A DNA stretch of 64,000 nt from Hirsutella rhossiliensis. Taxonomy: Eukaryota; Ascomycota; Sordariomycetes; Hypocreales; Ophiocordycipitaceae. Positions 1-64,000 of the stretch are shown here, piece after piece. Numbering within the stretch: position 1 is the stretch's first letter; every line of letters begins with the position of its first letter. The notes beneath the pieces are model-generated. The model was given only the letters and a program-made list of their open reading frames with translations. It was not told where the DNA came from and did no database searches. The DNA lies in the NCBI RefSeq assembly GCF_020360975.1, contig NW_025408682.1, positions 1,284,501-1,348,500 on the forward strand, written 5' to 3'. The translations under genes were made by a program, and so were the position numbers.

Positions 1-2113
1 TCGGTAGCGCAATTGAGAAATTCTCCACCAAAAGTCTACCATTTGAACTACATGAAATATGATCAGAACTTAACATTATAAACACAAAAAATATATCATT
101 CCGTAGAGAAATGGACGCTCTTATATGTACCGGCGCTTTTTACCATTCGCCCGGATCTGGTGGTGACTGGAAGGGCTTCGGTGCCACCTTGACTTCGATC
201 ACTGAAGCTGTCTCCACCTCTGAGACCGCCTCCTCCTCTGTGTCAGAATTCAGCACAACGGCTATCTCTTGGCTTTTAATTTGGGGAATGGCTTCTCAGC
301 CACCAAAGCTTCACTGAGAGTCATGAACCGTCTGTTCGGGTTCGGAATTGCTCTCCTCTTCTTGCCTCTCTGCAGCCGGGCCACTTCTTCCTCTAGCTTC
401 GCGATTCTGTTGCTGTGCTCGGCAAGCGTCTGTTCTTGGGCTTCAAAGCCTCTAGCTATCACGGCGTATCGTCTCCGGGTCCCAGGAGTCTTGTTCTTTC
501 CGAAATCGCGAATCTGGCGGCTGTTTCTTGGTGTATCATCAGAACCCAAAAATGGCGCGGACTTTGGAGACGTCTCTACAATGTCTGCGTGAATTTCTGG
601 ATGCCGCAATGCCTTGGATCGTGAGATCGGCCAATTCCCAGTGACCCTCCAGCCGGACAATATATTCTTTGCCGTCATTCCAACCTCGCGCGCTTTAGCA
701 TATGCCCGTATAAAATTGACCTTATGAACAGGCGCAGAATCGGTCAAACAGGTCAATTTCTGAAGTTCTTTCCGGTAAGCTGCCTTGGGGGCATTGAATA
801 CACCGTTATCTAACGGCTGGAGGCCATGAGAGCAGTGGGCAGGAAGGTAACAGCAATAAACGTTGTTCAAAAGCATGTGGCCATCCATGCATCCTGGTCC
901 CGGTTAACAGTAATTCCTACAGAGGTGGATAAAGAAACGCACCGTTGCATGACTTCCATGTCCATCTAATATGATCAGTCTAGCATCTGAGGCATCGGCT
1001 GGTCGCGTCTGGGGCAAATAGACCTCTCAAGCCACTCAATAGCGACATGGTTGTCCGTCCATCCGTTGGGCGACGTTATGTAATGCCAGTCGGCTATTTT
1101 GCCGAATTCCGTCAAGAACCACTGTTTCTGAAGCTCTTTGCCCTTAAAGATAATGCCAGGGTAAGGACATGGCCGTTCGCGGTGATAGCTTCAATAAATG
1201 AGGTCCAGTTGCGGGACTGTGGCCCTTTCAGAAGGGCCTTCCGTTTTGGGTCTGCACTCCCAACCACAAGACTATCCAAACCTGGCAAAAGAGTCTGGTT
1301 AGTAAAAGTAATGAAAGACAAGCCAAATACTCACCAAAGCCAGACATAATACCGCCTTCGTCAACATTCACGGTATTTTCTGGTTTAATCCATCCATACT
1401 CCTTTCCCCTGATATCGAAGAACCAGTGAACCGCCCGAGGCGTAAAAGCATTAAATCGGTTTGCTTCCTGACGTCTCCCACGCTTGTTCTTGATGTCCGG
1501 ATGGCGATTGATGAATTTAGAGACCCAGTTGCGCCCCACTGTCCGCTCGTTGTTCAGTTGCTTCATAAGAGCCTCCACACATGCGCGGATCTGACTGTGG
1601 GAGGGAGCATAGCCGAGAGACTCTTGGCGGAGGATCCAAGAAACCAAGCGAGCTTCCTGAGACTTACTCAAGAGTTGACGAGGCTGGATCTGATCAGCCA
1701 GGGCTACCTGGCCTTTGAGTCTGTCGGAAATAGACTGCTGAGGTATGTCATACTTTTGGGCGGCGCGGTACTGCGACAAGCCGTTTTTGTGACATCAATT
1801 ATCGCATTAGCTATAATATCCTCCGTATAAATACCCGAGGCCGCTTTAAGGTCATTTTGGTCATGTGGTGGAGGAATAACGAGAAGAATCATCGTCAGGA
1901 GGCGGAAGGAGATTAGGGGTTGGATGGTAATTTCGCGTGCAAGGCACGCACAGGCCACAGACCCTGTACAAACATTCAACCATCGAAAAGTAGAATTCAA
2001 TCAATCCTCTATCTACTCCAAGTGACGGCTTGTGAATATCTTCAAAGCTGGCTGGAATCGGTGTAAGTGAAATTGATGGTTTTTGGTGGGGATATTTTCT
2101 AATGCGCTACCGA
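1..2113 (-). mobile_element. pogo/Fot1-type DNA transposon (Tc1/mariner superfamily)
   Basis: The window begins in a terminal inverted repeat: the first ~50 bases, starting TCGGTAGCGCAATTGAG, match the reverse complement of 2060-2113 with scattered mismatches and small indels. Between them lies a minus-strand transposase with HTH and DDE domains. The outer tips are uncertain. Bases 2114-2145 repeat a CCGAAAGG motif and may still belong to the right repeat, and the left tip may lie before base 1, so no TA target duplication can be shown. Total length of about 2.1 kb fits full-length fungal pogo elements. The transposase frame is broken, so this copy is probably not autonomous. Confidence 0.85.
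262..1985 (-). pseudogene. pogo/Fot1-like transposase, frame-broken
   Basis: The minus strand reads, in order: a psq-type helix-turn-helix ending near 1700, a CENP-B/Tc5-type DNA-binding domain (about 1430-1700), and a DDE catalytic domain. The first Asp is in NVDEGGIMSGFG (about 1345-1380), the second in ILDGHGSH (about 950-985), the third in LQPLDNGVF (about 796-826). A plausible intron (GTGAGT donor, CTAAC branch, GCCAG acceptor) lies at about 1280-1336 just after the first Asp motif. Frameshifts occur near 1790 and 1100, and a stop lies near 905, so no single product can be made. Family assignment is confident from the domain order and the C-terminal block. Residual coding similarity is high, so inactivation looks fairly recent. 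Confidence 0.85.
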
Positions 2114-2549
2114 AAGGTGGGTGTTACCGAAAGGGGGGTGGGGCATGGTAACGTCTTCCGGCATGTTCCCGTTAGATGGGGCGCCAGATGTGGCCGACGC
2201 CGAGAAGATTCGCTTCGCCCGCGACGCGGTCGGGCCCGAGGGAGCGCGCGCCAGCCCGAGGACGTGGGTAGGGACGGCGGCCAGAGGGGCGGCGGGCGAC
2301 GGCGGCGACGGCGAGCCGTACATACAGGTGCGACGCGGCGAGGATTTCGCCGACTCGGCGGACGCCTCCTTCTTTGCAAAGGCCTTCCGACCCTGTTCCC
2401 TTGGCTTAGGCGGGCCGAGGCTCGCCGACGAGGACGCCGCGGGAGAGCGCGGGCCCAGCGTCGGGAACCAGGGCGCCCAGGCGGAGCGGGTTGCAGAGGG
2501 CCTTATGTCGACGCGGAACATGAAGCTCCAGGCATGGGCCGACGTCGTG

Positions 2550-5500
2550 CTGCGGCGTCACGGCGGCCGGTTCGCGACGCACCCTATCTTCGCCTTCCTT
2601 GTCTTTAACATGGGCGTGCGGTCTAAGAACCGCCAGGCCAGCATGCTAGGCGTAGCGAGGAAGAACTTCGCAAGGGTCGAGGGCCTACTAAAGTCGTTAA
2701 CGGCGCAGAGGCTCGAGGCGGCCAGGGCCGAGCTCGAGGCCACAGGTAAGACTAGCGACGACGGGGTAAAGAGCCCTCCGGTCCCTCTCCGTGTTCGGCT
2801 ACCGGCAGCCAATGTCGAGGAGAGCCGCCTTAGTATGCGGAAGAAGATACTATCCTCATCGTTAGGTACGGGGTGCCGGCTATCTGGTTCACGCTGAACC
2901 CGAACGACATTACGAACCTAGTAAAGTTACGGCTAGCGGCGCACCGCGGCCGCGACCCCGACGAGGCCGAGGCCTTCCTAAGTGACCTAGGGACCGCGTA
3001 TAAGCGGACGCGGCTGGCCATATCGGACCCGATGAGCTCGGCCGTCTTCTTCCACCGGGAGATGACGCTCTTCTTCGAGCACTACGTCAACGTCGGGGAG
3101 GAGTCGGTGTTCGGCCACGTCGGCGCATACTACGGGCGGTAGAGACCAACGAGCGAGGCGCCCTCCACATCCACGGGCTCCTCTGGCTAAGGGGCAACGC
3201 GGGCATTGGCGACGCGCTCGCCGGCCCGGACGCGGAGGAGCAGGCGGCGTACCGGGAGCGCATCGTCCGCTACGTAGATAGCGTCTTCTCTGAGGTAAGG
3301 CGGCCGCCTTAACACAAACCCCGATGCCCCTATCTGGGGCAGGCTGAGGGGCCTAAGCTGAACCGAGGCCGCAGGAGCTAGACGCAGAAGGTTACTGTGC
3401 CATGCAGGCAGAGCGGTCGGCCACGGCGGACATATCGTCGCGGCTCGACGACGTCGCGCGCTTCACGGACACCTTCGACGAGGAGGCCAACTTCTGCGCG
3501 GGCGCGACGCAGATCCATACGCATAGCGCGACCTGCGTAAAATACTCGCTCGGCGTGGGGGCGCGGAAGGGGGACCTCTGCCGGTTTAAGGCGCCGTGGA
3601 GGTTGGTGGAGAGGACGGCGCTGACGGCGGACGGGGTGCTCGAGATCCGGCGGACGCATAGCATGGTGAACCGGTGGAACAGGGCGATGGCAGTGGGGCT
3701 ACGACACAACCACGACATCTCGTTCATCGCGACGCAGCGCAAGACCATGGCCCTAATCTACTATATTACTAACTATACGACGAAGGTAGAGGACCCGGTG
3801 TGGAAGCGTGTGCCGCCGCGGCCGAGTTCCTTCCTGTGCTAGAGCCGACGGGAGAGGGCAACAGAAGTGGCGCCGACCGCGACGCCGGCCGGGAGGGCGG
3901 GGCCGAAGGGGTAGCGACGGCGGCGGACCCCGTAGGGGAATAAGACGAGAACGTTCCTGCTTAAGGCGGCGAATCGAGTCTTTACGGAGCGGCCGCTGTC
4001 GCAGGTCGAGGTGATCGCGCACCTCCTAGGGTACCCGGCGGAGTTTAGCAGCGGCTCAGCGTGGGCGTATATAAACGCAAACCAGCTCTACTGGGCCGTC
4101 TTCCGCCGGTGGCGGCACCTCCGACGGGCGAGCGGCGCCGAGGCGACGGGCGACGCGCCGGACGAGACGGTCGTCGTCGAGGAGGCTGGCCTGAGGATCC
4201 CTCGTCGAGGCCTACCGGCACCGGGGCGAGCTTGCGGGGCCTCTGCCTTTATGACTACGCATCGCTTGTAAGGTTAAAGCAAAACGGCAGCGGCGCCGAC
4301 GGTATGGCGGGCTGGGGTGAGGTACCCGCGGAGAGCTGGGCGTCGGGAAGGGCTGGGTGCAGGCGCTTAGGCGGCCGGGTTGCGGGCGACTGTATGCGTC
4401 GACGGATACCTCAGCAAGGAGTTCAGCGAGGAAGACGACGAGTCGTGCCACCGGAGGTGCGTACTATAAGACGGGGGCGCCTAAGAGGAAGGCAGAGCAG
4501 CTAGGGCATCGGCTAACAGCATCTAGGGCGGCGGTGCAGCACCTGGCCCTATTCGTGCCGTGGGAGTCCTTCCTCGGCGAGGAGGCAGGCGACATTAACA
4601 ACATCTGGGCACGGGCGCGGAGTCGCTGGCGCCGAGGGTCGCGCGGCTCGCAGACAACGTGCAGCTCCTCCGGCGGTCGGCGGAGGACGCGAAGCGCGAC
4701 GCCAAGCAGTGGGCCGCCACGGCCGAGGAGGGCGGTATGACGGCGCCGCAGGCCGACGACGAAGGCAGGGGGGCGGCCGAAGGGGGCGAGGAGGCATACC
4801 GCGCCGGCGGGCGGGCGACGCGGCTCGGCTCATCGACGTCGTCCGAACGCCGCCAGCGCGGGACAAGTCACGGCGCAGTCAACAGAGCTGCTAGCGATGA
4901 CGCAGCAGCTCTGCCGGTTCCAGCAGTCGGCGCTCGGGTCGGCGGCCGAGCTCGCGGCGACGGTGGTGGCGGACGAGAGGGCAGGCAGGCGGGTGAACCT
5001 ACCGGGCTCGGCGCTGTCGGGGCGGCACTGCCGCGGCAAGAAGAGGTGCGGGCCATCAAGTCGCAGCAGAGGAGCGCGGCGCGGGAGCGGGAGCGGGCGA
5101 TCCAGGGCATCCAGGGCGGCGGGGCGGCGGCGGGCGTCGGGGCCGACCGCGGCGCGGCCCTTCGCGGGGTGATGGGGGCTTCGGCGAGGACGACATCGAC
5201 GTAACGGCGGCCGACGGCGACGCAGACGCAGGCACGGCGGCGGGGGTGCGCGTGCGGCTCGGCCCGTCGAGCTCGTTCGTCGCCGCCGGCAGGGGCTGGC
5301 GGGCCAGCTCACGCTCAACGAGAAGCAGGCCATCGCCCTCCTAATCGTGTGCCGGCAACTCGACCGAATCCGGCAGGGCGACGACGCAGGCGGCGACGGT
5401 GGTGGCCAGCTCTGCCTATTCATCGGCGGCGAGGGCGGCACCGGCAAGTCGCGCGTCATCGAGGCGCTCGTCGAGCTGCTCGCCCGGAGGGACCTATCGA

Positions 5501-6947
5501 GCCGGCTGCTGGTTACGGCGACGTCGGGGACGGCGGCAGCGCGGATCAACGGCATCACGCTGCACTCGGCCTGCGGCCTTACGGTCGGCCAGGGCGGCCG
5601 GGCGGGAGGGGCGACGAGGGACATTGACGGCGTACGGCTGGCGGGCCAGGGCGAGCGCTTCGTCGACGGCCGGTCGCGGATGGACTGGCAGGAGAAGGAG
5701 GTGCTGGTGATCGACGAGGTCAGCATGCTCGGGGCGCGGACGCTGCACGCCGCCAACGAGCAGCTCTGCCGGCTGCGGGGGTCGGCGCGGGACTTCGGCG
5801 GCATCCCGGTAGTGATCCTCTGCGGCGACTTCCACCAGTTCCGGCCGGTGCAGGAACGGTCGATCCTGCTGCCGAGCGCGGCGGTGGCGTGGACGAGGAC
5901 GGGGCGTTCGCGGCCGAGCAGCGGCGGCAGCACGACAAGGCGCACGCGCTGTGGCGGCGCTTCACGACGGTCGTCATGCTAGACGAGCAGATGCGGGCCG
6001 CCGGCGACCCGGAGCTGCGGCGGCTGCTCGGGCGGATCCGCCGGGGCGAGCAGGACCGGTCGGACCTAGAGCTGCTCAACTCGAGATGCTACCGGCCGGG
6101 CAGGCGGATCCCGTGGGAGACGGGCCTGACGGTGGTGACGCCGCTCAACCGGAACCGCTGGAACCTCAACCTAGAGGCGGCGCTCGCGTTCCGGGAGAGG
6201 CGGCGGACGGCGGCGCGCGTCTTCCTCTCCGAGCATAAGTGGAGGGACGGCGTGCCGACGGAAGAGGAGGCGGTGCTAATGCTAGGCCAGGGCGACGACA
6301 GCGCGACCCCGGTGCCGGCCGTCTTCCTCTTCGTGCCAGGCATGCCGGTCGTCGTGAACCAGAACACGCACCAGGGGCTGAAGCTTGTGAACGGGGCCGG
6401 GTACACGGCGGTGGACGTCATCCCCGACCGCGCCTTCCCGGCCACCGCGTCTCGGCGGAGCTCATCATGCACTTCGGCCGCCGGCGGGCATCGTGCTGGC
6501 CTCGGAGACGACCAAGGACTTCCACTTCGTCGGGATGCCTGCCGGGACGATCCTGCTAACGCCCATCAGCGTCAAGATCACAGCGCAGCGGAAGCGGCCA
6601 TGGCAGCGCAACGACGTCAGCCGGAGGGGCCTGCCGTGCGCCGCGGCCTTCGCCTGCACCGACTATAAGGTGCAGGGCGGGACGCTAGAGCGCGTGGCGC
6701 TGGAGCTGCGGGGGGCGAGGATGACGACGGTCGAGGGAGGGCGGTGCCGTCGTCGTGCGACCCGTATAGCCTATACGTGCAGCTGTCGCGGTGCCCGACG
6801 CTCGACGGCATCATGCTCGTATCAGAGGTGCGGGAGCGGGACCTAGTGGGGAACCGGGTGCCTGAGGAGATGACGGCAGCGCAGGCCCGGCTAGAGGAGC
6901 TTAGCAGGCAGACAACACAGGAGGCGGCCGACTGGCTCCGCAGGTAA
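2550..6947 (+). pseudogene. Helitron Rep-helicase (RepHel), multiply frame-broken
   Basis: Segments of one ancestral protein follow in order. The Helitron-like N-terminal domain runs from about 2550 and, after a frameshift near 2870, continues with WFTLNPNDITNLVKLR. The HUH motif His-Ile-His (3166-3174) comes after a second frameshift at 3141. The YxxxY catalytic tyrosines sit at 3763-3765 and 3775-3777. The middle region is FLLKAANRVFTERPLSQVEV (about 3950-4020). The helicase has Walker A GGEGGTGKS (5425-5451), Walker B VLVIDEVSML (5701-5730), GDFHQFRPV (about 5824-5850) and a C-terminal YVQLSRC block before the stop at 6945-6947. At least six frame breaks separate these blocks. All catalytic motifs are still legible, so this is a young pseudogene; it cannot make an intact RepHel as read. 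Confidence 0.85.
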
Positions 6948-7195
6948 CGCAGGCGCCCTGCATTTTCCACACTTCTGACGTAAAAGGAGTGTAGGTTAAG
7001 GGCCAGGAGGACGGGCGAAGGGGGTGGTCTGTGGAGGCGTGTGGTCTATGGCGGAGTTAGAAGCCGGGCCGGCTTGGGCACCTTCCTCTATGTGGTCTGC
7101 GGCGGCGTATGGTCTACGGAGGCGTTGGAAGCGAACTGCGCAGCTGGAACTAAAAGGGCAGCAAGGGGCAGGGCATTATTTATTTTTATTTATTA

Positions 7196-7265
7196 ACGAA
7201 TGAAAAGCGAGAACATCGACGAATGAAAAGCGAGAAAAGAACAACCGACGAATCAAAAGCGAGAA
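7196..7265. repeat. short tandem direct repeat in Helitron tail
   Basis: An 18-bp unit ACGAATGAAAAGCGAGAA occurs at 7196-7213 and 7219-7236, and with one change (C for G) at 7248-7265, separated by short different spacers. It lies between the helicase stop and the palindrome at 7323-7334, so it may be part of the Helitron 3' region. Confidence 0.7.
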
Positions 7266-7705
7266 CGCCAGCGAATCAGAGGGCGGCATTTGCGGGGGGG
7301 AAATCGATGGCGAATTTTTTTTCTCCCCGGGGAGGAACCCTAAGAACCTTTCGTCACTCGTTCCTCGTTCCTCAAGGCACACCTTTCATCTGACCCCCCA
7401 GTGCACCAGGGCCTGTCCCGCTTGGATTTGCTCGTGAAATCTTTGGTGGAGTCAACAAGATTATCGAACCTACAGAGTGGTATTACGTATGCATTACCCC
7501 ATACTCTTACTGAAGTTTATTTATTTGATGAGCCGCAAGAGATGAAAGAGGGTCTTGCCCAGTCCCCGGCTCCGCAGCCCAGACCCCATACAGCTCCCAC
7601 TCGGCTTATTTAAATCGGCACCCCCTACCTCATACTGCAGTATGCAATGGAACTTTGTTTGATACTACTATTTGCCCTCCCTCATACCAGCATACCAGCA
7701 CCAGC

Positions 7706-8389
7706 ATGATGCCGCTCATTCCTCACTGGCCACAGCCCTCGCACCCGGACATCCAAGAGGTCATCGTCAGCAATACCGCCTACAAGACCAAAAGCGTATC
7801 CAACATCTCGCTGCCGCCCTTCGGGACCTTTGCTAAACTTAGTTTCCCGCCGTGCACCGTAGCAGCGCGTGCTACTTATGCCACCGTGCAGACAGGAAGG
7901 GACACTCACCTGCTCCTCAACAGCGACCTGGTGTACATCAACCATTCTTGCGAGCCTAGTCTTGTGAGCCTTTAACTTTCGCTGCTTTGTACCCTGCTTT
8001 GGGAGAGTGCCAAACCATTAACAGTGGCGTCGTCTGCCAGATCTTTGATATGTCCAGGAACGTCATTCTCGCAGGACCTCGAGGGCTTGAAACCGGAGAT
8101 GAGCTTACGGTCTGAACCCCTAGCTTCGTCCAGAAATAATCCCTTCTGCTTACCTCTCTTATTCTCCTAGTTCTTTTATCCTTCTACAGAGTGGGACATG
8201 GCACAGACCTTTGAGTGCCACTGCGACAAGCCCGCATGCCTGGGAACCATCAGCGGCGCCAAGCACTTGACTTCGGAGCAGCTCAAGGGCGTCCAGCTCA
8301 ATGATCATATTCGAGAACTGCTTGATGAGAGGTCTCCGAAAGGGAACAGACGCGGTCCACGCAACATCGGAATAAAGGCAGCGTGTTGA
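7706..8389 (+). CDS. small SET-domain protein
   Basis: Three exons fit: 7706-7963, 8041-8109 and 8171-8389, giving about 181 aa. Introns are 7964-8040 (GTGAGC...CAG) and 8110-8170 (GTCTGA...TAG). The product has the SET core YINHSCEPSL at the end of exon 1, then FDMSRNVILAGPRGLETGDELT (split by the second intron) followed by FFYPSTEWDM, and a post-SET-like cysteine segment FECHCDKPACLGTISGAKHL. This matches a fungal family of short, nearly domain-only SET proteins whose substrate is unknown; lysine methylation of a protein is expected from the fold. The in-frame ATG at 7706 is chosen because no earlier in-frame ATG exists. The gene sits directly beyond the Helitron tail and appears intact. 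Confidence 0.8.
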
Positions 8390-8835
8390 ACGCCTATGAC
8401 CGGCCTCGAGAGCGGTTCACGCGAGAATCTAAGCGGCGGGAGTTTTCTAAAAAGCTGACCTGAAAAATCCATTCAGGTCATCGTTCAATAGAGGGACAAA
8501 AAGACCGCCAAGACCCCTCACTGGTATGTAGCAGTGAAGCGCAAAGGCGTCTGTTGATGCACACACTCCGTCTGTCCAGCAGACCAGGGTTAATGCATGA
8601 GCCTGAAAGCCACCATGCTGCACGACTCAGTGCAGTACGTTAAACTAGCGGACGCAGTCTTGATTGTTTTCTCACCCTAAAATAACATGTCAACGTTGCA
8701 GGCCTGGATGCCGGAGGGAAATATTGTACGCTTTGCATAACCACAACGAGTAAAGAAACCTAGGGCCTCCTCCATTCGAAGCATCTCCGACTCGGAATCC
8801 CCTACCCCGTCCAAAGACTCCGAGATCACCTCACT
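8390..8835. other. intergenic, nothing recognised
   Basis: Spacer between the convergent SET gene and the 522-aa gene. I see no ORF with recognisable similarity, no RNA gene and no repeat. Confidence 0.5.
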
Positions 8836-10404
8836 TCAGTAGTCTTTCCTGTCCAACTTACCCCGCAAACCCCCATCGTCCAGCAGACTGCCAAACATGG
8901 CGGCTTCAAAGAGCCGATTTACCTGCCACGCATGAAGAGCCGCGTGAGCAAGGAGCCATGCCATCTGATCGACAAGCCCAAGCGAATATGCCTGCGCCAT
9001 AACTAGCCGAAGCTTCTCAGCCAACTCATCCTCTAGATCCGAGCACACAACGCCCTCGGATATATATTGCACCGGACCAGTTATCAGGTACCTCCAGAGC
9101 TCGCCCAACACGTCACTTTCCCTGCTCACGCATAGAAGCTCCTTCACCTGGTCACAGGGATCGCCACTGTTGCAGGGCCCCCGTAGCGGTCTGCTGAAGC
9201 CAGTTGCACGTAGCTCAGGGTCAAATGCCTCGTCGAAGTCCGCCTCCCGAAGTTCAACCACCGTCTTGCGTGCCTTGGAGTAGCCAAGCAAAGCCCGGCG
9301 GAGGAACCTATGTCTGTCGTTCTGGATGTGCCACGAGTATGTTGTGGCGCACATACGAGAGGCCGGCTCGGACCAGCGCTCGCTTAGCATCCTGGCGCCA
9401 GTGTGCGCGTATGCATCGTAGACTTTCCGTAGGGCCTCCTCAGTGACCACGCCTGTCGTTGCAATGTCAGCCGTGCTCAGTAAGGCGTTTATCAACTCCG
9501 AGTTGTTTAGGTCCGAGCCCACGTCGACGACGTCTGTTGCGGGCGAGCTAAAAACCATGTCGCTGAATGTCGCGGCGGGATCGAACCCGCGAACCATTGC
9601 CTCGGTGGATAGCCCTATGATGCTGCTCTCAAAGAAGAACAAAATCTGCGCATTCCGCCTATTTAACCTCGCCGTTTTAAAGGCTACGTCTGCTTTGTAC
9701 GCCTGCTCCAGAGCGACTTTTCTTTGGATATACCTCAGGCCGATTTTAGAAGCGGCCTTCCTTTCGGCACCACCTTGAGTATGCACTGCGTGGTCGTCCT
9801 TCGCCGCCGTTCTAATTAAATCCTCAAACTCTGGGAAGACTTTGTGGTAGCTGTGCTCATAGTAGAAGCCCATGTCAGTACAATAGTTGGAGTATAGAGT
9901 TTCAGGGTCATATGCCCCGGCCAACATATTCGCCATCCCAGACCCAAATAGCGCATTGTTAGTGACCAGGGGCTTCGGCCACTTCTCCGCGCCTAGGAGG
10001 CGGACTACTTCCGGCGAAGAGGCCGTAAGACCGTTGGATTTACTGGGCAACACGCGTCCGGCAGCGTGCTGCTCGTCATGCCACCTCTGGAGGTCCTCAG
10101 AAAGACGCAATTCCACAAGGGTTTCCGTGGAACCTTTCTGAGGCGATTGAAGGCAGTCAAAGATGTGTTCGATAGATAGTATAGCGCTGTTTGAGAGGTC
10201 CTTAAGCACCGCTAAACTGCCGTCTTTGATGATACTGCATGCCTCCGCGTATCCTCTATGGATCGGGAAGCTGGGCTCCGGGCCTTCGCTGGATGTGCCT
10301 TCGCCCCAGAAATAGGGGCGATTCGTTGACGGTCGGATAGCTGGCTCTATGTAGAGAAGGGGACGTAAATGGCCCTTGCTGCGTTCAAATAGGGATGTAT
10401 TCAT
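8836..10404 (-). CDS. uncharacterised 522-aa protein, possible non-canonical terpene-synthase-like
   Basis: A single uninterrupted exon with an ATG start (10402-10404) and TGA stop. There is no signal peptide or membrane segment; the protein looks globular and largely alpha-helical. The most distinctive block is an acidic patch at residues 291-303, DVVDVGSDLNNSE, next to conserved-looking aromatic and charged stretches (YDAYAHTGARMLSERW at about 325-345; WHIQNDRHRFLRRALLG at about 355-375). The patch recalls metal-binding Asp/NSE-type motifs of class I terpene cyclases, but the canonical DDxxD and spaced NDxxSxxxE motifs are absent. One hypothesis is the divergent humulene-synthase-like class found in some fungal tropolone clusters; I cannot verify it. 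The gene is in an accessory region near a transporter and a P450. Confidence 0.75.
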   Translation of the reverse strand: MNTSLFERSKGHLRPLLYIEPAIRPSTNRPYFWGEGTSSEGPEPSFPIHRGYAEACSIIKDGSLAVLKDLSNSAILSIEHIFDCLQSPQKGSTETLVELRLSEDLQRWHDEQHAAGRVLPSKSNGLTASSPEVVRLLGAEKWPKPLVTNNALFGSGMANMLAGAYDPETLYSNYCTDMGFYYEHSYHKVFPEFEDLIRTAAKDDHAVHTQGGAERKAASKIGLRYIQRKVALEQAYKADVAFKTARLNRRNAQILFFFESSIIGLSTEAMVRGFDPAATFSDMVFSSPATDVVDVGSDLNNSELINALLSTADIATTGVVTEEALRKVYDAYAHTGARMLSERWSEPASRMCATTYSWHIQNDRHRFLRRALLGYSKARKTVVELREADFDEAFDPELRATGFSRPLRGPCNSGDPCDQVKELLCVSRESDVLGELWRYLITGPVQYISEGVVCSDLEDELAEKLRLVMAQAYSLGLVDQMAWLLAHAALHAWQVNRLFEAAMFGSLLDDGGLRGKLDRKDY

Positions 10405-13060
10405 GGCTGATATGGTATTATTGGCTTATGAAAATGTAAATAAACAAGCCTCAGCTAAAGGACTACGCACTCTGCCAACCAAAAGTGTCGAGAAAGTAGT
10501 GCATACACCTAAAAGGGAAGGTTTACAACATGGTAAGTCAGAGGATACTTATAGATAAAAGACTACACTAATAAGAGCAAATCTTTACTTCTAAGTAAAC
10601 TAAAATGATATACTTTCTGCTTCAGCCTATAGCACGAAAAGATTAATTATCAATTTAGCATAAAGCGTATTATTTTGTTAGACTTGAAGAAATTTGATTG
10701 GTAGCTACGCTATGTTAGACTTTATACCTCTAATAAGTGAACTTATCGTGTTGCCTTTTCCCTTTTAGGCGGGCACACCATAGTCCCCCACTTTTGGACA
10801 GTCTATTAGGCAGAGCGGTCGGTCCCTTAGTCAAGGCGTATAAATGCATGGATAAAAAGCTGGTATCCAAAAGGCCGAAAGTAGGTAAAGAGTACAGTCG
10901 GTCGACCAATGAATGGCATCGACTAGGCTGTGGGTTATATAGTCTGGGAGCAAATATCAGCATAAGGAGTAGGAAGACAAGGGAAAGTAGCTTAATAAGG
11001 TCTTTTCATTTCCTTATATACCGACGCCTTATAAACCATAGTCTGTTTGCCCCATTGTCGACTCGGTCTTCTTCAGTTATACAGTCATGCTTTGGCTTTC
11101 GACTCCTTCGTGAATCCTGCATTCATTGGTACTTATACAGCTTGGTTATGGAGGCTCTCAATTAAATGACTCAAACCACTTTTTATATATTAAATGTCTG
11201 TTCTTTGTGGACATATCCGCTTGTGCCCACGTTTTGTCCTCGCCTTTGATCAATCATCGCAATAGTTTCGGTTAAGCCCGAAATAGCCCTATCTGAAAGG
11301 GTAGTAGAGGGATCGTGTTCCGATGCGTGCTTTATGCGGTGCTTGACATAGCTGCCGGCCATGGCGCTGGGATAAGACCTTGTAAGAGCCAATCTTCTTA
11401 TAATGCTTAGCTTTAACCGTCTTCGTATTCTGGACGCCGGGATCTAGAGGCCTGAGACATTCCCACCCAGTCAGAGTGCCGTCTCAGGAGATAGGACCCG
11501 ATCAAATCATTGAAATCCACACCAGACGAGTAGTTGGGAATTGTGTGGCTCACCAAATCCATGGTGAATGGAACTGCCTGCTCGCTATTCATACAAGTTG
11601 GCGGTGCAAAATTACTTAGAGGGAGGCGTGGAAAGCTCATATTTTGGGCCAACGGGTACGGAAGATAGAAAGACATGTAGTGCACGCACCAGCCTAGTGG
11701 CCGTCCATATTGATAAAAGTCTGAAGCATCGTAACTTAAGCTCGTATCCTCAAGCTGCAGTCCCCCCAAATTACGACTCTGGTACGAGGAAATCCGGTAC
11801 CGGGACATGCTCTGATAGCAGATTGACTGCCACATGGCTATGCACTGCAGTAATCTACTCGCCCCGCGCCTTCTCAGGAGTGACGAATTGAAAATGATGA
11901 CGGATGCAACCTGGCGTGACCTTATCAGCTAGCCAGTGGCTGGCCTAGGACCCGTTGCCTGCGAAGCTGCCTCTATCATGCCTGCGTCGAGATAAATAGT
12001 GACGTTGAGATCTTATTCAAGGGCAATTACCAAGATGAGCCGCTTCATCGTTGACAATAGATCACAAGTAAAGCTCAAAGTACGGGACTCTTTATTGTGT
12101 CACAGGTCGAGAGCTCCCGCAACTAACGCGTTAGATGCCATTCTTATAATGCCACATGAGCCATGCATTTGTTCGGACAAGTTCAAGCCCAACGTCAATG
12201 CCTCCTTGATTGATGTGAGACACCATGACCGTAAGTCCGAAGTGGGAGATTTTGAAAGACCGATCCATAGCGGAAATCTCGACAAGATAGGGGATCAGAC
12301 AAATCTAGTAAGACAATCGACTTATCGAGATGGCGTTGCTAAGAGCAGGGCTCCGGAATGAAGTCTCGACGCCGCTGTTGACTGGCATGCCACTCACCGA
12401 GACAACTGGCTTAGGGCCGCGTTATGGCTCCCCCCATGTGTTTGTAGAGCACCTCAAGGATATATCTAGGCGTTCTTAAAATTAAAAACAAACTTTTGTC
12501 CGTTTCCTCGCATATTTTCTTTCAAATAAGCTGTCCCAGCGCTTGGGGCAACTATGCGCGTGTCGCTGCCCCCTAACCAAACTGGACTTATTCCCCAAAA
12601 AGGCATTAAATCTCCATCCCTGAATAAGACAATACACGGGCCTCGATCCATCTACACGGTCTTGGGTCTGGCACGAGACAAATGCAAAGGGCGGCCCCCC
12701 GCCTCCCACACTGAATTTGTCATATATGTTGCCCCCTGATGCCCCGATGGCGAGCTTTTACGCTTCATCAAACGCCTCCGACTGTCGCTAATGACGGCTG
12801 CAGCCGCATTGATGGAATGAGTGCAAGATAAAAAGCATCATTTGGCATCACCGCAGGTTGCTTTTCTCTGCTCAAATCAATCCTATGAGGAAATCTTTAT
12901 TGAACCAGCCCCTCTCCACTTCTCTTCTCCTATCGCTCCATTTTTGTTGACGCGAGAGCGTCTAATCCGTGGATCGACGTGCTCATGTTCCCGGACGCTT
13001 TTGATTGTAACGAGACTAATACGCTCTGTCCTCCGAGAGCCAAGCCGCCACAACTCGACC
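10405..13060. other. AT-richer intergenic region with no convincing gene
   Basis: About 2.65 kb between the 522-aa gene and the transporter, mostly AT-richer than the core of the window. The only ORF with an ATG and some length is on the minus strand at 11413-11835 (140 aa, no recognisable domain); it is listed separately. ORFs around 10730-11165 on both strands look like non-coding sequence or heavily decayed mobile DNA. Confidence 0.45.
11413..11835 (-). CDS. hypothetical 140-aa ORF
   Basis: An ATG-started ORF (11833-11835) rich in Ser and Tyr, without signal peptide, membrane segment or recognisable motif. It stands alone in an AT-richer spacer. It could be a chance ORF, a terminal exon of a gene whose other exons I cannot place, or a lineage-specific protein. 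I do not recognise it. Confidence 0.2.
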   Translation of the reverse strand: MWQSICYQSMSRYRISSYQSRNLGGLQLEDTSLSYDASDFYQYGRPLGWCVHYMSFYLPYPLAQNMSFPRLPLSNFAPPTCMNSEQAVPFTMDLVSHTIPNYSSGVDFNDLIGSYLLRRHSDWVGMSQASRSRRPEYEDG

Positions 13061-15446
13061 ATGGGTTCTACGAAATCAAGCAAGACTCTTTTCGCGCCTG
13101 GATCTAGCAGCGAGAGTTCCAGCTCTCGAGACGTTGAAGACGCCAGCCACAAAAAATGGCTCTAGTTAATGGGCCCTTGGCTTTCCTTATCGGGCCCTTG
13201 AAGTGTGGCTGAAAGTGTGGCGGACTGTCAAACCTACTTTGCGGCTTTGCTTGCACGCGCGCCGGTGCACACATTTGCCGGCGTCATAGGCCCGACAGCA
13301 TAACTGCATTTCACGTAGAGCCGTTAAAAGTAGGGTGCTTAATGTAATGTCAATGAGTGAGGCAATTGAACAGGCTCGTGGAACATATGCCCGAGGCTAC
13401 GTCGCTACAACGACACAGTCCCTGATTAGGCTCTCGCTCCGTAATGCAGCTACGGCGCTCTCTGCAGCAGCTTGCCAGGTCTCGAACTTGCGGCGGAAAG
13501 GTGACTTCATCGGTGCGGCGTTGGTGCGTTGGGGATGCCCTCACCTTGGTATGCGTTCGTGCGTTCGTACGTTGGCGTGCGTTGTATGCGCGTTGTCAAC
13601 TTTGTCGCGTTCTAGCTGGATGCACCATTGACTACTCGTGCCCGCCTCCACTTTGGGATTCGCTTTGGCTCACCCACAAGTGGGGGCGTGCACGAGTACG
13701 GAGGCCGTATTGACAGCTTTTCACAGTTGGCGGCTAATGTTTTGGCGGGGAAAGGGACGCGACAGTCATGTGACTATTTTAGCCACACTTTAAGGGCCCG
13801 ATAAGGAAAACCAAGGGCCCATTAACTAGAGCCCAAAAAATCGGCCAAGTATGCCTGTCTCTTTGGCGGCAAGAGTTTTATCATCGGCCCTCGCATCACA
13901 CCATTGCCCGATTCGCTCAAGAATGACAGCATCTACCAAGGTGACGATTCGGGTGCCGCAATCCTGGAAAAGCAGCTCGCCGCGGAAAAGGACCAAGCCA
14001 TCCAGTACCGCACATGTAGCTGGCAAAAGATGGCCGGCCTGCTATTCAGCGAGTATATCTCTCTCGCCGTTATGAGTTTTCCCATGGCGTATAGCATCCT
14101 CGGTCTCGTGCCGGGTCTCATCTTGACTATTGTGATCGCCGCCATTACATTATATACCAGTCTTATTCTCTGGGAGCTCTGCCTACGGCATCCCGAGGTC
14201 CGCGATGTGTGCGACTTAGGCCAGATGCTCTTGTGGAACAAGAGGTGGGCGTGGTGGGCTACCGCAGTCATGTTTGTTCTAAACAATACGTTTGTTCAGG
14301 GCATTCACGTCCTCGTCGGCGCACAATACATCAATACTATGACCGAGTTCGATAGCATCGGCGGCTGCCGAACCGTCCAGTTTGCTCTCGTCGTCACCAT
14401 CGCAGGCTGGCTCGTGTCCCTACCGCGCACATTCGACGTACTTTCTAGGCTCGGCGCCGCCTCGGCCTTCTTTGCATTTATATCCGTCTTTCTTGCCACA
14501 ATATTTGCTGGTATTCAGGGCAAGCCCCCGGGCTACGACCTGCTCACCAAGGGTGAGCCGACAGTTAAGGCTTGGCCAGTGCATAGTACGACTTTTGTGC
14601 AGTGCGTCTCGGCGTCTCTTGCGATGAGTTTTACATTTTTTGGGCAAATCACGTTGCCGAGTTTTATTGCCGAAATGCGAGACCCAAGGTAAGCTTCCCT
14701 TAATTACCTATTCACTCTGGATAAATCTCAGGTGTGCCAGCCTGTCCGTGGCTGACGAGTGTTGCAGAGAGTTTCCCAAGTCGCTTTGGGCCTGCACAGT
14801 CGCCGAAACCATAACTTTCAGCATTGTTGGCGTCGTCATCTACGCTTATACCGGCGATCAATACATTGTTCCACTGGCGTTTGGGTCGCTACACGACTTA
14901 TACAAGAAGATTTCATTTTCTTTTCTAATGCCGACTGTCCTTTTCCTAGGATGTTTATACGCCTCCGTAACGACTCGTTTCATATTCTTTCGGCTATTCC
15001 GGGATACGCGGCATACGAAAGATCACACTCTCGTGGGATGGGCTAGCTGGGCGGGCATCTTGCTCACTATATGGATTACAGCTTTTATTATTTCGCAAGT
15101 TATTCCCTTCTTTTCATCGCGTAAGTATTAAACTAGTTCCAGAAAATACTGGAAGTATATACTGACTTTATTAGTCTTGTCCGTCATATCTTCGCTCTTC
15201 AATAGCTGGTTCGGCTTAATATTCTGGGGTATTGCCTTTTTCCGGATGCGTCACGCCGACCACATCATCGGCAGGTTTCGGAGCCCAATGTCTGATTATC
15301 TACTACAAGCTATCAACGTCTTTATCATTGCGGTTGGCCTTTTCTACCTGGGCGCAGGCACGTACGCTAGTGTGGAGGGCATCCTGGACGAATTTGAAGC
15401 AGGCACCGTGAGGGGAGTGTTTCAATGCAAAAGCGATGGGTTGTGA
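13061..15446 (+). pseudogene. amino-acid/auxin-permease-family transporter, split by a transposable element
   Basis: The gene has three exons: exon 1 (13061-14688, interrupted by an insertion at 13158-13833), exon 2 (14768-15120) and exon 3 (15175-15446), with GTAAG-type introns at 14689-14767 and 15121-15174. Without the insertion and one copy of its 8-bp target duplication, the frame is continuous and codes for 522 aa, the usual size of this family. It has a hydrophilic Ser-rich N-terminus and about ten or eleven hydrophobic segments, starting with the conserved WQKMAGLLFSEYISLAVMSFP block. The family (Aa_trans) imports neutral amino acids or related solutes at the plasma membrane or vacuole. 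As it stands, a TAG stop comes from the third codon inside the element, so full-length translation is blocked. An internal ATG at 14034 could only make an N-truncated form. Confidence 0.88.
13158..13833. mobile_element. non-autonomous hAT-like element (MITE), 676 bp
   Basis: The ends are 57-bp inverted repeats (13158-13214 and 13777-13833) with three mismatches, beginning GGCTCTAGTTAATGGGCCC. The element is flanked by a perfect 8-bp direct repeat CAAAAAAT (13150-13157 and 13834-13841), the target-duplication length typical of hAT transposons. The interior has no coding capacity. Subterminal AAGTGTGG motifs are repeated near the left end. It lies in the first exon of the transporter gene. Its ends differ from those of the hAT element at 56684-59962, so that copy is not its obvious driver. 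Confidence 0.92.
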
Positions 15447-17693
15447 TTTGTACATATACTGAAAAGAGCAAAAAGCATTGAAACTGGCATTAATTCTTCA
15501 TAAAGTACTATGACTTCTTCAAACTCTATCAAGATCAGTTTGCTTGTCACGTCGCGTGGCCAAGCATCACATATATGGGAAACTTCTTGCGGCCTATTCT
15601 TGCCCATCACATGCAGACAGAACACATCATGGGCTGCTCATGCCAGCGAGAAACTTGGATAAAGTGACTGTCAGGACAAGAAAGGGCCTATAATACGCGT
15701 TAGTAACACCTCTATCGGGGGTGCCCTCATTTTGCATGGTGTAGCGGTATTTTACCAGCTTGAGAGTTACATTATCTGGCTGCCTTCGAGCGCCTTGAAG
15801 GCAGGCATTTGAGGCTGCAGCAATTGTAAACTGAAGCAGAAGTCACGCCGTAAACGCCTGTCGCCACAGTGAACAGGAGAGTAACCCGGGAGGCGTCTCG
15901 GAGGCTGGGTGCTCAATGGGAAATCGAGAGGGAGATGTTTGCTCTTTGACGGTGCCCCAACGCTGAACAAGCCCAGATTAAATTAGCGAGTATATTGCTG
16001 AACGTGAATTCTGCGATTATTCATGCTTCTCGCTAAGGGTCACCCTGTCTTTTGATGCCCTTGTGCAGTCTTAATCAAGGGCCGTGACTCCATGCTACTC
16101 CAACGGTGGACAGTGGACGACAATGGCGAAGGCATTGCGCGTAAATATTATTACCCCCGGCGCAAACGGGCCAACGACAGGGCATCTCTTGGCAGCCACC
16201 CGTATTCATAGAGCTTGCCCAGCCACAGTGGCAAGGGTGTTTGCGGCCACTGGACGTCGCAAAGGTGTCAGCTCGCGTCAACGGCAGTCATCGGAGATTA
16301 TCAGCCAGTCATATGCCATTTCATAAGCGGGAGCTCCCTGGTCCGAGTATGCATTATTTAAGCGAAGAAAGTGAATAAGATGCATTTCGGTGATTGGGCC
16401 CACCCCCCTGGACGACCAGATCAACCCTGAATCCTTCAATTTAATCGAGACACCAAGGATGCTTGTCAGTTGATGATAGGGCTGACTTTGACTCGTAAAG
16501 GTCGACACTTGTCAGAACTAGATTGCGGACATCACGGGATTGGTAGCATGCAGGGACTTCGGGGCGTAGGGCCCAGCGAGAATTCTTCCCAAGAAGGGGG
16601 CACACAGAGAGCTTTACATGCATACATGCAGCTTAATTATATCTCTCTCTTCCAGCCTCTCTTTTAGGCTTATTCATCTAATCCTCATGAAGTTGCCTTA
16701 TTAAGCAGACTACAGAGTTACAGTTTCGATAACCATTAGGATTTCTTAGAAAATAAGCTGGAAATAGATATCTAGAGCTGTGTGCGTCTTTATAAGTTGA
16801 CCGCCGCCGCATTTAGCCCCTCCGTCGACGTGCCCTGTCACCCTCGACCGCTTCCGTCACCTTCACCTCTTAGGCGCACCCTGTGGTGTTGAGCCCACAA
16901 GTTATCCTTACATGTTGGTCCGTGACACTCGTTGGGTACCTTGTTGGCTTTCTTCGCTTGACTTTATTATGTTTGAGGCATTTTCATTGAACTCGTTCGT
17001 ATCCCTGAAAGAGGGGGAATCCACACTTACGATTTACTGTACCGGCATCAAAGCTTCTCTCAAGCGGGGTAACGCGTGACTGTATAAATCTACAGATAAG
17101 CACAACTTATACAGTGGCAGGGGGATCCTAGTCACTCCTCCGCGTTGAAGGTCTTTTGGGTCAACCTTCATGGGGTGACTCTTCAAGACCCAAGTCAAAA
17201 GGAAAGGCCGTCGGCAGGAAGGGGCGCGACTAATGGCTGATCGGGCACACCGCAAGGTGAAATTCCTTTTTCTTACTCACGCTGGCGCCGTCCGAGGGCG
17301 ACGTCATCGAGCTGCAAAAGCTTCCAGTGAAGCTCGTCAAACAAGCGGTCTCCAAGTTATGACAGTGAAGTTATGTGAAGACACGAACAGATGCCTACTC
17401 GCGGATACACAACCACCCCGCGAGCCTGCGGGTATGGCTCTTCACTCTGGTCGCACCCCGAACCGGCAAGGCAAACTATGTAACGTTGATCATCGGCCTT
17501 TCGGACTGCGTAAGGGTTCCGGGGGCCCTGTCAAGAGGGGTTGGTCAAGCATGGCCTGGCGGGATCACCAGGTGGCCCGGCCCGCGTATGACGGGCCGAG
17601 CATGCCATTATAAAAGCTACCGTGTGTCTCTCTGCGATCCTGGTAATCCCCCGTGCTTACCACCAGGCAACCCAGGCGAGCAACACGGCAGCA
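15447..17693. other. intergenic, no gene recognised apart from a 97-bp repeat
   Basis: About 2.2 kb between the transporter and the P450, both on the plus strand. It contains the LTR-like repeat at 15669-15765. I see no other ORF with recognisable features, and no tRNA. Confidence 0.5.
15669..15765 (+). repeat. 97-bp LTR-like repeat, copy 1
   Basis: The repeat starts TGTCAGGAC and ends CTTGAGA. Its central 91 bases (15673-15763) appear identical to 61126-61216. Flanking pentamers GTGAC (15664-15668) and GTTAC (15766-15770) agree at four of five positions, as expected for an ageing 5-bp target duplication. The size suggests a solo LTR of a miniature retrotransposon, or a very short MITE with TGTCA ends. 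Confidence 0.75.
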
Positions 17694-19719
17694 ATGGATG
17701 CTCTTCAACAGACATATAGCGTCGTCGCCGAGCGATGGGTGTCCTTTACAACCGCCCTTGTCTTCTTGTTCATGATCTTGGTCGTCCCCAACGCGTTGCA
17801 TCATGCGCGACTGTCGGCCATTCCGCTTGTGGGAGGGGAGGTTGGCAGCCTCGAGAAGAGGAGACAGGCGTATTTGACTAGTTCCAGAGCATTGTACAAT
17901 CAGGGCTATCGACTGGTTGGTTCGCCGAGCTCCCAGCAGTGTGAGACACCAAGCTAACATGATGCCTGGCAGTTCAAAGACGGGCTTTTCAGGATCACGA
18001 CCTCGAGGAGTAAGCAGCGTCTTGGGCCCTCGCTCGGGAACTGGAGGAAAGCATCAACTGACTTTAGACGGCTCCAGAGTCCCCAGTCGTCGTTCTATCC
18101 AGCAAGTTCTTGCCGCAGCTGAAGAAACTACCCGATTCAATCATAAGTGTGAATGCTGCCATCAATGAGGTTCGTGGCAAACTTGATTGCGCTTGGACGC
18201 ACTTACGGGATTGACAATGCGTCTAGATGATGGAAGGCAAATATACGGGGATTGATGCGGACCTTCCCATCATTCCGGCCACGATCAAGGCGCAGTTGAC
18301 CCCGGCGCTCAGTACGTGACACTGTTTGCGCTGCGCATGCTTGGCTGACTTGCACAACCTGGAGACTGACGGCTGAATAGCACGGCTGAATGCCACCATC
18401 TCGCAGGAAGTCGGGGAAGCGCTCGCACTCGAGATGCCGGCCGCCGAGGACTGGACGGAAGTCAACATCAACCGGATCCTGATGCGGGTCGTGGCCATGG
18501 TCTCGGGCCGCGTCTTCATCGGGTCTGAGCTCTGCCGCAACGAAGAGTATCTGACTGCGGCTATCAACTACACCATCGAAGTCATGACGGCCCACCGAGC
18601 CGTACAGGGGACTCGGCCGTGGTTGCGCCCGTTCTTGGCGCGGCGGCTGCCCGAGGTGAAGCAGGTGCAGCGGCGGATAAGAGAAGCCGATGCGTTCCTC
18701 AGGCCCGTCGTGGAGCAGAGGAGGATGGCGGCCGAGGATGAGTCGTATGAGAAGCCGGACGACATGCTGCAGTGGTTCATTGATGCCCGGGGCAAGTTCA
18801 CCCGCGAATCAAGCCAGGACCTTGCCAAAATTCAGCTCCTCTTGAGCTTTGCCGCCATCCACACGACGACTTTGACGGCTACCAATGTGTCAGTCTTGTT
18901 TAATGGAACACGCGTGGTTTGATTGGCGGCTCACCCTGCATGGATAGGTTCTACGACATTGCTTCCTTGCCGGACTTTGCCTCGCAAGTCTGCGACGAGA
19001 TTCGAGAGGCTCTGGCGAGCAACGGCGGGGCGTTTACGAGCAACGCGCTTCAGTCGATGAAGATGCTGGACAGCGCTCTCAAGGAGACGCTGCGTTTGCA
19101 TCCGCCGGGACTGGGTAAGCGATGAAGTCGATGACCGTCTTGGGCTCTCACATGTCGACTGACGCAGCAACAGCCTCGTTCCAGCGCAAGGTCCTCCAGT
19201 CGTTTACACTGTCCAACGGACAGGTGGTACCGGAGGGCGTCATAATTGAGATTCCGACCGTGGCCATCAACTCGGACACGACGGTGTTTCCCGACGCTGA
19301 CCAGTTCGACCCGCTACGCTTCTACAAGCTGCGGAAGAAGGCGCGGGACGAGGGATCCGTCGAGGCAGCAGCGCTGAACCAGTTTGTGAGCATCAGCCCG
19401 AGCAGCCTGACGTTTGGCTACGGGCGGCACGCGTGCCCGGGGCGCTTCTTTGCGGCCAACGAGATGAAGATGATTGTGGCGCAGGCGCTGCTCAAGTACG
19501 ATTTTCGGCTGTCCGAGGGCAGCTGTGAGCGGTACCCCAACATTGAGTTTGCGGGCATGGTGGGTGCTCCCTGAATACTGGCGTTTCGTCTCATAGACTG
19601 ACTGACTTTGACAGTCGCTCCCTGACGCATCGAAGCGGTTGCTATGTCGGTTCAAGGATCATGGACGGGGAGCAGAGGTGGATTCGGGGCGTATTGTTGG
19701 GGCGAGCTTAACCTTGTAA
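17694..19719 (+). CDS. cytochrome P450 monooxygenase (ent-kaurene-oxidase-like fungal family)
   Basis: Eight exons fit in frame: 17694-17915, 17973-18009, 18078-18169, 18227-18311, 18381-18888, 18948-19114, 19174-19559 and 19615-19719, giving 533 aa. The N-terminus has one membrane anchor (FTTALVFLFMILVV), placing it in the ER membrane. The I-helix is LLLSFAAIHTTTLTATN, the ExxR motif is in LKETLRLHPP, and the haem loop FGYGRHACPGRFFA carries the axial Cys. The second exon is only 37 nt. The family oxidises lipophilic metabolites such as terpenes; the substrate cannot be told. It lies downstream of a transporter on the same strand and may share a small metabolic locus with the 522-aa gene. 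All diagnostic residues are present, and no frame break is needed. Confidence 0.9.
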
Positions 19720-20701
19720 CCGAGGGCAACGAGCGTATGATATAGCGTCAATGATTTAGGAGCAAAGCTGCACAATACAGCCGCATCTGTTGCTCCGTCT
19801 CGTGATGTCCAAGCTGGCGTTTTCAGGCTCCATCAGGCAAGTCGACCGATGCTTGCAGAATGAGACGGGCACGTGCCGGTTGGCAGCTGCATGTATGTAC
19901 CTCGGGGTACTCGTGTCGACGAGTTTCGGCTGTTTCCGAAGGTCCGTCATGTACCCGACTGCAGCATGCAAAGAGATTGGGGAGCGACTGAAAACAAGCT
20001 CAGCCGCCTGTCTGACAGTCAGGCTGCATCACGAGGGAAGCCAGCGCTGCCAAACGACGCTTCGTCGTCAGAGGATGCCGTGAAGCTGACTTGGCACCAA
20101 AGGTACCGGACAGGTACCGGACAGGTACCTACCGCCGCCCGGTTAGGGTTGGACACAGCTGCTCTGCACATACTACCTTCGGAGTACGGGTGCCTCAGGT
20201 ACCTAAGGTAGGTAAGTAGGTACCTACCTACCTTACAGTATAGATTTACCTAGCGATAGCCCCATCTGTGGGGCCCCCATTGCCCCAGACCGCCAAGATC
20301 GTCTCAATTTGCTGAGTTTCTACGGTACGAAGTACCTCATGTCCGAGATACTTGGCACCCTGTGGCGTCTCTCTCTTCCTTTCGCCTCATTTTCTCCCGC
20401 TTTGCTATTGCCAATCCCCGACTGCGAGCGCTCCCGATCATCGACACCATCGCCCCCAGACACGAAGGGAAAACAAGGAACAGGAGCAAGGAGAAACAAG
20501 ATAAGAACTCGGCCAAAGCGCCCGTCACCGAGGGAGGACGGAGCTGGGTAGGTCCCACAGAGCCCACCCTGGCCGAGCAATAAAAAGTTGCTCATCAAGA
20601 GAACCTGCCCACAGAACACTCCTCGTCCGTTTCCGACCCGACCCTCCTCGTTTCCCAAAGACTCTCTCTCGCCCTCGAGCCTCACGCTCAAGCACAACAC
20701 C
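19720..20701. other. intergenic region with GGTACC/TACCT repeats; choline kinase upstream region
   Basis: No gene is recognised. Around 20100-20245 there are clustered GGTACCGGACA and TACCTACC/GGTAGGTA units, including near-palindromic blocks. The last 350 bp before the choline kinase start are pyrimidine-rich on the plus strand, as in many fungal 5' leaders. Confidence 0.5.
20100..20245. repeat. cluster of GGTACC and TACCTACC-type short repeats
   Basis: Three successive ACCGGACAGGT-type units at about 20100-20130 are followed by alternating TACCTAAGGTAGGTA and AGGTACCTACC stretches at about 20195-20240. Similar TACC-rich stretches occur at about 32710-32740 and 39042-39067. These are simple-sequence blocks, with no evidence of a mobile element. 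Confidence 0.6.
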
Positions 20702-23155
20702 ATGTCCGGCCCCGCGCCCCTCCGCCCGGCCTTGAAGACGGCCGAGGATGGTGATGGTGACAGGTCGCCCTCAGCCAGCGGCTCTCTCAAGGGTAAGAAG
20801 ACTTCCTCTTGCATGTGTGCCAACGGGGCTATCTCATGACGACTGCGCTGCAGCCTGGTGCGGAGAGGGGGCCACCATGACAAGATGCCCTCGCGACTGG
20901 CCTGCCCTTTCGCTCCTGACTCTGCCGCCTGTGCTCAGCCCCGTTACATCCTCAAAGCCTTGATCAAGCCAAACTGGACTGCCTTTCTCCTCCAGCTCGT
21001 GCGCTTCATCTATTGAGCCGCCCTTCATACAAATCCGCTTTGACAAGTCTAGGCTTACTCAACGTACAGCCGTCCAAATCGCCGAGCCTGTCCACCCGGC
21101 CGACGAGACGGCCCAGTCGGGGCACCAACATCACCACCTGACCCGGTATCAGTATTACGGCGAAAAACTGCTGTCGCAGGTAGGGGAGTGGCTAGAGCAT
21201 GAACGGCACAAGGCCGGGCGGCGCCTCAAGACGTCACACCGGCGCAAGTCCAAGTCTCCACCCGTCGAGTCGGGACCCCTCGACGGTGACAAGGCCAGAC
21301 GGCAGAGAACCGACTCGATCGGGTCGCAGTCGAGCGACGTCTCCCTAGACAGACTGCAGAGCATTCTCGACGAGTCCTTGTCCCATCTGGGCCTCAGCGC
21401 CGTGCCCCGAAGCACGCCAAAGGTGTCCCGGACCAGACGCCGAGCCAACTCGCGCACCACGCTGTCGCGCGCCGTCTCTTCAGACACCGAGTACGTTGAC
21501 GGAGATGCCATTGTGCCCGACTGCGACGCGTGGCTCGACAACTCCAAGACCATCGGCTACACCGGCAGTAGCACCAGCACCGAGGACGTGGCCGACATGG
21601 CCGCCAAGGCCGAGCGGGAGCGGGAGGTGTGGCTCACGTTCAAAAACGATATTATCCGCATCGCCCACACGTTGAGGCTCAAGGGATGGCGCCGCGTGGG
21701 ACTGGAAAGAGGAGACAGCATCACCGTCGAGCGCCTCAGCGGCGCCCTGACCAATGCCGTATACGTCGTCACCCCGCCGTCCGACCTCGCCGAGGCCGAG
21801 GGCAGGAATCCGCCACACCAGATTCTCTTGCGTATCTACGGCCCCCAGGTGGAACATCTCATCGATCGTGACAACGAGCTCAAAGTTTTGCAGCGACTGG
21901 CGCGCAAGAAGATCGGCCCTCGCTTGCTGGGAACGTTCAAAAACGGGCGCTTTGAAGAGTACTTTAATGCCATCACCCTCCAACCGCTCGATCTCCGCGA
22001 TCCCGAAACCTCGAGGCAGATTGCTAAGCGGATGAGGGAGCTGCACGAGGGCATCGACCTGCTTCCGCAAGAACGAGACAACGGCCCCGGCGTGTGGAGG
22101 AACTGGGACCAATGGCTCGACAACGTGGCAAAGATTATCAACTACCTTGACAAGCAACTGGAGAACACGGCACAGGATGCGCGGCAGGTTTCGGTCATCC
22201 ATGCTTGGAAGGCCAACGGCTACGTGTGCGGAGTGCATTGGGCTCAGTTCCGAGACACAGTGGCAAAGTACAGAGCGCACCTGAATAGCCTCTACAAGGA
22301 CCCCAAGGAGATCAAGGAACGCCTCGTGTTTGCACACAACGATGTGAGTTGATGATTTGCGGGTTGCGGCGTAGCTTTCTGACTCGTGACGAATAGACGC
22401 AATACGGCAACATCCTCCGCCTCCGCCCCGATGACGAGAAGTCGCCGCTCCTCCAAGCCGCAAATAAGCACAAGCAGCTCATCGTCATCGACTTTGAGTA
22501 CGCAGCCGCCAACGTCCCCGGCTTGGACTTTGCCAACCACTTCACCGAGTGGTCGTACAACTACCATGACCCCGTCACGTCACACGCCTGCAACACCGAC
22601 CGCTACCCTACGCCCGAGGAACAGCGGCGCTTTATCAAGGCCTACGTCGATCATCGGCCCCAGTTCCCGGCAGCGAGCTCCACCCCCCGGATGCGCCCCG
22701 TCGACAGCGGCTCCTCGTCGTCGTCGAGCAACGTCAACACGCCGTCTCTCGTGACGACGCAGTCCTCGAGCTCCATCATCGACTTCATGCTCGACGCCCG
22801 TGCTCCTCCGGGCGGCTGGGGCGCCGCCGAGCGCGACCGCGAGGAGCGGAGCAACCAGCGGGTGCGCGAGCTCATGGACGAGACGCGCCTGTGGCGGCTG
22901 GCCAACAGCGCCCAGTGGGTGGCGTGGGGCATCGTCCAGGCCACGGTGCCCGGGCTGGACGCCAACAACGAGCCCCTCCCCGAGGAGGAGGCGCTCAAGG
23001 CCGAGCAGGAGATTGGCGTCGAGGACTTTGACTACCTGAGCTATGCGCAGGACAGGGCGCTCTTCTTCTGGGGAGACGCGGTGCAGATGGGCATGGTACG
23101 GCTGGAGGAGCTGCCGGACAAACTGCGCGCAAGGCTGAAGATGATTGACTACTGA
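20702..23155 (+). CDS. choline/ethanolamine kinase
   Basis: Exons 20702-20792, 21070-22343 and 22397-23155 join in frame to give 707 aa. The first intron is long for this genome (277 nt); the second (GTGAGT...ATAG) splits the catalytic motif. After a Ser-rich N-terminal extension of about 250 residues come the nucleotide-binding loop region (ALTNAVYVV...ILLRIYGP), the Brenner-type phosphotransferase motif VFAHNDTQYGNIL spanning the second junction, and the choline-kinase motif IDFEYAAANVPGLDFANHFTEW with the metal-binding Asp. The enzyme phosphorylates choline or ethanolamine, the first step of the CDP-choline (Kennedy) route to membrane phospholipids, in the cytosol. A Ser-rich insertion (SSSSSNVNTPS) lies in the C-terminal part. 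The gene is intact and convergent with the ankyrin-BTB gene. Confidence 0.92.
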
Positions 23156-23494
23156 GCATCGACGCAAGGGGGTTGGATCGCGCGAGCGCCGGTTGAGGAT
23201 AGGATTTGCACAACAAACAGATGGATGCAAGGGGTTGGGTAATCTCGGATATTACCTGGGGCCTGTTTTCTCGATCTATCCACGGCTTGCTGCCGTTGTT
23301 CATCTAGCAATGGCTCTATGTGTTTCTAGCGAATGTTCTATGCATTGTAATAACTCGTGTCAATTCTCTGGGGATGCATCACCCGTTCTCTCGTAAGCAA
23401 GTAAGACTGCACTCAACGGGAGCTAATGAAGCAGCAGAGAAAGGGATACAGCGACAGTCCGCGGCCGAGTGAACGTCAGACAAGCATCGCCATC
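23156..23494. other. short convergent intergenic region
   Basis: Shared 3' region of two convergent genes, about 340 bp, with no other feature seen. Confidence 0.6.
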
Positions 23495-25558
23495 TCAGGC
23501 GTCGAGCTTGAGACTGTCCAGCATGGCGTCGATCTTGCCCAGCAAGACGTCGTAGTTGATGGCGTCGGACGCAAATTCGTCGTCGGCCGTGTCTCCGTCT
23601 AGCGTGCGCACCGCGCCCGCGTCGATCTGCTGCTCCCCCTCCTCCGCCTCCTGATGCTGTCGCTGCCCTGTCCCCCCGGCATGAGACTTTGCGGGGTGGG
23701 CGCCTTTGTCAGAGGGAGGCGGCGGTTCGTTGTGCTTGGGAAACTCAGGATCAACGTCGTCGTCGCCGCCGCTCGGATCGGCCGTCAGCATGTCCTGAAG
23801 GCCGGCGTCCTCGAAGCGCAGGCGGAAGCGCTCCGACAGATAGTAGCGGATGTCGTCGAGGAGCTCAATCGAGTCCGTCTCCTCGCGGCGTCGGATGCGG
23901 TCGGCGCTCTGGCGGATGAGGTCGTGGAAGTCCGGGTCGTCGATGTAGTCCTCGAGACGGCCGGCGAGGTAGCGCGCAGCAAACTCCTCGAGGCGCTGGA
24001 CGCGGAGGTCCCAGGCGGCGTGAATGACGTCGTAGATGTTGATGGGCTCCGTGCTTGCGTCGGCGGTGGGCACGCGCGTGCGGTCGACGAGGGCGTTGGC
24101 GGCGCCGCTGCCGAGGGTGCTGATGGCGACGGCGGCCTTGCTCTTGAGGCCGTCGAGGAAGAGCATGTCGGCGGCGTAGAGAAGGTCGAGGGCGTGCTCG
24201 AGCGGGCAGGTGACGGACTCAGTGTAGAGGAAGCCGAGGACGAGCTCGAGGACGGCGGGCGAGCAGTCCACCGTGACGACGCGCAGGTGCGCCGATGTCT
24301 GCGACTCGACGTACTCGCCCGAGAACATGCGTTCAAAGTAGGGGCTGCGAATGAGCATGGCCTTGTGGGCCGGGTAGAGGACTGTCTTGGGCCGCTTATT
24401 GCCGTCGCCGCCGTCGCCGACCGGGATGCCTTGGCCGTTGAGGATCGGGGGTGTATCGGTGCCATGGTCGGCGCCCGCCTCATCGGCGCGGAGCAAGACG
24501 TCGGCAAAGGCGGCGTTGTCGTAACCAAAGCGCACGTCGCAGACGCGTTCGGGGTCGAGGACCATCTTGCCGCCGAGGACGTAGGCATGGAAGAAGTCGC
24601 CAATCTGCTTCAAGGCGCGCTCCTCCTCGTCCCGGTACCGCTGACGGGCCAGCCTTCGATCGCCACTGCTGGCCAGGAAGGCCTCCCAGAGGCGGGGGAT
24701 GCCGAGCTGCTTGCTGACGCGGTCAAGGCCGCGCGCGACGTCCTCCTCATGCTCGGCCGGGCTGCCGGCGGGGACCAAGTCACGCGGCAGGTCGCCGAGG
24801 TAGACATGGCGCAGTGCAATCTGCAGAGCCTCGACGGGGACGGCGGCGAGGGTGGACCAGGCGGCCGTGTCGGGCTGGGCCTCGAGCCTTGTGCGGAAGT
24901 AAGGGGTGCGGGCGGCGAGGAGGAACTTGTGCAGGTGGAAGCGGCCATGGCCGGCGATGAGGCAGATGTCGGAGGTTGGGGGCGCGGTGCGGGCGAGCAG
25001 GCCCGAGATGTGGGTGGACCAGTAGAGATAGGGGTCTGACGTCTTGGAGAAGTCGTACTGCAGCAGCAGATTGCGGATGCGGTCGTTGAGGGCGTTGTAG
25101 ATGCAGCGCTCGCCTTGGAACGTGTTTCTCTCGGCCAAGGCGCCTGGGGGCAGCTGTCAGCCGTCAGTCTGTCTCGTACAGGGCATGCTTGTCGAGGGGG
25201 GGCATAAGCATTACCCGATTCCAACAGCAGCCGGACCAGCTCGTAGTGTCCGCAGAGACTGGCCTTTGCGCGGGGCCGGTCAGCGACGACACCCAAGTTG
25301 CCACATACGATGTGGGTACAGGGTAGGCGGGCCTACGATGATGAGGGGCGTGTAGTCGAAGCTGTCCTTGCCGTTGATGTTGACGCCCAGGTTGATGAGC
25401 TCCTGGCACTTGCGCAGGTCCCCGTGGCGGCAGGCGACGAGGAAGTCGTTGAACTCGGGGCTCTGGTCGAGCGGGTTGTCGTCGCGCAGCACGCCGCTCT
25501 TGATCATGCGCCGCTCCTCGCCCAGCTTGCCCTCGAGCTCGTGCTTGCGCAACACCAT
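23495..25558 (-). CDS. ankyrin repeat and double BTB/POZ protein (ABTB1/BPOZ type)
   Basis: Three exons on the minus strand, 25337-25558, 25215-25263 and 23495-25143, join in frame for 639 aa. Introns are 25264-25336 and 25144-25214. The N-terminus has two ankyrin repeats (FNDFLVACRHGDLRKCQELINLG; DYTPLII-ASLCGHYELVRLLLESG, interrupted by the first intron). Two BTB domains follow: the first around DICLIAGHGRFHLHKFLLAARTPYF, the second around VLYPAHKAMLIRSPYFERMFSGEY through LVLGFLYTES. A BACK-like helical region and an acidic, low-complexity C-terminus with Gln/Glu-rich stretches complete it. This order matches animal ABTB1 and yeast Btb3-type proteins, proposed adaptors of cullin-3 ubiquitin ligases; that role is family knowledge, not shown here. 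Start chosen at the ATG before MVLRKHELEGK. Confidence 0.9.
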
Positions 25559-26322
25559 GGTTGTCCCCCTTCCCCGGCAAAAAGCACGGAAAAATAAGGG
25601 GCACTCTAAGTTTCAAGATGAAGCAAAAGAAAAATCTATACTAAAAGAAGACGCCCGACGGAGTTGGGTATGGACAAGAGGAAAAAAAGGAAATGGAGAT
25701 TCTATATCGAGTTGATGGCCTCAAGCCGCCACCAGAGGCTCTAAAGCGACAAGGAATGGATGACAAAGCGGGTACTAGATATTCGTACTTTGTACTCCGT
25801 ACCGGTGACGTCCTCGGCGGCCAACCTATCGATAAACGGCTATACATCGGAGAATAAAAAAGTAAACCCGGAGCAAGACAATGTTGCCGTTGCCATGGCA
25901 GCTGCCCCCAGACTGTTTACTCCCGGCAACCGGACGGACCGCTTGGCCGTCACCGTGAGACTGAGAGCGCTCCTTTGCACGCACGCACGCACGCACCGTC
26001 AGGCAGGGATCCGTGTGGCTGTTGCATGAAAAAAAGGGCGCCCCCCTCTCCCCTTATGGCGCTGAGCCCTCCATCGCAGACTTCTTCAGAGCTCCCTCTC
26101 ACAACAACAGCCACCTTTGTCGGGGCTCCGGTCCACTACTAACCTTGCGCAGGTATTATTGTTCCCGCTCCTCTCCTCTCGTCCTCCACTGCCAACGACG
26201 ACTCCCTTTTACGCCTGCTCCCTCCTCCCGCGGCCGCGCAGTCGGATAAAGCTCTCCTCTCTATGGGACTTGACGCACTGCATCATCTTTTGCCTTGGCT
26301 CTGTCGACAAACATAGCCCAAC
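25559..26322. other. divergent promoter region
   Basis: About 760 bp between the divergent ankyrin-BTB and NIMA kinase genes. It is pyrimidine-rich just upstream of the kinase start (26090-26260). A short ACGC tandem stretch lies near 25980. No gene seen. Confidence 0.6.
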
Positions 26323-28392
26323 ATGCCGTCTTCCGAGGACAAGTACGATACGCTGGAGAAGATCGGTGAGTCTGGTCAAGGAGCACAGCCTCTGTCCGCG
26401 ACGACGCGCTCCTCGCTGCTCCAACCAAAGCCGACCAACATGACTGACCCCCCTCCTCCTCCCCCCCCGGTCTAGGCCATGGCTCGTTCGGCGTCATCCG
26501 CAAGGTCCGCCGCAAGGCAGACGGCTTCATCATGTGCCGCAAGGAGATCTCCTACCTCCGCATGTCGCAAAAGGAGCGCGAGCAGCTCCACGCCGAGTTC
26601 CAGATCCTGTCGCACCTGCGACACCCCAACATCGTCGCCTACTACCACCGCGAGCATCTTAAGATCAGCCAGGACCTGCACCTTTACATGGAGTACTGTG
26701 GGAACGGCGACCTGGGACGTGTCATCAAAGATCTGCAGCACAAGGGCCACTACGCCCCGGAGAGCTTCGTCTGGAGCATCTTCACGCAGCTCGTCATGGC
26801 CCTCTACCGCTGCCACTACGGCGTCAACCCCCCCGAGGTGGGCGCCGACGTTCTGGGATTGACGCAGGGCAATGCCAGCGGGAACCCCAAGGTGCCCGCG
26901 GGCACAATGACGATCCTGCATCGCGACCTGAAGCCGGAGAACGGTACGCTTGCCTCGCGCTCCTCCCCGCGGCGTGTGCTGACTAGGCGCAGTCTTTCTC
27001 GGCGAGGACAACTCGGTCAAGCTCGGCGACTTTGGCCTGTCCAAGATGATCAAGTCGCACGACTTCGCCTCGACCTACGTCGGCACCCCCTTCTACATGT
27101 CGCCCGAGATCTGTGCGGCCGAGAAATACACGCTCAAGTCGGACATTTGGTCCCTCGGATGCATCATGTACGAGCTGTGCGCCCGCGAGCCGCCCTTCAA
27201 CGCAAAGACGCACTTCCAGCTGGTGCAGAAGATCAAGGAGGCCAAGGTGTCCCCCTTGCCCGACATGTACTCGGCCGAGCTCAATTCCGTCATCAAGGAC
27301 TGCCTGCGGGTGAACCCGGACCGGCGTCCCGACACGGCGGTGCTGCTCAACATGCCGGTGGTGAAGCTGATGCGCAAGGAGAAGGAGGTGGTGGACCTGA
27401 ACAAGGCGCTCAAGGCGCGCGAGGAGGCACTCAAGCGCAAGGAGAAGGAGCTCGACGACCGGCTGGCCAGCCTCGACCGGGAGACGACGGCGGCGCGCGA
27501 CGAGATGGAGGCGTCGGTCCGGAGAGAGTGGGAGGTCAAGGCGCGGCTCGAGATTGACCGGCAGGCCAACTTGGAGATTGAGTCGCTGAAGAAGCGCTTC
27601 GAAGACGAGGTGCGGGTGCACGTCGAGGCGGAGCTGCAGCGAAGAAAGAGCGTTGCCTTTGTCGCCGACGAAGCGGCGGCGGCCGCAGACGATCTCGGGT
27701 CGTCGGTGGCCAAGTCGGACTACCCTCGGTCGTCGACGGGCGCGAGCGGCGACGAGTTCCCGTCGACGACGGACATTACCGACTGCTCCCTCGACAGCCC
27801 GGACGCGTCGCGCGAGGCCAAGCGCAGCACGCGGACGCCCTTTGGCCGGGCGCAGACCATGTTTGCCGGCACGCCCATGGACATCGAGATGGCCTCGCCC
27901 AGCCCCATTGCCATTGCCTCGCTGTCGCTGTCGCCGCGCCGCAACGGCACCACCAAGGCGCCCACGACGCATTCGGGCAACATCTTTGCCGTCAACAGCG
28001 CCGTCAACGGCGATCCGCGCTGGGATCTGCACCGCGAGCCGACGCTGACCGACTCCGACGACGAGGACATTGTGCCTTCGCCCACGCGCCACATCCGCTC
28101 CTCCAAGAACCCCTTCACCTCCAAGGACCGCCCCGTCTTGACGTCGCAGAAGTCGTGTCCCGCCCACCAGCAGCACCGGCTCAAGACAAAGGTGTCGAGC
28201 ACCGGCCTCGTCTCCAAGGCGACGGGCATGGCCGCCAACGCCGCCGCCACCGCCGCCGCCGCCTCTACCCCTGGCGGCACCGCATCGCAGCCAGACCATC
28301 GCCAGCGCTCGCCGGGCCGCCAGTTGAGTAAGATTCCCTCGGTGGCCGGCCTGCACGAGGCTTCTGCAGCCGGGAACAACAACAACAACAAT

Positions 28393-28424
<32 letters not shown>

Positions 28425-28803
28425 GGGAGGCGGTGGCGGCGGCGGCCTCGGTCGCAAGACGTCGGTCAAGAAGGACTGCGGGGGCGGCGAGGCGCTGAGC
28501 AAGATGGCGGCCAAGAACAACATACGTGGCCGCACGCTGGTGGAGCTGCAGCAGGCTCGCGCGGGCGGACGGCCGCTGAGCGTGGCGTCTGCGGAAAACA
28601 TCAGCCCCAAGCGAGCGGCGTTTCGGGACCGACCCGCCGTCGCCGACCGGAGAGTGAGCGGCAGCAGCAGCGGAAGCGGGAGCAACAGCGGGAGCCGGGG
28701 CGGGGTCGCCGTCGGGGGCGAGCCGGTGGCCGTGTGGGACCCGGAGCGGGACGAGATGCCGAGCCCATTCCTCGTCCGCCAGCGCCGAATCGCGAGGGTC
28801 TAG
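26323..28803 (+). CDS. nimA: NIMA-family G2-specific serine/threonine kinase
   Basis: Exons 26323-26365, 26476-26943 and 26993-28803 give 773 aa. The kinase domain spans about residues 9-285: glycine loop GHGSFGVIRKV, catalytic Lys in MCRKEI, HRDLKPEN (split by the second intron), DFGLSK, GTPFYMSPE, and a fungal-NIMA-specific insertion before HRDLKPEN. A coiled coil rich in Lys/Glu/Arg follows (about 290-400), then a disordered Ser/Thr/Pro-rich tail with several SP/TP sites and a poly-Asn run (28376-28422). NIMA kinases promote mitotic entry, chromatin condensation and septation in fungi, acting at nucleus and spindle poles. Layout and length match Aspergillus NIMA and Neurospora NIM-1. The gene is intact and diverges from the ankyrin-BTB gene. 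Confidence 0.93.
28376..28422 (+). repeat. AAC/AAT microsatellite coding poly-Asn
   Basis: An AAC-dominated triplet repeat inside the NIMA kinase tail codes for about 16 consecutive Asn. It stays in frame and should vary in length between strains. Confidence 0.85.
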
Positions 28804-31099
28804 CAGTCTCTCTTGCGTTGACGCGGGCGAGCCAGTCAACCCTGGGACATTGCCGCATGAAGACCACGGCGACTTCTCCTCGCCTTCTTACCTTGTTAGT
28901 TCTTTTTCTTGCGCCGACTTTTGTTGATATCCTTTTATTTTGTCGCATCCTTTCAAGAGCTCGACGAGGAGAGAGATAAAGGGGGGAGGTTGGATAGATT
29001 GAGGAGGCAGGAGGAATTTCCGGAGCAAGCCGAGTGGCAGTAAAGCCAGCATCGAGGGGATACATTCTACGGCGTTTGGGGATACGATGGGCGTTGCTTT
29101 TGAACAGAGTCCTTGCGCGCTGCCGTCTTTGCGCCGCCGAACACACCCACCCTGGCCGGGTCTTTCTCTTTCTCTCTATTCTACTCATGCATCCGTTTCC
29201 CCTTCTCTCGCCATGGGCGGACGACGACGACGACGGATCGCACGAGCGGCCGGACAGCAGGCAGGTCGTGGTGTTCCAAGCATCAGTCATGCTGGGCGGG
29301 GAAGCATGACACAGGGGGGGCATCTCTGGAACGGGGGCGGAATGTACGTGTGGCAACAAGACAGACGGAGATTGGTGGCGCTTGACGAGAGCAGCGCGAC
29401 GTGGATGCGCCTCGACTCAATTCCTTCACTTTTTCGCGTTCCGTTTGTGTGTGCGGCGTGACGATGGGGTCGGCTGCTATGCGGCGATGATGCCCTTGTC
29501 GGATGCGAGCCCATCTGTCTCTCTCGATCTGCTAGCTCACGGCAAGAAAGCCCGGATGAGGAAGAAAGGCGGGTAGTAAAGCGACTCGCATGTCCCAGAC
29601 TGCCTCCTCTATACTCCGTACCTGCAAGACGGGCTCCCACCATCCTACGAGATGGGAATGAATGCCGTGCGTAAACCCCTGCCGACCTGAACGACGCCCC
29701 TTCTCGCCCTCTCCGCTCGCCCGCTCGTCCCGTCCAGCAGGGCGGAGGCGGGTTGACGACACACACACGCACGCACACGCAAGCAAACACGGAAAAACAG
29801 AGAGTGAGTGTGTGGGTGGACAGCCCCCGACGAATCGACGCCCGTTGGGACGAGGGCGCCAGCCCGGCCCGGCCATATAGGAACCACGGCCGAGCAGACG
29901 CAAAGCATGGCGGCCCAACCGCGCCACCGACTTACACCGAGGCCTTGGTTTCCTTCCTCCCTGCCCTTGGTCGTTCTCTGCGCGTTGCCGGGAAATATCG
30001 ATTCTTTCATCTTGCTTCTCTACTTTCGTATTCGTAGTCTTTATCCCCCACCCCCGAGGCATCCGAGACATGCCGTCAAACCCCTCAACCGTCCCTCACC
30101 CATCCGCCCCTCCAGCAAAAGGTCGCGAAGCCCAGGCTCACGAGCCTTGCGATTCGATCGTCCATCGCGCCGAATGCATGACCGGCATTTCGCCTGCCAA
30201 GCCCCCCTTCGCGCCCCCTCCCTCCCGTCCTGTCGTCTTCTCTCAGTGTCTGCCGTCGGGACCAGCCATCTTGCAGCTGCCACGCCAAGTTCGATAAGCC
30301 ATTTAAGAGACGCATTCGCGGCAGGCTGAAAAGGTCATGTGGATAACCTGGGAGCAAATAAATAGAGGGAAGGAAAACGTGTCATGAAACGGCTGATCTT
30401 GGGTTATCGGCCGGCCATGACGCAAAACTGAGGGAAAAAGAAACCATCAAGACATCAAAATAAGACGCGAGAGGAAACATAACATATAGATGTTTCTTTT
30501 CACCTCGTCACCACCTTTCAGAAATCCTGTCCTCAATACTTCGTACAAGGGGGGGTATCCCAAACAAACAAGGGTGCGGCGCGAGACTGGTGACGAGTGC
30601 GTCCCTCAACGGGCAATAGGACAAACGCAAAAGTAAACAGACAACCAACGCCGTATCAGTTGAACCCAACGAGCCGTGAGGCCTGTCCTATCTTTGCCCA
30701 GCCGCGAGGCCTCATTCCATCTTTCAGACGCACTCCAGCTCCAGCTATCAGCGGAAAAACGCCCCCGCCTACAACGTAACCTCACGTGGTCCCCGATAAA
30801 AGAACGACATGCCATGTCGCAGCAGTCCCGTCGTAGCCTGTGGCACCATCCTGACTCCCAGTCATCCGAGTGGCTGGTATTTCGCGACACGCCTTTTCCG
30901 CAAATTGTGACTGCCACTGTTCCCCGTTTCTCAACTCTTCCTCACGTGGCTTTTGGAGGAACGCTTGTCCTCGCAGCGAGTTCCCTTGGTGCAGGAATGG
31001 AGACAATGAACGAGAAAGCGAGACGTCAAAGGAAGAGGTTTCCTGGTGCTTTTGTTGGGGAAAAATTGGAAGAAAAAAAGAAATTAGACCAGAAATGCC
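28804..31099. other. convergent intergenic region, no gene recognised
   Basis: About 2.3 kb separate the convergent NIMA kinase and CNL1-like genes. ORFs here overlap on both strands, have low-complexity composition and show no domain. A CA/GCAC-rich stretch lies at about 29758-29790. Confidence 0.5.
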
Positions 31100-31633
31100 T
31101 CAATGCTTGTGCTTGTGTGAGGAACCATGACGATGCGAGTGCGAATGACCAGGTCGATGTGATGAGTGTTTGTGTTGTCGACCTGACGAGCCACTCGTCT
31201 CCAGTTCTCGCTCCATGTGTTCGACTCGTTGCCGATATCCCTTGACAATGTCCTTGATGTGGGATATTCTGTCAAAATCGACCTCGAGTTCGTCAAGCTG
31301 ACGCAGAATCTCTGTGTAGCGCGCGATTTCGGCGTCGGCGCCGTCGATGATGTTGCCGGCGCGGTCGTACTGCACTTGCGTGAACATTTGCGCCTGCTCA
31401 CTGAGGTAGCGAATGTTGTGTTCGATGCCAGCCATCAGTCGATCAAAATATCGTCCCAATGCCGTCAAAGAAGAGCTGTCGAGGAGCAGCAGTCCCTGGC
31501 TGCTGGCGCGGCTGGCTGCTCGAGAGCTCGTCGATCCGCCGCCGCCGCCCAACGCTGCCTGGCCCTGACGCAGCAGCTGGATTTCTTCGGCGCTGAGGCC
31601 CAGTTGCGTGTCCGGGACGGCGTTGGCCGCCAT
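31100..31633 (-). CDS. BLOC-1 subunit CNL1-like small coiled-coil protein
   Basis: A single-exon 177-aa ORF with an ATG start. It has a Gly/Ser-rich N-terminal linker, a helical coiled-coil core (about residues 55-145, including LTALGRYFDRLMAGIEHNIRYLSEQAQMF and YTEILRQLDELEVDFDRI), and a striking His/Ser/Lys-rich tail over the last ~30 residues. The core resembles fungal CNL1/BLOC1S4-type subunits of the BLOC-1 complex, which acts on endosomes in trafficking. Length fits that family (about 150-200 aa). The His-rich tail may bind metal or be simple disorder. Assignment rests on a remembered pattern only. Confidence 0.7.
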   Translation of the reverse strand: MAANAVPDTQLGLSAEEIQLLRQGQAALGGGGGSTSSRAASRASSQGLLLLDSSSLTALGRYFDRLMAGIEHNIRYLSEQAQMFTQVQYDRAGNIIDGADAEIARYTEILRQLDELEVDFDRISHIKDIVKGYRQRVEHMERELETSGSSGRQHKHSSHRPGHSHSHRHGSSHKHKH

Positions 31634-32649
31634 GGCGAGACCGCGCGCACGAGGCGCCGGAGCGCCCGGAGAGCAGGACCGCCGTCGACTTAGCCGGGTC
31701 GGCGAGTGTTCAGGGAGACGGGAGCCGGGCGCCGTCGTCGGGCACCGACAGCGATGTACAGAGGGGTATCGTGGTAACAGTGGCGGCTAGGAGCATCAAG
31801 GGTGCAAGCGGTATTTGCCTTTGGTCCGGCGGCAACGGTGCACAGAGCGTCATGGTATCTAGCCGGGAGTCATGGAGAGGATGGGCACGGTCGCGGATGG
31901 AGGGTGAGGTCTTGGGATGAGCCTTTTTAGCTCGCCTTTGAGCCGGGAAAAGCAACGGGCTGAAGGGACAGGCGAGCGTCCGTGTTTGGAGGCTAAGCGC
32001 GGTTACGGGATCCGGCCTGGGAGGATTTGGGGCTGCTGCCTGATTGGAGAGGGCGAGGGCGGAAGCAGGGCGCCGCGAGCGGCTGGTCGCGCGTCAGAAG
32101 CGGGCGCTTGCGACTGCCTGTATGGACTTGGATGACGACGATTCGGCTTGCGCGTTGGCAGCGGGAAGAATAGGACAACGGAGGAGGAGGAGGGGTTCCC
32201 CGCTGGGATAGGGCTGAGATGGACCGAGGCTGGCCAAGAGTTGAGGGCGGGCTGAGGGGGCCAAGAACCAGTCAGTCGTCGTGTCTGTCTGTTTGTCAGG
32301 TTCTCTGTTCAAACAGCCTCTCCCCCTCCCCAGCTGGACAAGCATCCAAGCCTATGCGGAGTGCAGCGCAAAGTGGAGGGCTGCAGCAGCAGTTCGCGCG
32401 GCCCCAAGCGAGTCGCAGCACCTAAAAGCCCGCTGTTCCTGCTTGCGCCGCACTGCAGCTCGAGTGCCGACGGATGCGCAAGGGTTTCTGGCCAGCCGCT
32501 GCTGGAAGGTGTCGATGGAAGCCGGAGAGCATCAGAGGTGGGGGTTCCAAGGGGAGCACGAGACGAGGGGAGAGGGCGGAGGAGAGGAGAAAGAGAGGAG
32601 GGGGACGGGAGAGAGACGGGCAGAGGCAGGTGCTCGCAGTGGTGTTGGG

Positions 32650-32681
32650 TTGGTGGTGGTGGTGGTGGTGGTGGTGGTGGT
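32650..32681. repeat. GGT trinucleotide microsatellite
   Basis: About ten tandem GGT units in the 7.9-kb gene-free stretch, with no coding context. Confidence 0.85.
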
Positions 32682-35600
32682 ATGTAGTGGCAGGAGTAGC
32701 GTAGCGGTATCGTACCTACCTAAGGTCGGGTGGGTACCCAGAGCCGTGTGGAATGGAATGATCAGGCACCAGGTGGTAGTCAGGCAGGTCCCTACCGGAG
32801 GAAGGAAGCTACTTGCCTACTTGGGTAGGCGGGCCATCTTATGTAAAGATGGAAGCTACCGTGGCTGTACTTGCACCTCCGCACTGCGAGCTTCTCAAGA
32901 GTGGTGGCGGGAGTTTGGCCGCACTGTATCACACTAAGATCTGCTTCCGCTTCCGTGGCCAGCGTGCCAACGACACACAGTAGAGAGGGACAGCAAACAC
33001 AAATGTCTGACGAACAGGAACCTCAAAGAGAGAAAATGGGATTGGAGAAGAGCTTTGAGATTCAATCAAAGGCGTTTCATTGTGCACAAACATGATCTGA
33101 CCCTGCTTGAGGCGCACGTGCTTTGCGTACAGTGTCGACGCAAGATGCACAGTGGAGTCAGATATGTACCTGGTTCACCATGACGGGGCACGAGGCAGAA
33201 TACAACGCAATCTCCCTCTCACGACGAGCGACGGCGGAGATGAAGGAATCGCCAAAAAGACGGGACTCGCTTCTCTCACGAAAGCTAGACCCGGCGTCCA
33301 TCCCGCCCCCTCGCCATCTCGACGCCGCTGCTCAAGCCCGCTGGAGCTCGGGGTTGGGCGAACGGGGCCAGTTGGAGCAAGCCGACGTCCAACATGGCGA
33401 CAGATATGCAAACCGACGGCCCAAGTCTCGGGGAGGGTGTGCCATCCGCCTCGGCCGTGGCTTTCGGTGCGACGGGAGCACGGGACGCATACAATCAGCA
33501 GTCACAATGCGACGACGACGAGACCATGAACCGCCGCCGCCACCACCACCGCCTCCTCCTCTTCCTCCCCGTCCACCACCACCACCACGACGCATCGTCG
33601 CCGAGCCCGCCGCCGGTCAAGGCTCGCTTCGCCTGGCCCGTGGTCACGGCGGAGATACGCCTCTGCTAATCAGCGGCCCGCTCATCCAGTCGCACATCCC
33701 CCTCTCATATTATGCAACAACCCAGCATACCGGCACTTTTCTACCCTCGTCTTCCCCTTCAACCACTATCCTTGTGTGTACACACCTGATTGCGTACATG
33801 GCAATGCAATGCACGTGTGATGTGAAATCTCATACATGCGGAGAAAGCAGCTTCCCTCTTTCTACCTCCGTTCCGCCCACCCCCCGGTTGATTTGCCGCG
33901 AGCTGACTGGCACAGGCAAACGGTTGCGACGACGCAATGCGTCCATGCATGCAAATCGGCCGCTCACGGGTAGTACCTTGCATACATGTCGAGCTGCATG
34001 GACCGGTGTGGCTCCCGCACCTCTGACTGGCCCCAAGGCCATGCAACCGAGGCACGATGCTTCGCGACGGCGAGAATTGGTCCCCCAGCCCATCCCTCGC
34101 TCGCGTTGGCGCCCACTTCACCGCTCACTCCGTTCTCGGCTCATGCGAGATGGTCAAGCCAAGATCCACAAACTGCCGAGAACCCCAACTCACAAAGCAC
34201 GGGCTCGCCTGACTTGGGGTTCCGCAGACCACCGCGCACACGTGGCTTCTGCTGGTCTCCAACCTGCTCCGCTCCAATGCAAAACTCAACGAAAGCATGG
34301 TGCAGGTCGTAGAAGCCAGGAAGTATAGGGCAGGCAGGGAACTGTGCGGCAAAATCTCCGAGTCCGCTCTCTGGACTCTGTGTAGCCCCGTGTACTGACG
34401 ACACGACGACCTCATCACGATGCTCCACGCCATTACAAGCGTCATTGCAAACCAAAAGGTCCGATGCCCCATTGTGGGGGCCCATCGGCCGCATGGGATG
34501 CATGCATGCACAGAGCAGCGGGTACGACACGTGAACCCTTGAGCAAAGCTTTCTGACCTCCCCGAGCCAGCCTGTCTCCGGGCGACTTACCCTTTATGCC
34601 AAGATCAACTTGATGCGAGGTCAACGTTTAGACGCTGGTGCAAAAGCCGACACCGCTGTGATCGCGCCGCTCACCTTGGGGCTTGCGTACGCAGACCCGA
34701 ACTGGCCCCATTGACAAGGTTGCCATGACGTACCATAGGATTTGGGCTGAAGATGCTGCGGATCCTCAGGTCTGGGGATTGCATGGCGCGCCCTTGCCAA
34801 TGCCGTTGACACAGATCCGGGCATCGGAAACCCTGTCAGTCGAGACTCAGGAGTCGGGAACGTGACGTCTACGCATCCCGGTGCGCATCCGCGACGACAA
34901 CAGCTAGGTGGTGTTCTGGTCTGATGACAATTTCTCCACCTCTTTTAACTCCCGCTCTAGAGTCATCTCTTCCGAACACTACAAGTGCTGTGCAGCTACG
35001 ACTAGATCCGACCAAGTGCAGGGATGAAGCAACCCCAGAGTGCAAACCGTCTCATCCGTTGCCGATGGAAGCGGCAACCCCAAGTCCAGGTGCCAGATGT
35101 GAAGACGGAATGAAGCCGGGTAACTCCCTATCCGCCTAGCCATGCCTTGCGAGGCCATCAGAACTGTCATCCTGCTGCCGGCTTCTCACGCAGCCCTGTC
35201 CTGGGGACTGACTCGCTATCCTCACTCCCCTCCCTCACCTCGAGCCTCGTTCAGACAAAGGGGAGACCAGGGAGAGACCTCGAACGAAGATCCCTTCACC
35301 CTGTGGCGATCGTGCTCGCCGCGCAACCTCTACCCTGGCGTGGGGATGGGCGTCGGGCGTCTTCGCTCGCCGACGGCGTCTGTCGCAGGAGCTGTATCAG
35401 TTCGCAGTCGTGATCCATCCACGGGGAAATGCGAAAGTTGCAGACACCCCGGATCGACGGTCGGGATGGGCGTGGGATGATCCAACGTGGGGTGCGCATC
35501 CGCATCCCGCGCCTGTTACCGATGTCCCCACGAACTGGCGCGTGAGGCTCTCGCAGCCTGCATGACAATGGGGTCGACACGTGAGACACAGGGTCGGGCT

Positions 35601-38600
35601 ACCTTGGTCAAGGATGAAACGCGAACGAAATCGCCGGGCTACCCTCTCGTCTCCAGGCATGAAGATGGGAAGAGGATGAAACGCGGCCAGGATGCTGCTG
35701 CGTATTTCCCCGAGGGCAATCAGACCAGAGTATTTGAAATTCCGAAAAGCTTAGACGGTCGGTTGTCAAGTACCCCCTCGGTCAGGGATAGCTCTGTCAA
35801 AGTTCGTTATTCCGTCACCAGCGTCGGAGCCCTCGGGGCGAGGAGGTTCGTCATCCAATTGATACCGAAGCCGAGGTTGGCGCTGCGTCTGGAGGGGGCA
35901 AGGGCGTATGTCGAGTGGAATCAAGCAGTGAGTTTTATATCGGACTCACCATGGTCAGAGGAGAAGAGGCTTTGTCTGACCTCTTGGACGAACCCGTCTA
36001 CTCTCTATGTTTGGCTGATCCTCATCCCAGCTGTGGACTGCACTCAGACGGAGTGCATCTCAGCCAACAGATACCCCAAACTCGCACCTCCAAGACACCC
36101 CTCACTCTCCCAAAAATAGGAAACCTGGCAAGGGCGGTCACAAGCCTAGCCTGGACTGATCTTTTTTTGTCAAACATGAAGCAGGCTGAATTATTTTTAA
36201 TGTGCGATGCTGAGTGGGCAAGAGGAGTCGGCTGACGCCTTGTTCACGTACTGGAGTCCTTGTCTCCCCAGAGTATCGGATTGGGTATCGGATAGACGCC
36301 TGGATCCCATCCGATCAGGGCCCGCCCGGATACGGTCTGCCACCGGAGATGAAGAATAGAACGTCGCTGCCAAGGCTGGCCGAGACGATAGGAAGAAGCC
36401 AGCCGTCGACCAACTCGCAAGCGTGAGTCTGAGGCAGCACCTCGAGTCCCCTAGTGTCTGGTGTCTCTTTGCCAGCGTCGTATTACCCCCCTACCTGGCA
36501 AGCGTTTCGAAGATTGCGCGAACCGGCGGCCTCTGGAAGGAGGCGATGGCTTGAAGCAAGGCACCTATCTACCCTCCACGTGTGTGGCCGTCCAGTCGAA
36601 AGTCGCTTCTCGAATCCGGTAGCGCATACAACGGCAGCATAGATACTGTCTGGGTGCCCGGGGGACTGGAAACGCGACTCTGAGGTCGGAGCCAGGCGTC
36701 GTGTGTATCGGTTTTGCCCATTTCGGCGCCCCCATCCCCACCGCCAATGGCACCCTTGACATGACACCGGCATCCTCCGCAGTGAGACATTTCCCCTTTG
36801 GGGCGAAGGGCCTGTCTTTAGCGTTGAGCCAGGATCGGTAGGTATCGCCCGCGGGAACCAGGTAGAGGATACATGCTTAACCTGCTTTACCTAGGGGCTT
36901 CGAGTGTTAGTATTCCGTAGTCGCGGGCAGCGGGTCGAGATATCATGTCGAGCATACGGAACCGCCGTTGGAGATTGGCCGGTGCCCTACAAAGCATAAC
37001 TCTAAAAGCAATCCAGAATGGGATCGTCAATCAGGGTCCCTCAAGGGCGCGGCAGCCAAGAGCACCCGAGTTCGATTTCCGCGCCGATTACGAGAAAGGC
37101 CAAAGAGCAGCATGTGTCCATCGCGACCGACGGCCGGCCCCCTTTTCTCTTCCTGAGCATACACGATGCGTATCGGAGCGAGAGAAGCCGCCCATTCGTC
37201 TTCGCTGCAACCCTCCCCTCCCCTCCCTTCAGAGGCATTCCACTCAGCTCGTCAATGCCAACCAGTGCCTGCGACCGTGAACCTTTTTTTCCTTTCCCTT
37301 GCCGGTCGCCGGGGGGCCCGCTTCTCCCCGCCGTGCCGCAAATCTGCGAGCGTCCCAGCTGACTCTTTCGGACTCGTCCCCTTGACCTTTTTCCAGCTTG
37401 TGTCCCCCAGCCTCCTTAACGCCATCCGTCTGTTCCCCATGGCAGCAGCTTCTTTTGTCCCCGGGCTCAAACCTCTTTTGACGGCCCCCTGCCTTGTACA
37501 TACGCGCAGTGTAACCTTTTCACCGCCCCTTGGCGCAATGCAAGACAGAGTGAGCGAGTGCCAAGTGCGATAGCAGCAACGTGGGGCTGGTTGAAGAATG
37601 CGTCTCCATCTTTGCTAGCGTGGGCGACGATGAGCGAAGGGAAAAAGAGCATCGCCCATATCGAAGCCGGTGGAGCTTTTCGCTGTCGCCTGTACCAAGT
37701 ATACGTGGTTGTCTGGTATAGCTATACCATGCTGCGGTTATAGATACATACGTAGACTCCTTTCATGGCTCTACTGTCTCCGTGTCTCCTCTCTCGCGGC
37801 AACGCATTCCGTCCAGGCAACATCCTTCGTGGTGGCAGGGCCCCGTCGGCCATGTATGTACACATATCCATGAGCCGGAGCAAATCCGCAGCTCCGGGAC
37901 AGATCGCGTGCGGCCACGGGCATGACCTGCCTATGGTTCGGGCAGACCCTTGGACGAGAGCCGCAGTAACCGGCGTGAATCGAATGATCAGCGTCGCTCC
38001 CGCTTGGCTCACATGGCGCCAGGTAGGCTGGTCTCCATCTCGTACCGCAGATGCCTGCCGATACGCGGACGGTAGATGGAGCGAGATGCATAGCATAGTC
38101 GCAGCGGCCCAGGGCTCGTCGTCGATAGTCGCCCGGCGGACCCATGGCTTGGCACAAGGTGCAGTTTGTTGATATAGTGCCGCGATGCTATTGAATGCCC
38201 CCTCTCCCTTGTAGCCATCTCGGAACCTTGTGGCCCCCATGCAGTCTCGACGCAGGCTATAGGATGTGCATGCAGGTCGAGGCTCCGAGGGAAATGGCTC
38301 GATATAGACTTTGGCGCCGCCTAACCGACATGAGCTGGCCCGGAAGACACACGGCATGTACGATCCGTACATGGTACATCCATCCATGCATTATGTGCCG
38401 ATATGCAGTCCGGCTGCCGCTGGTTGCAGTCCAAACGGCTCTCGCCTCCTCGCTCGGCTGGTGTCAAGAGACAGAGCACATACATGACACAATGCTACAT
38501 GCACGAATAGTTGCCCTCCCCGAGGACCACCAAAAAAGGCTCGTTAGGGGCAGATCTGCCGGCCTTGGTGGCTGGGTGGCTGTAAGAGAAAAGGAGAGCC

Positions 38601-39041
38601 ACATGACGGGTGCATGACTCGGCCCAGGGCTCCAAAACCAACCCCCCCCCCCCCCCCGGCTCTCCTTGAATCGCACGTATCAGCAGCCGTTGGAATCAAA
38701 CCATAACAAGCCTGGTGCCTCTTTGTCTGCATTTACGTACTTGTAAAAGGGAAAAGGTGGGTCGAGGGCTCTTGTTGAGCGCTGCCAATTCTGGCCCTCC
38801 CTCTCTCCCCTACATCTACACCCCCCCCGGTTCTTCTTCTTCTTCTCTTCGCCTGTCCGAAAAAAAAAATACACAACGTATAGTACCCCCCACAAGTGAA
38901 ACCCACCGCATAGTTGTCGATCATTTCCCCCTCTTCTTCGGATGCTGCACGTCAAGGCCCTGTTGCTCTGTCGTGGCTAGCTAGATCGTCTGGTTTTGCC
39001 TTGGCCGTCTTCTTCGTGGCCTATCCTGTTGTATAACTGCT

Positions 39042-39067
39042 ACCTACCTACCTACCTACCTACCTAC
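39042..39067. repeat. TACC tetranucleotide microsatellite
   Basis: Six tandem TACC units, about 440 bp beyond the 3' end of the C2H2 gene. Confidence 0.85.
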
Positions 39068-39503
39068 GCTCTTGCACTGGATCGATGGCGTGGGAATTCA
39101 AACGAGACCAAAACGAAAGTCGTCAACACGCCGTCATCGAGGCAGAAGGGGGTGTCCTGACTGGTTCCTCACGCCTTTCCACGCAGTAAGCACGTCACAA
39201 GACAGACTGGAGCATCTTAAGCAGGATAGCGATCGTAGTGGTATTTTGAAAAACGAGGGCCCAAGCCTGCGTCGAGTCTGGTACATAGCGACTGTTGGTA
39301 TTTTGCTCCCTGTACTCCGTCCATTCCCAGTCCCGTTCAACGCCACGCAAATGCTAAAGTCCAGACCATCGCTTGCTCTGCCCTTGATTTCCTCAACGCA
39401 ACGCCGTGAATTATAAATGTGGCTTTTGGCGCAGCAGTCGCGTCATCACTGCCGACCCCAGCCACCGCCCCAGATGGCTCCTTTCCCTTCATACCCAAGG
39501 TCA

Positions 39504-40512
39504 TCAAGAGACATGTGATGTCCTCGCGCTGCCGGCGTCAAAGCTGTGGCAACCCCGCTCGTGACGCTTCATATTGCTGCGTACGCTGAAGGCCTTGCCG
39601 CAGCCGGCGTGCGGGCACTTGAACGGCTTCTCCCCGGTGTGCGAGTGGCTATGGATCCGCAGGCTGCTCGGTCGGCTAAAGGCTTTGTTGCACGTCTGGC
39701 AGATGTACCGGTCCTGGTTCTGCGCGTAGCCAGCCCCGTGCGACGGGCTGAGGTAGTGGTGGTGCTGCCACGGGTTGGCCCCGGACGACGGGGCCACCAC
39801 GACGGGGATGGACAGCGGCGGGAAGCTTTGAGGGAGCGGCTGCTGGTAATACAGGTTGGAGATTTGCGGGTGCGGAGATGCCGTGGTTTGCAAGGGCGAC
39901 TGATAGTAGTTGCCTACCGGAGGCTGGGTCGAAAAGGGGCTCGGGGAAAAGGACTGGTGGCGGACAGGAGGCCGGCCCCCTCCAATCGAGTGTCGGTGGA
40001 AGTCGGTCTCGAGGGGAGGAGTCGTCTCGTAGAAGCGGCCGGACGCACCAGCCGAGACGCCCGAGAGCAAGTTTACGGGCTTGCTCAGTGGCGAACTGTA
40101 ACTGTCGAATGCGGCGTCGGCTCCCATGGGCGGTGTCGGGGGCATGCCCCGCTGCTGCCAGGATTTCGTGTAGCTCGAGGCCGGACGACTATCGGCATAA
40201 GGCGTCTCCTGGCGGGTGTGGTACGAGGTTGAGCCAGCAACTGGGAGGCCCGGTTAGTGCTTTGTCCTTTTCATCAAGGGAAATGGGCGCATGCATACCT
40301 TCGGCACGAGGGGACCCGGTCTGAGAGGCGAGAGAAGGCTCGTTTGTCGGCGATCCAGCGTCGACCATGCCCAGAAGCTTTGAGATGGAGGGAAGAGAGC
40401 ACCTCGAGTCTTCCATCGGAGGTGAAGGAGGCGGTTGTGGCAGCTGAGTGTGACGGAAGTAGTCGCTGTGAGGCGACATGAACTGCGTAGTTGACATTAA
40501 TGATGCGGCCAT
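39504..40512 (-). CDS. C2H2 zinc-finger transcription factor (two C-terminal fingers)
   Basis: Two minus-strand exons, 40299-40512 and 39504-40240, with a GTATGC...CCCAG intron between, join in frame for 316 aa. The N-terminus has a Pro-rich segment and a motif SLPSISKLLGMVD seen in several fungal regulators. The middle is Pro/Ser/Gln/Tyr-rich and probably disordered. Two tandem C2H2 fingers lie near the C-terminus: YICQTCNKAFSRPSSLRIHSHSH and FKCPHAGCGKAFSVRSNMKRHERGCH, joined by a TGEKP linker. Two-finger proteins of this size in fungi often control conidiation or stress (FlbC- and Con7-like classes are comparable), but I cannot name the orthologue. The gene is flanked by about 8 kb without genes on each side, which suggests an extended control region. 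Confidence 0.88.
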
Positions 40513-43500
40513 GGTTGCTGAGCCTCAAGACGTCAGGGTCTGAGGATGATTATAGAGGCCTAAGTGTGTATTTGCTGAGCAGTAGTAGTAATAGTAGTAG
40601 AAGTTGTTGTAGAAAGGACAGAATAGAGCACCGGACTTGGTTTGGGAGGATGGAGATGGATGGCGTATGTAATTAATTTGAATAGAGACGGAGATCCGAG
40701 GGCTTGGGATGGACGGGGGTCAACGACGTATAAGTATGCCCGAGAGTCATTCCGCAGTAATAAAGTAGGCTAGAGGGAGAGCGGAGACAGAAATCAGATC
40801 TGAAGTACGCGGTGATCCATAGCTGGTCCACGTCTTGTCACAAAAGTCGGCAGTGGGCCCTGACAAGACTTTGTCCATCGGGGGTGTGTACGGGAAACCT
40901 GGGACGAAGAAAGAAACGGCGCAGGGGGAGTGTGTGAGAAGGAGAGGAGAAGGGAGAAGGGTGTGGGGGGGGGTATACGGGCTTGTCACCGGCAGCTGGA
41001 AACAGCCAGCGAGGCTGCCGGAGATGCCCAGCATTGTCCCAACAAGGTTGGTTGATGAGCTTGGCTGGGATGGCCTTTGTTACCGGTACATGATAAGGGT
41101 GGGAATGGGGTGAAGATTCCTTGCCGTCCAAGTACAGGGGGGCGCCAAGGAGGAGGAGTGCGGCCAAGGGGTGCGAACCAAGAGTCTGTGTGTGCCTTGC
41201 CAGACAGCAAGCCAAGGAGTACGGAGTACATTCGACACAAGACGTCATGCTGGCCTAGTCGGACTCCCAAGGGTCGTGCGGGTGGCCGAAAAATGATGAT
41301 GGTAGTGGTGGTGGTGTGTGTCGTGGTCAAACGGCCGGGTGGATGTCTTCAATGCATGGGCCGGAAGAAACGTGATCCTTGCCCTGCACCACCCCATCAT
41401 TGCCGCCATGCTTCTCTCCGCCTTCTAGCGTCCCAATGACACATGCTGTGCGTGCTGTACACATGGTGCGCACAACAACTCTTGTTTGGCCCGTCAGGGG
41501 CATCGAGGACACGACTGCGCTGCATCCTCCAGGCGCTGCAGTCTGTCGTGCCACGCACAAGCCCATCTCATGGGCCCTTTTCGAGACCATTCTTCTTCTC
41601 CTCCTCTCCTGCTCCTCCAGGGGTCGTAGATCAAGGCCCTGTGCGACCGGATGTCGGGCTGATCTTATGCCGGTTCTGGCCCCTGCGACAAGGGGGGGGG
41701 AGGGGGGGCGTGGGAGTGTGATTGAGGCTAGCCGTTCGTGGGCAGCCTTGTGAGGTCTCATTCTTGGCACCGGCCCTCCGAGCCCCGGCATTGACTGGCC
41801 AAACTCCTTTACCCCACGACTAGCCGGCACCGTCGATGCTGCTCGCAGGAGTGTTTCGGGTGCCTCTACAGCTGAGAGTATCACATCGAAACGCCAACCT
41901 TCCCAGCTTGAGAAGTCATCGGCTGTCAGAACAGACGCTCATTCACCGGACCCCTTCTCAAGTTAAGCTTAGCTGCCGTGTCGGTCGTCGGCTGACCAGC
42001 CTCTTGGCCAACCTGCCATGGCACCTCTGACACTGGCTTCTCGACTGCGCGGCCCGAGGCCTCCCGTCCAGCTGTGGCGACCTTGTCCGTGAGCAATGGT
42101 CCCCTTCGTGTTGCCAGACGTCTGCCACCCGCAACAACATCAGAGTTCACGGGCCACCACCGCCTGCATTTCGAGCGGTGGAATTCTTCGAGCGACGGGC
42201 AACAGAGCGGCGTCAATTCCTGATCTTGGCCGTTTGATCGGCTAATGTGCTGGTCGTCGCTGCCGACACCTGAGAGCCTTGGCCACCTGCAGCAAGGCAA
42301 GCCGCATTTTCGGCTGCGCGCTCGACCCGCTCCCGCTTTGCTCCTTGACCGCGGCAAGATCCGTTATTCGCGTTTGCAAATTGCTCTACTCCGTAGGCGC
42401 CCACGTTACAGGCTGGGACAGGAGCACTGCTCCATCTGGCGTCCAGGGATTCCTCGGGCGAATCGGCGCAGCGACTTGCCCAGCAGAGCCGCTTCAGATG
42501 CAAGGAACGTGTCTCGCTGCACCCGCCTTGCATGGATAGTGGAATGGGCAGCCAACGGCATGCTCTTCAGCACAAAATATGCTGAAGGGCTTGAACACGT
42601 CGACAAAAGTCCGCAGTCGTCCACACCGCGCTTCTGACCGCTCGTCAGTTAGAAAGATGGGAGCCTGACACGGCCCGCGGAGCAAGTTGAGACGGCGAAG
42701 CTGACCGGTCTCTCGATGGCCCTGGCTCTTGGTACGACTGCTCAATCTCTGCACCGTCACGCTCACTGACCTGTTTGAGTTGGTACATGGCAGCGCCTCG
42801 ATTGCAGGTGCCACCGTCTTGATCCTTGTAGCCTGACAAGTGACAGCCGTACCATCGGCCTCGAGCCGTTTGCAACTCCGCTGTCAGCCCCAAGCAAAGC
42901 TACGTTGCAGCGCGTTTTGGTGAACAAGCTCCGTGAAGCTCATGCTCACCAAGCAGTGCCTGAGGCTACTCAGAGCCTTCACTTCTGTGCCTTAATGGCG
43001 CAGACTCGAGCATAACCGGCCTTGAGCTGCAACCTTCGGCCATGAAGTCCAGACAGGAGAGCACGGCCGGTTGTGGAGGAAGACATCACCCAGAAGAAAC
43101 GGGAGGCAGCGACGAGTCGGGGACTGCGGCGTCACGGGTCCTCAGTGTTGGCTCGCCCTCACATCACATCATTACGTGCTGGCCCCTGACCATGTTAATT
43201 TGGTCCGACGCTTCGGGGCAGACGCTTGGCCGCATCGTTGGCGGTGAGCCGCAGGTAGTGCCGGGCCAACTTCCCGAACAGGCGCTGGGGCAAACGGCCT
43301 GGCGCCGACCAGCCTTGCATTTGGCAAGAAGGAGGTCAATGGCCATGCGGATGTGCTGGCTTGGTGCATCCGTGGGGCGGCGCGGTGCGGACTGGCGCCT
43401 CCCAACAGCACGAGGAGCAGTGGGGGTTGTCACCTTGCAGGCAAAGGCGCCGGATGAAGATCCGCTGATCCCTTTCTTGACCGTCGTCTTTGAAATGGAT

Positions 43501-46500
43501 GAGGCTGAAGCTTGCAGAGCTCGGGGCAGTTCGACACAGTGGAGTAGACGGAGGAACGTGACGGCGGCCTGGATTTCAAGGCACGCCGCCGCGGCACGCG
43601 CAACGGGAAGGAAGCACCGATCCATGGATGCAATGGGCAAGCACAGCAAAGCATGTCTTGGCCAGACCTTTCAAAGTGACCGCCTCTACCATTTTCGCTG
43701 CTCGGCAGACATCCAGCCGCTCCACCGAGGACCGGCGTTGTAAAGCCAAGGGAGTAGCCGCGGAGAACGACTCGGCGCCAGTTCATCAAGTCCATGAGAT
43801 GCTGACCTTGGCACTGCAAGCAGCTCCTCCCTCAGCCAGCCCTGACCGCCTCGGGCGGCAGCTTTCCTCATTCTCCTACGGCGCGAATACGGACTTGACA
43901 TGGCCTGACGGGCTTCCAAACCCTTGACCAAGAGACGGAAATGACCGGCTTGAGCTTGTAATAACGTCAAGGGGCTTGGCTATGGCCAAGATATGCTGGG
44001 CGCTCTGCCGCCCTTTTCTACGCCCGTCATGCGGCCGGATGCATCCCCAGACTGGGGGGACCTGGCACAGCATCGCAATGGCATGCCAGGATCCAGGGTG
44101 GTGAATAACACCAACACGAGAAGCCCTGATAAGCCGAGTCCGACGACACTAACTCATGTCCTGCGTGAGCCTGTCTGCTAATGACTTTGAATGTCGTCGT
44201 TTGTAGCACGACGGATCCGATGCCCGCCGCACCGCTTAAACTGACTCGATGGATGGACCCCAGCCTCTTGTCAGTGTCGGCTCCCGCCGCCCACCCCCGC
44301 GGCTGATCCATCACCTTGCCCTGGTCCCATTGTTTCTGCAATCTGTGCCATCGGAACGCTCTTCCGCCACCCTCCCTAGACGGCCGACGCACACGGAACG
44401 CGACCGTGCGTGCTTCCGGGTGCCCAGGCAAACGGAAAAAGGAAAAAAGAAGCTCTTCGCTCTGGCGAAATGACCAAGGAGCAGTGAGTTTCGGCTCGCC
44501 TCAGCCATCCTGGTCCAAGGCGACGATCCAGACAGGAAGCCCCCCTGGCCCGTTCACGCGACACGTGGAGTGCCACCTTGTGCAAAGCCACTTGCCCTTG
44601 CATGAGCTCGGGGACCTGCTTGCTATGGCTCTGGCTCTGGCTCTGGCTCTGGCCCTTGGTGGTTGAATAGTAATTAACCATCGCGCCATGCGCATGGCCC
44701 TGAGCGTCTCTCGACGCAGCGAGCCAGGCGCTTGCCTCTCGAGGAACCTGCACGGATTCGTCTTGGAAGGTCGACCGGCTGTCGCCCTCGTGTTGGTAAG
44801 CCTGATTTCGGTCCAAGCTCCATTCTGTGCTTGGCAGTCCGTGCCAGATATCGACGACTCTTCACCACTTGGACCCGTTCCCACGCTTGACCGGCCCAGA
44901 ACCAACACAAGCCCCCCTGCGCACGTAACCATGGATGACGGGCCAAACCCCGCCCAGAGGCCCATCAGTCGGACAGTGGCAAGCGTGGACGCCTTGCGCC
45001 ATTGGACGCTACCCCATGGAAGCTCTCTGCAACCTTTTATGACGGGGGCCAGCCAACTGCTGGAACTTTTGGAAGCTTTTGAGGGTCTAGAGTCGTGTAA
45101 CCCTAGAAGGGTCGAGTCCAATTCGCTGCTGGTGTGACGTGGAGATCGACCTTGCAGGCATGTGCGGCGATCACTCTGCGGCCAGCCTTGTGTCCCACAT
45201 CCCCAGGCCATGCTGCATGCTGGCGGCGCGCCATGATCGTCACAAGCCTGTGGCCGGCCTCCTCTTGCACTTACACAAGTTCTAACGCCCATGCGCTGCA
45301 GGAAACAAAACACAAAACATAAAACACCCAGCACGCATGGGCGTCAAAGGCCCGATTGCGTTTTCCCAGACTTCTCACTGAAGAATCCACGGTGCGTACT
45401 GACTCCTTACTTGCCACTCTCCTCTGCGCAGGTCGACTCCAGCTCAAGCACATAGAGCGAGTCCTCGCGTCAGCCAGTCGAGGGCGATGTGGCATGCCTA
45501 GAGGTCTTCTTGCTCCGCCCGGGATGAGAAATCTTGCTATTGGGAGACAACTAACAAGGTCTGTCTAATTGAGGTCCACTGCCCGAGGATCCGCGCCCCC
45601 ATGCGACCACCATGATGGCGTTTTGCCTCGAAACCGCCCCGGGCAGGAGGTCCAAGAACCTGGACTTGATTCACAATCCCGGGCGCGCATGTGCTCTCCT
45701 CTCCCCAAGTCTTACCCTCGGCATCTTGCGTCCGCCTCACTGGTCGGACCTCAGCGCCTGAACAGTAATTTGCGCAGTGCCAAATGAGCTCAACTGATAC
45801 TGACTTGTCGGATGGAGATGTACAGCATGTGGGAATTATCAGACGTAGCCAGAATGGCCATCGATGACGGCTTCTTCTCGTCTAGTTTGTGTGGTCGTTG
45901 GCGGACGTTGCTTGGTCACAGCTCGCAGAGAGCCTGACCGGGTCTCCAGGAAGCTCGTGACAAATGCAATGGAGGGAAACGCCGATGCATAAGATGGCAG
46001 CCAGGAAATGGGTGCCTTGGACAAACCCTGGCCGGCGATAGCGTACGGTAAAGCCCACGTTCGATGTTGACAGTGCCTTGCAGAGCCCGCGGATCAAGGC
46101 CCCTGATGATGCATGTACATGGCAAGGTAGGAAGCCGCCAATGGGAAGCCCAGGGGCTGACGGACCAGGCCAGAATATCCCAGACGCGAGAGTTGAAAGT
46201 ATCTATGTACGAAGTAGGGCTCAAGGGAGTGCATGCAACCGGCCACATGTCCGAAGTGGCTGCCCAGTCTGGCAGCCGTCGCAACTCGCCCCCTTCCCTG
46301 CCCTTAATCTGGAAAACAAGACACGGGCAGCCTGGAAGACGAGCGAGCTTGCTTCGGGGTACAAACCGGTGGTCCCTTATGTGGTGCCAGGCGTAGCATG
46401 TACGGAGAGTTTCTCTGCGGCTTGCTGCTCTCAAGGTCGGTCAAGGGCGGGAATCCGTCCTGATGCCCAAACGGGCATGATGCGTCATGAGAGCTCGCTC

Positions 46501-48914
46501 TACACCCTTTGGACGGGGCGAGGACAGGAAACATGCAATCGTCCGCTGCATCACGACTTTGCCAGATACGTGTACCCATAGAGATCCCGTGCCGCCTGCG
46601 ACGTTGCGTCTACTCGCGTTATATCGTCTCCGCACCTACAGGACAGCTCACCCCCCTCTTGATTTTCCCGCCAAAGCAAACTCATAGTACCTAGCCACCT
46701 ACCTGCCAGAGTTGGACATCTCGCCAGCAATCCTGCATGAAGAATACAAGCTGGTGTGCAGTAGCTGCTGCTGCATGTACGTCTGTTTCTGGAGTCAGCG
46801 CTGATGGCATGGGGGTGGGGAGGGGGTGCTTTCGACTCCGCGGCGACGCTGCGTTGGCCGAGCTTGAGTGCTTCTGCAGAGCGGGCCATCACACAGGATG
46901 CCTAGGCCGGTCGCAGACGTGAGGTGTCACATGGGGCGGAGTCGAAACCCGTCGGTTGAAAGACGGCTGCCCTCTCCTGGGGGTCGGCAACGAAGGGCGA
47001 GGTGGTTTGCGGCAGGAAGAGCTCTGGTTGCCAGGCCGCCTCAGTCCCATCTGTGCAGAGATGACACCATCGGTGCAAGTGGAGGAGATGAAGAAAGGCC
47101 GAGTTGAGTTTGCTGGCCAGCACGATTCCGGGCACTGGCCTGAGATGAAAGCCATGCACATGCTCCCCTTAAGAAGCAGATAGCGGCGAGGGCCGGCTGT
47201 CGCTGCTCATGAGGCTGCTCCTTTGTTTAGTCGCGCGAGGAACTAGTCTCGTTGGCGTAAGAGGGCCCCCGCCCAACCGCACAAGTCAAGAGCGTAAGCA
47301 GTCATGGGGCAGGGCTGGAGCGGTGTTGACGGAACGAAACGGGCTTCGGCAGGTCGTTTGTCGGCCCTGGCTTGCTTGACGAGAGGGAATCCGGCCGGCA
47401 TGGGTAGGAGTCATGCTGGACCGGGGCGAGATGCCTAGAGGCGGCTGCGTATCTTCGAACCGAGTAGCCGCCAAGCTCTACGGCATGTGCGTAGTCGGAA
47501 AGTCCGGGGAAGATAGCATTGTAGGTTGGGGTGGCGGTCGCGGCAGCGTCGGGACGTGAATCGTGGGGGGAAACAGTTGTAGCTAGCGTGGGATTCAGAG
47601 ATTCTAGAATCCGAGAGTGAAACAGCAGCACGGAAGAAAGATCTGGGGCAAGTGGGGAGAAGGAAAAGAAAGGGAAAGGGGACCCCAGGAACCGCGAATG
47701 AATCGGGGAAGTCCCTATTATTGTCTACTTTGGAGCTGTCAGCCAAGTCTATTAACCGACGATGACTCGTAACGCAAGCTACGACGACAGGGCTGATGCT
47801 CGTAGCGGTCATTTCCGTCGAAGTCCTGGAGGCCCACCGGGTCCTGAAAGCCTGACGGCTCCTGGGGCGGCTATGAACGACGGATGCCCGAGCCCGCAGA
47901 GGAAGACGGAAATGAAGCCGACTTGTAGAGTCAGTATTCCACTCGCCCACAGGGCAAGAAGTAGGCCGTGCTGATCACCCGCCAACTCAAAATCGGTCGC
48001 GGCCGGTCGCGTCTGGAGCGTGCGGAGCCCCTCGGCGTTTCACCGCGGCACGCCACAGGGTCTTTGAGTGCCTGATCGCAGGTGAGTTGAAGTTGTCCCC
48101 GTCGCAGGCTCGCGTGCCGTGCTGTTGGGGCGTGGTGGGCGAAGAGAAAGGAGTCGTGCGAAGGGATGCGCGAAGGCGAAGGCGGAGGAGAATGCAGCAA
48201 CTGGAAAGCGGCACGCAAGTCCTCGCAGGCCTCGTGCTAAGAACAAAATAAAAGTAAAAATAAAAGGCCGTCGGCAGACGACGGGTGTCAAAGTTCACCG
48301 CTCAGGGGGTGGGGTGGCCGAGTGTGTCGTTGCCTGCTGAGTGCTAGCGCATCATCGTCGTCTCAGCGGCATTGGGGGGGGGGGGCCGGTAAAGTACCCT
48401 GCATGGCGGGTGCACGGGGCAAGGTACCCCCCGCAGCGGCCAATCGCGCTGTCGGGCCCGGTACTTGAACGGCTGACCTAATGCACATGTGGTACAGCGC
48501 GGGCGACTCGGAAACACTGGACCGGGCCCGTTTGGGCATGGTGCGGCCTTTACCCTCTGCGGCACGCCCGGCTCTTCTGTTTCCAGGGCAAAGACGCTCG
48601 TGCATCGCGAGCAGGCCGGCGGAGGGAAAGGCGACCGTTTCAAAATACAAATCCCTCTAGGCGCCTCCTCCCATCTCTTATCTGCCGTTCATCTCTCTCT
48701 CGTCTCCTCGTCCCTGTCGTCGCCCAAACACCCATCCTTCGTTTGTCCCCAGCGCCATGCTTGTCGCATTTCCACAGCCCTAAGCAACCACGCCGTCTTC
48801 TGCTGCCTATCTTTCCGTTGGTCGACTGCGCGCGCGCGCGAGAGAGTGAGAGGAAGAGCGAAAGAGAGACGATAATACCCCAGCTCGTGCAAGCACGAAG
48901 AAGGGAGAAAAACA
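40513..48914. other. large gene-free stretch (8.4 kb) between divergent transcription factors
   Basis: No convincing coding gene is seen on either strand. Long ORFs such as 44501-45334 minus and 43042-43743 plus have no domain, overlap others on both strands and look like GC-driven chance ORFs. Simple repeats: TGGCTC units at about 44626-44653, a G-run near 48375-48385, and a GC/GA run at 48828-48850 just upstream of the Zn2Cys6 start. It may serve as a shared or double promoter for the two regulators or hold non-coding transcripts. Confidence 0.5.
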
Positions 48915-50602
48915 ATGGATTCTCCCCCCTCCAACGGCAAGACGTCCAACAAGGCCTGCCACAACTGCCGCCGTCGCCGGCTCCGCTGCGACCGCTCGTA
49001 TCCGCACTGCAACAAATGCCTCAGCGCCGGCAAGGAGTGCCTCGGCTACGGCAAGCTCTTCAGATGGATCGGTGCCGTCGCCAGTCGCGGCAAGCTGGCT
49101 GGACGGACCTCGTGCGCCCCCGACGACGCCCCGCGCAACCCCAAGCCGAGCAACCCCAGGTCGGCCAAGCCTTGCCTCGCCAGCCCCGACCGCGATCATG
49201 GCCAGCTCGTCTGCCGCCCGTCCACCGTCGACATTGGTCCCGTCGGCACTCCATGGACCCTCGTCGACCCCGTCTTCCAGGACATCGAGCCGTCGCATCG
49301 CCGCTACCTCAGCTACTGTATGTTCACCCGCCAGCCCCTTGCTGTCCTGTCCCGACTGACAGATCGCAGTCACCCAGCGCCTGTGCAGCGAGCTCATGCC
49401 GCTCGACTCGTTCAACGTGAATCCCTTCTTCAACCTCCTCCCCCTCAGCAGAGTCCACCCCCTGCTGCAGCACACCCTCGTCGCCGTCTCGGCCTCTCAC
49501 ATGTCCAACCTCATCAAGCCTCGCCTCCTTCCCGCTGCCGACCCCAATAGCTTGGCAACCCTCCCGGGCGTCGAGGAATCGTCCAGACACGCCTACCAGC
49601 ATGCCCTTGCCGCCAAGCACAAGGCCCTGAGCCTCATGCGCGACGCCGTCCAGCATATAGATTTTGCCAGCGCCGACGTCGTGCTCTCCGCCGTCGTCTT
49701 CCTCATCAACCTTGAGTTGATCGACTCGGGGAAACATGGCTGGAAAGCCCATTTGAAGGGTGCCGGCAGGATCCTTTCCCTCCTGCCGCCCGCCCTGCCC
49801 GGAAACGAAGACCTGAGAGACTTGATGTTTTCAGACAGCTTGGTGTAAGTAAGCCCTCGTCCGGGCCTGTCTTGGGACCGACTGCTCACAGCGCCGAAGT
49901 TACTTCGTCATGGGTTCGGCCTTCATCCCGGCCCCCGCATTCGAGGTCGGGCCCTTCTTCCAACCTTCTCACTTCCCAGACATGCTCAAGAAAGCGGCCG
50001 CCTACAGCTATAACAGCTGCCCGGCCGTTATTCTCGAAATCATCTACGAGGCGTCTCAGCTGTCCAACAGGACCGGCGACCAAGTCGCCGAGGACGACAT
50101 GGCCGCCGCCGGCCTGAACCTCATGCAGCGCGCCCGGGCCTTTGATGTCGAAGAGTGGGCACGCAACGAGGACAACTTCCGCTCCATGCGGGCCCCCGTG
50201 CTGCAGACTCGCTTCCACGCCGGATCAGCCTTTCGACTGGCCGTCTGTCTCTACATCTTACGGTCCATTCCGACGCTAAGTGCCATGAAGTGTCACGATG
50301 ACATGGTCGACGCGCTTGCTCGCGATATCATCTACCATACTTCGAGCGTGCCCGACGACGACCCCAACCTCAAGGTCATTACATGGCCCATCTTTGTCGT
50401 CGGAGCCGACACCAGCGACCCGGCGAGGCGTGAATGGGTCCGGCAGAAAATGCATCTCCTCGCGGCTTCCTGCCCCTGGGGGTTTTTGTACACCGCCATG
50501 GAAACGCTGGAGAAACTCTGGAACATGAACCTCGCCGCCAAGGGGCAAAAGTGCTGGGTCAAGTTTCTCAAAGACAACGAGATGAACTTTTTGGTCGTGT
50601 GA
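48915..50602 (+). CDS. Zn2Cys6 fungal transcription factor (ACR-2-like)
   Basis: Three exons, 48915-49317, 49370-49844 and 49900-50602, join in frame for 526 aa. The binuclear zinc cluster is at residues 15-42 with Cys15, 18, 25, 32, 35 and 42 in the standard spacing (x2, x6, x6, x2, x6), followed by a basic stretch. The rest is the fungal-specific regulatory domain with recognisable blocks YLSYFTQRLCSEL, HPLLQHTLVAVSASHMSNL and WKAHLKGAGRILSLL. This layout is the one annotated in Sordariomycetes as acriflavine-sensitivity control protein ACR-2-like; targets are unknown. A GA/GC simple repeat lies just upstream of the start. The gene is intact and divergent from the C2H2 gene across 8.4 kb. 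Confidence 0.9.
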
Positions 50603-52450
50603 CAAGGCCATCTCAGCCATCGCAGGTCGACAATGCTCTGTTGTTCACCCGCCGCCGTTTGACAAAGAGCCGTACTTGCCGCCTGGCCTTGGATTGGATC
50701 TAGGTATGTCCGTCTCTCTTCACTGTCCCCCGGCAGTCACGCTGACCCGCTGCACAGAAAGTGCGAGGCCTTCGTCTTTGCGGCCCACTTTCGCCACCAG
50801 TGGACAGGACGAAAATGAGAGCTGGAAACGCCGCATAAAAGGACAACGGTGCTTAAGCAAGGGGCTCGCACCACACAGATTTGAGCCTTACCGAACTGGC
50901 ACATGGCCTTGCGCATCCGGTATGTGGCACCGCCATGAGGGTGTAACATAAAGATCAGCACGTTCGCGGTGCAGCTCTACGGCACTGGGATATACAAGTC
51001 AAACGGAGAACCAGGCCGATTCGTGCCCTCTTTGATTTAGGTGGTGACTCACGTCGGTGCCTCCCTTGAATGTCTCTGAAGACAGATTCGGAAGAAGGGG
51101 TCCCACGATTTGACGTGCTGTCAAGTCTACTGGGACACATGACGGGAGAAAAAAGCTGGTCAACTTTCAACTCGCGCCTTATCGACGGTCGCCTCAATCT
51201 TTCGGCCGTCGCCAACGTCCAATGCAAAGTCGGAAACTGCAAGCTCTGAGCCAGTTAATTCATGCTTGCTGCCACGCCACAGCACTGACAGCAGAGGCTA
51301 TGAATCTCTCAGCATCAACTACACGGCTCTTTGCACAATTGGATTAAGATTCATTTGTCGCACGTATATCTGCCTGAGTGCATTGGATGGGTTTCTGCAT
51401 GCGAATACCAACGTCTCGTTCGGTGCTGGGCCGCGACGAAGACACGAGTGCTTGGCCATGGCATCTCTCCCCATTTCAACGCTACGTCTTGGCTGGGCCC
51501 TCATCCTGTCCAACTTGCTGGGGTTGGGGAACAACGCGAGACTGCGTCGATCGTGTACGGGGGAATTGAGCAGGCTCTGGGTGACTATATGCGTGTAGTG
51601 ACGGATTCATAGACCGAGTTTTGCTTTGCTCAATTCGGCATCATAGATGTAGCGCGCAATGATGGAGCCATTCCAGCACGTACCGGTTGAAGCTCTAACT
51701 GGCGACGGCGTGCATGTCTCTAGCTGTCCCTCTATCGCTCTTCTGCCTTTGTCAAAGCCACGACACGCCGCCTCGGTGTTGCAGACATGATTGACGGAGA
51801 TACCGAGGGTGCGAATGATGAGAGAGACGCCAGCGACGGAGAAAGGAGAGAAAGCGGCTGACCCAAGGATGCAAGTCTGAGTGTGCAAGAGCCCCGGCCA
51901 TTGATGCCCGCGGGTTTGGTGCTTGGAGGCTCACCGGCTGTTCAGAAACAGAAGGCCAGCATTGTGTAGAGAAAAAGCACCGCGACTTTCAAATATTTCC
52001 TGTGGCTTTGAAAAATGGCCCATGGCTTTCAGCCATCGATTTCAAGCACCCGTGACAAACGCAGGCTTTGTTAGACAAGGCTCGCAATGCCAAAGGAAAC
52101 ACCAACTGAACAGCTGCATCTGTAAAATGCGCGCACGGCTTTGTCGACACGGTTCTGTCTCGACATCTATGCACTCTGGTGCGTTGTTGTGGGAGCTGTA
52201 GGCTTGAGAAAGTCGGGTATAAAGCTGCTCTATAAGTCATGGACGGTATGGCTATAACCCATCACCAAAGACTCATTACTTTACACGCTCAGACTCATCT
52301 GGCACCTTGGATATCAACATCTACTAAACGGCTTCCATACGCTTTTTTTCTTCCTCGTCTACAGGCAAAGCTCTTGGGGAAAAATTTCCAGAAACGGCTG
52401 CATCAACGTCCCATTCGCGGGTTAAGACGATATATATCCTACTCTTCAAT
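50603..52450. other. intergenic, nothing recognised
   Basis: About 1.85 kb without a defensible ORF or RNA gene. Composition moves from GC-rich core to AT-richer accessory DNA across this stretch. Confidence 0.5.
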
Positions 52451-53065
52451 ATGGCATACATACTCTCCTTCGGCTTCTCTCAGGCTTTGCGGAACTCACC
52501 GAAAATATACGAAATCGCGAATAAGCTCCAGAAAGTGACTGATCCCAGAGGACAAGTGCAGGAGGTGTTGCAGGAAATAAACACGCTCCTCCCTAGAGGC
52601 ACACTCAATGTACACAAATGGTCGGCTGCGTACAAGCAATCTCCGTGGGTGAGCTCCTCGCACAAGAAAAACCCGTACAACACAACGAAGTCCCTTCGTG
52701 GGCGTCACACTTTCAGGTGCCTCGTCAACCTATATAAATTCGCAGTTCTGAAACAGTCATACGGCAGTGCATGGCAAGTCCCGAAGGGGGAGAGCGATAA
52801 TTTAATCGACATTTCCCTTGGTTTTCTAGCTGATAATTGCAGGACCGCAAGGCGGTCAAACTGTGCCTGTTACTGCAACATTAACAGTGGAGAGTCGATG
52901 AACGAAGAACAGACCAGAGGCATTGAGTGTCTACTCAGCTTGGTCTCAGGTATGATTTTGGCCGAGTGCATCGGCGATCACGAATGCAATTCCTCTTTCT
53001 TCATGGCGTTCAAGGCTGAAGCTGAGCGCGTCTTCGACTGCCTCGAATTTGGCCACTATCAATGA
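52451..53065 (+). CDS. orphan hypothetical protein, 204 aa
   Basis: A single-exon ATG-started ORF with no domain I recognise, no signal peptide and no membrane segment. The N-terminal half is Lys/Gln-rich and helical. The C-terminal half is cysteine-rich (about eight Cys between residues 129 and 196), including CACYCNINSG and AECIGDHECNSSF. A TATATAT-rich 3' flank (53150-53165) follows. It stands alone in AT-richer accessory DNA next to the micro-exon gene. It may be a lineage-specific protein; a chance ORF cannot be excluded. Confidence 0.45.
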   Translation: MAYILSFGFSQALRNSPKIYEIANKLQKVTDPRGQVQEVLQEINTLLPRGTLNVHKWSAAYKQSPWVSSSHKKNPYNTTKSLRGRHTFRCLVNLYKFAVLKQSYGSAWQVPKGESDNLIDISLGFLADNCRTARRSNCACYCNINSGESMNEEQTRGIECLLSLVSGMILAECIGDHECNSSFFMAFKAEAERVFDCLEFGHYQ

Positions 53066-54300
53066 TGACAGGGAATGTGGGCTTGAACGTCCTAGCTGTC
53101 ATGGCCATCATGTTTTGCCTCCGTCGTCAGTTCCCGTTGCTTTTAGTATTTATATATATATATCTATTTACGATTCAGATCCGCGTTTCATTCCTATGGC
53201 TGTTTAGACATTTGTCGCTCCCTTTCTGAGTGTTTCGAGCTGGCGGGGTCTATCTGCATCTGCCAGCTGCCCGATTAATACATATACATGTAGATATGCT
53301 AAACCTGTTACCGTTCTGAGACGGATACCCGGCCAGTATCCGACATTCTAGAACGTTCATCTGGAGCTGACGAGGGCGATTGTGGCCTTTATCGGTCAGC
53401 ATGTAAAACACCAGTGATGCAATGGCCGCGACGGCTGTTGGTCACCACGAAGAATAGGCGCTCTGACGTGCTAGCAGAGTCCTCTTGGGTCAGACAAGTT
53501 GTACACACGCGTTGTCGCAGAGCTGATGCGACTCTAAGAGACTCGACTGACATTAACTTGGAGATGCTCCGCAATGTCATCAAGGTGTCTACACAGGCCC
53601 GTCCCTTGCCTTGTTCCGCACATTCGAGCTTCAGATTCTTGAGCTTATCTTGGGTGCGGCACCCTTGCGCCAAGCGGGAGTTTATATTGAGCAATGGCCG
53701 CCGAGGTAGGGCCCGACGAAGCAGTTTGGCAAGTTAACTTGAGCTCGCAATTCTGATATGTGCAGGGAAAAGTGCCATTGCGCCCAGCCATTCCCGTGAT
53801 CTATCTGAACGAACCCATAGGCGAGTCGAGAAGCTTCGTTGGTATCTAGAGTGCAGCTACTTGCGGGCATGGTGGCTGAAGTATTCGAAGGGCAGTTTGA
53901 CGGGGACAAAGGCAGACACCCAAAGCAAGCGCACCACAGGGCTAAAGATGGCTAGAGTAGTTTAACATATTTACAGACATCTCGATCATCTGATCACCAA
54001 GGAAACAAGTGATTCTATGACTCCATGACTCTTTTAAGTCTGAGTATATCTGTGGATGGCACTGGACTGCAAAGTCATTGCAGGAGTGGGACCATTGAAG
54101 GGGACAATCTTCCCCGTCAAAGCAGCAATCTATCGAGATGGGGCAGATACTAGCAATAAGCAGAGTTCAAAATTACATGTATAAAGCAGACCACACCGAC
54201 CCGCTGAGATAAGGACGAGTGAAGAGGTGTAAAAGAGAAGTCGGTCCCAAAACCATCTGCCCTACAAGCCACAGTCCTCTGCAAACGCCTTTCCGCCAGA
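53066..54300. other. AT-richer intergenic; upstream region of the micro-exon gene
   Basis: No gene recognised. It ends with the TATA-like element and leader of the secreted-peptide gene. Confidence 0.5.
54180..54186 (+). promoter_or_regulatory. TATA-like box upstream of the micro-exon gene
   Basis: TATAAAG lies about 115 nt before the ATG at 54301, followed by a leader with no intervening ATG after 54230. Position and sequence suit a fungal core promoter, but this is inference from sequence alone. Confidence 0.45.
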
Positions 54301-55013
54301 ATGAATATCCTCATCTTCCTCACTGTACTTGCGCAGCTAGCGACAGCTGAACCGATAGGGGACAGAAAGTATCGATCTGGTGTACGTATAAATTCAAGAT
54401 CAACAGAGAATGTAGTGTGTTGCGGTTAAACAAGCACTCGACAATTTTACCGGCTGACCACCGGGTGCTATAGGGGGTAAGTTGTGGACTTGTCCCAGTC
54501 TCAACCCGAGAATGGCGACGGACAAGCCATATCATACTGATTCTGTATTATCAACAGCCACAGTTTGTAAGTGACGCAACCTTCCACGGAAACTTTGCAA
54601 TAATGGCGGTGGTGAGCTGATGTCTGTAATATCGGTACGCAGTGTGTAAGTCCTACAATCTCCCTCTCGCGGCAGAACATATCTACTGCTCATCACGGGT
54701 CTCAGCTAACAGCTAGTTCTAGCTAGTAAGTAATCCAATCTCTCCGTTGACGGTTGCGTCGAAGCGACCTTCGCTAATCACCTTTGCCAGTTTGTACGAA
54801 CCCCACGTATCTGGACACTGACTGGAGTAGCAGCTGATACTCTTCAATGTCTAGAAAGTGAGTGGAATTCTTAATCCACACACTCTCATGGCGAGCTGGC
54901 GAATCGCAGACTGAGCTCGGTTGAATGTAGCTTGTAAGTCTGTTGTGCTCGAGTCCCGACGACCGCAACTGCTAACCCGGAATAAACCGAAGTGTGTAGG
55001 TGCCTCCTCTTAA
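54301..55013 (+). CDS. secreted small peptide gene built of single-codon micro-exons
   Basis: Exon 1 (54301-54381) codes for a signal peptide (hydrophobic residues 3-14, AxA site after residue 16) and a short charged propeptide. Eight introns follow, each with donor, AG acceptor and usually a CTRAY-like branch site: 54382-54473, 54477-54563, 54567-54642, 54646-54722, 54726-54790, 54794-54854, 54858-54930, 54934-54992. Between consecutive introns remain exactly three bases, in phase 0: Gly (54474), Phe (54564), Cys (54643), Leu (54723), Phe (54791), Lys (54855), Leu (54931). The last exon (54993-55013) starts with Cys, adds five residues and ends TAA. The product is about 40 aa with a Cys30-x4-Cys35 loop. 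At the second junction an upstream AG (54557) would give nine bases, Pro-Gln-Phe, instead. Donors are GTAAGT five times, otherwise GTACGT, GTACGA, GTGAGT. No domain is known; the function may be a secreted signal, effector or bioactive peptide. Unspliced, exon 1 reads on to a stop at 54427-54429. Confidence 0.7.
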
Positions 55014-56683
55014 GCTATTCTCATTTTTATATTTGTCAATGATTGTCTAAGAGCAGAGACGTGATGCCAAGGGCACAATCAGACATTTTCTAAGCCAGAT
55101 CGGCCAAAATTTTGAACAATTTTGCCATCAGATCTTCGGCTCAGGGTGTATTATCGATGATAAATGGAATAAGCAAGATACGGCCGTTCCAGGGGGTATA
55201 CAGAACACCGGTTGCACGACGGTCATTTCGCGGATGGGCCGCGCGGTGGAAGCGGCAGGATGATAAAGAAACGGGCTCGACCCTTTGGCCCAATGTCTGC
55301 GCGCCATCTGATGTGTCCGAAAATGTTGGCGATTCGTACGTTCAAATGCGTCTTATCAATGGCTACCTGGGTCGTTGAACCGTAAATGACCGTCCTTGGC
55401 AAGCACAATACTTAACTGTTTCTCACGTCCTGTATTGAATCCACAGCATATGTCTTTATACTGTACTTCGTACGCATGGTACATGCACGCTCTCGGGAAT
55501 CTTTTGTACCAAGAAGACTAAACATAGGGGGCACATTGATAAGTTGAATACGGATTTTTCAAGCTGGTAAAATACCGCTACACCAGGCAAAATAGGAGCA
55601 CCCCCAGTGGAGGTGCTATTAATGCGTATTATAGGTCCCTTTCTGCCGTGATATTATCAATCAACCCTCCAATCTCCCCGCCTGCTTATTGTTTAAATCG
55701 CCGCCGTCAAAACTACTTTCAGACTCCGGTTTAACTGCCAAACCAATAGCGCGAGGGTCAAAGGGTGAAGCTCCGGTGTCGGCGTAAGCTTGCTGGGGCC
55801 GAGTTGCGAGCGTCCCGATTCTGGGGAATGATTGACCTTGACCTGACTTCCCCGGCGAAAACGCACCACAAACAGCGCCGCTGCCAATTAAGAAGAGCCA
55901 ATATATCATTTGCCACTTGGTGAGACTGCGCGTGGATTCAGGGTTAAAACCCCAAGTATCCAATGTCGCATTCCCGCCGGTCGTGATCCCAGAGTCTTCT
56001 CAGATGTCTCACTGACGAAAGTGAAGCGCAAGAAACAGGCCATCGAACATGAATACCTGTCAGCACTGTAACCTTCCATGGTGTCTATGGTGGTTGAGCC
56101 AGCGGGCAGGTGTTCGTGCCGGCATGATAGACTGGATGGTAAGGCAGAAGGTTACGTGACGAGGTCGCAGAGGATGGCGAGCTGGGTTCCGTCTAGGATC
56201 CCGCTCCTCGCCCACTGTCCCGGTACGATGCACTCCCTCCCCAAATCGCAATCCATAGTGACTTTATCGTCCTCAGCCGCGCATATGCAGATATCGGCCT
56301 TGAGCCGGACCCAAATAGGCTACGCATCGCATAGCCCACCATCAATATTGTGCCTGCTTCGTTCGCCTCTGACGGTGGCACCACGGTCCGCAAGCGAAGC
56401 CCATAGCGCCGGGAATGGGCCAAGCAACTCGTCTCTCCCAGTGACTGAGCGAGGGACGAGCGTCATGACGTTTCCCGGCGACAGCTGAATGCGCCCAAAG
56501 TCGTGGAACGCGGGCAAGATGTGTGTGGAACAGAATAAGCCAGTATGTTATTGATCCGACGAAACCCAAGTTGCTGCGAGATTTTCTCGCCTTGAGTCGA
56601 CCTTGTCCGAAGAATCCAGTCTTCCGGTTCGGGCCCTGCTCAGTGTCTATGAAACAGACGAGGCAAACAGTGTGCCGAGAAGA
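55014..56683. other. intergenic with a diverged repeat and possible gene remnants
   Basis: This contains the third copy of the LTR-like repeat (about 55556-55653). A minus-strand open stretch at 55661-55970 has one hydrophobic segment (WQMIYWLFLIGSGAVCGAF) but no ATG. Minus-strand fragments at 56193-56520 also look like broken coding sequence. I cannot assign either. Confidence 0.4.
55556..55653 (-). repeat. 97-bp LTR-like repeat, diverged copy 3
   Basis: The reverse complement aligns along its whole length to the copies at 15669 and 61122 with roughly one base in five changed. The GGTGTAGCGGTATTTTACC block is fully kept. No clear target duplication remains, so it is older than the other two copies. 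Confidence 0.7.
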
Positions 56684-59600
56684 CAGGCTTGGAAATCGAT
56701 CGTACAATCGATTTGATCGAATCGATTAATCGAATCGATTTCGATTTCGATCGATCGATTAGAAGTCCTGCTCGATCGATATCGTATCGATCCAACCTCC
56801 AATCGATCGATTTGATCGTCGTTCGCCATGTCCATACAAGGTGTCCAGGGTAGGCTGCGTAGGTTGGATGCGTGACGATGCTGCCGCCCGACGCGTCTGC
56901 CAAACACCCTGGCAAACGACCGGGGGTCCCAGGCAGCCAGTCATATCTATCTTGTTGCCGCGCGTCGCGTGTCGACAAAAGTAAATTGATCTCTCCGTCT
57001 CTTGCGTTTGCAAGTCCTCCCGTTCAACGGAATCAGTACGCGTCGCAACCAGGAATTATTTCGGGCCTCAGCCTGTCCGAGTAGACTTCATACAGATTCG
57101 ACCTTATCAGCCTCGCACCCTTCGATTTGACCTCGCCCACATTGTTTACGGACGTTTCCCACCATGGACGCGCTTGATGAGGACATAGAGATCGCCTCCT
57201 CCACGCCGCCGCCTTCCGAGCCGACAACCAGTTCAGCATCAACTAAATATGCACCCATGGGGTTTCAGATTATGAAGCTTGGACGACTGATAAATTTGGG
57301 CGGTTCCCCGGCTTCACGATTTGCCACGACCCTTCTCGAGAACGGACGTGGTGGTGGCAATTCGGATTCAGAATGAAGGACAACAGGTCACGGCCCCACA
57401 AGATCGTATGGATCTGCGAGAGATGCTTCCTCCGGGACAGGCCGAAGACAGCACATTACGTCTTCATCGCTTCGACTGGGGGAAGCGTCGTCCGACATCT
57501 GAGGAAGGAGCACAAAGTCGTGGTTTGTGCCACCTCTCCGTACCCCATCTCCACGTCGTTCGATCATGCCCGCTAACTTGTCAGCCACCTTCTAGACAAC
57601 GTGCAGGCTCAGTTACCGGGAGTGGAGGTGCAGAACGGAACCTGCTTGATATGCTTCGCGCCGATCCGACGAACCCTCGAGATCAGACTCTTCTCAGCAA
57701 TCTGCATACGTTATTCGATCCGAAGATGAATCAACTGCTCCTGCTCGACTGGCTTACATATCATAACCTCCTTTAATGTCGTAAACTCTGAGCGCTTCAG
57801 ACGACTCCTTCTCTACAACAACCCGGCTCTCCAGGAAGGCCAGATACCAACTGGCAAAACGCTTGTGAATCTGCTACTAGATGAGTATAATCGCGCTCTT
57901 GGTCCGCTTTGCGAGCTGCTTCAAAGAGCGAGAAGTATGATTCATTTTACCTTTGATGGCTGGACTTCCCGACAAAACACATCATTCCTCGGTATCAACG
58001 CCCACTTTATCGACCAAGATTGGAACCAATGGGAATCCTCTTGGCTTTGCCGGCTCTCGCGAAACGCCATACTGGAGCAGCGCTTGCAGATGAAGTTGCA
58101 GATACAATATGCGCGTTTGGTCTTGAAGACAGGTATAGAACCACAGTCAACACTTCTTGGGTCCGTTAGCTGACAATCTTGACTGTTATCCGGCGTCAGA
58201 ATCGGGTACTACACGCTTGACAACGCTACGAATAATGATACGGCTGTGGAAGCGCTTGCCGCTGAGTTCGATTTCGACAGGAAGAGCGTCGCATCCGCTG
58301 CGCCCTCATTTTCTGAACCTGGCCGTCAGGGCTATGATGTACGGCAGCAAAGGGATAATTTCAACGAGTTGCTTGCTCATTGGGGCGATAAGGACTTTGT
58401 GGCTGAAGAGGAAGAGCAGCGCCAGTTGTCCGACGCTATCAATGAGCTGGCGACCGACGACGACTTCTGTGTGCCGAGCATGGAAGAAGGATTCGAGGTT
58501 GAAACAGTCCCAGAAGGCAGTCAGGATCAGGACGTACTGCCCGACATCATCAATGGCGAAGAAGTGGACAAGTACCGCAAGTTTGGGCCATTTGGCAAAC
58601 TTCACAATATTGGCATTGCTCTTCGAACGAGCAGTCAACTTCTCGAGGTCTTTTACGAAGCTCAACGGCAAACCGCTCCTACTGAACCTATTCTTACGTG
58701 GGTTCAAAACGTCTGCACTCGCTGGCAATCCGATGAGGCGATGGCCTCACGCGCTCTGCTGAAGCGTACGGCTTTGAACAGGATGTTTTCCATCATCGAG
58801 GAACGATGGCTTGGCAAAGGCGGCAAAGAACAGGACAAACCAGCGATACTGAAAGAACAACTTTCCCTTGAAGAATGGAAGGTCGTTGTTGCGGTTCAGA
58901 AGATCCTTCAGCCATTCAAGATCGCCTCGAAGCAACTCCAGGGCGAGGGTATTGCTGGTAAACGCTCCACGTCAGGAGGGTTCGATGAGTAGAGTTCAGG
59001 AGTTATAATCGAAGAGAACGAAGATCAGACCATGAAAGAGGTTCACCTGTTCAATGACATGGACGCAAGAACTCGCAGGGTTTTGAAGATTTACATCAAG
59101 CTCGGATGGAAGAAGCTGAACGACTACTATAGCAAGCTGACCTCAACCGCATATGTAGCGGCAGTGGTGTTCCACCCCTGCAAGAAGTGGCGCGCTCTGG
59201 AACGGCTTTGGAGCCAACTCCCGTCTCGTCAGACGTCGGAGTGGGAAAGAACATATGCGAGAAGCTTAGCGACAGTCTGGAAAGAGAGGTACAAGAACAT
59301 GGCTCATCGGCAATCCTGCGATGGTGTTTCAGCGGATACGACTAATAGTGGCTTGGACTATATTGAGCGTCGATTGGCGTTTAGTCGATCATTGGCTTGC
59401 CCTGAGCCTCGAGGGCGGCAAATTAAAGGACCAAAGCAGTCAACCGCCTTGCAAGAACAGGACGAGCTTGATCAGTACCTATCAGAGCCGCCGGTGGAAA
59501 ATATCGCATACAAAACGGACCCAATCGCTTGGTGGAAGGACGTTGGTGTTGCGCGGTTTCCTCGGCTGTCTTATATGGCTGTTGACTACCTTACCATCGC

Positions 59601-59962
59601 GTCGTCTTCAGCAGGAACGGAAAGAGATTTTAGCAGCTGTGGGAGGATGATAACACCACTGAGATCTCGCCTACGACGCCATATTGTGGCGATGGCGCAG
59701 TGTCTTCGTTCCTGGAGTAAAGCTGGCATCTATCAGCCGACACTTCCTCTTGGTCTGCTTGAAGGGGACAATTGGAGGCAAGTTCTTCAACTGATGGGCA
59801 AGATCACCTAGATAGGGATGATTTTTAGTATTGATCGATTCGATCGTCGATCGATTCGAATCAAACAGCGATCGATCGATATCGATCGATTGAAGGTGAC
59901 GATCGATAAAATTCGATCGATCAGGCTCGAAAATCGATCTATAAGATCGATTTCCAACTCTG
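56684..59962 (+). mobile_element. hAT-superfamily DNA transposon, 3279 bp
   Basis: A perfect 8-bp target duplication CGAGAAGA flanks the element (56676-56683 and 59963-59970). The inverted ends CAGRSTTGGAAATCGATC match at both sides with a few changes. Subterminal regions (56690-56820 and 59826-59958) are packed with CGATCGATT/AATCGATCG motifs in both orientations, probably transposase binding sites. Between them lies a BED-finger hAT transposase. The length is normal for an autonomous fungal hAT element, but the coding frame has several breaks. Confidence 0.93.
57164..59811 (+). pseudogene. hAT transposase with BED finger and hATC domain, recently inactivated
   Basis: Reading from an ATG at 57164: an N-terminal segment, a [10 protein letters not shown] block, and a BED-type zinc finger (ICERCFLRD...VVRHLRKEH, about 57400-57520). 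Then the RNase H-like core with FTFDGWTS (first catalytic Asp near 57955) and, after an apparent true intron (about 58132-58199, GTATAG...GTCAG), [12 protein letters not shown] (second catalytic Asp). A long helical insertion follows, then the hATC dimerisation domain with YLTIASSSAGTERDFSS (about 59580-59640), ending in a stop at 59809-59811. Breaks seen are frame changes near 57255 and 57590, a frameshift near 58030, and a single in-frame TAG at 58990-58992. Otherwise the protein is complete, so the copy was lost recently. Confidence 0.88.
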
Positions 59963-62417
59963 CGAGAAGAGAGCCTCGCCGTTGGCCGAATCTTAGCCAA
60001 GGGATGGTGTGCTTCCCTTTGGCGCAGAAGTAGAGGAAGACGCCGCAGGGTTGGTGGGCAACGTGTGGGTGTAAAGGCCTATACGAGGAGACAGCGTATG
60101 GTTGAACAAGCATCGGCGTATAAACCGAGACGCGACATTGGCCCTGGGGCCGGAGCCGACTAGGCAAGATATCCCCAAGACCATAAGATATATGTTCAGG
60201 AACATGGCCATCACCACATGGAAGATTCCCTGCGAGACCATGTTTCCCGATGAGGCTTGGTCGAGCCGCCGTGCAAGTAGGTCTGCAATGGAAGGGCCGT
60301 TTTGTCGAGATGGTGGCACTTTCGGTAAGCAGTTTTGCGAAGGATTTTTATAGCGTCGTCACAATCGCGAGTGATAAAGTTATCTTGGTGAGCGACACGA
60401 GAGGGGAAGTTGAATATAATTAGAATGGAATGAAAAGAATGAAAGACAAGGGTGCACGGACAAGAACGGGACAAAGTAACAAGCAGAAGCAATAGACAAA
60501 AACACAGGAGAAAGGTAGGAAGAGGAAATCCAAAGAATGGATTAAGGAAGGAAATAATAAGAGAGGGGAAGCAGAGAGTCCGAGCCTCGAACTCCCTCTT
60601 GCGGAGCCAAACCTCACTCCCAGAAAACGGGGAACAGAACTCGCTCTTTATAGACAAGCTTTTTCCAGCACAATCAGTTCCGCAAGGCAAACGACAACAA
60701 ACGACGAAGGCCATCGAGATACATGGGCGGGTCACCGATGTGCGAGGCAAGGTCTAGCAGGACAAGTTGTAGTCATGATTTGGAAGGGTCATCTGATTGA
60801 AGCCATGTCGTGCGACTACCGGCGCACTGCAAAGAAGTGATGTGTAATTTGATCGGCAGCACTCATCTTGCGAGCTAATTGGACCTCGATGGTGGTCAAG
60901 CATGAGACCCCGGAACCCGGTGAAGCTGCCGTGAGTTGGCTGACGGAGATGATGTCCGAAAGCCACAAAAAGAATACATGCATATGATACAAGTGTCTGG
61001 TAGTAAACAAAGTTTTGAAACATTGTCGGCCTTTGCCATGTGGAAAGATATGCAAGTTTTGGGGCGAGTTTCCCGGCCTCGATTTCAATTTCCAAAACTG
61101 AAGTTGCAGGAGTACTGGAGGTGTTAGGACAAGAAAGGGCCTATAATACGCGTTAGTAACACCTCTATCGGGGGTGCCCTCATTTTGCATGGTGTAGCGG
61201 TATTTTACCAGCTTGACAGGAGGTAAATCTAGGCGAAAGTGGCAATTGCAAACGTGAAACATTCACAAACAAAGCTCATTATACCGAAGTGCTGTACTGT
61301 ACATGCGTGCTTGTTGCGAATACTGTAACTTGCTTGGTGCAGATGTGAAATAGATTCCCCTGGGCGACTCATCTTCATCACCGCTCTTCTTGTACAACCT
61401 CTCCCATGTCTTCGTGAGCAAAAACTCACACCGAGACGCCCTATTCCGAAGCCTTGCAGTACAGTAAAATTACTTTGTACAGCTGCACGTACTTTGTATG
61501 TACGCCGGCTTTCATGCCAAGCTGCATTGCTACACGTCACTCCACATGTGATCAACCATCAACCCTTGCTCTTTGACAACGTGGAAACTTTCATCTGCCT
61601 GCGTACTCTTCTGAGAAACGGGTCCCTCGTCCTGTCAACAATTTCAAATGACCCAGCCAACGATCGGTTTGCAATGCAATATGCTTTGGCCCCTCCCGAG
61701 CCCCATCGTATCCGATGAAGAACTCTCGTGATGATGTTCAAGCCTGCCTGCACGTTGTGTATCAAAAGACATGAGGGATATATATCCGAGCGGTCTCGAG
61801 ACTCCAAGTATGGAGCCCACAACTTCTCACAAGGGAAAGCTGTGTACAGTACGTACTATTGCACATGAAATGTAGAGCGACAGAGACCGAAATCAAAATG
61901 AGCGACCCTAGACGGACCCTCAAGCAATTTATGTATCCTCGTGGAGTCGTGTCGTAGCGGCAGGTGCAAAGTCTCCAATTTCGGCTCCAGGAATGAGCGA
62001 ACCATGCTCCTTGGCCAGGAAGTCGGCGAGCCAGCTCAGGCACTACACCGTCTTTCAAAGTCGTGAGCCTTTCTTCTGCTGTTACTGTGTGCAGGTATGC
62101 ACGTAACTGCCCCGTCAGGGATATCCAGCACCGGGATGCGGGACAACTGCCGCCTCGAAGGCTGAAACATGTAGGGATCAGGCAACTCATGCTTTTGGTT
62201 TTGCATCATGGCACTTGTGGCACAGGCAAATCTCCTACCTCTCAAGGAATGTCCTTTTGCGCGCAGCAGGCGTCTTGTTCCAGCCTTGCCTCGGCCTTGG
62301 TCCCCTTGCCCGCTGCGTATCGCCGTGATGCTCTGTCGATGCAGCCCATACACGATTGCCTTTTCAGTTGATCAGGTCCCGGAAAAGACTGTAACCGGAG
62401 ATTACACTTCTTACAGT
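59963..62417. other. intergenic with LTR-like repeat copy 2 and possible remnants
   Basis: No convincing gene. Minus-strand open stretches at 59993-60319 continue across the hAT insertion site and may be a remnant of the sequence the element landed in. The repeat copy at 61122-61218 is listed separately. 60400-60640 is purine-rich on the plus strand. Confidence 0.45.
61122..61218 (+). repeat. 97-bp LTR-like repeat, copy 2 with perfect 5-bp target duplication
   Basis: The element starts TGTTAGGAC and ends CTTGACA, i.e. TG...CA ends. It is flanked by the perfect pentamer GGAGG at 61117-61121 and 61219-61223. The central 91 bases appear identical to copy 1 (15673-15763). TG/CA ends with a 5-bp duplication are the signature of an LTR retrotransposon; at 97 bp this would be an unusually short solo LTR (TRIM/SMART type). 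Confidence 0.8.
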
Positions 62418-64000
62418 CTATAGTGTTACCTCACGAACCTCGTATCCCACAGCTTTCGCCGGCCGAATCACGCCACCAATACACTTCTCCACATCTGAAG
62501 AATTATGTATTTCAATATCCGCCCGCGACAGCAGAACAGCCAGCATCATCTTCACCTGCAGCAGCACAAAGCCCGAGCTGGGGCAGGCCCTCGGGCCGGC
62601 CAGGAAGGGCAGATATTCGCAGCGGTTCTGCACGCTGTTTGTATTCACACCCAGCCATCTCTCGGGCCTGAAGTCGTCGGCAGTCTCACCCCAAATCTGC
62701 TTGTCCCGATGCAAAAGGTGGACTGAAGAGAAGAGCTGCGTCCCCCGGGGCAGTACGACGGTGTCGTTGTCTCTTGTCTCAACTATAATGGGCCGGGTGA
62801 CCCTGCGCGCTGTGGTCGAAATTGGCGGATGCAGACGGAACAGCTCGGTCACCACGGCATCCAAGTAAGGCATTGAACGAAGAGTGTCGAAATCGACATG
62901 GTCTGCGTTGCATCCTTTGCCGCGAAGCTCTCTGCGCAGCTTGTGTATAACCTCGGGATGGCGGCTGAGCTCGAAAATGGCCCAGAAAAGTGCGAGCGCG
63001 GAAGCGTCGTGACCAAGAGAAAATATCTGGCGAGCCTGAGCAAGGACATCATCCGTCATTGGCGCTCTCTGGGAGTCTCCAGACTGCGTTGATAACCTCG
63101 TCAGGAGACCAAGTCTACAGCTTTCTGAATCCCCAACCCCAAGATTTCGACTCAGGAGGTTTATTACGGCTGTTTCGATGTCGTCTCTAATGTCCTGTTC
63201 GACACGATCCGGCACTCTAAATGATTTCCCGGCGATGAAATTGCGGAGGGCGTGTCGCCAAAGGTGCGATGGGTTTCCGACAATGTCGCCGTATCGAGCC
63301 AGCGCGGAGACGAGGTCCCCTGCTGAGTCGGACACGTTATCAACGCCCAGGGCTATGAACCAGACAGTATCAAGCGCGTAAGCCTCCATGGCCTTGCGGA
63401 GATCATGTCCGGATTTGCCGTCTATAATCTTTTGCGCATGTCTCTGTGCGACACGCAGGATGCCTGGATGCGAGTCCCTCAGAGCCGTCGGGCTGTTGAA
63501 GTCTCTGAGAAACCCGTTCCGCCAGCGGTGCCAGTCCTCGCCATCAGCCGTCGCGGCGGTGTAGCCAATCAGTCGTTGGTTGATGCCGAAAGGGCCCTTG
63601 CCATCTTGACCAAAGCGGGTGATGTTATCCGTGTTCTTGGCATAGACCTGACGAATGATGGCCGGGTCCCGGAGATAGACGATGGGGATTGTGCCAACGG
63701 ATGAACAGGACAGGCCGCAATCTTGGGCCAGCTCGAACAAGGTGGTCATGGTCGAGGTGTAGAGGCCTTGGTTGCACATCTGGGGAAGGATGCCCAAGAC
63801 CGGGTAGCCCGCAGCCTTTGGCACATTGCGCAGGGGGGAAGCTGTCAGACTGTTGACGCAGTCTGACACGTGGACCCGGATGAGGTTTGACTGCGACCGT
63901 AGGACCCGGTAGGTGGCGGCGACGAGCGGCCTCAGCCTCACTTGAAGCTCTGTTAGGATCCTCGATAGCGTCGAGACGCCGACGAAGTCAAAGGGAGTCA
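62418..64000 (-). CDS. cytochrome P450, N-terminus cut by the window end
   Basis: The minus-strand frame stays open from the TAA-type stop at 62418 to the window edge, more than 527 residues; no ATG is needed inside the window, so the true start lies beyond base 64000 or follows an upstream intron. Diagnostic elements: proline-rich hinge VPKAAGYPVLG, I-helix FSLGHDASALALFW, ExxR in VTELFRLHPP, PERW, and haem loop FLAGPRACPSSGF with the axial Cys. The usual Gly two residues after Cys is Ser here. The overall pattern fits fungal class II P450s that hydroxylate fatty acids or secondary metabolites; the substrate is unknown. No introns are needed in the visible part, unlike the eight-exon P450 at 17.7 kb, so the two are not recent duplicates. 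Confidence 0.88.
   Translation of the reverse strand, partial: TPFDFVGVSTLSRILTELQVRLRPLVAATYRVLRSQSNLIRVHVSDCVNSLTASPLRNVPKAAGYPVLGILPQMCNQGLYTSTMTTLFELAQDCGLSCSSVGTIPIVYLRDPAIIRQVYAKNTDNITRFGQDGKGPFGINQRLIGYTAATADGEDWHRWRNGFLRDFNSPTALRDSHPGILRVAQRHAQKIIDGKSGHDLRKAMEAYALDTVWFIALGVDNVSDSAGDLVSALARYGDIVGNPSHLWRHALRNFIAGKSFRVPDRVEQDIRDDIETAVINLLSRNLGVGDSESCRLGLLTRLSTQSGDSQRAPMTDDVLAQARQIFSLGHDASALALFWAIFELSRHPEVIHKLRRELRGKGCNADHVDFDTLRSMPYLDAVVTELFRLHPPISTTARRVTRPIIVETRDNDTVVLPRGTQLFSSVHLLHRDKQIWGETADDFRPERWLGVNTNSVQNRCEYLPFLAGPRACPSSGFVLLQVKMMLAVLLSRADIEIHNSSDVEKCIGGVIRPAKAVGYEVREVTL

Follow-up and report, generated by a model that had tools for sequence, protein, structure and literature searches.

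Hirsutella rhossiliensis carries a set of loci in which a conventional leader exon appears to be followed by a chain of exons that each consist of exactly one codon, with a short intron between every two of them. One such gene lies at positions 54301-55013 of the 64,000-nucleotide stretch of DNA analyzed here (the window; contig coordinates G000:C16:1284501-1348500). Fifteen further arrays of AG-NNN-GTAAGT-type junctions were located elsewhere in the genome, and all of them chain with 3-nt exons. Directly visible in the DNA are the architecture and its recurrence, the scarcity of stops, the concentration of variation in the codons of homogeneous arrays, and intronless and nearly intronless paralogs. 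Together, these features make it highly probable that the array loci are real genes with predicted splicing by intron definition, the arrays changing in whole-codon steps.

An earlier note on this DNA had described eight introns of 59-92 nt lying exactly one codon apart, read in phase 0 behind a TATA box and a leader exon and closed by an in-frame stop. Our sequence and coordinates agree with that note and the observation is confirmed: the introns and their spacing were borne out by the sequence and by a chain scan that demands a CTRAN branch-like site in each intron, and the reading phase and the flanking elements are as claimed (Table 1). The branch-like site was present in all eight introns, with its A located 9-32 nt before the intron end. 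If left unspliced, the frame from the ATG runs into a stop at 54427. Intron 2 has a second possible acceptor (CAACAG) 6 nt upstream, at 54557, the use of which would add CCACAG to give a 9-nt exon, CCACAGTTT, with the phase kept. A GTAGGT at 54996, after the last TGT, is a possible ninth donor. The predicted peptide contains a single cysteine pair around four residues (GFCLFKLC).

Table 1. Elements of the window gene (positions in the window) and numbers of single codons in all arrays. Codon counts are those of the scored chain finder; terminal codons are less sure.
Feature	Position	Strand	Remark or basis
TATA-like box TATAAA	54180..54185	+	sequence, direct reading
Exon 1 (leader, 27 codons)	54301..54381	+	protein MNILIFLTVLAQLATAEPIGDRKYRSG; by eye a signal peptide
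Intron 1, 92 nt, donor GTACGT	54382..54473	+	chain scan
Single-codon exon GGG (Gly)	54474..54476	+	chain scan
Intron 2, 87 nt	54477..54563	+	chain scan
Single-codon exon TTT (Phe)	54564..54566	+	chain scan
Intron 3, 76 nt	54567..54642	+	chain scan
Single-codon exon TGT (Cys)	54643..54645	+	chain scan
Intron 4, 77 nt	54646..54722	+	chain scan
Single-codon exon CTA (Leu)	54723..54725	+	chain scan
Intron 5, 65 nt	54726..54790	+	chain scan
Single-codon exon TTT (Phe)	54791..54793	+	chain scan
Intron 6, 61 nt, donor GTACGA (weaker)	54794..54854	+	chain scan
Single-codon exon AAA (Lys)	54855..54857	+	chain scan
Intron 7, 73 nt, donor GTGAGT	54858..54930	+	chain scan
Single-codon exon CTT (Leu)	54931..54933	+	chain scan
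Intron 8, 59 nt	54934..54992	+	chain scan
Last exon TGT GTA GGT GCC TCC TCT TAA (CVGASS, stop)	54993..55013	+	sequence and chain scan
L029			74 single codons
C13 (L046+L040)			43 single codons
C10 (L038+L043)			41 single codons
L030			34 single codons
C18 (L031+L045)			34 single codons
L027			33 single codons (34 introns)
L025			19 single codons
L032			19 single codons
L050	G000:C1:6039701-6041500		19 single codons
L024			13 single codons
L044 (part of C8b: L044, L048, L049)			11 single codons
L023			9 single codons
Window gene			8 single codons (scored finder)
L035			8 single codons
L028			7 single codons
L026			4 single codons

That such an alignment of splice sites is very unlikely to arise by chance, as the earlier note had held, is supported by several counts. 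The junction pattern YAG-NNN-GTRNG occurs 18 times on the forward and eight times on the reverse strand of the window, and seven of the 18 fall at 54471-54928; with the distance set to any other value between 1 and 30 nt, there were at most two matches in 54300-55050. The chain scan covered 264 kb, made up of the window and 20 samples of ten kb from the genome, on both strands with 12 exon lengths (1-10, 12 and 15 nt). At the window locus it returned nine introns with 3-nt exons, the possible ninth donor included, and outside this locus no chain of at least three introns on either strand at any of the 12 lengths. Correspondingly, a scored chain finder set to 3-nt exons gave 53.4 at the window locus, where the remaining exon lengths up to 12 nt did not exceed 19.6, and the top score in the remainder of the 264 kb was 20.6, which belongs to a decayed four-intron array (L020). 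A model of single junctions derived from the eight window junctions recovered only those same eight.

No candidate homologue of the 40-residue window peptide was detected among 5.8 billion proteins, and neither a DNA nor a protein search found one elsewhere in the 81.8-Mb genome. A relation of the window introns as copies of one another was rejected, the pair scores being no higher than the level of shuffles. The tRNA and Rfam scans of the window returned no tRNA and no Rfam family. Remains of transposases with DDE_1 and hAT dimerisation domains lie near the gene, at 262-903 (-) and 58993-59811 (+), and the window also holds a choline kinase ORF. Of the 1657 protein matches of this ORF, the 120 listed point to Hypocreales near Ophiocordycipitaceae; the best named one is Cordyceps sp. 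RAO-2017 at 79%, and none of the 120 comes from H. rhossiliensis, which is hard to square with the identity between L039 and HRG_012392 described below.

The earlier note's reading of a leader followed by single-codon exons stands for the window gene, but the gene is not isolated, and the related genes strongly back its predicted exon chain. The search for further arrays covered 81.8 Mb in 40 contigs; loci were taken from lists of ungapped motif matches and from the places of a 3'UTR motif (see below), and the fetched regions were then analyzed with the chain finder. The ungapped motif YAGNNNGTRAGT gave 969 + 1104 genome matches against 573 + 616 in the reversed control, part of this excess being due to fixed-spacing repeats, and loci were taken from the first 100 matches listed. 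Among the codon-class motifs, TGY had 58 matches (control 12), SCY 83 (28), NAY 112 (71; loci from the 100 listed) and NSY 261 (156; loci from the 100 listed). The NTK class, YAGNTKGTAAGT, had 60 matches against 80 in the reversed control, so that its significance lies in clustering only. The signal of the codon-class motifs consists of same-strand clusters with a spacing of 50-100 nt. When the ten array loci L023-L032 were scanned with nine exon lengths, chains of more than three introns appeared at 3-nt exons only; L028 has two introns by the strict scan and eight by the scored finder.

The longest run of consecutive single-codon exons comprises 74 (L029). The pair C10 and C13 arose by recent copying, and L026 nearly duplicates the end of L044; as duplicates, the members of these pairs are not independent. 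Short or decayed arrays were found at L020, L034, L036, L041 and L052; L051 was too weak as an array and was left out of the count. The decayed array of L020 (about 452-782, G000:C18) is rich in AT, holds a stop codon and has lost splice signals. C8b is known from three pieces only (L044, L048 and L049, G000:C8:1040692-1052199); one end carries a leader and the opposite end, about 11 kb away, the 3'UTR motif. Non-array sequence lies between some of the pieces, which are possibly one very long array split by insertions. The codons of L050 are TGG, CCG, GAT and GAG only, its introns are near-identical and by eye unlike the main family described below, and sequence resembling an ankyrin-repeat gene (by eye) follows downstream. 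L024 and L028 are proline-rich (SPQGPSAPPPSPK, GPGAPPS), their introns show no detectable relation to the main family, and a leader could not be found in either; L028 is located after an ankyrin-like ORF.

Leaders were readable in 10 of the 16 arrays (all except L024, L026, L028, L030, L035 and L050) and by eye look like a signal peptide plus a short propeptide. The leader ends directly before the first intron, LEKR (exactly so in C10, C13 and C8b), LEKRA (L029) and ERRQ (L027), are compatible with Kex2-type processing. On the 3' side, seven of the nine arrays with a resolved end (L026, L027, L029, L030, L044, C10 and C13) open their last exon with the stop codon, while this exon has six codons in the window gene and in C18. 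By eye, the donor of the first array intron is poor in L029 (GTATCC) and in C10 and C13 (GTATCT), and in L025 it is of the GC type; the chain finder's choice of first intron in L029, L025 and L032 was rejected by eye. Products with six cysteines in the order C-C-CC-C-C are predicted for L027 (ACTPIFQKCGFRIPPCCKGLICKGVGSKTCRKP) and C18 (CLQNGGQCYSSRSCCPGSRCKPIGGAYVYLIAGR, then CMPRNA). The cysteine spacing, read by eye, is C-x6-C-x6-CC-x4-C-x7-C in C5 and C-x6-C-x5-CC-x4-C-x14-C in C18, and both products show the C-C-CC-C-C framework of inhibitor cystine knots (by eye). The Pfam model Toxin_12 (knottin-like) scored the C5 and C18 products at 18.9 and 16.8 bits, below its cut-off of 21, and a PDB search with the C18 product returned nothing significant (best E 0.2).

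Constraint was counted in 14 arrays with 349 codons and 350 introns, the latter 45-100 nt long and 73.2 nt on average. Donors are GTAAGT in 282 and acceptors TAG in 312 of the 350 introns, and CTRAY lies 8-32 nt before the AG in 317 (chance 6%), counts that are partly circular because the chain finder scores those signals. Stops are ignored by the finder, and only one was found in the 349 codons, compared to 8.1 expected from position-wise base frequencies; cysteine codons numbered 60 where 27.4 were expected. The single stop, in L032, is probably an exon-boundary error, since it vanishes when a 12-nt exon, AAACATGAACTA, is read in place of TAA (by eye). Retention would break the frame or bring in a stop for 347 of the 350 introns.

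Where the introns of an array are near-identical, variation is concentrated in the codon columns, with the third position the least variable of the codon. Across 26 aligned units of L030, entropy at codon positions 1-3 was 1.98, 1.82 and 0.71 bits; the 70 intron columns had a mean of 0.18 and a maximum of 1.20, with seven columns reaching at least the value of codon position 3. The same order was seen in L029, C10 and C13. Codon usage is likewise distinctive in comparison with a small set of ordinary codons (five window ORFs, read stop to stop): CAA:CAG is 15:1 in arrays vs 23:46 in the ORFs (p 1e-5), AAA:AAG 10:5 vs 16:84, and G-ending leucine codons make up 0 of 27 vs 70 of 165. Array codons that create a new AG are rare, and G-ending codons are avoided even where no new AG would arise, as there is no CTG or TTG among the 27 leucine codons.

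The strongest evidence that the array exons are real comes from paralogs in which the joined codons of L029 are matched by continuous ones. L037 and the two L039 genes each consist of one ORF, and their leader is that of L029. Aligned to L037, the 74 joined residues of L029 scored 215 (500 shuffles: mean 42, maximum 70), and aligned to L039 they scored 159 (shuffle maximum 67); within the first 36 codons of L029, 24 are identical to L037, six differ synonymously and six nonsynonymously. A fourth paralog, L047, is free of introns except for three array-type introns at its 3' end, which set off an exon of 11 codons, then CTC as a single-codon exon and a last exon that opens with the stop. A search of 5.8 billion proteins with L037 gave one match, which is fungal; the first 90 residues of Hirsutella rhossiliensis HRG_012392 are exactly those of L039 (by eye).

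Several of these loci share a 31-base 3'UTR motif, which occurs at 25 places in the genome at up to three mismatches and nowhere in the control. Eighteen of the 25 places were read and comprise nine arrays (L035 being patchy), three short or decayed arrays and six places without an array (L033, L037, L039 twice, L042 and L053), so that the motif also stands behind the ordinary genes L033 and L053. It contains a GGAG..CTCC inverted repeat and is conserved on the 3' side of arrays, intronless paralogs and ordinary genes.

If the exons are real, they might still be mostly optional, one gene then giving rise to many peptide variants. The internal exons are all 3 nt long and in phase 0, which would make skipping frame-neutral, and the reading would be broken by retention of almost any intron, as counted above. 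As the spacing of cysteines is conserved between L029 and its paralogs, which suggests one main product, we regard this as possible and still somewhat unlikely.

To compare introns between arrays, profiles were built leaving out one array at a time, with the 99th percentile of shuffles as threshold. By this measure, 11 arrays share one intron family, the introns above threshold being 9/9, 18/18, 5/5, 31/33, 74/74, 33/33, 11/12, 15/18, 33/35, 41/41 and 43/43. Kinship with this main family was undetectable for the introns of the window gene (0/8), L024 (0/12) and L028 (0/6). Duplication of units with their codon attached was tried and rejected as an account of the codons: introns next to the same codon are no more alike than others (12 tests in six arrays, the lowest at 35 of 300 permutations), and therefore introns and codons evolve apart. 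The recent copies C10 (41 units) and C13 (43 units) differ, outside a middle block and the alignment ends, in five columns; the middle block holds five codons in one and seven in the other (GGGGL vs LLNDHLP). We read this pattern, together with the shared intron family, as the result of tandem duplication by which arrays grow, of exchange between their introns, and of gain or loss of whole units.

The shared family would also be expected if the intronless genes came first and an intron, either mobile or template-driven, had been placed between successive codons of the mature region, in an extreme introner burst. The lack of a link between codon identity and flanking intron sequence, the greater likeness of introns than of codons in L030, L029, C10 and C13, and the retention of introns only at the 3' end of L047 all point the same way. 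Intron loss is 3'-biased, and because of this expectation the 3'-end introns of L047 run contrary to the prediction for a loss of introns from arrays. However, we know of no mechanism that would insert an intron in phase 0 every 3 nt and only downstream of a leader. Moreover, the mature regions of the intronless genes carry array-like codons, unlike those of ordinary ORFs: cysteine is TGT in 12/12, 10/10 and 10/10 cases (ordinary ORFs 9/28), and G-ending codons account for 6/85, 1/66 and 5/69 (ordinary ORFs 34%). This suits an array ancestry with cDNA-mediated intron loss, and we consider the insertion of introns into ancestral intronless genes unlikely.

The window gene agrees with the other arrays in layout, and its 5'UTR and leader scored 56 against the intronless L042, which carries the family 3'UTR motif, where 500 shuffles reached at most 41; this relation was seen by pairwise comparison only, after genome-wide searches had given nothing. 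Compared with the other 11 loci the window gene was mostly at shuffle level (C10 z 4.3, L032 z 2.0). The 3'UTR motif was absent from the window locus in the genome motif search at up to three mismatches, and the 3' side of the window gene did not rise above shuffle level in five comparisons. We therefore take the window gene as a putative old and diverged member of the array family. Its array is short at eight introns, these are unlike the family introns, and one acceptor as well as the end are ambiguous, all of which would be in line with a window locus that by itself is due to chance or is a dead array, the family still being real. Against this speak the chain score of 53.4 compared to 20.6 for the best of the remainder, the open phase-0 reading with a stop, and the homology of the leader to that of L042; the introns have diverged, yet spacing and signals are kept, which suggests constraint. 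A chance or dead window locus thus appears improbable.

Finally, it is most improbable that the arrays are minisatellites without a spliced product, whose unit holds AG-NNN-GT by chance and which grew by slippage with a spacing inherited from the first unit: Tandem Repeats Finder (TRF) does report 74.6 copies of 75 bp for L029 and 31.9 copies of 73 bp for L030, and decayed arrays exist (L020 with its stop codon, L034, L036 and L041), but TRF is blank in L027, where 34 introns nevertheless keep the 3-nt spacing, the intronless paralogs of L029 encode a similar protein, and variation sits in the codons and not in the introns, with nearly no stops.

For genes of this kind, the spliceosome would face up to 75 consecutive introns and no exon long enough to be defined. 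Since definition across an exon is impossible at a length of 3 nt, the introns would be recognized as units, for which their short length (mean 73 nt in the 14 arrays) is suited, and would be taken out one by one by intron definition. With each intron removed, the next donor would adjoin an exon of normal length, and any order that frees one neighbor first would work. Behind the conventional first exon, which is the predicted leader, each following exon would supply one codon. Because the internal exons are single codons in phase 0, the frame would survive the skipping or addition of units, and arrays may gain or lose whole units of intron plus codon, with the peptide changing by whole residues and without a frameshift. 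Exchange between introns would keep these alike, while selection would hold or diversify the codons; intronless copies may derive from spliced transcripts. Tentatively, and at somewhat less than even chances, we propose an architecture in which an exon equals a codon, in which growth and shrinkage by whole units, homogenized introns and diversifying codons go together, and in which frame-neutral skipping possibly yields combinatorial peptides.

The earlier note's author knew of no gene whose mature region is built from serial 3-nt exons, and the titles and abstract openings of the open-licence papers retrieved likewise describe no arrays of single-codon exons. The closest known system is that of the schistosome micro-exon genes (MEG), described with exons of 3-81 bp and introns of up to 5 kb (PMC10526429). 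As in the MEG described there, the predicted products are secreted with an N-terminal signal peptide (leaders by eye in 10 of the 16 arrays), chains of very short exons have lengths divisible by three (3 nt in 16 arrays), and the lifestyle is of a parasite type, the fungus being related to parasites of insects and nematodes. Unlike the varied exons and long introns of MEG, the arrays combine single-codon exons with 350 introns of 45-100 nt, and the introns of 11 arrays form one homologous family. Other internal exons are rare, namely the 12-nt exon of L032 (by eye) and the 11-codon exon of the partly intron-free L047.

Isolated 3-nt exons are reported for lipS of Dactylellina haptotyla, which has two (PMC5639578), and for Drosophila homothorax (PMC7392893); as described, these genes have one or two single-codon exons each, whereas here an unbroken chain would make up the mature protein. 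Fungal introner-like elements and stwintrons are described as families of near-identical introns in one genome (PMC4457414, PMC8469720, PMC5639578), and near-identical introns likewise recur in the 11 arrays. In those accounts, introners and stwintrons multiply across genes or nest, whereas here introns stand in tandem in one gene with one codon between them. Searches of the genome for L023 paralogs, by leader protein and by DNA with the L023 array, found only L023 itself, the DNA search also touching on introner-type scatter. The array introns are consecutive and not nested, unlike stwintrons with their internal intron within an external one. Intron gain by tandem genomic duplication (PMC4974935) shares duplication as the source of introns, with one event described there and dozens of introns here. 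SNHG14, described with 48 tandem introns carrying small RNAs (PMC11608373), likewise has many repeated introns in a row within a single transcript, as is predicted for the arrays. In contrast to SNHG14, the exons would be the product here, and no Rfam family was found in the window.

If transcripts confirm the predicted splicing, we would know of no protein-coding genes that are more finely divided, with nearly each residue of a mature peptide on an exon of its own. They would then lend themselves to tests of intron definition, of the order of splicing and of exon skipping, because each exon is far below the size usable for exon definition. Since related genes with 75, 42-44, 3 and 0 introns share one genome, they may also give a direct view of the birth, homogenization and loss of introns. 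Standard gene finders are expected to miss 3-nt exons, and such peptides may therefore be absent from protein databases. The arrays could also tie intron gain to the rapid evolution of secreted cysteine-rich peptides.
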